Assembly: GCA_034231615.1 (NCBI GenBank)
Contig: CM067309.1
Location: forward strand, 24,233,965 to 24,297,964
Length of the DNA stretch: 64,000 nucleotides
Origin: Meghimatium bilineatum
Taxonomy: Eukaryota > Mollusca > Gastropoda > Stylommatophora > Philomycidae
Direction: 5' to 3'
Shown here: piece after piece, positions 1 through 64,000 of the stretch
How the letters are laid out: every line of letters starts with the position of its first letter
How positions within the stretch are numbered: position 1 is the first letter of the stretch
Program-made: the position numbers and the translations under genes
Notes under the pieces: model-generated
The model's database searches: none
What the model was told of the DNA's origin: nothing
The model's input: the letters and a program-made list of their open reading frames with translations, nothing else

Positions 1-81
<81 letters not shown>

Positions 82-116
82 CATAGATAGATACATAGAT
101 AGATAGATACATAGAT
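1..116. repeat. (GATA)n microsatellite
   Basis: The window opens inside a tetranucleotide array of about 29 GATA units, with a few ACAT-type variants near its right end. It probably continues to the left of the window. Confidence 0.98.
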
Positions 117-477
117 AATGTGGATAATGAATGATCAATGAAGGCTGAGGGCATTATATTGTCAAGTTCAACATGCTATTGTATTAACTGAACCTATTAA
201 ATTGCAACAAAAAAGGATTGGGCCTTTAAAAAAAGAAGTACCTTCTTTGTTACAAATAGTATTTAAGTGCAATTCTTTCACAACTAATTGAATTTCAGAT
301 ATACTGACAGACAGATATCTAAAATACGTTGAAAGAACATAGATGGTTGGTTGGTCGGTTGCTGATCCATGGTCCAATGGATCATGCCCATTGACCCAAA
401 GGAACATAGATATATAACGTTGAAGGAACACTAACACTAACCATACCAATTCTAATGAATTTTATATTTTCTACTAG

Positions 478-3400
478 TTGCTGCTGAGATTGTCGACCCT
501 ACAGATACAATAACACTCGCTCGGATTGAAAGAATCAAACAAGGTATTCCTTTTTGTGGTTGTATGTGCCCACGTGGACATGTGAATCCGCTCTCTGTTG
601 TATGTGCCTACGTGAACATGTGAATCTGCTCTCTGCTATGTGTGCCTATATAAACATGTGAATCCGCTCTCTGCTATGTGTGCCTACATGGTCATGTGAA
701 TTCGGTCTCTGTTGTATGTGCCTACTTGGACATGTGAATTCGGTCTCTGTTGTATGTGCCTACTTGGACATGTGAATTCGGTCTCTGTTGTTTGTGCCTA
801 CTTGGACATGTGAATTCGGTCTCTGTTATATGTGCCTACTTGGACATGTGAATTCGGTCTCTGTTGTATGTGCCTACTTGGACATGTGAATTCGGTCTCT
901 GTTGTATGTGCCTACTTGGACATGTGAATTCGGTCTCTGTTGTATGTGCCTACTTGGACATGTGAATTCGGTCTCTGTTGTTTGTGCCTACTTGGACATG
1001 TGAATTCGGTCTCTGTTATATGTGCCTACTTGGACATGTGAATTCGGTCTCTGTTGTATGTGCCTACTTGGACATGTGAATTCGGTCTCTGTTGTATGTG
1101 CCTACTTGGACATGTGAATTCGGTCTCTGTTGTATGTGCCTACTTGGACATGTGAATTCGGTCTCTGTTGTATGTGCCTACTTGGACATGTGAATTCGGT
1201 CTCTGTTGTATGTGCCTACTTGGACATGTGAATTCGGTCTCTGTTGTATGTGCCTACTTGGACATGTGAATTCGGTCTCTGTTGTATGTGCCTCCTTGGA
1301 CATGTGAATTCGGTCTCTGTTGTATGTGCCTACTTGGACATGTGAATTCGGTCTCTGTTGTATGTGCCTACTTGGACATGTGAATTCGGTCTCTGTTGTA
1401 TGTGCCTACTTGGACATGTGAATTCGGTCTCTGTTGTATGTGCCTACTTGGACATGTGAATATGCTCTCTGTTACAAATTGAATGTACATTTTTGAAAAT
1501 TTTAAAAAGTTATCATTAGGACTGTACATATATTACGTCAAACATTACCGAGAAGTGGGGTTGTTATGGGAAAAATAACAACAACGATTTGACAGATGTT
1601 TATTGACAAGGATAAGGGTTTGACAGATGTTTATTGACAAGGATGAGGGTTTGGCAGATATTTTGGGAATATCCCTTACGTAGTGGTTAAGCTGTTCTCC
1701 TTGTGTTCAAGAAGTAATGGGTTCGAATCCGGCTTGTCGTCCTATTTAGACATAACTGTTTATAAAGACAAATAATGGAGGGAAGAGTACCTGGGAAGAG
1801 GAGAAAGGGCAAACCATGAAGACGATGGACAGACGACATTAAAGATAACATGAATACATCGCTAGAAAATGCAAGCCACATCGCCCAAGACAGAGAGAGG
1901 TTTAGAGAGTTCATTGGGAAGACAATGTTCTGGAAGGAATACGTCACATGACACGTCATATTTACAAGGTGCATTTTGTCGGAGATCCCTGTGAATTATC
2001 GCTGGAAGCTACGGAGTTACGTGCTATGATACTCTCGGCAGGCGGCGTGTTGCTTTGGTAAGAGGGACAGAGTAGATATGGGAAACCGAATACAGTGAAG
2101 TCAATCCTCTACAACTTTTCAACCCTTTTCACCCCTTTATTTGCTTGGATGAGGGTTTGACAAATGTTTGTTCACAAGGAATGAGGGTTTGACAGATGTT
2201 TATTGACAAGGATGAGGGTTTGACAGATGTTTATTGACAAGGATGAGGGTTTGACAGATGTTTATTGACAAGGATAAGGGTTTGACAGATGTTTATTGAC
2301 AAGGATGAGGGTTTGACAGATGTTTCTTGACAAGGATAAGGGTTTGACAGATTATTATTGAAAAGGATGAGGACTTGACAGATTATTATTGACAAGGATG
2401 ATTGTTTGACAGATGTATGATGACAAGGATGAGGGTTTGACAAAAGATGACATCCATAAAAAGTTTTACGTTTTTATACGTCAATTAAATTCTTTGAATT
2501 TGGAAACAACATTTTTAAATAATGAAAATATATAATGATTTTTTTTTTACATAATTTTTTTTTAATGAGGAGGTGAAAACTTTCTGAAACAACTTAATAT
2601 GAACAGTTTCTAAGTTCTTGTAAAGTTATTGACAAGGAGGGTGGGGGGGAGGCATAACTTCTCGCTTTTCCTCTCAAGTAGGATGATAACACATTATGCC
2701 AGATACATGCGTATGCAGGCCTATATAATTTTTACATATGCTAATATATAGATTAATACGTTTTCTTAAAAAGCAAACACTCGCGAACATTTGTCGTATA
2801 ATGTAGTGATGACTTTGTTGTGATATTTTTTATACATTTAAAAAGGTTTGTTTGTTTTGCGTTCGCTCCATTGTAACCATCACGAGTGTCCGTGCGATTT
2901 CCGCCGGGAGCGTGATTACGTTGTGCCACCGTTATGTGCCTTGTAGGCCTAGCACATACGATTTCGGCATGCCTTGACAATTCGGGTGGGCTACCCTTAG
3001 CCTGTGACAGCCTCTATATTTGTCTCCAGGCACGCATAGTGGAGACTCTTCGCCCAGACGATTTTTTCTCTCGTCTAACTCGTACGAGGTGTTCCACTGT
3101 CTATGAACTTGCCTCGTGTAATTGGTCGTGCTGTGCCTGTGCCCATTGGGTACTGAACCGTTTCTCATCCGTGAGCCTGGTTCCTTAAGGGGAAGAACTC
3201 AACAGAGGAGGTGGGCCCTGGCTCTTTCGCCCTCTTAGCCGAGGTGTCATTCACCGACATCGTGTACCCCTTGTCCAAGTTCGAGTCTCACATAACGCGT
3301 TTAAGAGCAAGGCGTTCTCGAGCTGATCGTCCTTGTTCCAATAGCGCCTGAGCCCATCAGGTACTGAACCCTTTCTCTCTTCAAGTGTATTTCCGGTGTA

Positions 3401-6400
3401 GGAAAACCTGACAGTAGAGTTGGGCCAGGGCTATATCTTTGTCCCTTTTGTGCCTGAGCCCATCGGGTACGGAACCCTTTCTCTCTGCAAGTGTACTTCC
3501 GGTATAGAAAACCTTGACAGTAGAGTTGGACCAGAACTACCATCGTTGTCCCTTTCTTGCCTAAGCCCATCGGGTACAGAACCCTTTCTCTTCGCGAGCA
3601 TATTTCCGGTCTAGGAAGGCTCGACATTAGAGTTGGATTAGGTCTTCTTACTTTACCAAACACAAATGAATGGGTCTGGGTCTCTGCCTGTAAGGAACTC
3701 AGGTAACTAGATGCTCTCTCGAGCTTACGGAACTTGTAGTTCCCCTTCCCTAGAGACTTTTCACTTTCTATTTGCAGTTCGCGCTGCCCTCTAGCGCTGT
3801 TCTGCCCTTTCATTGTTTCATTGTACTCGGTATGAAATCTATTTGTCTCTCGCCATGCAAATACGTTTACGTGCATTTTACATTGGTCGCCCCTCCAATG
3901 TTCGGACTGGACTGACTAGGTTCACTGTATGTCGACAGTGTCGCTATATGTGGTGATGCTGGTGGTGTCGGAGATATTGTCTGTCTCTTGTGCAGTCAAA
4001 TCTCTTTCCATCTGCTACCTCCACATTCTCGGACACGATCCCCAAATTATTTGGCCAGAATCAGCTCGAACTGCTGTATTTCTGTTTCGAGGGTGCACCG
4101 CGTGGAGGTACATTTGTGATCTTGGTTATCTGCTAACCCTGGGTCCGCCTATAGAAATGCGTTCCCTTTGCACCACATTTAAAAAGGTGAAAAGCAAACA
4201 ACTTCTCTGAGTTCGAACACCTATAATTGTTAGTTGCACATTCCTTGTAAAAGACATTAACATTGCAGCAGACTGAGCCATTCCAAATAACAACAATTCC
4301 CGTTAGTCTCTAGAATTTAAAAAAAAAATATTGTCCTCTGGCTTCCTACTTAAATTTACTTGTATAAACAATTATTTGAAGCAAAATTGTATTGTCTATA
4401 TATGTTATCCATGTTTACAAGAAGACCTATCGGCCCTTGTATAACTAATACGGATATTATGTTATATGTTTGTTGTTACTGAGGATATTTCAATACCTGT
4501 ACGGGATGTTTGTTGTTGTTGTAATAGTCCTTGTCTCGATTGGTCCGTTCGGGTGACTTTGTGTGCACGATTTGAATGGCTTGATGAAATCGCATCTTTT
4601 TTTGGAGATGCGGTTAGTCAAGTACTGAAACACGCGTGTGCAATTGTTGCTAGGCGATTTGGTGCCGTAGAACGGACTGGTTCAATTCCCGTTAGTCTCT
4701 AGAATTAAAAAAAAAAATATTGTCCTCTGGCTTCCTACTTAAATTTACTTCCATTCCAAATAGACGACCAAAGCTTAAAATTGTAATTTTTTAAATGACT
4801 GAACACAACAACGGTTGTTATTGTGAGAATTTGACGATCGGTCAATATGATATTAAGAACAGAAAATCAGATTAGATCAGTTTCTGTGATTGCTGATACA
4901 TAAATATGAACACGATATTGACATACATGCTAGGAGAAAGAAAAGCGAACCTGTTAAAAAAGAGTAAACATCAAATTAATTCAAAGTGCAACAATATGTG
5001 GTATAAATTCTACCATCTGTTTATTTGACCTTTGTACAATAGTCACAGAGGTAAAGGGTTAACCAATTATATTAATGGCCAATTGAACTGAACTACTGAA
5101 CAGTAATTATCGATTTTTTAAGATTTTTCACGTTTCATCGCAGTATGCCTAGGAATTAATGAGTAAGCGTGCCAAATGTAATCCGTATACGTCATGTAGT
5201 TTAGAAACCATTAGCGAACAGGAAAAACGACTGCCTACATTTTATAAAGGGATAGTTGTATTTTGGGTGGTCGACTTTCCTAATAGCTTTGTTGATGGTA
5301 GATAATTTCTTGGTCTTTTTGTTCCCTATTGCTCGATCTTTTGTTAGCATATCTGCCTCTTCGTGTCCCGGTGTGACACAGTGGGATGGTATCCACTATA
5401 CTACGTTTCCTTAGATGCTCTCTTTATAGCTTCCTTCAAGTCAGACAGCTTATCTCTGTCTTATAAGTTTGATATTTCTTCAGTACGAATCATCACATGT
5501 TGACATTGCATCAGTAAGAAATAGCACATGTGTGACATTGCATTAGTAAGAAATACCACCTGTGTGACATTGCATGAGTAAGAAATGCCACCTGTGTGAC
5601 ATTCCATGAGTAAAAAATACCACCTGTGTGACATTGCATAAATAAGAAATACCACCTGTGTGACATGGGACATTGCATCAGTAAGAAATATCACCTGTGT
5701 GACATTGCATGAGTAAGAAATGCAACTTGTGTGACATTGCATGAGTAAGAAATACCACCTGTGTGACATTGCATGAGTAAGAAATACCACCTGTGTGACA
5801 TTGCATGAGTAAGAAATATCACCTGTGTGACATTGCATGAGTAAAGAATACCACCTGTGTGACATTGCATCAGTAAGAAATACCACATGTGTGACATTGC
5901 ATCAGTAAGAAATACCACCTTTGTGATATTGCAAGAGTAAGAAATACCACCTGTGTGACATTGCAAGTGTAAGAAATACCATCTGTGTGACATTGGCTTG
6001 TTGAAAACATTAGATGAAATGTTTTATTTTTAAAATGCAAATTGTTACTCATATTGAATGGTTGTCTGAAACTGACTCCTATCCCCAGGTACATACGAGA
6101 CAGAGATCACATTTGGAGGAGAGGCAGACCTTCACCAACATTTGTCCTTGTGCGAGAAGAACCCAGGACATGATTACTTCATTCCGGTTATCAAATTCTT
6201 CGTTGGCCATCTCCCATTTCGTTACCATGACAACGGTATTGTTGACTGCATCAAAGCCTTGTCTGATCTGACCGTACGCGTATATGTAGGTTGTGTCAGC
6301 AAGAATAGACCTAAGAAAGTTCCTGGAGCGAATGTCTCGTTTCCTTCCTACAATGACGCGGGGTCAAGAATGAATAGAGTCGGAAGTGGCTGGATATGTG

Positions 6401-7095
6401 GAGTGGATAGGTACACATCCGATAACAGTTCCAAGAGAACGTGTGATTGTTCTGAATGTGCAAGCTCTGAAACACCAAAGACAGAATTTGCAAACATTAC
6501 AATCAGTACGGCAGCTCATGTTGTTTTCGACGATGTTGAAGGAAAACAAACTACCTGTCATTTATTTTATGATTACGGCGGCCGACCTGAAACCTGCAAG
6601 AATGTAGTTACCCTTCATGGAATGTCACATGTGGAGATCGATATAGAAGGGGACAACTGTAAGATGATACACGTGACTCATGACTTGGATCTTATTGGTC
6701 GCCTTGAAAACATGGTGTCCCTGTCTCATAACCTGAACGCGAAAATCCGAAACAAATACAACGTAGTAACAAAAGATGACGACCCAACATGGATGTCACA
6801 AAACATTCTCACCAGAGATTCCAAAAATCACACCCTGGCTGTAATCGTTTCCCACCCACACGGATGCAGTAAACAGATAACTGTTGGGCATTTTGCACAA
6901 ATGTTTACTATCAGTGAAGAACGGACAAAGTATACATACACTACACCGACGTGCGCTGGATCTAGTGGCGCTCCGGTCTTTCTACTGCCCAGGTCCAGTA
7001 CCTGGGGTGTTCTTGGACTACACTACGATCATCCACATGGGGGATATTGTGACAAAGCGGGTCGGTTAAACTACAGTGGCTGTGGCTGGGGGTAG
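478..7095 (+). CDS. Trypsin-like (PA-clan) serine protease-like protein, last two exons (5'-partial)
   Basis: Two exons are visible. The first, 478-543 (66 nt), follows a tttctactag acceptor and precedes a gtattc donor; it encodes AAEIVDPTDTITLARIERIK plus Q and leaves one base (G). The second, 6089-7095, follows a tatccccag acceptor and begins with GT, so the split codon GGT (Gly) restores the frame, which continues TYETEITFGGEADLHQHL and ends at TAG 7093-7095. The visible part is about 355 residues. The chymotrypsin-fold triad is recognisable: His in TAAHVV (codon 6517-6519), a likely Asp in VTHDLDL (6682-6684 or 6688-6690), and Ser in GSSGAP (6964-6966), with paired cysteines around CDCSEC and PTCAGSSG. 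The body resembles an uncharacterised secreted protease-like family that I recall from gastropods. Substrate is unknown. Upstream exons, including any signal peptide, lie left of the window. The ATG-less start of the long exon shows that it is internal. Confidence 0.82.
556..1460 (+). repeat. 38-bp minisatellite, about 24 units
   Basis: Units contain cctacttggacatgtgaatt followed by cggtctctgtt. The left end (556-720) is more diverged and the centre is nearly identical between units. It lies 13 bp downstream of the protease-like exon donor. Confidence 0.95.
1576..1665 (+). repeat. 31-bp minisatellite, left block
   Basis: About three units of the gggtttgacagatgtttatt type. The same unit resumes at 2148, so the two blocks were probably one array split by the 1666-2147 insertion. 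Confidence 0.85.
1668..1750 (+). mobile_element. tRNA-derived SINE head (fragment)
   Basis: A pol III A-box-like stretch (tacgtagtggttaag) is followed about 40 bp later by a B box (gggttcgaatcc, 1729-1740). Spacing and sequence fit a tRNA-derived SINE head. The sequence runs directly into LINE-derived sequence. Confidence 0.6.
1770..1951 (+). mobile_element. LINE reverse transcriptase C-terminal fragment
   Basis: Translation gives GRVPGKRRKGKP, one stop, then RRWTDDIKDNM and later AQDRERFREFIGK and FWKEYVT. This is the usual C-terminus of an APE-type non-LTR retrotransposon protein. Antisense relatives lie at 17540-17760, 23187-23860 and 58525-59075. Confidence 0.75.
2148..2445 (+). repeat. 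31-bp minisatellite, right block
   Basis: Nine to ten units continuing the array at 1576-1665, with increasing divergence at the right end. Confidence 0.93.
2446..3120. other. No gene seen
   Basis: An AT-rich stretch, then a GC-richer segment from about 2870. Neither strand shows a recognisable domain or element. Confidence 0.5.
3125..3640. repeat. GC-richer ~100-bp tandem repeat, about five diverged units
   Basis: Units share gagcccatcgggtac followed by gaaccctttctct, then cttccggt and gacagtagagttgg. The left units (3140-3290) are more diverged. Base composition is clearly richer in GC than the surroundings. The open frame at 3301-3876 on the minus strand is a by-product of the repeat. 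Origin unknown. Confidence 0.75.
4290..4760 (+). repeat. Locally duplicated interspersed repeat with a tRNA-like stretch
   Basis: A ~75-bp segment (attcccgttagtctctagaa, an A-run, attgtcctctggcttcctac) occurs at 4298-4375 and again at 4685-4755. The right copy is preceded by a ~240-bp sequence from 4455 that recurs at 55836-56095. The stretch 4603-4700 has a B-box-like ggttcaattcc and complementary ends, so it could derive from a tRNA. No functional tRNA is claimed. Confidence 0.65.
5493..5995 (+). repeat. 32-bp minisatellite, about 16 units
   Basis: Units read gtgtgacattgcatgagtaa followed by gaaataccacct. The array ends about 90 bp before the acceptor of the last protease-like exon, so it lies in the branchpoint region of that intron. 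Confidence 0.95.
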
Positions 7096-7344
7096 GATAT
7101 TTGGCAGCTAAATAAGTTCATAGTTACCAATCAGAAATATCTACATAGAAGTGAAGCTGTTAATGTTTCATGGGCATGCTATTTGCTAGAGATATCTACC
7201 AGATGTGAGTTTCTTGAACAAGACGACGGAGTTTGTAGTTGCAGTTCCATACAGGTCTTTATCCTGGCGATGATCGCGTGATAGAGAACCCCGACTAATT
7301 CTTCTGTCAATGTAATGGTTGTTGAAATTCAAGTTGCTAGACAA

Positions 7345-7475
7345 CAATGACAGATTGTGTATACTGACAACATTGAGAGATTGTGTATACTGACAACATT
7401 GAGAGATTGTGTATACTGACAACATTGAGAGATTGTGTATACTGACAACATTGAGAGATTGTGTATACTGACAAT
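7345..7475 (+). repeat. 26-bp minisatellite, about five units
   Basis: Units read gagagattgtgtatactgac plus aacatt. It lies about 250 bp after the protease-like stop codon and may be in the 3' UTR. Confidence 0.9.
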
Positions 7476-7552
7476 ATTACGAACATTGACAACATCCTCA
7501 CGGGAAGAAACCTGGGCCATGTTTTTAAATTAAATCAGCTAAATATGTTACA

Positions 7553-7558
7553 AATAAA
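7553..7558 (+). terminator. Candidate poly(A) signal for the protease-like gene
   Basis: AATAAA lies about 460 nt after the stop codon. It is the first such hexamer I noticed downstream, but position is the only support. Confidence 0.35.
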
Positions 7559-7609
7559 ATGGATGATTTAGTCCAACTAGTCACTGTTTTAGTCTAATGT
7601 AGACTTTAT

Positions 7610-7866
7610 CATAATTTTTAAACAGTGGCTTGATGCTGTGGGAGGTGAAAGTTAAAGGGAGTCACGTTTATTTTTGTGCCTTGCCATTCGAGCGTTCAAT
7701 GCAATGAGAGAGCAGATGGATTGGCAGGTTCTCTCACTGTTTCGAGTGACAGGGCAATCAATAATCGCACCGACATATTAAACTATGTGACAGATACCGA
7801 ACGATCAAACACAATTCATGAAAATGATGATTCCTTTTCCATGTCCAACAAAAGGAGCTGGGCTTG
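7610..7866 (+). mobile_element. LINE RNase H-domain fragment
   Basis: Translation gives VPCHSSVQCNERADGLAG, matching the end of a retrotransposon RNase H (consensus W-V-P-G-H-x-G-x-x-G-N-E-x-A-D), then TDILNYVTDTERSN. This fits the I/Jockey-like LINE family whose 3' ends lie at 9110-9330 and 15625-16367. Confidence 0.75.
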
Positions 7867-8034
7867 AAATGTAACATGGTAAAAATGAACATTATTATTT
7901 TCGGCAAATAATGTTAACTAAAAGAGAATAGGATTGTCAGGCGTTGTGTAATTGGTCATAAACTCACTGAGAAATCGGAGTACCTGTGGATGTATGCAGT
8001 GATGATGATCTCTCGACGAACTAACTTACCAGCT

Positions 8035-8645
8035 AACTAACTAACATCTAGCGTAACTAATTAAGCAGCTAACTAACAACTAGCGTAACTAATTAACCAG
8101 CTAACTAAAATCTAGTGTAACTAATTAACCAGCTAACTAAAATATAGCGTAACTAATTAACCAGCTAACTAAAATCTAGTGTAACTAATTAACCAGCTAA
8201 CTAAAATCTAGCGTAACTAATTAACCAGCTAACTAACAACTAGAGTAACTAATTAACCAGCTAACTAACAACTAGCGTAACTAATTAATCAGCTAACTAA
8301 CAACTAGCTTAACTAATTAACCAGCTAAATAACAACTAGCTTAACTAATTAATCAGCTAACTAACACCTAGCTTAACTAATTAACCAGCTAACTAACAAC
8401 TAGCGTAACTAATTAACAAGCTAACAACTAGCTTACCTAATTAACCAGCTAACTAACAACTAGCTTAACTAATTAACCAGCTAACTAACAACTAGCTTAA
8501 CTAATTAACCAGCTAACTAACAACTAGCGTAACTAATTAACCAGCTAACTAACAACTAGCTTAACTAATTAACCAGCTAACTAACAACTAGCTTAACTAA
8601 TTAACTAGCTAAATAACAACTAACTTAACTAATTAACTATAACAA
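8035..8645 (+). repeat. 32-bp minisatellite, about 19 units
   Basis: Units alternate agctaactaacaactagctt and aactaattaacc. The sequence is almost free of long GC stretches. Confidence 0.95.
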
Positions 8646-8679
8646 AGCTAGTGCTGATTGTTAATAGTGCAATTATGTT

Positions 8680-8905
8680 TGAGCGCAATTATATCTTGTG
8701 TTTAGAACGCCGTTCTTAGACCTATGATTTTCCGGGTTGAATTCACGATGTGGACAAGATTTATTGCTTTCGTACAATCAAAATTGGTAAAATCACAATC
8801 TTTCCAGTACATGTCACGGCATCTGGTATGGCAAAGCGGCTTTTATTTTCACAGTCAATAGAAAAACCCCCTTCACAGGAAAACAAGCAGTATCGAAAGT
8901 TTTTT
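8680..8905 (+). mobile_element. SINE copy (B-box region and tail)
   Basis: It shares an ordered set of blocks with 26688-26890: a gttccgggt-type B box, tttccagtacatgtcacg, catctggtatggcaaagc, and a tail of cttcacaggaaaacaagcag. The pol III A-box half is degenerate here. Confidence 0.6.
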
Positions 8906-9109
8906 TGGTTCTTTTTTAAATTACGTTTAACTGTTTCGCTTCATTAGCAAACATGGGTGTCTACGACGTCACCGTGCACTACCTTACATTGATGGTGATA
9001 AACTACGTCATATGAATCTGAGTATTTTGTACGATTTTATGTGACGTAATTTTCCATTATTGTGTACACAAGTTATGTTTATAAACATCAAAATGCAGAT
9101 CATTCTAGC

Positions 9110-9335
9110 AACAGTTCAAGGAAATAGTCGGGTTGAACATACTTCAGGACTGCCCAACATACAAAGAGCAGAGACAGCAGACCTGGCCAGAGGATACAGA
9201 CTTGAGGCAAAAGCTATGGGACAGCTGCTCTGACCTGGAGAAGACAGTGGACTTCGTCTTGACGACAGGCCTGACAATATAGCATGACCACAGATGCTGA
9301 ACGCAGAAGAAGAAGAAGAAGAAGAAGTCGCGATG
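9110..9335 (+). mobile_element. I/Jockey-like LINE 3' end with (GAA)n tail
   Basis: One frame reads CPTYKEQRQQTWPED, then LRQKLWDSCSDLEKT, the conserved C-terminus of a mollusc-type LINE protein. The sequence ends gaacgcagaagaagaagaag, the same 3' terminus as the short GAA-tailed repeats elsewhere in the window. Confidence 0.75.
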
Positions 9336-10184
9336 ACTTATCGAGTGAACTAGTCAAAGTCGAAGACAAGGCCTAATAGGTATACCCACATCTTTAATAT
9401 ATACCTTTCAGTTAGGTTTTCACTGTCCATGTTGTCCATCCATACACCATTGTTGAGTAAACTGCATCGTATATGTACTGGACAACCACAACATAACCTA
9501 TTTCTGCTGAAATTGCCAGAGAAACATGTATATTACTGGCCATGCTCTATATAAGACTTGTTGGCTTAATGGAAACCACTTTTATAAAATAACTTATTTT
9601 ATCTTCGTGAATTTCATTGGAATAGACATACATCTTCTTCATCATAGATAAAAAAAAAGAAACAAAGTATAATCATAGTAGCCAATAAAATCACGGTTAA
9701 AATCAAATGAAATGAGTCATTTTAGAAAGCTGTTTTCCAATTAACGGGTTTCCTTTTACCATGATCTCGGTTCATACAAAATCTTTCCTCAATTAAATAT
9801 TAATGCTCTAACATTGTGGATCATCCTTCTAAAGTAACTAATATCACTTTTCACGTGGTTTTCATTGGTTACCTTGTGTATAATTTGCATCGACAGCCAA
9901 TGAAATTCACAGGGAAAGTCAAATGCATCATATAAAAGGGATGATTCCCAATTTAGTCCATATGTCATATATCGTTATGGCAGCGATGCCGGAGAGTGTG
10001 TGTACATGAAGGAGGGTATGCGAAGAACTGAATTTCCCGTATGTGTCAATATGTCTTTGTTTATTTATTTAATGGTTAACATATACTTTATGTTAAAGTC
10101 TGACAATAGTCATGGCCGCCATGGCAAAACTGACCATTTGGAAAACCGTATTAAGATGAACTTATTTTGTCTTTGGTTATGTCA
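9336..10184. other. No gene seen
   Basis: AT-rich sequence without a recognisable coding region, tandem repeat or element. The open frame at 10000-10248 is short, and its 3' part overlaps a LINE remnant. Confidence 0.5.
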
Positions 10185-10690
10185 ATATTACTATATGACT
10201 GTGAAACATGGACTCTGTGAACTTAGAAAGAAGAATGCAGGCGCTTGAAAACAAATGCTATAAACACGTGTTGGATATCTGTTATCGGGAACACAAGACA
10301 AGACACAAACTTTTCACAGGAATAGACGCAAAGTTTACTCATAGTAGGCAATAAAATTCCTGGAAAAAAAATCAAATCAACACAAGTTTGTGCATGTTAG
10401 AATTAGTATATTAGCGGGTCAACAAGAACACATTGTTTACAATCTTGAAAGGCTTTGTAAACTCGGGTGGTATGGGCACGTGATTAGACATTCCTCCATA
10501 AAAAAGATGTTCATCAAGGAAGAGTGGAGAGGGAAGAAGACTAAGTCGACAGAAGAAGACATCGCTGAATAATATCAAGGACTGGACTGGGTGTTAAATT
10601 TCCAAATTCATCAGATTGGTAGAGGATAGAGACCTTTCTGCGACAAATGTCTCAATGTGACACCACTACGATCCTGGCGGGTTATGGGTC

Positions 10691-10754
<64 letters not shown>

Positions 10755-10755
10755 G
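10185..10755 (+). mobile_element. LINE 3' end with (ATT)n tail
   Basis: The series YDCETWTL, then CYKHVLDIC-like and LCKLGWYGHVIRHSS motifs is the C-terminal part of an APE-type LINE reverse transcriptase. The 3' end, gatcctggcgggttatgggt followed by an ATT run (10690-10754, about 21 units), is shared with 60630-60830. Confidence 0.75.
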
Positions 10756-10844
10756 TTATGGGTATATTGTTTCCACTGTTATATCCAATAAAATACATGT
10801 TTGATTTTAACATAGTTTTTTTATTTGACTTCTTGAGTCTGTAA

Positions 10845-11685
10845 TTATTAGGAGCACTTTCAAATACTTGAGATGTGGATACTGCATGTGCAGAGATGGA
10901 AAATTCAAATCAGAAGTAAAAATATGACTAGAGATAATGATGACGATGTTGAAGTGATCCCTTGATTTGTGAGCAAGTAGCTCTTAACTCTGTCTTACAT
11001 GTTGCTGATTTTTTACAGCATACTTTTCAACTAATATACGTCGTCAGTTTTGCGTTCACAATTTTAACGGTTATTTCCCTTGAAAGCAAGGTCTGAGTTT
11101 TATTTAAAATTGTTGGTGTATGCTTAAAAATTTCAAGATGATACATAATGTATATGATATTCTGCATGCATTTATATTTGTGAAAGCAGTTTTCTTCCAA
11201 ACAATTGTGTACATAATATATGTTTTTATTTTTATAAGGTATATTTGTCTTATTTAATTGCACGTTAGTTAGTTTTCTACAATGAAATATTCAGTGTTGA
11301 TACTATTTTAGTTAGTTTTCTATTCATTATTGATACCAATTATATATGCACTTAGTTTTAGTAAAAATATACTCTTTTCTCTGAAAAAATCACATACTAG
11401 GGAAAAGGGTACCACTCCCATGGAAATATTAATACACAACTTTTGCAATTTTTGTGTTTGACATATCCTACATAACTGAACCTAAAACTCTTGAAATATT
11501 CAGTAATCATATTTTCTATCATATTTTTATCATATTTTTTATCATGTCAAATGTTTAAATTACATATATTATATTCCATAGCATTTCTGATGAAAAAAAG
11601 CAGGTATCCCTCTGTTCAGCAACCGAGGCGACACCTGAGCGATAGGCGACACCTGTAAGATGTGTTGTCTTATGGGTATGTTTGT
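10845..11685. other. No gene seen
   Basis: Very AT-rich sequence with no recognisable repeat, element or gene. Confidence 0.5.
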
Positions 11686-11689
11686 GTTA

Positions 11690-12015
11690 GGGATTTTTTA
11701 GATGAATGTTTATTCCACGAGCGTATGAAGTTATTAGCTTCACGTATACTCCCTGGACGTAGGGAGTTTTTAGATTCATGTTTAATCCCTGGACGTAGGA
11801 AGTTTTTGATGTTTAATCCCTGAACGTAGGGAGTTTTTAGATTCATGTTTAATCCCTGGACGTAGGACGTTTTTAGATTCATGTTTAATCCCTGAACGTA
11901 GGGAGTTTTTAGATTCGTGTTTAATCCCTGAACGTATGAAGTTTTTAGATTCATGGTTAATCCCTCAACGTAGGGAGTTTTTAGATTCATGTTTAATCCC
12001 TGAACGTAGACATTC
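11690..12015 (+). repeat. 36-bp minisatellite, eight to nine units
   Basis: Units read tttttagattcatgtttaat followed by ccctgaacgtagggag. A minus-strand open frame here is simply the 12-residue translation of the unit. Confidence 0.93.
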
Positions 12016-12670
12016 TGGTACCACATTATCACAGGATCATTAAATCCTGCTAGGAGCGCAGTACATACTTTTTGGGCAAATTAATTCCTCATTCTTCTGT
12101 GAGATTTGTTGACCCATCTGCATTGGTAATACATCTATCATTCCATGTCACCTCGGAGTCTACCACAATAGAACAAAGGTTCAAAGCCCGCTTTCTTGCA
12201 TGGGCACATCATTTGAAATAAAAGAAATAAAAACAATTCCAGTCTCTACATTAAGTGACAATGAAGTTTTTTTCCCCACAAGTTGACATGTTATCAGCAT
12301 ATCCCCAAACTTATGTTAGCATACAACACGCCTGGCAAGAAGCACACTCTATTATTTGCACCCTGAACTAGAAGACATGGTCATGGTCACCATACCGGCT
12401 AAATCCCAAAAGTTATTTTCCAATAATATTATGAGTGTTAGTCAATTCTGAGACCAACCCAAATTGACCAGCGGCAAGAGCATACAGCATGACATTAGAA
12501 ACAGCAAGATGTGGAGAAAGACCAAAGACTTTCTTCTTTTTCGTTCACTTTTTAGGGCCCGGCACCGTCCCTGCCTGAACGTCCGCCACAGGGCAGGCCC
12601 CAATTACTATTTATATATACAGACATGTTTCCATTGTGTTTTGTGCGTGGCATCCTGATTATATGTGTGC

Positions 12671-12782
<112 letters not shown>

Positions 12783-12838
12783 CAATTCTGAAGCAGTGCC
12801 TTATCCAAAATAATCATCCTAAATCGAGAATTGACCCA

Positions 12839-12938
12839 NNNNNNNNNNNNNNNNNNNNNNNNNNNNNNNNNNNNNNNNNNNNNNNNNNNNNNNNNNNNNN
12901 NNNNNNNNNNNNNNNNNNNNNNNNNNNNNNNNNNNNNN
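12839..12938. other. Assembly gap (100 N)
   Basis: Exactly 100 N, the customary placeholder for a scaffold gap of unknown size. Distances across it are not reliable. Confidence 0.99.
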
Positions 12939-13039
12939 CATTTGAAGTTTTCCATGAAAAAAAATATGATTTACTGAATAGTTTAAGTATATTAGGTTCA
13001 CGTTTGAATACCATGTCATAATAGTTCCCCACCAAATAG

Positions 13040-13665
13040 TAAAATAGTATTAAATGAGAAAAAGCAGGTGAATAGTTTCAAATATTTAGAAACATTAATA
13101 ACTTCAGATGGTAAATGCAAGACCGGAATTATAAGCAGAATAGACAAACAAATAGCAGCTTCCCTAAATTGAAAAAATATCCTATGCACAAGTCCATATT
13201 GACGGATACTAGAAAACGTGTCCTCAAGTGCTACATTGAACCAGTGCTACTCTATGGAAGTGAGACAATAAATACGACATCACAAAAAATCAATGGAGGC
13301 AGTGGAAATGTGGTTTAATTTAAAGAATTTTACGCATTCCTTGGACAGCAAAGATTACTAATGAAGAATGTCTTAAAAGGATAGATGTGAAAAGATGCAT
13401 TATTGATAATATAAGAAAAAGACAACATTTATTGGGCACATAATGATAAGAGAAGGCATTGAGAATATAGTGACAACAGGAAAGATATGAGCGAAAAGAT
13501 CAAGGGGAAGACACAGAGAAAAGATATTGGACAGTTTGACTATATGGCTTCGATTGACGACACCAATAGAGATGATGCCATATATGAGAGATCGATGTAC
13601 ATGGAGAAATATGATCGCCAACGGCATTCGGCACGCCACTTGATGATGATGATGATGCATAATAT
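13040..13665 (+). mobile_element. LINE reverse transcriptase 3' end with GATGAT tail
   Basis: Broken frames give VNSFKYLET, ITSDGKCKTG, then RGRHREKILDSLTIW and a GIRHAT-like end, followed by a tgatgatgatgatg tail. It has several stops and frameshifts. The same family is seen antisense at 63685-64000. Confidence 0.75.
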
Positions 13666-14164
13666 GTAAATTAGAAAATGGAAAAGTTGTATATTAATGT
13701 TTCAATGAATACGCTACCCTTTTTTATAATGTAATTTTTTTTAGGGAAAGAAGAACATTTTTACAAAAAACAAATTGCAGAAATAAACTAAAGTGGTATC
13801 CATGTTGAATATTTCATTTTAGACCTAAAATTGAATGTGTATTGTAATTTGTATGTTTTGTGTTTGCACACCATAACCCCTTAGTTTTAATGATAGTCCG
13901 TCGTGTCTAAGTGGAACGTTCTAAAAACCTGTGTATTATGTAAGTACTATTGTTGTTACCTTTCACGCAGTTATACCTTATATTGATAGTACTACGAACT
14001 CATAGTCAAGGACATAACTCTAATGAATTTTAAAAGTGGATGCAGCAAATGTTCATCATCATCCTGTGACGGACGAAAAAGCATACACAACTGAAAGTTT
14101 ACTGTGAAATATTGAGGAGTATTATAGTGACACATTCAAAACTGTCGAATATCATTTACTGAAA

Positions 14165-14582
14165 GGAAATAGCATCTAATGAGAGGAAATATCTATTGAG
14201 AATAAGTAGCATCTAATGAGAGGAAATATCTACTGAGTATAAATAGCATCTAATGAGAGGAAATATCTATTGAGTATAAGTAGCATCTAATGAGAGGAAA
14301 TATCTATTGAGAATAAGTAGCATCTAATGAGAGGAAATATCTATTGAGTATAAATAACATATAATTAGAGGAAATATCTATTGAGAATAAGTAGCATCTA
14401 ATGAGAGGAAATATCTACTGAGTATAAATAACATATAATGAGAGGAAATATCTATTGAGTATAAATAGCATCTAATGAGAGGAAATATCTATTGAGAATA
14501 AGTAGCATCTAATGAGAGGAAATATCTACTGAGTATAAATAACATATAATGAGAGGAAATATCTATTGAGTATAAATAGCAT
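14165..14582 (+). repeat. 37-bp minisatellite, left block
   Basis: About eleven units of agcatctaatgagaggaaat followed by atctattgagtataaat, with regular gaataagt/tataaat alternation. The same array resumes at 15180. Confidence 0.94.
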
Positions 14583-15180
14583 CTGGTTGATTGCTGATCC
14601 AGCGGTCCATGGGCTCATGCCCTTTGGCCTAATGCCATTAGATGGCATTATATTGCTGGGAAGTCTGTGGATTTTCGGCCCACCCCGGGACAGAGCCACA
14701 TAATAACTATCACACCTCCAGGAAGGTAGGTTTAAACCTATGCACTGCTCCTAGCCACTGTAGCCAAGATAGGGTTCACTGTGCTCATTCCCCGTCACCA
14801 ATTGACTACTAGTTATGACGAACTTCTCTATTGCTCCAGGCATGCAACCAAATGTTCAAGTCAAAAGGATTGTCACGTCCTGAGTCACTGTGCCTCTATG
14901 ATGGGCCTCAGCCATAGGAAAAGCAGTGATGTCAGTTTCCTCCTCCTCAGTGCTGCACAATACATCTCTGGCTCCCTCCCAACCACAGAGGGTGCATACA
15001 TATATATTCTGGCAAACATGTAAAACATTTCAACAACAAAACAAAATCATAATTGTATAGATGACATGCCATGAAGCTTCTATAAGAAGATAACCTCAAT
15101 ATAACGGCATGTCATCCACTAAGGTATTCTTTATGTCTAGTGGGCCATTGGTGAGACCCACAGACGCAACCACATGCGTA
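14583..15180. mobile_element. Unclassified ~600-bp insert splitting the minisatellite
   Basis: The insert interrupts the 37-bp array, and tatagcatct lies at both junctions. It begins ggttgattgctgatccagcg, a block that recurs in diverged form near 343-395 and 45676-45725, so it is an interspersed element. I could not assign a class. The open frame 14781-15023 shows no domain I recognise. Confidence 0.6.
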
Positions 15181-15312
15181 TAGCATCTAATGAGAGGAAA
15201 TATCTACTGAGAATAAGTAGCATCTAATGAGAGGAAATATCTACTGAGTATAAATAGCATCTAATGAGAGGAAATATCTACTGAGTATAAATAGCATCTA
15301 ATGAGAGGAAAT
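15180..15312 (+). repeat. 37-bp minisatellite, right block
   Basis: Three to four further units of the array at 14165-14582. Confidence 0.92.
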
Positions 15313-15624
15313 GATCCTTTTTAAGATAACCTGCCCCTCACCAAATAGCACATAACCTACGACCCTGTTATAACCAGTCATTGTTGTCGCTGTACCCAAA
15401 TTGTTTAAGATTGAAAAGAACGAGATAATTTAACAGCATTGGTGCTCACGCTTATAACGAATGATGTATGCGACCAGAGAAGATATCCGCACAACAGTAG
15501 AGTTTAAACAAGACGCATAACACACGACTTCTGTCTGATGGTATAAACACCACACAGCGAACTCAAGAAACAACTTCAAACGGTAGAGTTCATCCACAAA
15601 ATGTATCTAAATGTTCATCATGGA

Positions 15625-16367
15625 GCAGCAACTTCTTCTTCTACTGCCTTCATCATCTGCAGTCATGTTATATTGTCAGGCCTGTGGTCAGGACAAAGTC
15701 CAGTCTTCTCCAGATCAGAGCGGCTGTCCCATAACTTTCGACACAAATATCTATCCTCTGGCCAGATCCGCTGTCTCTGGTCTCTCCTGTTGGGCAGTCT
15801 CTGGTCTCTGTATGTTGGGCAGTCTCTGGTCTCTGTATGTTGGGCAGTCTCTGCCTCTGTATGTTGGACAGTCTCTGCCTCTGTATGTTGGGCAGTCATT
15901 AAGTATGTGTTCAAGAGTTTGGAATCCGGATCCACATAGACGTCAATCAGCGAACTTCTTCTTCTTCTTTCGTTCGCTAATAATGTATATATCTGCAGTG
16001 TTGTTTCTTGTATAAATTGGACAGTGTTTTCCATTTCTTGTTTTGTACCATAAAGTTTAACATTCATTGGTGTATCAGAAGGCCAGTATGTGCATCTTAA
16101 TGTGTCATAGTTTGCACATTCTTGAAGGATATGTTCTGAAGTCTGGTTGACTTGTCCACAATTACACTTTGCTGTTTTGCCAATTTTAAATTTTATATAC
16201 ATATGGCTGTTTAGTCTATTGTGACCAGTTCTCAGTCGAAATATGATGACCTGTTCTTGTCTGCTAAGTAGGTGGTAGTCATCCCGTGGAGGTAAGTTAG
16301 GCTTTCGTTGTGCCTTTATCATGGATTTCTTTTGGTGATAGCTGATTGGTACATCCGGTTGCTGCAT
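15625..16367 (-). mobile_element. Two tandem I/Jockey-like LINE 3' ends
   Basis: Read on the minus strand, 16367-15955 encodes LLSRQEQVIIFRLRTGHNRL, KTAKCNCGQVNQTSEHILQE and a stop, then a GAAGAAG tail at 15955-15975. A second, shorter 3' end of the same family follows at 15930-15630 (RIWPEDRYLCRKLWDS, SDLEKT) with its own GAAGAAG tail near 15635. The Cys-x-Cys and His motifs are those of the C-terminal zinc-knuckle-like part of these LINE proteins. Between the two, a 25-bp-scale duplication encodes repeated AQHTEAET-like residues. Confidence 0.75.
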
Positions 16368-16539
16368 GTTAGCACCTTCCGTAATCAGCGAACTAAAAGC
16401 ATAAGAACTTCAGACAATAATACAACGGTGGAGTTCATCCACAATACTTAGCTGACTATGACAAGCATGAAGCAGCGAACTAAAAACAGAAGAGAAATGT
16501 AATAATAATTGTATGAGAATAATAAAACTGATATATCAA

Positions 16540-17500
16540 GTGACATCAATCAATCAATAAACCCATAACCCTTCAGGGTCGTAGGGGTACCACATTGGAT
16601 GCTTCAGCACACATAGTCCTCCAGCGAATTCTATCCTAAGCGATGTGGATGAGTGTGGAAATATCTTGCCCTGTCCATTCCTGATGTTGTCTGTCCATGT
16701 CTTTATTTGCCCTCCTCTGCTTCTTCCACCCTCGACAGTTCCCTGTAGTATAGTTTTTGACAAGGAATCGTGCCTGCATACATGTCCGAACCATGCTAGT
16801 TTTCGTCGTTTCACTATTGAAAGCAATGCCTGCTGAACACATGCACACATCTCTACTTTATTTCTTACATACACATTGGTCCTATGTTCCCTATAGGAAA
16901 TTCGTAGAATTCTTCTGTAGCATTTGTACTCGAAAGTCTGTAATCTTCTCTCCATGTCCGCAGTGAGTGTCCAACTCTCACAACCATACAACACAACAGA
17001 AAGCACCAGCGACTTATACAGTTTGATTTTCACTCCAACACTGATGTTGCTTTTCCAAATCACAGTTAGCCTTGACAAGGACGCTAAAGCCATCTCCAGC
17101 CTTATTTTTAGTTCTGCTTTGCATTTACCATCGCTGCATATACTGGATCCGAGGTATTTGAAAGTATTCACCTCCTCAAGCGTATGTCCATTCATCGTGA
17201 TATTAGTCTGGTTTTCTGTGTCTCTGCTGTTTACCAAGATTTTGCTCTTATCTGTATTGATTTCCATTCCGTACTTGCTGGTAACTTTTTCCAACTTTGA
17301 TGTTAATTCTTGCAATGATGTTTCTGACCCAGCTATAAGATCAATATCATCAGCGAAACGCAAGTTGCAAATAGGGCGACCTCCGATCGATATAGACGTG
17401 TTGTAATCATGTAATGTCTCTTGTATGATGTGCTCTAAGTATATGTTAAAAAGTATTGGGGACATTATGCATCCCTGTCGACTCCCACATTTGTTTTGAA
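16540..17500 (-). mobile_element. LINE reverse transcriptase, 3' half
   Basis: The minus-strand frame of about 320 residues includes CIMSPILFNIYLEHIIQETL, the catalytic-box NLRFADDIDL, SKYGMEINTDKSK, VNTFKYLGSSI and YGCESWTL, then LAWFGHVCRHDSLSKTILQG. This is the palm, thumb and C-terminal region of an APE-type non-LTR element. A frameshift near TWTDNIRNG breaks the end. The 3' terminus is an (ATTG)n tail. It is nearly identical to 31690-32610 on the plus strand. Confidence 0.88.
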
Positions 17501-17539
17501 GAACTCTCCAATTGTATTGTTTCACAAGACAGCACTATT

Positions 17540-17760
17540 TACATTTTTGTACAGAATTGACATATTCTTTCCAGAATGTTGCCTTCCTCGTGAATACTCT
17601 GAACGCCTCTCTGTCCCGGGCAAGCAGGTCTACATTGACCAGAGACATGTGCATATATTCCTGGATATAGTTGTTCAACGTCTTCCTGGTCTTCATCTTC
17701 TTCTCTCGCACGGCACTCTGTCCTCCATAATGAGTCTTTCTTTACCATCGAAAGGCTGAT
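17540..17760 (-). mobile_element. LINE C-terminal fragment
   Basis: Antisense sequence of the type acatattctttccagaatgt, the complement of a FWKEY-like LINE C-terminus. It is related to 1770-1951 and 23187-23860. Confidence 0.6.
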
Positions 17761-17946
17761 TCTTTATTGAATTTCTTGGCACTTTACTTCCGTAGGTGTA
17801 AAACGGTTAGATTTATATATTATACAAATTGGTATTGCCCGTTCATTTCTGACGATTGTAATATTTGACATGTTGATATAAACAAATTCGTTCATTGGAC
17901 TTGTTAGTCATTTAAAAACGCAATATTAAATGTATTATCTTTAATT

Positions 17947-17948
17947 AT

Positions 17949-17995
<47 letters not shown>

Positions 17996-17997
17996 TT
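17947..17997. repeat. (ATT)n microsatellite
   Basis: About 17 ATT units. It could be the tail of a LINE copy, but no LINE body is recognisable directly beside it. Confidence 0.95.
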
Positions 17998-18375
17998 GGT
18001 TGAGTTTTGGTCATCGTCACTTGCGACAGAGGAACATCATAAAGAATTTCACACAGAAATAATGTAGAACATACAAACTCAGGGGCGTAGATATGATCTT
18101 CTTAAAGATGAATGATTATTTAACTAAACATAAAGGTATTTCATGTTCTTGTAAGTAAAAAGGTTTTGTTTATGGAATATATGGTGCCCTTTTTATGTAA
18201 AATCGTGGGGTGGGGGGGGCGGTTGGACGCCTTTTGGGCAAGTTTATAGTACTAACAGGCATGTTATATTTTTTACAATTTGCTATTTTAAAAAAATGGG
18301 GTGAACCTTGTCTACGGAACTGTAACATTGTAAATTGACGAAGGTAGGAACCATGGCAGCACCCTGCCGTCGAGG

Positions 18376-18525
18376 ATGAAAAATAACTCTTCACATACTA
18401 AGCTGCAGGAACTAATAGGTAGTGTGTCCAATAAATCTTCACATACTAAGCTGCAGGAACTAATAGGTAGTGTGTCCAATAAATCTTCACATACTAAGCT
18501 GCAGGAACTAATAGGTAGTGTGTCA
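18376..18525 (+). repeat. 48-bp tandem repeat, three units
   Basis: Three near-identical units containing cttcacatactaagctgcag and gaactaataggtagtgtgtc. It is open in one frame (unit of 16 residues) but with no other coding sign. Confidence 0.93.
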
Positions 18526-18989
18526 AATCCCCTTCCTTGCTGTATTTATCTTGCCCTAACTTTTCCGTCATGTACGCATTTACCGTTTTTAAAGATTGCA
18601 GGGGTTGTCGTGTCAGGCTGGCAATCACTTCCCGTATTTCCTTTTTCCCTGAACGTGGTTTCGAGACTACCACTGCAATCCGGTGATAGTAAACAAGCTC
18701 ACAATCAACTTGGCCACCACGCTCATCATAGAATATTTTAAGTATAGTGAAAGTAGGACTAGGGCACACAGACTAAAATGATAACAAATATGAATAATTG
18801 TGTACTAGATGAAAGCCAATGTACTATGACTTAGCAAATGATAGATCACGACAGATTGCGTTGATAGCCATGGTAGATTAGCGATTATAGATAATAGTTA
18901 GTACATTTGCCAGGTGAAACGGCAGTACCTAGAGGATGGTGAATGTGGCTAATGCACCCACTATGTATATTTTGTACATGAGAGAATGT

Positions 18990-20430
18990 AGTCACACATT
19001 TTTAAAGTACTTACGTAGAACAAGGAATGTTAGATCACTAAACAAGTCAGGGAAGCTATACAACTTAATATTAGAGGCAGAAGCATTAAATGTAGATATT
19101 CAAGATGTAGCAGAGACGAGATGGAAAGATGCTGGGTACACAAGATAGGAACATTTTAGTTTTTTACATTTAGGGGGAGATTACCCTGAACTGGGGGAGG
19201 AGGGGGTGAGGTTAGAAATACTGATCAAGAAAGAGATTTAAAAAATACATCAATGGGTACTGGACATATAACGACAGAATGATGATGCTAAAGATCAAAG
19301 CAAAACCTTTTGATCTAGCCATTATACATACATACGCACCAACTACAGACTACACTGAAGAAGGAATCGAACCTACACCAACTACTCAAGCCAGTAAAAT
19401 CAACAGACATTTTAATAGTCATGGGAGACATGAATCCAAAAATAGGGAAAGGAAGACTCAAGTAGGGCAATTTGGACTAGGGACAAGAAATGACAAAGGA
19501 GAAAGACTTATACACTTCTGTGGGGAACACTACATAACCATATGTAATACATTCTTTGGGCATAAAAATTAGACGACCATATACATAGAAAAGTCCCCAG
19601 GAGCTGATGGAGTGTCCAATGAAATGATTAAACATCTGGGAACTGCATCAAGAGTAAAGCCACTGTAGATCTTCAATACAAGCTGGACCAAAGGTAATGT
19701 TCAACAGGCATGGAGGGAAGCAATAATGATACCACTCCGCAAATCAGGAAAAGATGGCAGCACAGTCTCCATTTACAGGCCCATCAACCTCACAAGCTGT
19801 TTATGCAAAACAATGGAACGTATTATCAATCTTAGGAACAAGTGGTACCTTGAAAGTGAAAACATTCTGGTATCGCAGCAAGCAAGGATTTAGACAGTGC
19901 TACTCTACCGAAGATCAGGCAACCTACCTCTCTCAAGAGATTGAGGACGCCTTCTAGGATAAGAAACTGGTACTAGTAGCATGGATAGACCTCAGGAAAA
20001 CATTTGACAAGGTTTGGAAAAAGGACTCTTAAAGAAATTGCGAAAAAACAGGATTAGCTCAAGAATGCACACATGGGTAAAAGTATACCTGCATAATAGA
20101 AAAGCCATGATACATTTGGATGGTCAATAGAGCAAGAAAGTCCTACAGCGTCATGGAGTCCCCCAGGGAGGAGTCCTGTCACCCACACTTTTCTTGGTTT
20201 ACATCAATGACCTAATTGCTGAACTACCACACGGGATCAAAGTGGCAATGTATGCTGACGACCTGGTAATCTGGTGCACGGAAGAACATGCGACAGTGGC
20301 CACTAAACAAATACAAAGAGCTATCGATGCCCTAACCTTATGGACCACCGAAATAATAGAGGCGACAAATTCCACAATATACTCAACGCACACGAGTGCC
20401 ACATCTAGAAAACTCTTCTACCCTTGACGC
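18990..20430 (+). mobile_element. Chimeric LINE: APE endonuclease of one type joined to reverse transcriptase of another
   Basis: 18990-19590 encodes an endonuclease (RTRNVRSLNKSGKLYNLI, VDIQDVAETRW, LAIIHTYAPTTD, VMGDMNPKIG in shifted frames, ending RRPYT-stop-KSP), the pattern of RTE-like LINEs. From 19590 it reads KSPGADGVSNEMIKHLG, IYRPINLTSC, HGVPQGGVLSPTLF and AMYADDLVIW, a jockey-type reverse transcriptase. Several stops and frameshifts show that both halves are dead. See the finding on the junction. Confidence 0.78.
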
Positions 20431-21580
20431 TGAAAGGTAACAAAGAGTTTAGAATATATATATGGTGGAGTAGGAGATATGGACCGGTAGGAGAATTGGA
20501 TCTCCTCCCCCCCCCCCCCCTCCTTTTTGACATTTAAAAAACTAATGGTCCATATTAATTTGGACCATAAAAAAACACTAACATTATGAGATTATTTCAA
20601 GGAACAACGTCCGGTTTCTGTAAACCCGCGTGAATGTTCACAATTCGTGATCACAATTTTTACCAAGTAAAAAGTTGGGTCTTTTGGAAGTCACATTGAG
20701 AGGCTCAGTTTTCGTTTCTGTTTTGCTGATTATACCGTAAGTTATTTTATATGCAGAATTACTATTATCCTACAGAAATAATGTTTCTTATCCCAAAAAA
20801 GTATGAGATTTTAAGAATGTATTTGATGTTTCTCTATCTGAATACTTTCTATACTATAAATGGACTGTCATTGGACCATTTCTCCCCATACATGAACGGG
20901 TTTCAGTATTCCATTACATATTAATCACAATTTTTTTCAAATCTTAATTTTTTAAACAATTGAAGAAATATATTGAAACTATAGGAAACTTTCAATCTAA
21001 TCCTTTTTTATATGTTTTCTATTCCAGTAAAAAAGATGTACCGTGTTTATCAAAGGACAACAGATCAAGACAATGTACCAGAATCCATTATGAGAGCGGC
21101 AGTGACTGCCGTTGCAGATAGCTTGCCTGTTAGACAAACTTCCAGGGAATATGCAATAGCTCGTACAACACTGCTCAACAATATTAAAAAGTCAAAATTG
21201 TCGGTAATCGGACTCACCCCAAATTATCAACACAGTCAGATTTTTAATCATGAACAGGAAGAGAGTATGACCAGTTATCGTGATAAGTGTTTCAAAATGT
21301 TTCACTGACTAACTCCCAAAAATGTTCGTACTCTTGCCTTTAAAATGGCAACATTAAATCGTTTGAAATGTCCACAAGCATGGTTTGAAAACTCAATGAC
21401 AGGTAGAGAATGGCTTTGTCTCTTTCTGAAGAACATCAACAGTTGTCAATAAGACAAGCAGAAACAACATTGGCACGAGCAATTGCATTTTTAACAAACA
21501 CAATGTTGCAACAATTTTTAATTTACTGCAAGTCTCTTATATAACACTGGATGTCAGTGGGGCCCAAACCCTGTGTTTCT

Positions 21581-21853
21581 GGGGCCCGAAAGGGGAGCAA
21601 AGAATAGCAACACTGTTTACCTTCTACGCATTTCGTAAAAGGCGAATAAGGAGGTTATGGGATGGAGTTGGCTGTCCCATCCCATGTAGGGCCAGTCACC
21701 CAAAGCCATACTGAAGTCGGATGTGTCAGGCCGAAAGGTGCAGATATCTTCATTAGCAATGCTGTGAACTATGACACAACGCATTCCGTTCTACGGACTA
21801 TTTCCTGCTAATCTGCAGGAGTTTGAGAACGAACACAGACGAAGAAGAAGAAA
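21581..21853 (+). mobile_element. GAA-tailed SINE-like repeat (subfamily A)
   Basis: It starts ggggcccgaaaggggagcaa, continues through ttatgggatggagttggctg and ends aacgaacacagacgaagaag. It interrupts the transposase frame of the pogo-like element. GGGGCCC stands on both sides (21581 and 21855), either a target duplication or part of the repeat. Other copies are at 24025-24285, 27346-27602 and 56258-56515. Confidence 0.8.
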
Positions 21854-23186
21854 TGGGGCCCAGATATACAATTTTGAAGAAACTGGTGTGAAAACAGTAA
21901 AACACTTTCATAGATTCATTGCACTACCTTTGTACCAAACAGGTTGGGAAAATCACATCAAGAGAACGAGGTGAACTTGTCGTAATATGCTGCATTGTTT
22001 CTGCTACTGGAGACAGCTTGCCATCAGTGTATGTGTTTCCAAGAAAATGTTTTAAACACTTCATGTTAAATGGAGCGTCCGAATGCTCTATGTGACTTAC
22101 CCACACTTCAGGCTGGATGACATGTGTAAATTTTGTGAAAGTGGTTGAGCATATTATAAAATGTGTTGGACCTTCAGAGACATATCCCACCATTGTAATT
22201 ATGGATAATCACAAAAGTCATATTTCTATACCCGCTCTGGATTTGGCAAAGCAGAACAATTTCATGTCATTACTCTTCCGTTACATACAAGCAGGAAAAT
22301 GCATCCATTGGATCGGACTGTCTGTGGACCCATGAAAGCAGCATTTAGTCACTTAGTAGATTTATGGATTATAAGGAATGTTGGAAAAACTCTCTCCATC
22401 TATCATCTTGCAGAGCTTGGAGGTACCGCTTTTGTTAGGGTCTCTACCAAACAAAACATAATGTATGGGTTCAACGCAAATGGCATTTGGCTACTGGATC
22501 AAGTTATTTTCAATATTCAAGAGTTTCCACCTTCTGACATAGACAGGCCTCAGATTACAAAGCACCAGTAACTAATTAAATTGAGCCTAATTTAGACATG
22601 ACTGATAAAATTGTCTCAATCAGTGATACTTCAAACTCTCTGGCTTCATTTACAAGAACATATTCATTGACAACAACATATTCATTGACAACAACATATT
22701 CACTGTCTCCAAATGACGATGCCCCAGCAGTAGCTTTAACAGTTTTTTTCTCCTCATGAATTATTTAAAGGATATCCTAAGGCTGCCCTTGTAAGGAAAG
22801 TAATCGAGGAAGAAAACGTGGAAAAGCAATGCTAGCGACGTCGTCTCCAGCAATGATGGAAATGAAAATGGAATTGAAATGCAGATCGGAAAACACAAAG
22901 AATGTTACTATATCAAAAGCCAAGAAATCACTTTTTGTGCTTGAAGAAAATATCGGTGAATCTGATGAGGATACTGATAATATACCACATGATGATGATG
23001 ACACAAACTCTGACGTGTCTGACACTGGGCGGGATAGTGATGATGACAACAACAATATCAGAATGGACGATGTAGAAAGTACAGACATAAATTTTGGTCT
23101 GTATGTTGTGTGTGAGTTTGACACAGGAAAGAGAACAAAATATTTCATTGAGAAAGTCATGCAGCTTGAAGATGAAAATGTTTGTC

Positions 23187-23860
23187 ATGTGACGTATTCT
23201 TTCCAGAACCTTGTCTATCCAATTAACTCTCTGAACCCCTTCCTGTCTTGAGCGATGCGGCTTGCATTTTCCAACGATGTATTCATGTTATCTTTAATAT
23301 CGTCAGTTCATCGTATTCTTAATCTGCCCGTTCTCCTCTACCAAGTACTCTGCCCTCCATTATTTGTCATTCTAAATATTTGTGTCTCTTTATATGACCA
23401 AATATGTGTAGTTTTCTTTTTGTTATTGTGTTTAGTAACCAACACTCTGGAATATTCAATGTGTTTATAATATCTGAGTTTCTCTATTTTTCCATGTCCA
23501 TGTTTCACAATCGTATGTTGCAACAGGAACAATAACAGTTCGTAATATTAGCAATTTCATTTCTATTTTGTTGTTTTTCCAAATGTTTTCAACCGTATTA
23601 TTTTACAATATGCCATTGCCAATCTCTTCCTTATTTCTGCCATGCAGTCTCCTGCAATGTTGATGTTTGCTCCTAAGTATTCAAATTTATCCACACATTC
23701 TATCTCGGTATTGTCTATTCTGATTTGTGGTTGTTGTGTTGTTATATCTGTTGACATGATTTTTGTTTTTTACGTGTTTAAATACAAGTTTTGTGATTTG
23801 CTATATTTCTTTGTGTTCTTGATTAGTCCATTGATTTTCATGGACTATTACTTCTACTAA
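23187..23860 (-). mobile_element. LINE reverse transcriptase fragment inside the pogo-like element
   Basis: The minus strand encodes IECVDKFEYLGANINIAGDC and EIRKRLAMAYCKI, typical of the region after the reverse transcriptase palm, and ends in the complement of a CHVTYSFQN-like readthrough. The 3' end abuts the acidic tail of the transposase at about 23187. Confidence 0.7.
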
Positions 23861-23945
23861 TGGTTCATTTCTCCCCTTCATTAGTTCCATTTCTCCTCTT
23901 CATCAGTTCCATTTCTCCCCTTCATCAGTTCCATTTCTCCCTATA
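23858..23945 (+). repeat. 21-22-bp tandem repeat, four units
   Basis: Units of the ttcatttctccccttcatca type, next to the LINE fragment. Confidence 0.85.
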
Positions 23946-24024
23946 TGCAGTCCACTTCACCCCACTATGGTATCATTGTTTCAAATGTATATTTTATAAA
24001 ACGTTTCAATGGTTAACCTTTCTT

Positions 24025-24285
24025 TCTTCTGCATTCGTTCTCAAACTCCTGTCGATCAGCAGGATGTAGTCCGTAGAACGGAATGCGTTGTGTCATGGTT
24101 TACAACATTGCTATGATATCTGCGCCGTTCGGCCTGAGACATCCGACTTCAGCATTGCTTTGGGTCACTGACCCTATATGGGATGGGACAGCTAACTCCA
24201 TCCCATAACCTCCTTAGTCGCATCGTATGACATGCATGGAAGGTAAACAGTGTTGCTATTCTTTACTCCCCTTTCGGGCCCCAAC
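24025..24285 (-). mobile_element. GAA-tailed SINE-like repeat (subfamily A)
   Basis: An inverted copy of the repeat at 21581-21853. It begins with ttcttctgcattcgttctca and ends with ctttcgggcccc on the plus strand. Confidence 0.8.
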
Positions 24286-24436
24286 AACAAACGGGCAACT
24301 TCTCTCTGAAGACTGTATTGTGAAATAAATTGATATTTCACTTAGAGATATGAATAACATCTAAGACTTATTATTTATAGAACTTTATATGAAAATGAAA
24401 AATACCGGTTCATTTCCCCTTATTGTTCCCCATATA

Positions 24437-25070
24437 TTAATATATAACATTTATTGTGCCGTTTCTTTGCACAAATCCGCATTGTTCTTCTGAATAATAT
24501 AATATGGAAGAATTGAGAATTTATTATTAAAGAAACATCATAATGCATCACACGGGATTCGAACCAGTTCTGCTCAGGCGGCACCTACTCCGCAATTTCT
24601 GTTCACACCCCACCCCTGCCTCCACTCCCATCTTATTGTTCTCATGATTACACGATCTTGCCAATCTGGAAATATGTCGTCACAATAGTAATTCCATGTC
24701 TTTTCTATTTTCAAACATTCTGTTCCCAGTCCCTGGATAAGACGTTAGTGCGAATCGCTGGAACGTGACCCATGTTAGTATGTGTACAACGTCACTTCCT
24801 TAAGCCAGTGCGACTATTCTCATGCATTTCATTGATAATTTAATTATACTTTGTCGTCTATACTTTTTTCAGCCAATGAAAATCATAACAATAGTAAGAT
24901 TCTAGTTCTTTTTGATTAAGTTGTTCTATAGTTTTTGTTTGTCACTTTTATGTATATTCCTTGTCCGGTGTCGTTTCACATCTTCCGGTCAACCTATGTT
25001 ACACATGCCAATGTGAAAATCCATATCATTAATGTCCATAGTCTGTTGTATATTTTAATTTTGTTTTAAC
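24437..25070. other. No gene seen; one tRNA-like SINE fragment
   Basis: Only 24545-24610 is recognisable. On the minus strand it has a B box (ggttcgaatcc) preceded by tgcggagtaggtgccgcc, which fits a tRNA-derived SINE head. The rest is unassigned AT-rich sequence. Confidence 0.45.
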
Positions 25071-25072
25071 TG

Positions 25073-25125
25073 TTGTCTTCATAAAGGCATTTTGGTCGAA
25101 ACGTCGATTTATATGCGTTATTATG
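25073..25125 (+). repeat. CGAAACGTCG hairpin motif, direct copy
   Basis: Contains aaaggcattttggtcgaaac followed by gtcgattt. The same motif stands inverted at 25950-26002, about 0.85 kb away. Such motifs recur in many marine-invertebrate genomes. I suspect a Penelope-like element but see no reverse transcriptase here. Confidence 0.55.
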
Positions 25126-25949
25126 TGTGTCTTTAGTGATTTGCAATAGTTCATTATTCTATTCCTGGATTTACCTGTTGGATTTTAGTTTTGCGTAGTA
25201 AGTACATGCAATAGTAAGAGTGACCTACGGCAGTGACTCATCACACAGTTATAGGTAACACAGTTCACAGCTAGAACTATTGAATTCATAACTAGAATTA
25301 CTATTAAACATTACCTTTGACCTAATGAACTTTAGACTACCTACAGACCGTTATTATATATTTATAACAGTTTAAAATGTTGTACTATAAAAATCCGAAA
25401 CATATTTCTTTAATTAAATGTGATATATAGCTTTGCCTATACAACCAGATTTATCTGGTTCGGTGGGTCAAAGATGTCGCTTCACATTTACATGGCAACA
25501 TAAGAAATTGTTTCTGTTATTTGAGAGGTTTTCAAACTTTTAAACATTGTGAGCACAGTCATCATACAATAATAAGTAAGGGAGAATCTTCCTTTGTTAT
25601 CAGTTTCCCATGATCAGAAATTAACACAGGCAGAGGGACCGTCTCCATGAATTCAGTCGTCAGTACGAGGTCCTTGCAGTTTCCCCACGGCTCACTTCTA
25701 GAACTGTTTCTTATGGCCAGGTTTTTGTCCGCGAGTCGTCAAAACAGTAAACATACCTGAGAATGTATTCTGCGGTTTTTTCTTTTTACATGAATATAAG
25801 TCATTTAGACTAATTAGACACCACCTTTATTTTGTGGAGATTTGCTTGCAATCTACAGTATGTACTCACTGCGCAAAACTCAGGTCCAATAGGTAAAGCT
25901 TGACACAAGGTAATAATAATTTTTCTAATTGTACGAAACACACATAGGC

Positions 25950-26002
25950 ATATACACAAATCGACGTTTCGACCGAAAGGCCGTTATCAAGGATAACAAA
26001 CA
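25950..26002 (-). repeat. CGAAACGTCG hairpin motif, inverted copy
   Basis: Read on the minus strand it gives cttgataacggcctttcggt then cgaaacgtcgattt. GGCC and GGTC can pair around a TTTC loop. Confidence 0.55.
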
Positions 26003-26374
26003 CATATAAATAAAAAACAACAAGTAGGGACGACACAACTTCCGTTCACATGTAGTAAGTTGGTCAAAGGGTTCAAATCACTTTGAAGTTGTATGATGGA
26101 ATTCTGTTTAAAATTTCTGCCTGCTCCCTGACTCCATGTCTGTTTGTATTATCTATTTATGAGAGTTTGTTTCATATATATTCCATGATGAATTATTCCT
26201 TTTTTGAACCTGTTATTGCCAGTCGGTGGTAGCCTCATTTCTTTCAATTCCAGTCATTATTGTGATTTTCTCATCCCTGTCTGTTAGAATTTGTAATTCA
26301 GATGTTGTTTCAATTGACATTATATGCGTTTGTCATTAATCCTCCTGTAACAATTCAGAGACCTGTATTCTGCA

Positions 26375-26595
26375 TTTTGTCCAACTACTGGAGATTACAT
26401 TTTGTCCAGCTTTTGGAGATTACATTATGTCCAGCTCCTGGAGATTACATTTTGTCCAGCTTCTGGAGATTACATTTTGTCCAGCTTTTGGAGATTATAT
26501 TTTGTCCAGCTTCTAAAGATTACATTTTGTCCAGCTTCTGGAGATTACATTTTGTCCAGCTTCTGGAGATTACATTTTGTCCAGCTTCTGGAGAG
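26375..26595 (+). repeat. 25-bp minisatellite, about nine units
   Basis: Units read ttttgtccagcttctggaga plus ttaca. Confidence 0.95.
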
Positions 26596-26687
26596 TGGTA
26601 GTTGCTGCTGTTACACATGTGATCAATCAATATTCAAGAGCTGAGTGATATAATCTACTTGTATTTTTATTTTTGTGTGGAGCACAT

Positions 26688-26890
26688 GTCCGTGTGGTTA
26701 GTACGCTGTTCTCGAACCCTTGATGTTCCGGGTCAATCCATGGTTGAGACAAAATTTTTCTTTCGGAGTTCACATCAAAATATTTCCTGTACATATCGCG
26801 ACGTCTGCCATGACAAAGCTGCCTTTATTTCCTCAGCCCATAGAAAGCCTCCCTGCACTCTTTCACAAGAAAACATGCAATAAAGAATTT
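26688..26890 (+). mobile_element. tRNA-derived SINE
   Basis: An A-box-like gtgtggttagtacg and a B-box-like gggtcaatcc are followed by atttcctgtacatatcgcga and catgacaaagctgcctttat and a caagaaaacatgcaataaag tail. It is the same family as 8680-8905. Confidence 0.7.
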
Positions 26891-27345
26891 TTCTTAATAT
26901 CTGTTTTATGGTTTTTATGTCATTTCCCTAATTTGTCCCAGATAATTATTTTCATTATTTGTAAGTCTGTGTGTGTGGTTTTTCTTTCTGTCTCTTCAAT
27001 GTCTGATCCCGTACAAGTCTCTTGTTAACTTTTACTTCCACATAGACAATGTTGCTTTCTTTATGGAGTCGGATTTTGTTTAGTGGAATAGTAGGCCTAA
27101 TATTTTCAGGTTTGGTGGAGATAGTGAAGAGTGTGGTAACAGTTTTGATTTTATAAATTTGAACACTCGAGATTATTGTCAAATCTGTCGACTTGATCAT
27201 GAAATAAAATGTTTATGTGACGGCAGATGTCTTTGGTGATTGTTGTTCTATATCACATGTTATCAGCAGTGAAATGATTCCGTTGACTCTAGTTATAAAT
27301 GATAATTAAAATAACTGGAAGAAACCGCCCGAGTGTTGACGAGGC

Positions 27346-27602
27346 ATGAAAGGGGAGCAAAGAATAGTAACACTGTTTACCTTCCACGCATGTCGTAAAA
27401 GGCGACTAAGGAGGTTATGGGATGGAGTTGGCTGTCCCATCCCATATAGGGTCAGTGACCAAAGCTATGCTGAAGTCGGATGTGTCCGCCGAAAGGCGCA
27501 TATATCGCAGCAATGCTGTAAACCATGACACAATGCATTCCGTTCTCTGGACTACATCCTGATAATCTGCAGGAGTTTGAGAACGAAAGCAGAAGAAGAA
27601 GA
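27346..27602 (+). mobile_element. GAA-tailed SINE-like repeat (subfamily A)
   Basis: Runs from gaaaggggagcaaagaatag to gagaacgaaagcagaagaag. It is close to the copies at 21581 and 24025. Confidence 0.85.
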
Positions 27603-27774
27603 CTGGAAGATACCATTCATTCTGAATTTTAGGATGCAAACAAAAACAGTTAAAGGGATCGTGAAGCAGAAATCAAGAAAAGAAATGCAATAGCGACTTT
27701 AATATTAGAGCAAAAGAAAAGAAATTCGCAAGGCACCAGTTGTAAAGTTACACTATACATGATAAAGAGCAAAC

Positions 27775-27968
27775 CTATTTCCAGTATCAATGTACAGCTG
27801 TGAAACAATGTTCCAGTAACAATTTACAGCTGTGAAACAATGTTCCAGTATCAATTTACAGCTGTGAAACAATGTTCCAGTATCAATTTACAGCTGTGAA
27901 ACAATGTTCCAGTATCAATTTACAGCTGTGAAACAATGTTCCAGTATCAATTTACAGCTGTGAAACAA
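27775..27968 (+). repeat. 32-bp minisatellite, six units
   Basis: Units read gttccagtatcaatttacag followed by ctgtgaaacaat, almost identical to each other. Confidence 0.95.
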
Positions 27969-27969
27969 T

Positions 27970-28750
27970 GACACTGAATAAATAAATCAGTGACAAAGAG
28001 AATTGCTATCTTCTGAAGGAGATGATAAAGAATGAGTCTGAGAATATTATGAACTGCGAAAGCAAACGAACCAAGAAGTTCTACGTATACATTAATATAG
28101 AAAACGGTCTGTTCTCAAGCAGAATTTATAGCAATAAATAACTTGAGATAGATAACTGGAAAGTACCTTAAGTGTTTCTTGGCTATGTAAGGGACGCAAC
28201 AGTATGAACACTTTAGGAATGGAAATCATAATTACTGGTAATATTGGGTACGGAAAGTCCAAGACGACGATGGATACGATGCATTCCACAAATTATATGT
28301 AAAAGTTTATCACTGCACGGATAAGTCATCGTAGAAATCAAAGCCTAGGAACAAGCTCACAAAGAGCACACAGACGGCCATCTCCAGAGAACTCTTACAC
28401 CCCTAACTCCACAAGGCGAAGAAGGTCCACAGCGTATAGATAGATAGAAGGCGGATAAGTCACCACGCAGACAATGAAATATTGTTCATCTAATGTTGAC
28501 AAACGCTGTAAATAAACATTAGTTTGAAACTTGTACGTGCGCACAAATGTTAAGGGCGATGATAGAACCTTGATTGGGGCGACCTGGTCAGCTTATCTTT
28601 ACAGGGCGTCGCCTGTGACATAAAATAATATTTCGTGATTATAGGTCCAGGTACCATGAGCTAAGATCATGTCCTGCGAGTGAGAGGCCTCGTATTATTG
28701 GTCAAGCTATCAACGCCCATGATGTCAGCAAAATAGGTCCCAATAATTGA
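27970..28750. other. 5' flank of the histidine-rich gene; no other gene seen
   Basis: No recognisable element or coding region. A TATA-like box is annotated at its right end. Confidence 0.45.
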
Positions 28751-28757
28751 TTTGATT

Positions 28758-28764
28758 TATAAAA
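28758..28764 (+). promoter_or_regulatory. TATA box candidate of the histidine-rich gene
   Basis: TATAAAA lies 191 bp before the ATG at 28955. With usual spacing, transcription would begin near 28790, giving a ~165-nt 5' leader. Position and sequence only. Confidence 0.45.
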
Positions 28765-28954
28765 TAAGATGTACTTTTTACTTGTCTTATCTTAATCACA
28801 ACGGCACGACATCCTGCCATCTGATACCAAATTTCTAGACCAAGTAACTAACTCACTGGTACAAAAGTCTGCTGAAATAACAGACTTCATCACTGAGTCT
28901 CCAAGAGTATTCATCATCACCAACCTCTCTTCAGTGCTGCACCACTGCTCAAAC

Positions 28955-31900
28955 ATGAAGGCTGTTTTATTCCTGCTTATGGCCGTTATAGGCTTTTCCT
29001 GTGCCCGACGTAAGTTACAAATTACTAGTATTAATGGCTTAGTCTTGTGCACACTTCTCTCCATTAACCATCTCATATAAGCCCATGTGCCGTGTCCGCT
29101 GGATATGTTGAACAATGTATGAACAATGTAGTCTTTATAAACAAAATATTGATATTTCATTTGGTAACATTTCAAATAAAGATTAATTATATTGTTATGT
29201 TGAATATTCAGTATAACATTTCTATGGCAAAATGTTTTTTCTTCTACGATTAACTGTTGAGCACGTAGTTCAATATTGATCATGTGTAGAGTGGTATGTT
29301 TATGTCATTTTGGATTCCTGATATTACACAACAACTGATGACGCATATATGATACTACACAACAACTGACGATGCGTCTATAGCAATACTACACGACAAC
29401 TGATGACGTGTCCATGCTAGTACATAACCCCTGCTATCAATTGTTAAACATTCAGTCCAATATTGGTCATGTATAGAATTATTTGTTTTAGGTCATCTTG
29501 GGTTCCCCACAACTTTGTCTTGCAAAGAAACTATTGAGGGCCAGTTCTGAGAGTAGCAAAACTGGGACTATTCTGTAGTATGTGCTCTAATGTCTCCGCA
29601 GACACTAATACCGATTCAGAGTATGTTTTTAAACAGTGTCTCGTTCAGTATGGAAAAAAATGGTAGCTTGATGGTGTCCATCTCCCCTTCAAATCTCCTT
29701 GTTTGAGCTGACATGAAAATATAAGTTCTATTCTACTGATACTCGCTTTGTAAACACCACTTTTCTAAAACGCGTTCTAAAACGTTCATGTCTGTGATCA
29801 ATACGAATTTTTGTGTTGCTGTTTCCAGAGTGGAAAACGTATTGGCCAGCAGCAAGAGCATACAACATTAAGATGGGAACATCAAGACGCAGAGAAAGAC
29901 CAAACAGAAGGTGGATTGGAGGAGCTACCAACACTCTGAGAAGTCACAATATTATTGCATATAAAGCGACTAAACGTGCCCTAGTTCCTCTGTAAACAGG
30001 CAGAAAAGATCTTGTGACATTGCACATCCATGTCTGTCACCCATACCTAATTTTCTCCTAAATTACTGTCAACACTTATCGCAGCTGTTTGTTTGCAATA
30101 CATACTTCTGGCTATCTCTAGATTTTTCCTATTAACATTGAGTTCTCTAAAATTGTACCATTTATCAATGCTTCACTTTAAATGATTTATTATAATCTAT
30201 GAAGCACAATTACAGGCCATCTTGTACTTCTATTACCTTCTCCATTAATGTTCATATAATACATGGGGCATTTCTTGTACTTTTTCCTTCCACAAATTAG
30301 CATTGATCTTCTATTAGTTCTGGTTTTAATTTTCCTCTCCTTCTTTTCATGATTATACGAAGTAGTATCTTGGTCATCTGTATATCTTGGTCATCTGTAT
30401 ATCTTGGTCATCTGTATATCTTGGTCATCTGTATATCTTGGTCATCTGGCTGATAAGATGTATTTTTATTTATGGTCTTCACATTCTACAGCACTTGATT
30501 TTTTTCGGTAAGGCTATGAATATTGATCTCTAAGAATTAGATGGAATACCGCCACTGTTTTAGATGCTATTTAGTCTGTTGGTGATTATGTGTATGCCAT
30601 ACTCCCCTAGCACGTCTAATTCTTCCTTTGTAATATTATCTGGTTCAGGAAATATTTTTTTTTATATTTCAAGTGTTGTGTCGTTTCATTTAACTCTGCA
30701 ATTAATATACATGGACCTTCGCTGTTGTTTTGTATGACTGTTTCATTTCTATCTTTGTAAAGTTCTTTAATGTATTCTTCCATCTGTGCATGATTTCATT
30801 TTCTCCTATTGGCATATGTCCTTGCTTTGACATCAGGCACCCAGTCTTTTGAACTTGCCTTCTACTTGTTAATTCATTTATTTGTTTATGTATATCCATT
30901 GTATTTCCATGCTGATATTTTTACATTTCACAGCATTTTGCTTTTAACCATTCTTTTGTGCATGTATTATATGTATGTTTAATTTCTTTGTTTATTTTGT
31001 AATTTTCTGAAACTTTAACGTTCTTCTTTATTGCATCAACTTTAAGATATTTTCTGTCATCTAATCTTTCTTTGCTAGATGTCTCTTAGGTAGCAAGATG
31101 TCTTCAGATGTTAGCTGTATAGATTCTTGTCACATCATCCACTTTTGCTCGATGGTCTGTATTTTCTCTATGACGTTGTATCTGTTTTGTACTGCTATCC
31201 ACGATTACCAAACCTAAAATTCATTGTTATATACTCAATATATTCTTGGGAGTCGCGTAGCGCAGTGGTTAGCGCACTGGCTTCGCATATGACTGGTCCT
31301 TGGTCCATTCCCCAGTTGAGGCGGACATTTTTTTCAGATCGCAATGACACCCGGGTCGACCCAGTCTTAAATTGGTACTGGATTAATCCGGGAAGTAAAG
31401 ACAGTGAGGGAGAGGAGATGGCTACCGCACTCATATAGCAGAGCCACTGAAATGTGAGATCGCTAATATCTCAAACCCCTACAGCATTAATAAATTCTAT
31501 GGGATACTTTACTTTTTTTTTACTCAATATATTCATTTTTTCTCTTGTTCAGAATAAGATATTCGCTATGTGTTCAAAATGTCAAGAATTCCATTCTGGC
31601 TCGTGATCTCCTATTTACAAAGAAGTATCTTTTAGATCAACAGGAAATATAGTTTGAAGACTCGGAATTAAGTGATAGACATAGTAATTTCACTGTGGGA
31701 GTTCGACAGGGATGCATAATGTCCCCAGTACTTTTTAACATATACTTAGAGCACATCATACAAGAGACATTGCATGACTACAACATGTCTATATCGATCG
31801 GATGTCGCCCTATTTGCAACTTGCGTTTCGCTGATGATATTGATCTTATAGCTGGGTCAGAACAATCATTGCAAGAATTAACATCAAAGTTAGAAAAAGT

Positions 31901-34900
31901 TACCAGCAAGTACGGAATGGAAATCAATTCAGATAAGAGCAAAATCTTGGTAAACAGCAGAGACACAGAAAACCAGACTAATATCATGATGAATGGACAT
32001 AAGCTTGAAGAGGTGAATACCTTCAAATACCTCGGATCCAGTATATGCAGCGATGGTAAATGCAAAGCAGAACTAAAAATAAGGCTGGAGATGGCTTTAG
32101 CGTCCTTGTCAAGGCTAACTGTGATTTGGAAAAGCAACATCAGTGTTGGAGTGAAAATCAAACTGTATAGGTCGCTGGTGCTTTCCGTTGTGTTGTATGG
32201 TTGTGAGAGTTGGACACTCACTGCGGACATGGAGAGAAGATTACAGACTTTCGAGTACAAATGCTACAGAAGAATTATACGAATTTCCTATAGGGAACAT
32301 AAGACCAATGTCCAGGAGCCATTGCTTTCACTAGTGAAACGACGAAAACTAGCATGGTTCGGACATGTATGCAGGCACGATTCCTTGTCAAAAACAATAC
32401 TGCAGGGAACTGTCGAGGGTGGAAGAAGCAGAGGAGGACAAATAAAGACATGGACAGACAACATCAAGGAATGGACAGGGCTAGATATTTCCACACTCAT
32501 CCGCATCGCTGAGGATAGAATTCGCTGGAGGACTCTTTGTGCTGAAGCTTCCAATGTGGTACCCCTACGACCCTGAAGGGTTATGGGTTTTATTGATTGA
32601 TTGATTGATAGTAATTTCGATGGCCTTTCACTGTGTTGGCTGAATGCGTATGGAGAAATTAGTACAAAGAAATCAATTACCTATATCCACTCTATACCTG
32701 TTCAATCGTTCACTCTAGGCCTATTCAGCCTTTTACTAAGTCAGTTCTCTATACCCATTTAACCTTTTACTCTATACCTGTTCAACTTTTCGCTCTAGAC
32801 ATATTCAACCTTTCACTCTAGAAATGTTCCCCGCCAAAGACGAATGTGTCGGGCCATTGTCGCAAATAACACAGCGACAGAATGCATTTCCATTATCTGG
32901 ACTACATTCTGCAGGAAATTTAGTAGGACCATTGCCCCGCTACAAGAAAGATCTAGTAGGAGTTTGAGAATGAGCGCTGAAGAAGAAGAAGAAGAAGACC
33001 TGTTCAATCTTTCAATCTAGACCTGCTTATATTTCACTCTAGACCTGTTTTATATTTCCCTCTAGACCTGTTTTATATTTCACTCTAGACCTGTTTTACC
33101 TTTCACTCTAGACCTGTTTTACCTTTGACTCTATACCTGTTTTACCTTTCACTCTAGACCTGTTTTACCTTTCGCTCTAGACCTTTTTTACCTTTCACTT
33201 TTCTTATCCAACATATAATATTTTGTGCTTTTCTTTTCTCCGAATAGTCATCAATGAAAACAGAATAAGAGAAATAATGAAACGCCAAGACCATCATCAT
33301 CACCACCACCACAATAACCAGACTACACCTACTCCCGGAGACGGTCCTGTCAGACGTCAAGAACATCACCATCATCATCACCATGAAAACCATACTCATC
33401 CTCAACAATCAACCACTTCAGCCACACCTGTTGCTCCTGCTAAAAGACAAGAGCACCACCCTCATGATCCTCATCACCACAACCACACCCATCCTGAACA
33501 CCCAACCACTCCAGCCACACCTGTTGTTGCTCCCGTTAAAAGACAAGAGCACCATTCTCATCCTCCTCATCACCACAACCACACCCATCCTGAACACGCA
33601 TCCACTACAGCCACACCTGTTGTTACTGCCGTTAAAAGACAAGAGCACCATTCTCACCCTCCTCATCACCACAACCACACCCATCCTGAACACGCATCCA
33701 CTACAGCCACACCTGTTGTTACTGCCGTTAAAAGACAAGAGCACCATTCTCACCCTCCTCATCACCACAACCACACCCATCCTGAACACGCATCCACTAC
33801 AGCCACACCTGTTGTTACTGCCGTTAAAAGACAAGAGCACCATTCTCATCCTCCTCATCACCACAACCACACCCATCCTGAACACGCATCCACTACAGCC
33901 ACACCTGTTGTTACTGCCGTTAAAAGACAAGAGCACCATTCTCATCCTCCTCATCACCACAACCACACCCATCCTGAACACGCATCCACTACAGCCACAC
34001 CTGTTGTTGCTCCCGTTAAAAGACAAGAGCACCATTCTCACCCTCCTCATCACCACAACCACACCCATCCTGAACACGCATCCACTACAGCCACACCTGT
34101 TGTTACTGCCGTTAAAAGACAAGAGCACCATTCTCATCCTCCTCATCACCACAACCACACCCATCCTGAACACCCATCCACTACAGCCACACCTGTTGTT
34201 ACTGCCGTTAAAAGACAAGAGCACCATTCTCACCCTCCTCATCACCACAACCACACCCATCCTGAACACCCATCCACTACAGCCACACCTGTTGTTACTG
34301 CCGTTAAAAGACAAGAGCACCATTCTCATCCTCCTCATCACCACAACCACACCCATCCTGAACACGCATCCACTACAGCCACACCTGTTGTTGCTCCCGT
34401 TAAAAGACAAGAGCACCATTCTCATCCTCCTCATCACCACAACCACACCCATCCTGAACACGCATCCACTACAGCCACACCTGTTGTTGCTCCCGTTAAA
34501 AGACAAGAGCACCATTCTCATCCTCCTCATCACCACAACCACACCCATCCTGAACACCGAACCACTCCAGCTGTAACAAGTGATGCCGTTGCTAAACGTC
34601 AGCTTCACGATGTTACACCTCCTGGTCACGTTTCTCACCCAAGCCACACACACGACCCAAACCACAGTCACCCTACACACAACCCAAACCACAGTCACCC
34701 TACACACGACCCAAACCACAGCCACCCCACACACTCTTCTACTGAAGGTCCAACTCCTGATCTACTTCAAGTTAACGTCTCCCACTCCAGCCACACCCAC
34801 GACCCAAACCACAGTCACCCTACACACGACCCAAACCACAGTCACCCCACACACGACCCAAACCACAGCCACCCCACACACTCTCCTTCTGATGCTCCAA

Positions 34901-35424
34901 CCCCAGATCCACTTCAAGTTCACCTCTCCCACCCCAGCCACACACACGACTCAAACCACAGTCACCCTACACGCGACCCAAACCACAGCCACCCCACACA
35001 CTCTTCTACTGAAGGTCCAACCCCTGATCTACTTCAAGTTAGCGTCTCCCACCCCAGCCACTCACACGACCCAAACCACAGTCGCCCTACACATGATCCA
35101 AACCAAAGCCACCCTACCCACAACCCAAACCACAGCCACCCCACACACTCTTCTACTGAAGGTCCAACCCCTGATCTACTTCAAGTTAGCGTCTCCCACC
35201 CCAGCCACTCACACGACCCAAACCACAGTCGCCCTACACATGATCCAAACCAAAGCCAGCCTACCCACAACCCAAACCACAGCCACCCCACACACTCTCC
35301 TTCTGATGCTCCAACCCCAGATCCACTTCAAGTCCACGTCTCACACCCCAGCCATTCACACAACGCAAATCATACCCGTCCAGCCCACCACGACGTCACT
35401 ACTCAAGCAGTCACGGCTGTGTAG
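28955..35424 (+). CDS. Secreted histidine-rich tandem-repeat precursor with dibasic sites
   Basis: Exon 1 (28955-29009) encodes MKAVLFLLMAVIGFSCAR, a clear signal peptide, before a gtaagt donor. Exon 2 (33248-35424) follows a pyrimidine-rich acceptor. One plus two bases form the split CTC codon, giving LINENRIREIMKR. The spliced product is 743 residues. From 33286 come 14 units, each starting with Gln directly after KR or RR. Units 3-14 are 32 residues (96 bp): QEHHSHPPHHHNHTHPEH, then ASTTATPVV and TAV or APV before KR. Each of these has an NHT sequon. From 34600 a 274-residue tail repeats DPNHSHPTH between spacers such as SSTEGPTPDLLQV, and it has no dibasic site. The mature part has no Cys. 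The dibasic-Gln layout suggests furin/convertase processing to pyroglutamyl peptides, and the His clusters suggest Zn, Cu or Ni binding. Both roles are inferred. I know no named family for it. Alternative: an uncleaved metal-binding matrix or plasma protein. Confidence 0.85.
29820..29995 (+). mobile_element. LINE C-terminal fragment
   Basis: Encodes YWPAARAYNIKMGTSRRRER and PNRRWIGGATN, resembling the arginine-rich C-terminus of LINE proteins. A short relative is at 12465-12545 (ggcaagagcatacagcatga). Confidence 0.55.
30100..31600 (-). mobile_element. RTE-like LINE remnant (linker and reverse transcriptase start), split by a SINE
   Basis: On the minus strand, fragments read TGCLMSKQGHMPIGENEIMH, RWKNTLKNF and further down LLRIIMKRRRGKLKPEL. 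This is the segment between endonuclease and reverse transcriptase of RTE-like elements, full of stops. A 17-bp tandem repeat (tatcttggtcatctgta, five units, 30368-30447) has grown inside it. Confidence 0.6.
31246..31520 (+). mobile_element. Full-length tRNA-derived SINE with 14-bp target duplication
   Basis: Begins tgggagtcgcgtagcgcagt and continues ggttagcgcactggcttcgc (A-box region), then a B-box-like ggtccattccc. The body includes ggagatggctaccgcactca and the 3' end is a T-rich run. It is bounded by identical tactcaatatattc at 31232-31245 and 31521-31534. Confidence 0.9.
31640..32610 (+). mobile_element. LINE reverse transcriptase, 3' half
   Basis: A 293-residue open frame with VRQGCIMSPVLFNIYLEHII, the catalytic RFADDIDLIAG, DKSKILVNSRDTENQ, YLGSSICSDGKCKAEL, YGCESWTLTADMERRLQ and LAWFGHVCRHDS, ending EASNVVPLRP just before its stop. 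The DNA ends ttatgggttttattgattga with an ATTG tail. It is nearly identical to 16540-17500, but with an in-frame deletion after REHKTNV. It is 5'-truncated, so it cannot transpose by itself. Confidence 0.9.
32675..33205 (+). repeat. 23-bp minisatellite before the exon 2 acceptor, interrupted
   Basis: Units contain ctctagacctgttttacctt. Blocks 32675-32821 and 33001-33205 are separated by a GAA-tailed repeat. The array ends about 40 bp before the acceptor of the histidine-rich exon. Confidence 0.85.
32822..33000 (+). mobile_element. GAA-tailed SINE-like repeat (subfamily B)
   Basis: Starts near gccaaagacgaatgtgtcgg, passes cattatctggactacattct and ends gagaatgagcgctgaagaag with a GAA run. It was inserted in the 23-bp minisatellite. 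It shares the last ~100 bp with subfamily A. Another copy is at 41652-41815. Confidence 0.8.
33448..34599 (+). repeat. Coding 96-bp repeat array (12 units)
   Basis: Starts of the unit recur exactly every 96 bp from 33448 to 34504. Differences between units are few and patchy (A/P before STTATP; TAV/APV before KR; catcct/caccct silent change). No stop codon occurs in a second plus frame or in one minus frame, a consequence of the unit being a multiple of three. Confidence 0.97.
34620..35385 (+). repeat. Coding His-Pro-Asn repeat array at the C-terminus
   Basis: Nested repeats: a 27-bp element encoding DPNHSHPTH, grouped into five larger blocks plus a half block, each block ending GPTPDLLQV or APTPDPLQV. 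Each NHS is a potential N-glycosylation sequon. Confidence 0.93.
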
Positions 35425-35469
35425 TATGTTAGCACACGATAATCGTTGCTTCACATAAGAGAAACTACA

Positions 35470-35475
35470 AATAAA
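35470..35475 (+). terminator. Poly(A) signal of the histidine-rich gene
   Basis: AATAAA lies 46 nt after the stop codon at 35422-35424, a normal distance for a short 3' UTR. The 42-bp minisatellite begins just beyond. Confidence 0.6.
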
Positions 35476-35519
35476 AACAATATTTATTTATATTTTCTTG
35501 GTGTATTCACATTTTTGAC

Positions 35520-36335
35520 AGCATAAGTCAATTGTAATATGTTAACTATGTTTCTGTGATGTCTAGTCACTGATTGTAGTATGTTGACCATGTTTCTGTG
35601 AAGTCTAGTCTCTGATTGTAGTATGTTGACCATGTTTCTGTGAAGTCTAGTCAACAATTGTAGTATGTTGACCATGTCTCTGTGAGGTCTAGTCACCGAT
35701 TGTAGTATGTTGACCATATCTCTGTAAAGTCTAGTCAACGATTGTAGTATGTTGGCCATGTTTCTGTAAAGTCTAGTCAACAATTGTAGTATGTTAACCA
35801 TGCTTCTGTGAAGTCTAGTCAACGATTGTAGTATGTTGGCCATTTTCTGTAAAGTCTAGTCAACGATTGTAGTATGTTAACCATGTTTCTGTGAAGTCTA
35901 GTCAACGATTGTAGTATGTTGGCCATGTTTCTGTAAAGTCTAGTCAACGATTGTAGTATGTTGGCCCTGTTTCTGTAAAGTCTAGTCAACGATTGTAGTA
36001 TGTTGGCCATATTTCTGTAAAGTCTAGTCAACGATTGTAATATGTTGGCCATGTTTCTGTAAAGTCTAGTCAACGGTTGTAGTATGTTGGCCATGTTTCT
36101 GTAAAGTCTAGTCAACGGTTGTAATATGTTGGCCATGTTTCTGTAAAGTCTAGTCAACGGTTGTAGTATGTTGGCCATGTTTCTCTAAAGTCTAGTCAAC
36201 GATTGTAGTATGTTGGCCATGTTTCTCTAAAGTCTAGTCAACGGTTGTAGTATGTTGGCCATGTTTCTCTAAAGTCTAGTCAACGATTGTAGTATGTTGG
36301 CCATGTTTCTGTAAAGTCTAGTCAACGGTTAATTA
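35520..36335 (+). repeat. 42-bp minisatellite, about 19 units
   Basis: Units read gtctagtcaacgattgtagt followed by atgttggccatgtttctgta and aa. Minus-strand open frames across it only reflect the 14-codon unit. Confidence 0.95.
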
Positions 36336-36486
36336 TAGTAATTTCTGATCACAAGCTGGATCATCTATTTACAACAATAGTTCCCAAAAGTTTTTGTCAC
36401 GTAGACCCCTTGCCCACTTTTTTGTTTTCCATAGACCCCCTACCTGCCTAATATTGTATTTACCTAAACATATTCACTGAAAATGC

Positions 36487-36610
36487 ATTTTGTCAGCTGA
36501 CACAGCGCTGTTTACTTTGATAGGTATTTTGTCAGCTGACACAGCGCTGTTTACTTTGATAGGTATTTTGTCAGCTGTCACAGCGCTGTTTACTTTGATA
36601 GGTATTTTGT
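36487..36610 (+). repeat. 39-bp tandem repeat, three units
   Basis: Units contain ttttgtcagctgacacagcg followed by ctgtttactttgataggta. The core gtcagctgac is itself palindromic. Confidence 0.9.
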
Positions 36611-37439
36611 AGAGTAGAGAAATGTAAAACAAAAAAGAAGAACAAGTACACTTTGTATTCATACTTCGTTTGAGAAGACACACAATATGCAAACACCTAT
36701 TTGGATTTGGAACGAAACAAATAAGAGCTTAGTAAAATTCTTGCACAAAATTAATATACAAATAATGCTGTTAATGAGATGGATGAACCTGATTCTCTGA
36801 AAGCAATTGTTCAATATTTTGTTCACATTAGCCATTACTGAGCTATGGTCTTAACTCCATGTCCAATTATTTGTATTCAATTGCTTTTTTATCGAAAGAA
36901 AAGTGGCAACCGTGTTCAAACCTATGTCCACTAGATATGAAGATAGAAATGCTATCAACGGCTTTTTTGCAATAGTTCATTAAGCGGGATAAGCAAAAAG
37001 TATATCTTTCTCTAGCTAGAACTGATGATACCTCTTTATGATCTGTACCTTACGTTCTACGTTCGTGCTTATTTCAATCTTCTTTTCTTGTAATATGAAA
37101 TCCGATTTTTCAATGTCCCTGTAAGGATTGATAATCCACTGTGACATTTCCATAGTCAAAACATTTTCAAACCTGAGTCTGTGTGAAGGACATTTACATT
37201 GTGAAAGTGGACAAACACGTCATCATCCTGTGCGTTTGACAAGCTGGACAACTCGAAAATTTGGCGCCGTCCAATGTTTTGCTTCATTAGATTCATTATG
37301 GCAAGAAAAACTGCTATGGACATTGTTTTTATTCAACTTAGACTTCAGCCTTCTAACTTCATGTTACCTATTACATTTAATTAGCAAACCTATTAAATAA
37401 GCAATCAGGTTTTCATTTGATTACATTTTCTTTCAAAAT

Positions 37440-38540
<1,101 letters not shown>

Positions 38541-39511
38541 GGGATTTTTATCATGTATAAACTTTAAAAAGGTTTCACAACGTGAAAATAATATTTTCAA
38601 ACATAAGCCTTTCGAGAGCCATCGCACTTTATTGTGAAGAAGTTATTGATGAAATCATCCGCATTTTCTTCACAAAATTGCGCAAATAGCCTAGAAATCA
38701 ACGCGATCTTGTTCACTGCTTTTATAACAAATTCAAGAGACTATTGCAATCCCGCACTCATACTTTTAACTACTAAATGTTGTCCATGAATGACGCAAAG
38801 AATTGCAAACAGCACAGGTACAGTTTGTTCTAAATGGCTCAAAGAACTTCAATAGCACCTAAACATGGCTAGTGCTCTATCTGCAGCTAACGATATTATA
38901 TTGATAAAGTGATCCATTTTTAGTGTCTATTGTCAAAGTTTTCGCACACAGCAGGTATTCTTGGATTTTTTTTAACCTTAGCGAAAATTACATATGCCAA
39001 TAATAGTGATTCATTTCCACTCAACGTTGACTAGTTCATTTAAATTGAGAAATAGTTCGTTTCCAGATAACTGTACAAGAAACTTTCAGTACCATGACAC
39101 ATTTCATCAATACGCCTTTGAACTGTGTTGTTTCTCAAAATAATTCTTTTAAGAATATCACATGCTAACGAAGAATAGAAATGTAACACTATGCGCCAAC
39201 TTCAGAACCATTGTATATCATGCAAGCAAAATACTACTGGGTATCATCATGAAAAGACTACAACATAAGCTGGAAGAAGAAGCACAGGCAGGTTTCTGAC
39301 AGGGCTGAGGCTCCAGAGACCAAATCTTCAATATTCGGAGCATCATAGAGAAATGCATAGAGTTTAATGTTGACATCTACACATGCTTTACTGACTACAC
39401 CAAAGCATTCATTTGTGTGCAATATTAACAAATTTGTAATATAATGAATGACATGGGTCTCCCGTTACTCCTAATCCGGCTCATCAAAATAGTATATCAA
39501 GACCAGCAAGC
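38541..39511 (+). repeat. Segmental duplication, right copy (~970 bp)
   Basis: See the left copy at 37440-38410. This copy carries the uninterrupted continuation of the LINE fragment, so it is the better candidate for the original. Confidence 0.93.
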
Positions 39512-39721
39512 AGCCGTGAGAATAGACAGTGAAACATATGTCTGGTTCAGCGTGGAAAAAGGAGTCAGACAAAGATGTGTCCCCATTCAACATCGGAGGT
39601 CACGAGATACCAGAACTAAGATATGCGAATGACACAGCATTATTGTCACACTTAACGATAAGAAAATTTACATATTAAAAATACAATCCCTTACCTTAAT
39701 AACCTTCTGCAGGGTATAGAT

Positions 39722-40948
39722 CAGTGGCGTATGCTAAGCATAAGCAAGGCAAGCATTGCATGCCTTCAAGAGTTGAGAAAATGATAAACCAGTCAGTGAT
39801 CTATCCCCCATCCAAACTTAGCCCTTGCAGCATTGCTCAAAAATATATTTTAAAATATTTTTCTCACAAATCTGAATTTTTCCGAAAATTAGTGCTGGCA
39901 ACACATATGAAAGTTTTAGTGGCCACAGTAAAGCAATTTTGAATTTGCTTTCGTTAAAATAGTCCCTTTACATATAAGCGCAGTGATATACTGTGTGTTT
40001 TTTTATAACCTTGTCTCCAGAGTAAGCTTGCGATGAAAAAAAAATTAATACATTTTATGATTCAATCACTATTATAACAATTTAGCACTGGCAAATAATA
40101 AATTGATTGATGAACATTTATTTACTGGTGTGAAACAGTGCAATTTCTATGTTCTAGTACTTTTATTTGAATGTTAAACTAATGATAACAATGCAAGCAA
40201 TTATAATCTTGATTGCATACACACACACTTGTTTAGTAAGCCATGTACACGTCACGTGATCTTACTCAACACACACGCACATTTACACAGCGATGAGGTT
40301 AAGAATTCAAAACTTCAAACGTGATTTTAATCAGCTGATTTTTAATATTTTGTGTTTGTACAGAAACATGTGTATTGCTATTGTTAATTACTAAACTTAG
40401 TATATTTGTTTACCGTGGTGGTTATTATGGCTGATTCTATTAATGATGTTGTTGTAGATTTATTTGAGCGACCGTTTCAATCGCGAACATTTAATGAAAA
40501 ATTGGACTTGGTAAAAATGGGCAGACCGATTCCTGCGTTAAGCAGTTTGAAACGAGAAGGAACAAAATGTGTCCGTTCATTTAACAATGATTTATATAAG
40601 AAAGTCGTTTGGCTTTGTGGTTCGGAATCATTATGTAAGTTATTTTAATATTGACAATTCCTGCATCGTCGTCTTCAGTGGAACGTTCGTTTTCTGCATT
40701 AAAACGCATTAAAAATGTCATAAGGAACTCGCAGGGGCAATGTCGTCTTTCTGCTCTATCAATGATGTCAATTGAAAAAGACCTTCTTGTAGAGATGAAA
40801 GGCAATGATGACTTTTATAACAAAGTAACAGAGGACTTTAGCAGAAAGAGCCGCAGAATAGAACTGAACTTCAAATAACTGGGTGAGTAGAAAATTATCA
40901 TTTTTTAAAAGTTGCATGCTCTCTTTCAGACCCCAGGATACGCCACTG
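39722..40948 (+). mobile_element. hAT transposon, internally deleted, with intact ends and 8-bp target duplication
   Basis: The ends are CAGTGGCGTATGC and, reversed, CAGTGGCGTATCC, the hAT signature. Identical gtatagat flanks the element at 39714-39721 and 40949-40956. Internally, 40427-40648 encodes an N-terminal piece (MADSINDVVVDLFERPFQS, LVKMGRPIPALSSLKREGTK). 40650-40878 encodes the C-terminal hAT dimerisation region (TIPASSSSVERSFSALKRIK, ALSMMSIEKDLL). Everything between, including the catalytic core, is missing, so this is a non-autonomous deletion derivative. It was inserted downstream of the LINE fragment. Confidence 0.93.
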
Positions 40949-41651
40949 GTATAGATACCCTTCAGCTTTAACCTGTGCTTCATCTAGAGTAATCTAGACC
41001 CAATCGCCTCCTTTTCCTGGCTCTTCTGACTTCTAGGGTTGCCTAGGTAACCTTTTATTGTGCATAAAACAGTTTAATAAAACCAGTTCTTACGAAGTAA
41101 TCCAACGTAAATGTTCCGCATGTCACTTCTAACAACCTAACTGGAGCTTGCATCTTGTGAGCTTGTGTTCCATCTTTAAAAACTAAAGTTCCAATGCCAA
41201 CAGCAATATCAAATGCAGACAACCAGTTGTATAAGTGCTTTGAACAGATCTGCCATATCATACTGTTGAAAGACTCATCAATATTTCTGCAGTACTGAGA
41301 AATATTTTTTTGATACCTAAACTTGACGTGTGCAAGAAATATTGCAAATTCAAAACGAGGCTATTTACCACAATTACATAGGGAGGTGTTCATTATTTTA
41401 ATATTAATATGAACTGTTCACCGTTTTTCTCAAACACACTGAACATTTTTGCAATATTTCTGTAAAATCCATGACCAGGCCACACATATTTCAAAAATCT
41501 ATATCTAAAAACTAAACATGATACGACCAAATTTCTCAAGCAGAATGTGCATACATGCATATTATTTAATTTGATACCAATATCTTTGTACAATTAAAAC
41601 ATCGATATTTTTTCAGTTTTCTTGTGTTTTTCCCTTAACACAAATAAGAAA

Positions 41652-41815
41652 ATTCCGCCGAAGACGGTTGTGTCGGGCCATTGACGCAAATAAAACGGCG
41701 ACACAATGCATTTCCATTCTCTGGACTAGATCATTCTAGAAATCTAATAGGACCATGGTCCTGATACAAGAGATATCCAGTGGGAATTTGAGAATGAACG
41801 CTGAAGAAGAAGAAA
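41652..41815 (+). mobile_element. GAA-tailed SINE-like repeat (subfamily B)
   Basis: Runs from ccgccgaagacggttgtgtc to gagaatgaacgctgaagaag. It is the counterpart of 32822-33000 and lies just upstream of the second histidine-gene-like exon 1. Confidence 0.82.
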
Positions 41816-41881
41816 TAAGAAAATAATTGTTTAATAAATAGGTAAATATTTGTTAAACACAATTGTTACCAATTATTATAA

Positions 41882-41950
41882 GATACTTCTTCTTCTTCTG
41901 CGTTCGTTCTCAAACTCCTGCAGGTTAGCAGGATGTAGTCCGGAGAACAA
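41882..41950 (-). mobile_element. GAA-tailed SINE-like repeat, 3'-end fragment
   Basis: Plus-strand ttcttcttcttctgcgttcg through aggatgtagtccggagaac is the complement of the subfamily A 3' end. It abuts the 5' leader of the paralogue's exon 1 and probably truncated its promoter. Confidence 0.75.
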
Positions 41951-42059
41951 GGATCAATCTCCGAGCTGCCATACTGCTGAAACATGAAGATTATTTTATT
42001 TCTGCTCGCGGCTGTTTTAGGCATATGATATGCTGGATGTAAGTACTATTTACACAACG

Positions 42060-42470
42060 TGTCTCTTAAATAACAATTTCTTTATAGAAAATCGTCCTCA
42101 CTGCCACTCTGTAAGCCTCTCGGGTTTTTGCAAGCTGTCCAGCCTCTTCCAATGTCATCTTCAGAAGGTCTTCGATATTCTGTTCCCAAGGTAATCTTGG
42201 TCTGTCTCCATGATTAATCTCTCTAAGCCATTGTTCCTTTTTATATATCCGAAATATGATAGCTTCTGTTTTTAATAGTTTTGATGAGCCACTCATCTAC
42301 TATGTTCAGGCCTTTGTGAACGTCTACTGTGGTGCGTCTTTCTGACCATTATATTCTTAGGACTTTTATATAACTTTTCATTTCGAATTCAAATATTTTC
42401 TTTTTCATTACGGATGTTCTTGCCCACATCTCACAACCATATGTTTGTCTCTGTAAAAAAATATAACGTG
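42060..42470 (-). mobile_element. LINE C-terminal fragment in the paralogue's intron
   Basis: Minus-strand QTYGCEMWARTS, HGDRPRLPWEQNIEDLL, MTLEEAGQLAKTREAYRVAV: the region after the reverse transcriptase thumb through the C-terminus. The array at 42470-43490 follows at its 5' side. Confidence 0.7.
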
Positions 42471-43490
42471 GTGTATCATGACGTGGTTATAGTTTCCATA
42501 CAGTCGTACCTTGACGTGGTTATAGCTTCCATACAGTTGTACCTTGACGTGGTTATAGCTTCCATACAGTTGTACCTTGACGTGGTTATAGCTTCCATAC
42601 AGTTGTACCTTGACGTGGTTATAGCTTCCATACAGTCGTACCTTGACGTGGTTATAGCTTCCATACAGTTGTACCTTGACGTGGTTATAGCTTCCATACA
42701 GTTGTACCTTGACGTGGTTATAGCTTCCATACAGTTGTACCTTGACGTGGTTATAGCTTCCATACAGTCGTACCTTGACGTGGTTATAGCTTCCATACAG
42801 TTGTACCTTGACGTGGTTATAGCTTCCATACAGTTGTACCTTGACGTGGTTATAGCTTCCATACAGTCGTACCTTGACGTGGTTATAGCTTCCATACAGT
42901 TGTACCTTGACGTGGTTATAGCTTCCATACAGTCGTACCTTGACGTGGTTATAGCTTCCATACAGTCGTACCTTGACGTGGTTATAGCTTCCATACAGTT
43001 GTACCTTGACGTGGTTATAGCTTCCATACAGTCGTACCTTGACGTGGTTATAGCTTCCATACAGTTGTACCTTGACGTGGTTATAGCTTCCATACAGTTT
43101 TACATCGACGTGATTATAGCTTCCATACAGTTGTACATTGATGTCATTATAGCTTCCATACAGTTGTACCTTGACGTGATTATAGCTTCCATACAGTCGT
43201 ACCTTGACGTGGTTATAGCTTCCATACAGTCGTACCTTGACGTGGTTATAGCCTCCATACAGTCGTACCTTGACGTGGTTATAGCCTCCATACAGTTGTA
43301 CCTTGACGTGGTTATACGAAGCTTCCATACAGTTTTACATTGACGTGATTATAGCTTCCATACAGTTGTACATTGATGTGATTATAGCTTCCATACAGTT
43401 TTACATCGACGTGATTATAGCTTCCATACAGTTGTACCTTGACGTGATTATAGCTTCCATACAGATGTACTTTAACGTGGTTATAGCTCT
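42470..43490 (+). repeat. 33-bp minisatellite, about 31 units
   Basis: Units read ttgacgtggttatagcttcc followed by atacagttgtacc; c/t variation in gtcgtacc/gttgtacc makes a patchy pattern. Because 33 is a multiple of three, long open frames exist on both strands (for example 42408-43343). They are not genes. Confidence 0.97.
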
Positions 43491-44039
43491 AGAAATAATT
43501 GTTATGGGTACTATGTATATAATAGTGTAAGATACGACGCACGTGAGATATTAAAAACTTCCAGAAAGTAACATGATGATGATGATACACATGAAGAGGA
43601 TGACCAGCGTGCTCAGAATGGGAGACATACAGAGTAGCAGTGACGACAACGCTCTGCTAAGAACAGGCCACATATATGACGTATTGTGTATACGAGGTAA
43701 TGTAGAAAAGAGAGGGAAAATAAAAAGAACAAATATAGGTCTAATACCACAAATAATTACAAAAAATAATATTTTAAAATATTGTCATTATTTCCACCAT
43801 CTTGTAATTTTGTATCTAAGTGACGACAGAACACAAATTGTTGCTACGTTTATAGGCGTTTGTTGTAGTAATACATTGTTAATTCATGTTGGTCTTACTT
43901 TTGGCACATCATAACAAATTGTGTTATGTATATTGTATTATTGCATGTTACTGTCATGTCAGTGGTGTTTGTTTGTTTATATATATATATGGTAATCTAT
44001 GACAGTGAAGAAAGATTTTTTTTGTTTTCTTCTCTATCT

Positions 44040-44520
44040 CCATATTCATTCATTCATTTTCCTTTTGCGCTGAAATTAGCCATAGGGCAGAGGTCAGATC
44101 TCTCCAATTCTGTCTTTTCAAAGTTATTCTGTGCAGTTCTTGAATAGTATGAATATTGTTTGTTTTACTTTCTCTAAGTATTGTTCTTCTGAGTGTTTCT
44201 TTTGGTCTATCCCTGGCTCTTGTGCCTGTAGGTATCCATTCAAAAGATTGATGGTGTATTTTGTTGATACCTGCATGTAGGACCAACGGCGTTTTCTGAT
44301 AACATCTGTGATTAAATTTTGATGTGTCTCTTCTCTGATTTTACCATTCGATTTGAATTCACTCCAATGGGTGTTAGTTATCCTGCGAAGACATTAATAT
44401 TCATATATTGGTTCCAAAATCTTTTGTAATGTGGTCCCCAAGTCTTATTCGAAATTTGATAATTTTGAGGAAACAGTCGTCTTCTATCTGTGACACATCG
44501 GGATGTAACATCTTACACTT
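44040..44520 (-). mobile_element. LINE C-terminal fragment of another family
   Basis: Minus strand encodes FEWIPTGTRARDRPKETLRR, TILRESKTNN, ITLKRQNWRDLTSALW: the GRPK-x-x-W-R-R region and final helix of CR1/R1-like LINE proteins. Confidence 0.7.
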
Positions 44521-44914
44521 CTGTTCGACAGTGTTACAGAGGAATCTCTTTATAGCGTATCATGTTATAGTGCATCCTTTCATAGAGCATCCTTTTATAG
44601 CGCATTTTATTCGCTGTATTTTTATATTGGCTGTTTTTCCCCCAATTTTTCCTTAATTTGGACTGTTCGAGTAAAGCGTTACTATAGTAAAGTGCGCGTT
44701 TGTCTCCCTTGTGAACTAATGACACATTTTTTGTTTATGTTCATTCCTCCATTACGAAGTGTTTAATTCGGCTCCTTATTTCAGATTTAAAGTCTTAGAC
44801 AGATCTCTCTCCCACTGTCAACTTTTCTTGGCTTCCTTATCCGCTACCTTATTTCCTGCGATTCGGATATCTGCTAGAGGCGCATAGCATAATCTCAACG
44901 TGTCTCAAATATAT

Positions 44915-45240
44915 TTTTGTTCATCAATAGTTGATCACCGCTATTGTCTACTATCTCCGTAATTACTAAGCGTGTGGGCTTCATATTGTGCATGACTGTA
45001 TTTCACATGGTAATTTGTACCATAAACCCATATACTTGTGTGGCTATCAACAAACAAGTTTTGCTACCATAAAAAACGACATTCGTAGCGACTGCTGCGA
45101 TAAATCTGTTCAGTCTATATAATAATTAATCATAAATCTTTAACGTGGTTATGAAATAATACACTCATGCAAAATATGAAGCCCATACACTCAGTAATTA
45201 CGGAGAGAATAGACAATAACCGCGATCAAGTATTGATACA
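44915..45240. repeat. Imperfect long inverted repeat (MITE-like)
   Basis: Left arm from about 44920 to 45005 (ctccgtaattactaagcgtg, gggcttcatattgtgcatga) pairs with the right arm 45150-45240 (tgcaaaatatgaagccc, ctcagtaattacggag), with a spacer of about 145 bp. Arms are roughly 85% complementary by eye. No target duplication identified. Confidence 0.75.
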
Positions 45241-45407
45241 CATTACATTAACTCGTGTATACAAGTAAATTCAAGTAGGAAACTTGAGGATACATAACGA
45301 TAGTTCTCGTTTCAATTATTCCATTCTTAGTGACTTTGAGTACTCAGTTCAATGTCAGACATTATTTGTCAGTCACGTTATTTTTTTAATTTTCTTTTGT
45401 TGGAGTT

Positions 45408-45488
45408 AGCAAGTAAACAGGTTTCCTGTACTTGACCAACCACAACCCCCTTGTGGTTGGTCAAGTACAGGAAACCTGTTTACTTGCT
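45408..45488. repeat. Perfect 38-bp inverted repeat with 5-nt loop
   Basis: Left arm 45408-45445 and right arm 45451-45488 are exactly complementary, separated by CCCCC. The centre reads ggtcaagtac on the right and gtacttgacc on the left. Transcription would give a 38-bp hairpin. Confidence 0.95.
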
Positions 45489-45924
45489 GTTACTTGTGTA
45501 AAAGTCAATGTCATACGTTTGAAAACAAGCAGAACTGCAGGACATGCGAGACGATGATTTAATACATCAGAATTAATGTTAAAATTAGAAGAAAAAGCGC
45601 TAATCATACCCAAAAAATCGTACTTCTGACATATTTCTTTCATATGTTGCCTATATTTACTTTACATAGTGGGGATGTGGTTGAGATCCAGCGATCCATG
45701 GGCTCATACACTCTGACCAATTCCTGCGTGTGTTATATGTAAATATTTGATAAGTTGTTATTTTGTTCTATTTATCTAGCTCTGAAGAGTAATCCAGTGG
45801 GATGTACAATATAGCCCTTATGTGTGATATTGTTACTGAGAAATATGCTTACTGCGCATTCTTTTATAACGCGTCTTTTATAGCGTATTCTGTTAAAACT
45901 CTGACATGCACAAAATTAAGACAT

Positions 45925-46605
45925 ACAATCTACTCTAACATACAATCTACTCTGACACATAATCTACTCTGACACATAATCTACTCTAACACACAATCTA
46001 CTCTAGCACATAATCTACTCTAACACATAATCTACTCTAACATACAATCTACTCTAACACACAATCTACTCTGACACACAATCTACTCTGACACACAATC
46101 TACTCTGACACACAATCTACTCTAACACACAATCTACTCTAACACACATTCTACTCTAACACATAATCTACTCTGACACACAATCTACTTTAACACACAA
46201 TCTACTCTGACACACAATCTACTCTGACACACAATCTACTCTGACACACAATCTACTCTAACATACAATCTACTCTAACACATAATCTACTCTAACACAC
46301 AATCTTCTCTGACACACAATCTACTCTAACACACAATCTACTCTCACATACAATCTATTCTGACACACAATCTACTCTAACATACAATCTACTCTAACAC
46401 ACAATCTACTCTAAACACACAATCTACTCTGACATACAATCTACTCTAAACACACAATCTACTCTGACACACAATCTACTCTGACATACAATCTACTCTA
46501 AACACACAATCTACTCTGACACACAATCTACTCTGACACACAATCTACTCTGACACACAATCTACTCTGACACACAATCTACTCTGACTTACAATCTACT
46601 AAACA
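45925..46605 (+). repeat. 17-bp minisatellite, about 40 units, just upstream of the paralogue's exon 2
   Basis: Units read ctctgacacacaatcta or ctctaacacacaatcta. The array ends about 65 bp before the acceptor AG at 46667-46668. Confidence 0.96.
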
Positions 46606-47534
46606 GTTAATATACTGTGTTTATATTTTTCTTAAAAATACAATGACTGTTTATGTTGTTTCTTCTAGTAATAAATGAAAACAGACTAAGAAGAATCTTC
46701 AAACGAGAAGACAACCGCCTAGAATATCACTACCATAATCACACTGATCTTCAGCAAACCGTGATTACAACCATACACAGACAGGGGGATCAGAAGCGTC
46801 AAATTAACGATTACACAAATGCAAATGACGCTCATGTCACTGCTGTAGGCCCTACTGAAATGCCCCATGTCTCACAAAGTACAAGTCACAATCAACATAT
46901 CCAGTACTATATGAATGCCAGTAATGTCCCCACTGCAAGTACACTTCTCTCAAACAGTACACGCTACAGTCGTCATAACCATTCCAATCTGAAAACCACG
47001 AAGGGGCCCACTACAAGTCCACTTGTCTCACAGAGTACAAGCCACAATCATCCTACCCACTCAGATCTGACCACTGTTGAAAGTTCCACTGCAAGTCCAC
47101 TTGTCTCACACAGCACACGCTACAATCGTCCAACCCACTCCGAAATGAAAACTTCTGAAACTCCCACAGCAAGTGTACTTATCTCACACAGCACACGCTA
47201 CAATCGTCCAACCCACTCCGAACTAACAAGTGCTCAAGCTCCCACTGCAAGTCCACTTGTCTCACACATCACACGCTACAATCGTCCGACCCACTCCAAA
47301 CTGACAAGTGCTGAAGCTCCCACTGCAATCCCACTTGTCTCACACACCGCACTCTCTACGTCTTCGACCGCGTCGACTAACACAACCCACACTTATCCAG
47401 CCCACAATAAAATCACGAATCCATTATAGTAACGTCTGTGTTGCTAACAAACAGTACTTTCTGTATCTTATGTAGGAAACTTAAATTAAGTAATCATATT
47501 TGAATATCACTGATTGTTTTTTTTCTCGCTAGTG

Positions 47535-47840
47535 AAATGGAGTCAGTATCATTAAATACAGCAGATTGTCGTGAAATCTAAACAGAAATAGAGTCAGTAT
47601 CATTAAATACAGCAGATTGTCGTGAAGTCTAAACAGAAATGGAGTCAGTATCATTAAATACAGCAGATTGTCGTGAAGTCTAAACAGAAATGGAGTCAGT
47701 ATCATTAAAAACAGCAGATTGTCGTGAAGTCTAAACAGAAATGGAGTCAGTATCATTAAATACAGCAGATTGTCGTGAAGTCTAAACAGAAATGGAGTCA
47801 GTATCATTAAAAACAGCAGATTGTCGTGAAGTCTAAATTG
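47535..47840 (+). repeat. 51-bp minisatellite, six units
   Basis: Units read aaatggagtcagtatcatta followed by aatacagcagattgtcgtga and agtctaaacag. It begins about 105 bp after the paralogue's stop codon. Confidence 0.95.
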
Positions 47841-48129
47841 CTGTTGAAAAATTAGATTAATATCTCACTAACCACAAAAGTGATTCTTGCCACAATACAA
47901 TCATAATCAGCCGTTACCGTCATCTGCCAAATTTAGGATTTGTCTGGGATCAGGTTATGTCTGCAAGCCAAACGATCTGAACATATTAGGGTTTTATCTT
48001 CTTTCTTTCGTTTTGTCCCCCTTTATGTTTTACCGCATTAGGGGTAATTATCTGGAGATGGCTTCTTTCTATTGTTTCATACATGTTTGTTTTTGTTGAC
48101 TCTTGTATTACTATAATTCATCTTTCGCA

Positions 48130-48345
48130 TGGTCTGTCCCTGGAATTGTTTCCATTATTCCTGTATATCAATGTTTTTTGTGCTCTCTGATAGTATTCTG
48201 GAAACATGTGAAAACCACATAATCTGTTGTCTTCTGATGGAATCCAGGATTGACATTGTATTTGTTAGTCTTCTGATGTTTTCATTTATGATTCTGTCTC
48301 TTATTGTTATTTCGAGAATTCTACGTGGACATGTCATTTCTGATT
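48130..48345 (-). mobile_element. LINE C-terminal fragment
   Basis: Minus strand encodes ITIRDRIINENIRRLTNTMS and RRQQIMWFSHVSRI, the usual segment after the Y-G-C-E-x-W motif in LINE reverse transcriptases. Confidence 0.65.
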
Positions 48346-48560
48346 CTTGTTCTAATTATTGCTACCCAGAGAATTCTACTTGACAAGTCATTTCTTAATC
48401 CTTGTTCTAATTATTGCTACTCAGAGATCTCTACGTGGACATGTCATTTCTGATTCTTGTTCTAATTATTGCTACTCAGAGAATTCTACGTGGACATGTC
48501 ATTTCTGATTCTTGTTCTAATTATTGCTACTCAGATAATTCTACGTGGACATGTCATTTC
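48310..48560 (+). repeat. 55-bp tandem repeat, four to five units
   Basis: Units read ctacgtggacatgtcatttc followed by tgattcttgttctaattatt and gctactcagagaatt, growing out of the end of the LINE fragment. Confidence 0.92.
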
Positions 48561-48594
48561 ATTGGTGTATTTTACGTCTGTTAATAGATTATTT

Positions 48595-50035
<1,441 letters not shown>

Positions 50036-50474
50036 CTGAAGAAAGTCATAATTCTATTGAATGCCAAAAACATTTGTAAACAGATTTTTAATATCAAAAG
50101 TTGTGCAGCTTCAGACGTTACAGATTCTGCCACATTCCTTGTCAATCATGACAAGTTACAGATTCTGCCACATTCCTTGTCAATCATGACAAGTTACAGA
50201 TTTTCATTTCCTTTCAGAATAGACCCGTAGATAAAGAGTGTGTTTGGGGTATTCATACCGATCCCATCAGCAAGTTTGAAAATAACCTTTAGTATTAGGA
50301 ACTTAGCCAAAAGGTCAATAAAAACTTCTCCCGTAGTGACTTTTCATGATAAAGTCTTCTAAATTAGGTACAACTATTTCCTTAAAGTAATCATATCTAC
50401 AGCGCTTATCTAGAAGAACATTTTTACTGACATGATCCTCTTCGCTTGTGGAGTAACAACATTATCTATTAAAA

Positions 50475-51827
50475 ACTATTACACGTACTACTACTATTAC
50501 TACTATCACTCTCAATACTACTACATGTACTACTATCACTATCACTCTCAATACTACTACATGTACTACTATCACTCTCAATACTGCTACACGTACTACT
50601 ACCACACTTATCATCACTGTCACATTAAATACTACTACATGGCTACATGTCAGGCAAATGTCTCCTCATGACGGGATAACAGTCCATCTGTCCAGCTTTG
50701 TAAGTTTTATTTCATTGAGCTTCCGTGACACGGAGATAAACGGAAAGCGTCTGCTAGCACTAATGCGATCTTATGGTAGCGCATTGAGAGTCACCCCCCC
50801 CCTTCCCTTTTAATGATGTTCCAGTTGAGGTAGAAGTGGGGAATTTCAGTGAGTTACGCGCAGATCGATGAATGCTGCGTTGTATGCGCCTTTAGCTAAA
50901 GTTTTTCTCGTTAAATAATGTATGCGATTAGTACCGTACAATTGTTTGGGGATTATGGGGAAATATTTTATTAGAGAAGTGTTTGTACCTCAGCATTGGT
51001 CTACTGCGGACCCGCTGACCTTTAGACAGTTTTCCAATAGCCCTTGTTTTGAAATGTGACAGTTTGGAATTCTGCGGATGTGATCCAGCTATAGCAATCT
51101 GCCGAAGCTAATGTCCTTCTATTCCCACACATTGTAGCACGGTCTGCCAAAAAGAACTTGGTTTATACATTCTTCTGTGCACTTTGTCATCAATGTTTTC
51201 GCCCTAAAGATGGTAAGGACATACGAATCTGGTACGAAACAATTGTTATTAGCCTTGATGACTGGGTCATGGTACAATTCACTGAGAGAGACAGAGATGT
51301 AACATTGCTTGCATTGTCTTGGTGTTGATGAGCAGCCCGTACAATTACAAACTACTACTATTATTACTACTACTACAAATATAACTACCACCACCACTAC
51401 TTCTACATGTGCTACTGCTGTCAATTTTACTGCTACTGCTACCACCATCATTACTACTACTATGACTACTACTGCCATTGAAACTACAATTATTACTGCT
51501 ACTACAACCGCTACTATAACTAACTACCAATCAACTGCTACTACTACTACTGACTACTGCTACAATTGGTAGCTTATCCTTTTCAGGACGGATCCACATC
51601 CCAACATATTTTGGCTGTAGTGAGCTTATATGCAGTATAACTACGTTCAGTATTTTGCCATTGCTTTCTTAATGGTCCCGATGGACAGCTGCCAATGACG
51701 GGCTTCGATCCAAGTAACTTGGCCGTCACAGACGTAGGCTCTGTAGCACGCCGCCACAGAGACGGACTATTGCTACTACTACAACTACTACAACCACTAC
51801 TACTATAACTACCACTACTGCCACTAT

Positions 51828-51884
<57 letters not shown>

Positions 51885-51913
51885 GACTGCTACTACAACT
51901 ACCACTACCGCAT

Positions 51914-51953
<40 letters not shown>

Positions 51954-52035
51954 CATCACCACCACTACTATCACTGCCACTAATACTACTACTACCACTA
52001 CTACCACTAATATTACTACTACTACAAATACCACA
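50475..52035. repeat. Three ACT-rich trinucleotide tracts
   Basis: Imperfect (ACT)n with ACC, GCT and ATT variants at 50475-50640, 51345-51570 and 51765-52035. Open frames encoding runs of Ser, Thr, Val or Tyr on either strand follow from the repeat and are not genes. The DNA between them shows no recognisable gene. Confidence 0.9.
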
Positions 52036-52039
52036 AATA

Positions 52040-54630
52040 CTGGTTGCAACATAGATAACTGATTGGCAAATAAGACAATACATTTGTAAAGGTTCATTTA
52101 TTTCAAGTGTGCTTCCAGATTTTAATATTCAAGGCTCAGAAATATTTGACAACAAACAAATATCAAAGAAAAGTACGAACTTCATTGCCGAAACTGCATT
52201 TGTTACAAATTTAATTGAAATTAAAGAAGCAATCAGAAATATTTCAACAATTAATTGCTTAACAATAGAACAATTTCTATAATACGCAATTTCCATTAGT
52301 TGGACTCAAGAAGAACACACGTTTTTATTTTTGCATGTTTTTTAAATTATTAAAATACTGTCCAAACAACTATAACAAAATAAATTGCTTGTACTGTCTC
52401 ATATAAATTACCAAATTGGTTCAATACAGTTAAATGGGACTACATTTTTTGCCAAAAGTGAAACGAAATAATTTTTTTCCAAAATACTATTTCACTTAGC
52501 TATAATTACTATCAGTTGGTGGAGGTAGAAATATTTATTTAAGATGGTTGTATGAGTGCGAAAAGACTGGGAAATGGGTTAGGATTAATTACCCATCGGT
52601 GGGTGGAGGACTAGGTTATTCAAGTGACCAGTATCTGTTCATCTATTCTAACATGGTTTTACATTAGCCATTTTGTACCCAGAACTCAGCCGGCAATCAG
52701 TGACGTTACAAATTAGACAAAATTTCTGATCAGTGCAGATTTTATTTAAAAAACTGATTGTTGTCTCGTCTACCGGTATTGTGCCAGAAAAATAAATCAA
52801 AATTTATATTAATTACCAAATTATCATGCATTCCTTAAAAAATGGTTCAAATTTTTGAATATTTTCTACAAATAAAAATATAGAACATTTCCATGAAACA
52901 AATACAATATTTTAATAATTCTATTGCTGAGTACTTTATTTGAAGTGTGGTAGACGTGGTCAAATGAGTCCTTCTAACGGAAATTACTTATTAGCTTCAA
53001 CATAATGCTTCAATAAAATGTAGTTATTGAATGTAAAATATTATAGATGTAACAATGTGTGTGAATTATTCCGATACATTTGTTTGTTTTGCAAAGTAAA
53101 AATTCTATTTCATATATTATTTTCATGTAAAGTAACTGTCAGTGGGTTTATAAAAAAAGTGATTAGGGAAATACTTACATTCAGCAGAAGCAAGAAACAA
53201 ATATATAATGATGCAATGAATTTAGAAATGAACTTTAATAGTGGCAATAACATTAACTATTTGAAGGGATTGTGAAGCACGAGAAATTGATGGAGGTGAT
53301 ATTGATTGAATTAATCAAGCCTGAGACATGTCTAATGATAGAGAGACAGATCGATCATATGATGAAAGAAGATATTTGATGGCAGTGAGAACAGAACAGA
53401 TAAAATACTCATTGTGACTGCTAAAGAAATATAGAGAAATATCAGAAATGATTATTTCTGATATTTCTCCATATTTCTCATAGTAGTGAAAGAGTTAATG
53501 TGTGTATAGTTTTTTAACTGTAAGACAGTTTATGGAAATCGAGGAAATTATTTTTATCTGTCAAAGGGTTAATGAAGAAAAACACTTGGTAACAGGGGAA
53601 TGAAGTTTTGTTAATTACAGGAAACACTTAATAACAGACACAAATTGATATTTAACCAAAAGGCATTTTTTAAGAATATTCACAACAAAAAATGGAGAGT
53701 AAGAACTATGAATATAGATAAATATACTTTAGAACAAATAATATACTTGGACCATCTATATATAGATGTTTCAAGTTTCACCTGTTGAATTTCAGTTTTG
53801 CTGCAGTGAGTAGATATTACTAATGCAGAAATAGTTTCATAACATTGGGACAGTTTAGGGAGATTGAGGAACATTTTTCTATCAGTGAAATAGTTAGTGC
53901 AGAAATATAGTTACATAACTCGGAAACAGTTGTATAAGTTGTTCTATATCATTGAAACATATCATAGTTTAATTTTGAAACAGAGCATAGTTTAATTTTG
54001 AAACAGATCATAGTTTAATTTCTTTGGCTGGTGACACTGTTGGACAGAACAAGATGTCAACAATAACTTTCTTAATATTTTTGTGCAAAGTAAATAATAG
54101 CAATTAGAGTAATATTAGCATAATAGAGTGAAAATATGTCAAGAGAGAAAGAGAAATAATGGATGTGAGAAGGTTTTTTTAGGGATAGGATTGTGACATT
54201 GAAGCAATCCAGGAGAGTGATAGGATTATGAGAATACTCGATAAGAATGATGACTAGAAAAGTAGCAGAAAGAGTTCAATCATGTAGCATAGAACTTTAA
54301 TTATAGAACAAAATGTGGAATGCTTGAACTTTGAACAAGTTACAGATATGACATGGAATCACGTACAGATATAATTGATGGAACCTAGAATACAATGATA
54401 CATGTATATTAGTCTTCAAATCTTGACTTCTATCATCTTGACTGGACATGATTGTTCTTGTCTTTATCAGACTTATCTTAAGTTGGCATGTCCTGTTTTG
54501 TTAATTCATCTTTCTTTACTCAAATTCCCTCATCTGTATTCTGTAATGCCATGACCTCTTCTATGAATCATATTTCTTCAATCCCTCCATGTCCTACCAT
54601 TCTGTCCTCTTCTCGTTATTAGATGTTGAT
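52040..54630. other. AT-rich, no gene seen
   Basis: No domain, element or array recognised except a perfect 16-bp inverted repeat at 53434-53469 (gagaaatatcagaaat with a gatt loop) and a 21-bp unit (catagtttaattttgaaaca) three times at about 53950-54015. Confidence 0.5.
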
Positions 54631-57600
54631 CTATCTAACCCTGAGTCCCACGAGCTGTGCGGTCACATCTCCAGACAAGAAACTGTAGGAAAATCAAACA
54701 AACATATATCAAGATAGGTAATACAATAAACTGTATGAAAATCAAACAGATATCAAGATATGTAATACAAGAAACTGTACGAAAATCAAACAAACATATA
54801 TCAAGATAGGTAATACAAGAAACTGTAAGAAAATCAAACAAATAGATCTCATGATCTGTAATATACGAAACTATAAGGGGAAAAATGGATTGATTATGTG
54901 ACGTTCTGGAAGGATTAAAATTACAGGGCAGAAGCCATTGACTAGTCATGTGACTTCCTGCAATAATGCAATATTACATAAATTAACCTCTAGAAGACTT
55001 ACATCGTCCACGTAGCCTATGAGACCAGCGTATCTAAACCCGAAGCCGATGTGTAGGGCACATGTCCTTACGTCAATGTTAGCTGGGAACAGATAAAAAA
55101 CATATTACTGTATAACATAGCAAATACATATAAGAAATAAGAAATATAGAGTTTTTGAGTTTGAAAAAAATAAGTCATTTGCTGAGATTTGTTTACTGAA
55201 ATGTGCCTGCTGACACATGTTTGCTAATATTTGTTTACTATCTGTTTGGTGATATTTGTTTGTGATATTGATCTGCTGCATGGTTCACAGTTTTACTGCG
55301 TTCTATCCTACATAACCTTACAATATATCATATTGTCTCAAACTTATATTTATTTTCTAAAACTGATAATTAAAACCCACTCTTATACAGGATAACTCTA
55401 CCATATAATCTAGAATGGTGTTCACTTGTATGGGAGATTTTTATATAAATTATAACATCTACAGCAAATTGAACTATACCACACAACATGAACACCATCT
55501 TCAATCATAATAACTCACACCGCAGCCATTAAGAGTCACCATCTAAAGATAACACAAATAGTCTAGAAGAAGAAGCAACAATTATACATGGCATTCGTGC
55601 CGACAGAAACAAAGAAAAGTGTCATTGTTAATTTATCTCTACAGTAAACATGAGTTAATCTTGTTTTAAATTAAGCTAATGATTAAACAAAAGGAGTTTA
55701 ACACTACGTTAAACAAGATTAGGTAATCTAGGAGAGACTAACATATGTGTCCTTGGCATTGCTATCACAACAGCATTCATCTTCTTCTTCTATCATGTTA
55801 ACATCACTAAAAAAGGATACAAGCTAATATTGATGTTATATGTTATATGTTTATTGTTACCGAGTATACTTCAATACTTGTTCGTTGTTGTTGTAATAGT
55901 CCGTGTCTCGATTGATCAGTTCTAAGTGACTTGAGTACACAGTTTGAATGATTTGAAAAAGTTGCATCCTTTTTTATGGAAGTGTAGTCAAGCACGGAAA
56001 TCCCTGTCTAGTCTTGTTGCCAGACTATTTGGTGCCGTGAAAACTGATTGGTTCAATTCCCGTTGGTCTCAAGAATGTTTAAAAAAAAGGATGTTGATTT
56101 CTATTTGCGATGGCAGAGATTATAAGTATAACGTATGTTCCGATGCAAGTTTACTAATGTTGCAATATTTCTTCTAAGGGTTGGGCATATCAGATTTTAG
56201 TTAAATAATACAACATAACAATGCTCGTAATTATAAGAATCAACATAACTGATTATAAATCTTCTTCTTTTTCTGTGTGTGTTCTTAAAATGTGGTCTAG
56301 AGAGCGAACATGTTGTACCATGTTTTACAGTTCTACTGCGATATCCATGTCTTTTAGCCTGACACATCCAACTTCTGCATGACATCTAGGAGACCATAAT
56401 CCTGCATGGGATGGGACAGTGAGCCCCACCTGATAACCTCCTTAGTCGTATCTTACCACATGCATGTACGGTAAACAGTGTTGCTATTCTTTGCTCCTCT
56501 GATGGGCCCCTGAAACACTTGAACGTATTGTAAATCTACAGATCACTAAACTTCTTTTATTGAACTTATTCAAAAACTCCTGCTGGTTAATGAAAAAGCT
56601 GATGAACACATGCTTATTTGTGATTGATGCTTTCCCGTTATTCGCCTGTCAACTCTAATCATTTTATCCTCGTTTCGCAGTTGTTTCTGTTGCAATTTTG
56701 ACAAGATGACTAGGTGACAACTTCTACCATACAATCGTAATGAATCACATAATGTGAGTCATCTGATTGCTGGATCAATAAGTAACGAATCAATCAGCCA
56801 AATGTTCAATCAATATTTTGTGTCACCACATCCGACCTGAGTATGGCTTTGGATCTCTTTGACCCATATACTGGAACAGTCAATTCCACTTCCAAACCTG
56901 TTTAGGTTTGTCTACATGTCACCTCGAGCATTAGTTCCCCTGAACTAAGTGTCACATCAAATATTAGTTTTACAGAACATGAAATGTCACCTCAAGTATT
57001 AGTTCTACAGAAGATTTCAGTGTCACCACAAGTATTAGCTCTCATCATCATCATTAAGTGCCGTCTCCGCAACGAAGGTTGGCTGCAACGTATCTCCAAC
57101 ATCTCCTGTCTCTTGTCTTGGTGGTGCACTCTACTAGACTGCAACCTGTCCATCGTGTGATGTTACCCCCCCCCCACTAGTATCTCTGCCTACCTCTTGC
57201 TCGCTTCCCTTTGACTTTACCCTCAAGTAAAGTCTTCAATAAGGTGTCATGTCTTTTAATGTGTCCAAAGTATTTTATTTGCCTGATCTTCATTTCTATT
57301 AGTAGTTCTTTCTTCATATTAAGTGTTTTTAATATCTCTTTATTTATTTTACAGCTCTACAGAAAATGAAATGTCACCTCAAGTATTAGTTCTACAGAAC
57401 ATCAAGTGTCACCTCAAATATTAGTTCCCCAGAACATTAATAAGCTTTTATCTCAAATATTAGTTTTACACAACATGAAATGCCACATTAAGTATTAGTT
57501 CTATAGAACATTAATATGATATCAAGTATAAGTTCTACAGAACATGAAATGTCACTTCAAATGTTAGTTCTACAGAACATGAAATGTCACTTCAAATGTT

Positions 57601-60600
57601 AGTTCTACAGAACATGAAATGTCACTTCAAATGTTAGTTCTACAGAACATGAAATGTCACTTCAAATGGTAGTTCTACAGAACATGAAATGTCACTTCAC
57701 ACGTTAGTTCTATAGAACATGAAATGTCACTTCAAATGTTAGTTCTACAGAACATGAAATGTCACTTCAAATGTTAGTTCTACAGAACATGAAATGTCAC
57801 TTCAAATGTTAGTTCTACATCAAGTACCAACTCTTATATAACCTGTTATTTTTGTCTTAGTTGTACAAATGTGCAAATCACTTGAAAATGGATGTACATT
57901 CTACTTATTACACACTTACCAGTTAGAGCGACACCACCTGAGTACACAACAGTGCGAGCACCAACTTGACCAGATAACTGGAACACACCATTCACGCGCT
58001 GATACTTGAGCGTGACAGTATACCAACCATCCTGTAAACACAGTTTGTAATTGTTGTCATTAATGTCGGCGATGATGTTAATTGTCACAATAATGATTGT
58101 CGAATAGGGATGATAATGGATAAAATAATGATGGAGCCGGTAAAGATAATAATTGAGATGGTAATGAAGACAGTAGTAATATTTATTGGAAATGGCAATA
58201 GTGATAACGATGGAAGTGGTAATGATGATAGTGATTCTTTTGATGATAATGGTAGTTGTTTTTTTTAAACGTTCATTCTCAAAATCCCAATGCGATCTCT
58301 CTTGTAGCAGGATAATGATCCTACTAGATTTCCAGCAGGATGTAGTTTAGAGAAAAGAGATACGTTTTATCAACATTTTATGTGCTAATTGCCAAACACA
58401 TCCAACTTTACCAATAATGATTACTGAATACAATGGCAATTTTTATTATACAACTAATGCTTCAACTTCGATAAGATACTTAAGACTGAAATTTAGACTC
58501 ACTTGTCGTGTCGATTAACTGATCATCATCAGGTGACATATTCTTTCCAGAACGTAGTCTTTCCTATGGATCTCTTGAATTCTCCGCGGTCTTGAGCAAG
58601 CTGTCCTGCCTCTTCCAGTGACATGCGCAGGTATTCCTGAATGTCTTTTGTTCAACGACGTCATGGGTGGCCTTTGTCCCTGTTGTCTTCTATTATTCCG
58701 TCCTGTAACACTCTTTCCATGCTGTCGTTTCTCTTAATGTGACCGAAAAAAACTCGCTTTTTTTAAATATGGTGTTCAGAAACCAGCCTTCCTGTGCGTA
58801 AATTGTTCGTAACACCTCCTGGTTTGTTTTCCTTGCTGTCCATGGTGTTCTCAAAACTCTTCTATAGCACTTTAATTCAAATGATGTTATTCTCTTGGCC
58901 ACTGTTTTATTTAGTGTCCATGCTTCACATCCATATTTCGCCACAGGAAATACACATATTCGTAGTAAGCACAAATTGTTTCTTATGTTAGTACTTTGCC
59001 ATAGTTTCTTTAGCTGTTTTAATTTTGCCAGCGCTATTACATGTTTTAAATAGAAATGGTCTTGCATATATTATAGAACAAGAGGCAAATTGTTACATGC
59101 ATAAGTTTAAATGTGCAAGCGTGAATTAAATTAAACATATGACTATGTGTGTATAGTTCTTCTTCTTCTTCTTCTTTTTTCTGTCCTCATGTACCTTTCG
59201 GTGTTGAGGGGAGAGTGAGTGTACGGTCTTTTGCCCTTCTATTTGCCTCCTCTGCTGTTATATTTCCGAGTGTCTCTAATAAACTATCCACCTTTTACGA
59301 GGGTGTCCAATAGGTCTCCTGTTTTCGTATCGTTTGTTGAGTGTTTTTTGGATAATACTTTGCTCTTTCTGTCTGGTTATGTGGCCCTACCATTTAACTT
59401 GTTGTTTCTGTATGTATTCTATTGTTGGTTTGATTCCTAATTGTTTCCTTAGTGCTTCATTCCTGATTTTGTCTCTCAAGCTAACTCCAATCATACGTCT
59501 CACACATTTCATTTCAGTGGTGTTAATCTTATGTATTGTTCTAGAATCTAATGTCCAAATTTGACACTGATAACACAATGTTGGTAAGAAAATGGTGTTG
59601 AAAAGCGCGTTCTTTGTTTCTAGTGTAATATCTTTGTTTCTTAGTAAAGGTGTTAATTGACCACTGATCTGACAGGCCTTATTACATCTTGCGTTTATTT
59701 CTGCTTCTTGTTTGTTGTCATATCTCAATGTGCTGCCAAGATATTTGAATTCATCTACTTGTTTTAGTTGTTTATTATTTATCTGTATGTTGATGTTCTC
59801 CTTTTCTCTTGCAATATTCATTACTTCTGTTTTGTCTATGTTGATTTTCATTCCAAATTGCTTGCCTGCTGTGTCTATTGTGTTTAGGTGGTCTTGCAGG
59901 TTTTTAATGCTGTTGTGGAATAAAACCTGGTCATCTGCAAAAAGCAGTTCATTTGCTTCATTAGAATTTGCTGTTTTGTTTATATGGTCCATGTATGTAA
60001 TAAAAAGTAGTGGGGATAATACACATCTCTGCTTTACTCCTGTGATAATCACAAAGTCCTCTGTGTAGCCTGCAGCTGTTCTTATAGTGCAACTGCTGTT
60101 GCTATAGAGACTTCTACAAACGTTAATTAAATGTTGGCATACTCCATACATTTTTAATGTTTCCCATAGTTTTTCTCTGTTTACTCGGTCAAATGCTTTC
60201 TCTTGATCTATGAAGGATATGTATAAATTTTGGTTGTATTCTATTGACTTCTCTGCCAACTGTTTCAGAATAAATATTGCATCAGTACATCATCTGTTTC
60301 TTCTAAAACCCATTTGTGTATTGCTAAGTTGTTGTTCTATTACAGGTCTCAGTCTTTTCTCTACTATTTTTGCATATAGTTTTCCTGCATGGCTTAACAA
60401 GGAAATTCCCCTGTACTGGTTACAGTCTCTTTTGCTGCCTTTCCTTTTCCATATTGGCACTATGATAGCTTTTCTCCAGTCTGTTGGTGTCTTCTGTTGC
60501 CTCCACGCTGTGTTAAAAATTCTGTGTAGCCAATATAATCCTGTTTCTCCTGCTGCTCTTATAATTTATAGTGGTTATTTAATAATATAATTTATAATGA

Positions 60601-60934
60601 GTCTTAAAGTGTGCATTCAATGTTTTATACAGAGAGGTTGGAAGGAGAAGAGGTGGTTAAAGAAAATCCTGGACTGATAACATCAAGGGATAATCTTGGC
60701 ATGATTTTAGCACACTCCTTCGAATACTTGAGGATAGAGGTGTTTAGAGAGTTTTTATGCTGATGTCTCCAGTACGGCATCCCTACAACACTGTCGGATA
60801 ATGGGTCGTATTATTATTATTATAATGATAACTGAGGTTGTGCAGTGGTGCTGATAAACGTGACTTACGCTATCAGCTAGTCCTGTGTAGGGAATGGCAA
60901 CCTCTACTGGTACATTGGAGTCCATCTGGAAGAT
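54631..60934 (-). CDS. Laminin-G/jelly-roll-like protein, C-terminal exons (5'-partial)
   Basis: Four minus-strand exons with canonical borders and matching phases. 60934-60869 (22 codons, phase 0) encodes IFQMDSNVPVEVAIPYTGLA plus DS. 58031-57920 (112 nt) starts DGWYTVTLKYQRVNGVFQLS and ends with one spare base. 55082-55003 (80 nt) starts with two bases completing an Ala codon, then NIDVRTCALHIGFGFRYAGL and IGYVDD. A short last exon at 54654-54631 would give LVGLRVR and a stop. The pattern G-W-x-x-V-x-L-x-Y, then L-x-I-G-F-G and G-x-I/V-D-D near the end, is that of concanavalin-like jelly-roll domains. Specific function is not visible. Introns contain LINEs and minisatellites. The last exon is the least certain. 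Earlier exons must lie beyond 60934, probably outside the window. Confidence 0.65.
54680..54870. repeat. ~48-bp tandem repeat, about four units
   Basis: Units contain gaaactgtaagaaaatcaaa and catatatcaagataggtaat. It lies in the last intron of the jelly-roll-like gene. Confidence 0.85.
55836..56095 (+). repeat. Interspersed repeat, second copy
   Basis: Parallels 4455-4712 in order: gttgttgttgtaatagtcc, tgtctcgattg, gtgccgtgaaaactgattgg, ttcaattcccgttggtct and an A-run. Identity is about 75% by eye. Class unknown; it could be a SINE. Confidence 0.65.
56258..56515 (-). mobile_element. GAA-tailed SINE-like repeat (subfamily A), diverged
   Basis: Plus-strand order: cttcttctttttctgtgtgt, gcctgacacatccaacttct, cctgcatgggatgggacagt, aacagtgttgctattctttg and gatgggcccc. 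A further fragment of the same repeat is at 56820-56915. Confidence 0.75.
56925..57830 (+). repeat. 35-bp minisatellite, split by a LINE fragment
   Basis: Units read aacatgaaatgtcacttcaa followed by atgttagttctacag. Diverged units occupy 56925-57045 and more regular ones 57355-57830. The stretch 57046-57354 is LINE-derived. Confidence 0.9.
57046..57354 (-). mobile_element. LINE 3' end inside the 35-bp minisatellite
   Basis: The complement ends gttgcggagacggcacttaa with a TGATGATGATGA tail and contains cctcaagtaaagtcttcaat-type sequence of the family at 48595-50035. The unit agtattag-ctct is broken exactly at the insertion. Confidence 0.8.
58265..58370 (-). mobile_element. GAA-tailed repeat (subfamily B), 3' fragment
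   Basis: Plus-strand acgttcattctcaaaatccc, gatctctcttgtagcaggat and atttccagcaggatgtagtt match the complement of 32850-33000. Confidence 0.65.
58525..59075 (-). mobile_element. LINE reverse transcriptase C-terminal part
   Basis: Minus strand encodes ICVFPVAKYGCEAWTLNKTV, ITSFELKCYRRVLRTPWTAR and KTNQEVLRT, then, after a frameshift, the usual DIQEYLRMSLEEAGQ-like end. It lies in the intron of the jelly-roll-like gene. Confidence 0.78.
59155..60575 (-). mobile_element. RTE-like LINE with largely intact reverse transcriptase domain, 5'-truncated
   Basis: From high to low coordinate: WRKAIIVPIWKRKGSKRDCN, YRGISLLSHAGKLYAKI, MGFRRNR-stop-CTDAIFILK, SFIDQEKAFDRVNREKLW, GVKQRCVLSPLLF, ELLFADDQVLFHNS (catalytic box), EFKYLGSTLRYD, LCYQCQIWTLDSR, KWYGHITR, then a GAAGAAG tail at 59160-59175. 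The 290-residue core is open, and a TGA near 60287 interrupts the fingers region. It is among the least decayed LINE copies here. Confidence 0.88.
60630..60830 (+). mobile_element. LINE 3' end with (ATT)n tail
   Basis: Reads WTDNIKG-like residues, then ends atcccta-caacactgtcggat and aatgggtcgtattattatta. It shares this 3' end with 10185-10755. Confidence 0.7.
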
Positions 60935-61054
60935 CTGTGAATAAGTAAGAAAGTAGGGTTATTAAATTTGCATGATTTAACCAAATCTAGCTAAATCTAA
61001 CTAGTAAAGCCATATCACTGACCTGCCAGGCATATTCACATTACTATAAACAAT

Positions 61055-61765
61055 GGCTTTATTTATAGGTCTTAATAAGTGTAGTGATAAGGTGTTATTT
61101 CTAAGCCTTGCTAAGTCTAGTGATAAGGTGTTATTACTAAGCCTAGCTAAGTCTAGTGATAAGGTGTTATTTCTAAGCCTAGCTATGTCTAGTGATAAGG
61201 TATTATTTCTAAGCATTGCTAAATCTAGTGATAGGTTGTTATTTCTAAGTCTTTTGCTAAGTCTAGTGATAAGGTGTTATTTCTAAGCCTTGCTAAGTCT
61301 AGTGATAAGGTGTTATTTCTAAGCCTTGATAAGACTAGTGATAACGTGTTATATCTAAGCCTTGCTAAGACGTTATTTCTAAGTCTTGATAAGTCTAGTG
61401 AAAAGTTGTTATGTCTAAGCCTAGCTAAGTCTAGTGATAAGGTGTTATTTCTAAGCCTTGCTAAGTCTAGTGATAATGTGTTATTTCTAAGCCTTGCTAA
61501 GACGTTGCTTCTAAGTCTTGATAAGTCTAGTGAAAAGTTGTTATGTCTAAGCCTAGCTAAGTCTAGTGATAACGTGTTATTTCTAAGCCTTGCTAAGACG
61601 TTATTTCTAAGTCTTGATAAGTCTAGTGAAAAGTTGTTATGTCTAAGCCTAGCTAAGTCTAGTGATAACGTGTTATTTCTAAGCCTTGCTAAGACGTTAT
61701 TTCTAAGTCTTGATAAGTCTAGTGAAAAGTTGTTATGTCTAAGTCTTGCTAGATCTAAGTATATA
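61055..61765 (+). repeat. 36-bp minisatellite, about 19 units with a higher-order pattern
   Basis: Units read aagcctagctaagtctagtg followed by ataaggtgttatttct. From 61370 a ~96-bp higher-order unit (36-bp units plus a shortened gctaagacgttatttct unit) repeats four times. Decayed single units continue to about 62250. Confidence 0.94.
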
Positions 61766-62479
61766 TATAATAAATAAAATGTCAGAGGATATCCAACAAG
61801 GTGGAGAGTGTCACAGTAACAAAAATACGAAATGATAACACCAATGATAATGTATTATTGTCACAGATTCATAATATAACTAATAAATAGCAAAAAATAC
61901 CAAATGTAAAGTAATGTCAATGAAAAATAAGAACAAAAATATTGGTTTTATTTTATTAATTATACTTGTATTTTTATTCAGCCATGATAAGGTGTTATTT
62001 TTAAGTCTTGCTTGGTCTAGTTTTAGGGATTTTTTCTAAACTTTGATAGTCTAGCAGTAGGGTGTTATTTGTAAGTCTTTATAACCTTAGTAATTACATG
62101 CTATATGCTGTACCTAAATCTTGATAGCCCTAGTGACAGGGTGTTATGTCTACACTTTGATATCCTTACTGAAAGGGTGATATGTCTATACTGTGATAGC
62201 CCTAGTGACAGGGTGTTATTTTGTTAACCCTAGCGATAGGCTGTTATTTCCAAAAGTGAGACAATTTTGTGAATAAAATGAATAAAAGTACAATGTTTAT
62301 TCAAACTATTTATTATGACATGAAAAATTGGTTCAAAAGGCTTACAGTATTGATTTCATTGTTCAGATTTCCCCATATGTGCTCTGTCTCTTTCAACAGG
62401 GTAGCATAATATTTGATGAGATTACAACTCACTGCGTATAACAGCGACACTTTCAGTACAATAGCATAATTAGTTAGTT

Positions 62480-62760
62480 TGTTTCTTTTGTGCCACAGGC
62501 AGCACATAGGGCATTTGTTTTGATTACCCATGTGTTGCGGTCCACTGTTTGCACTTTTAGTTAGTTTACTGCTTTGTAGCCCGTAATTCCTCCCTCTTTA
62601 AGTATGATGTTTTTAGGGTAGTTGTAGGTCTTTTTTTTTTATCTATTCCATTCGGGTACCCACATGAGTGCTTGTTGATTGAATCTATTTGTATCTAGTT
62701 TTAGAACGTGTCCCAGATATTTACATCTACGTTTTCATATAACATTTATAATACTTGATG
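62480..62760 (-). mobile_element. CR1/R1-like LINE C-terminal remnant
   Basis: Minus strand reads KRRCKYLGHVLKLDTNRFNQ and QALMWVPEWNR before a stop, matching the R-W-x-G-H-V-L-R and L-x-W-x-P motifs of this group. Confidence 0.55.
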
Positions 62761-62915
62761 TGATAATCACTCAGTGATCATATGCCCGTCTCTTTAAACA
62801 GAAAGTCAATCCCCAACAGATGTACTTACATACAACATATCACTGCTAAGTATTGAACCCCAGACGACTTTAAGCACAATTGAAATGACTGAACCACTAC
62901 ATCATGGTGACCTCT
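62760..62915 (-). mobile_element. tRNA-derived SINE fragment
   Basis: On the minus strand an A-box-like tgatgtagtggttcag and a B box ggggttcaatact are about 40 bp apart, followed by gacgggcatatgatcactga. Confidence 0.6.
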
Positions 62916-63179
62916 ATACATGATCAAAGACAGATGAACAACAAGGAAGAAAAATAAACACAACTTCACAAATAAATGTTGAATGTAGTCAGAGCTTGTA
63001 TAAACCTAAGAGGCTATGCCTACCCAGATTTAGGAGTTACTTACTATTTATTATTGTAAAACAGTTAATTCTACACAAATTCAAATAACATTTTACCCCA
63101 CTATAAATATATATATACTGGTGATTTAGTAAAAACTAATTACTGGCTGAAAAATCATGGACTAATTAGTTAAAATAAT

Positions 63180-63325
63180 TAATTATGTAATTAAGTTATG
63201 TAATTAAGTTATGTAATTAAGTTGTGTAATTAAGTTATGTAATTAAGTTATGTAATTAAGTTGTGTAATTAAGTTATGTAATTAAGTTATGTAATTAAGT
63301 TATGTAATTAAGTTATGTAATTATG
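63180..63325 (+). repeat. 13-bp tandem repeat, about 11 units
   Basis: Units read ttaagttatgtaa with occasional ttgtgtaa variants. Confidence 0.95.
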
Positions 63326-63684
63326 TACAAATTTAAATATCCAAAAATACTGATGCTGTTTTTTACACTCCGAATTAATCATTTTTTTAGTTTCTAGTCT
63401 CAAAGTCAAGTACTTAGGTTTATATATGGCTTATCTGCATCCTGAACCTTGGAAATAACTGTATGTTGTAAACTTTTGTTGAAAAATTACCCAAAAAACT
63501 CAGATTTCTTTTACATGAATAGTGTTATACATTTTTTCCCCCAATTTAAACACTGAGAATAGTTCAGGATTCAACTTTAGAATATATGCACATACACTGA
63601 AAATTTCATGCTTACAAAATGTGGAAGATGTGAATTGTGCATAAAAAAATAAGATTATACTCAACGTTATTTCCACTGATACTC

Positions 63685-64000
63685 CTCCTCATCATCATCA
63701 GGTGCCATGCCGGGTGGCGGAGGCGGTCATGGCTCTCCACAGCTCGCTGTCCTCAGTATTATGTATAAAAGTCGTTGTTGTTTCTTTGCCGTGCCAGGTT
63801 GTCAAACTGTCTAATATTTTCTCACGTTGTCGCCCTCTGTCTCTGGTGCCTTCAATCTTGCTTGTTGTGATTATGTTCTCTAAACCTGCCTGTCTCATGA
63901 AGTGGCCAAAAGAAGAAGATTGCCTTTTTCTTATATTGTTGATTAAGGTCCGTTTCGCATTTAACACTTTTAACACATCTACATTAGTTTTTCTGGCAGT
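63685..64000 (-). mobile_element. LINE 3' end with GATGAT tail, runs off the window
   Basis: Minus strand encodes NAKRTLINNIRKRQSSSFGH, FMRQAGLENIITTSKIEGTR, REKILDSLTTWHGK and SATRHGT-stop, then tgatgatgatgagg. It is the same family as 13040-13665 and the better preserved of the two. Its 5' part lies beyond 64000. Confidence 0.85.

Follow-up and report, generated by a model that had tools for sequence, protein, structure and literature searches.

A tandem-array gene of Meghimatium bilineatum with the layout of a secreted precursor of histidine-rich peptides

In a 64,000-nucleotide stretch of the Meghimatium bilineatum genome (C12:24233965-24297964, hereafter the window), a two-exon gene, gene A, encodes a histidine-rich protein punctuated by dibasic sites. 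On balance, we read it as a secreted multi-copy precursor that would release histidine-rich peptides bearing N-glycosylation sequons. Multi-copy precursors and histidine-rich metal-binding peptides are already known separately; cut as predicted, the gene A protein would represent a peptide-precursor route to the mass production of glycosylated metal-binding peptides.

The two-exon structure of gene A is well supported by its sequence. Exon 1 (28955-29009, + strand; MKAVLFLLMAVIGFSCAR) ends in phase 1 and looks like a signal peptide when judged by eye, a pattern similarly kept in the paralogue described below. A GT...AG intron of approximately 4.2 kb (29010-33247, +) separates it from exon 2 (33248-35424, +), with the donor CGAC/GTAAGT and the acceptor CCGAATAG/TC. 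Joined, the two exons form a single frame of 743 amino acids, 185 of them His, that includes 30 N-x-S/T sequons. Exon 2 opens with the propeptide LINENRIREIMKR (33248-33285, +), which ends in KR, continues through an array of 14 units (33286-34599, +), each running from Gln to KR or RR, and closes with a Gln-starting C-terminal domain of 274 amino acids (34600-35424 with the stop codon, +) composed of His-rich repeats. String matches add a putative TATA-like box, TATAAAA (28758-28764, +), and an AATAAA polyadenylation signal (35470-35475, +). The preliminary description had proposed this succession of signal-like exon, propeptide, 14 Gln-starting units and Gln-starting C-terminal domain, and the 743-residue frame bears it out.

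The same description had counted 15 dibasic sites, all followed by Gln, and this count is exact: the protein has 15 KR or RR pairs, with Gln as the next residue in 15 of 15. The units that they bound measure 24, 30 and, in twelve cases, 32 residues; each bears one N-x-S/T sequon, and units 4-13 vary at just three residue positions (19, 28 and 29). Between residues 32 and 469, the lone basic residue outside the dibasic sites is R456. Among 5,000 shuffles of the whole protein, KR/RR pairs averaged 1.2 (maximum 7) and pairs followed by Gln averaged 0.04 (maximum 2), against 15 observed for both. With most unit copies removed, Gln still follows six of six dibasic sites, whereas none of 20,000 shuffles had more than two such sites. 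The junctions use only four distinct codon spellings (AAACGC-CAA, AGACGT-CAA, AAAAGA-CAA and AAACGT-CAG), so that the number of independent events is approximately four.

These junctions also bear on a different reading, rather unlikely in our estimate yet the likeliest of the alternatives, in which the protein stays uncut. Gene A would then encode a histidine-rich, glycosylated secreted protein of mucus, of shell or egg matrix, or a carrier, in which His clusters form metal bridges that cross-link or load it and KR is punctuation copied by slippage. The composition of the C-terminal domain, with 22% His and 16 sequons, is as expected of a matrix protein, and the array is a 96-bp tandem repeat, so that most junctions are copies. 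A parallel exists in hexactinellid sponges, where the secreted, His-rich protein glassin, which acts in silica deposition, is described as repeated in tandem and as containing His/Asp, Pro and His/Thr parts; unlike gene A, it is described with neither a dibasic layout nor a role as peptide precursor in the available part of PMC10772126. Against an uncut protein stand the four spellings of the junction, R456 being the one basic residue of the array outside these sites and the presence of a KR/Q site in the paralogue as well.

The openness of the array is not in itself informative, since a second + strand frame, as well as the - strand, is open across the same region. Minisatellites abound in the window, where Tandem Repeats Finder gives 83 rows; some of them carry long open frames, such as 42288-43343, and further examples occur at loci L008, L010 and L011. 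Because open frames over tandem repeats are so common here, it is the boundaries of the units and not their openness that count as an argument, and the abundance of minisatellites calls for caution before an open repeat frame in this genome is taken for a gene. It also means that slippage may account for much of the length of the array. Within the array the data do not demonstrate selection: the 12 long units have a pN/pS of 0.87, based on 18 distinct nonsynonymous and 7 distinct synonymous changes, where synonymous sites make up 22.3 of the 96. The three codon positions differ 23, 7 and 12 times, with no excess at the third.

An array pN/pS near 1, the frequency of such open minisatellites and the interruption of the neighbouring paralogue B would all be in keeping with gene A being no working gene, only an in-frame minisatellite within a decaying gene like B. 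We consider this very unlikely, as it is at odds with a start, splice sites, a polyadenylation signal and 743 open codons that extend across diverged parts of the protein. Furthermore, the C-terminal repeats have their lowest pN/pS in the true frame (0.36, 0.63 and 0.62, below both shifted frames). These comparisons overlap and count 19-32 differences each, and in one of the shifted frames the ratio likewise stays under 1 (0.79-0.93, as calculated from the rates).

Paralogue B (41984-47429, +) is the sole relative that we found. It retains the propeptide LINENRLRRIFKR, a single KR/Q site and C-terminal repeats related to those of A. Its exon 1 (41984-42038, +; MKIILFLLAAVLGI, then a stop and YAG) has a TGA in frame, while exon 2 (46669-47429, +; LINENRLRRIFKRED...) contains one KR/QIND site and C-terminal repeats of 26 residues. 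Aligned between A and B, the signal-like part and propeptide reach a score of 91, where the best of 2,000 shuffles reaches 42, and have pS 0.42 and pN 0.22; the C-terminal domains reach 192, where the best of 500 shuffles reaches 139. The stretch between the two KR sites of B shares HYHNHT with the units of A, albeit marginally, with 19 of 2,000 shuffles matching the score to unit 2 and 14 of 2,000 that to unit 3. B also has exceptions to the Gln rule, with Glu after its first KR and Ile after its RR.

Given the in-frame TGA of exon 1 and a pN/pS of 1.10 among its repeats, paralogue B is probably a pseudogene, unless another exon 1 is used. A hydrophobicity scan for such an exon yielded two unconvincing candidates, at 37038 and 43886; the splice phases of A exon 1 and B exon 2 are compatible. 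The pair suggests a route by which the array may have grown, as the two KR sites of B enclose a single stretch, compared with the fourteen units of A, and the simplest history would be a one-unit precursor that was duplicated, with the unit then amplified in A. Together with the near absence of stray basic residues and the varied KR-Q codons, paralogue B strengthens the reading of gene A as a precursor.

Searches of the organism's own genome covered a 1.61-Gb assembly in 32 contigs, and no third copy was present among the matches opened genome-wide with four queries (the N-terminal 131 residues of A, exon 2 of B, the acceptor/INENR pattern and the C-terminal domain of A). The N-terminal query gave 15 matches at E 1e-3, seven of them gene A itself, five on C9 that form one minisatellite and three on C10 that were left unopened. 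With exon 2 of B as the query, its own locus was recovered along with 23 others that match weakly, at E 8e-4 to 1; the two loci opened from these, L010 and L011, are minisatellite frames. The acceptor/INENR pattern occurred at 60 places, compared with 43 for a reversed control; all 58 places outside the window were read in frame, none being open for more than 51 codons, and several have a dibasic pair, none of which is followed by Gln. The C-terminal domain found itself and 13 others, of which the best five, when opened, were minisatellites and eight stayed unopened. Across 40 kb of flank on each side, neither an additional exon 1 or exon 2 start nor an additional propeptide motif passed the thresholds applied.

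Neither Pfam (at cut-off) nor NCBIfam assigns a family to A or B. Protein searches, which have no bearing on other snails, returned no homologue of A with six array units removed (551 residues; E 1e-3, 7,995 scored), of B exon 2 (E 10, 5,508 candidates) or of A residues 1-60 (E 10, two candidates), and a sequence search of the PDB gave three matches that are not significant (E 0.06-0.09).

Proprotein convertases cut after KR or RR, and furin prefers RXXR. In gene A, P4 is basic at 0 of 15 sites, which rules out furin as the typical mode of processing and leads us to expect cutting of the PC1/PC2 type. The interpretation put forward in the preliminary description is upheld in part: its precursor reading is the best one, supported by B, the codon spellings and the scarcity of stray basic residues, and its pyroglutamate and metal binding remain predictions. 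A PC1/PC2-type convertase would cut after KR or RR in secretory granules and a carboxypeptidase would trim off the basic pair. The predicted products are 14 peptides of 22-30 residues, each approximately 30% His with one N-glycosylation sequon, and a further 274-residue C-terminal piece rich in His and sequons. The His cluster, along with glycosylation, may hinder cutting.

If such peptides acted on receptors, gene A would be a neuropeptide or hormone precursor, to which we assign a slim chance. A prohormone-type precursor is characterized by an N-terminal signal peptide and several peptide copies flanked by mono- or dibasic sites; gene A has a start that looks signal-like by eye, 14 units and 15 dibasic sites. 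Its layout resembles that of molluscan multi-copy proneuropeptides, which, in the portion of PMC6425005 available, have a signal peptide, repeated peptides flanked by dibasic sites and possible pyroglutamination. In contrast to these, however, the units of gene A have a low-complexity, His-rich composition and a glycosylation sequon in each of the 14; Gly precedes none of the 15 dibasic sites, so that amidation is not expected, and we recognized no known peptide among them. The Aplysia histidine-rich basic peptide of neurons R3-R14, compared by name only (as cited in that portion of PMC6425005), is also from a gastropod and is also named for histidine, but is called basic. The likeliest use of the gene A products is instead as an exocrine metal-binding effector, which would withhold or buffer metal in a secretion or hold secreted metalloproteases inactive.

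Once the basic pairs have been trimmed off, His makes up 30-32% of each unit, along with 2-3 acidic residues, 0-1 Arg and no Lys. Peptides of this composition would not be classical cationic membrane peptides at neutral pH and are more likely to act by chelating Cu, Zn or Ni, the likeliest of the chemical activities that we would infer for them. Their N termini add a further element. N-terminal Gln can cyclise to pyroglutamate. Each of the 15 dibasic sites of gene A is followed by Gln-x-His (QDH, QEH thirteen times and QLH), which agrees with the ATCUN copper/nickel site, defined as X-Z-His at an N terminus with a free amine and Z other than Pro (PMC8277166, in its available part). With the amine free, that is, with Gln uncyclised, these starts would form a Cu/Ni ATCUN site; pyroglutamate would block it, so that the two are mutually exclusive on one peptide. 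The occurrence of His at the third place in three distinct tripeptides has a chance of approximately 1.5%, and we treat it as a lead for ATCUN and not as proof. The corresponding starts in paralogue B, EDN and QIN, do not fit.

Taken further, the Gln-x-His starts would allow a more specific proposal, itself unlikely, of copper peptides gated by proteolysis: each cut would create a high-affinity ATCUN site that the uncut chain lacks and that glutaminyl cyclase would switch off by forming pyroglutamate. Were this true, gene A would supply fourteen copper-binding glycopeptides and a C-terminal piece likewise starting with Gln-x-His, their metal affinity being set by processing. In either case, gene A provides exact peptide masses, with a predicted [M+H]+ for the commonest unit of 3313.538 as pyroGlu and 3330.565 as free Gln, together with a chemical question, namely pyroglutamate or copper site.

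Among histidine-rich secreted proteins, vertebrate histidine-rich glycoprotein carries cystatin domains; none was detected in gene A with Pfam at E 0.1, where Flagellar_put alone came up, its 17.5 bits falling short of the cut-off of 21.1. The viper peptides pHpG-H5, -H7 and -H9 start with acidic residues and continue with a run of His, so that EDDH(7) of pHpG-H7, EDDH(7)GVG(10), which is reported to inhibit MMP-1 through zinc, can be set beside QDHHHHHHH of unit 1 and QEHHHHHHH of unit 2 (PMC12108757, available part). Unlike them, the gene A protein has no poly-Gly, with 7 Gly in all and no Gly run, and it has a KR-bounded tandem array and sequons; the likeness is likely to be convergence and we claim no homology. 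Shepherins I and II of plants, 28 and 38 residues long and rich in Gly and His, both come from one secreted precursor, but they differ in being Gly-rich and two in number, with dibasic boundaries not described in the available text of PMC4695807. Histatin 5, too, is secreted and His-rich; it binds zinc and carries at its N terminus an X-X-His site for copper/nickel (PMC8391865, in the part available), although it is a single peptide.

A multi-copy precursor, His-rich metal-binding peptides and a sequon in every unit were not recognized together among the papers listed by targeted searches of the open-licence literature, which leaves out most subscription journals. The earlier suggestion that histidine-rich secreted proteins are not known to be organized in this way is to be tempered by the partial analogues found in viper pHpG, the shepherins and glassin.

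Elsewhere in the window, a 339-codon open frame at 6076-7095 (+) weakly matches the trypsin-like family PF13365 (E 4.6e-4, 21.4 bits against a cut-off of 27.6). ARAGORN finds no tRNA gene anywhere in the window; in the intron of gene A, the segment at approximately 31250-31520 resembles by eye what we take to be a tRNA-derived SINE. Reverse-transcriptase fragments (PF00078) lie at 16554-17534 (-), 31653-32576 (+) and 59387-60289 (-), the second of them inside the same intron, and the first two are, by eye, close copies of one another.
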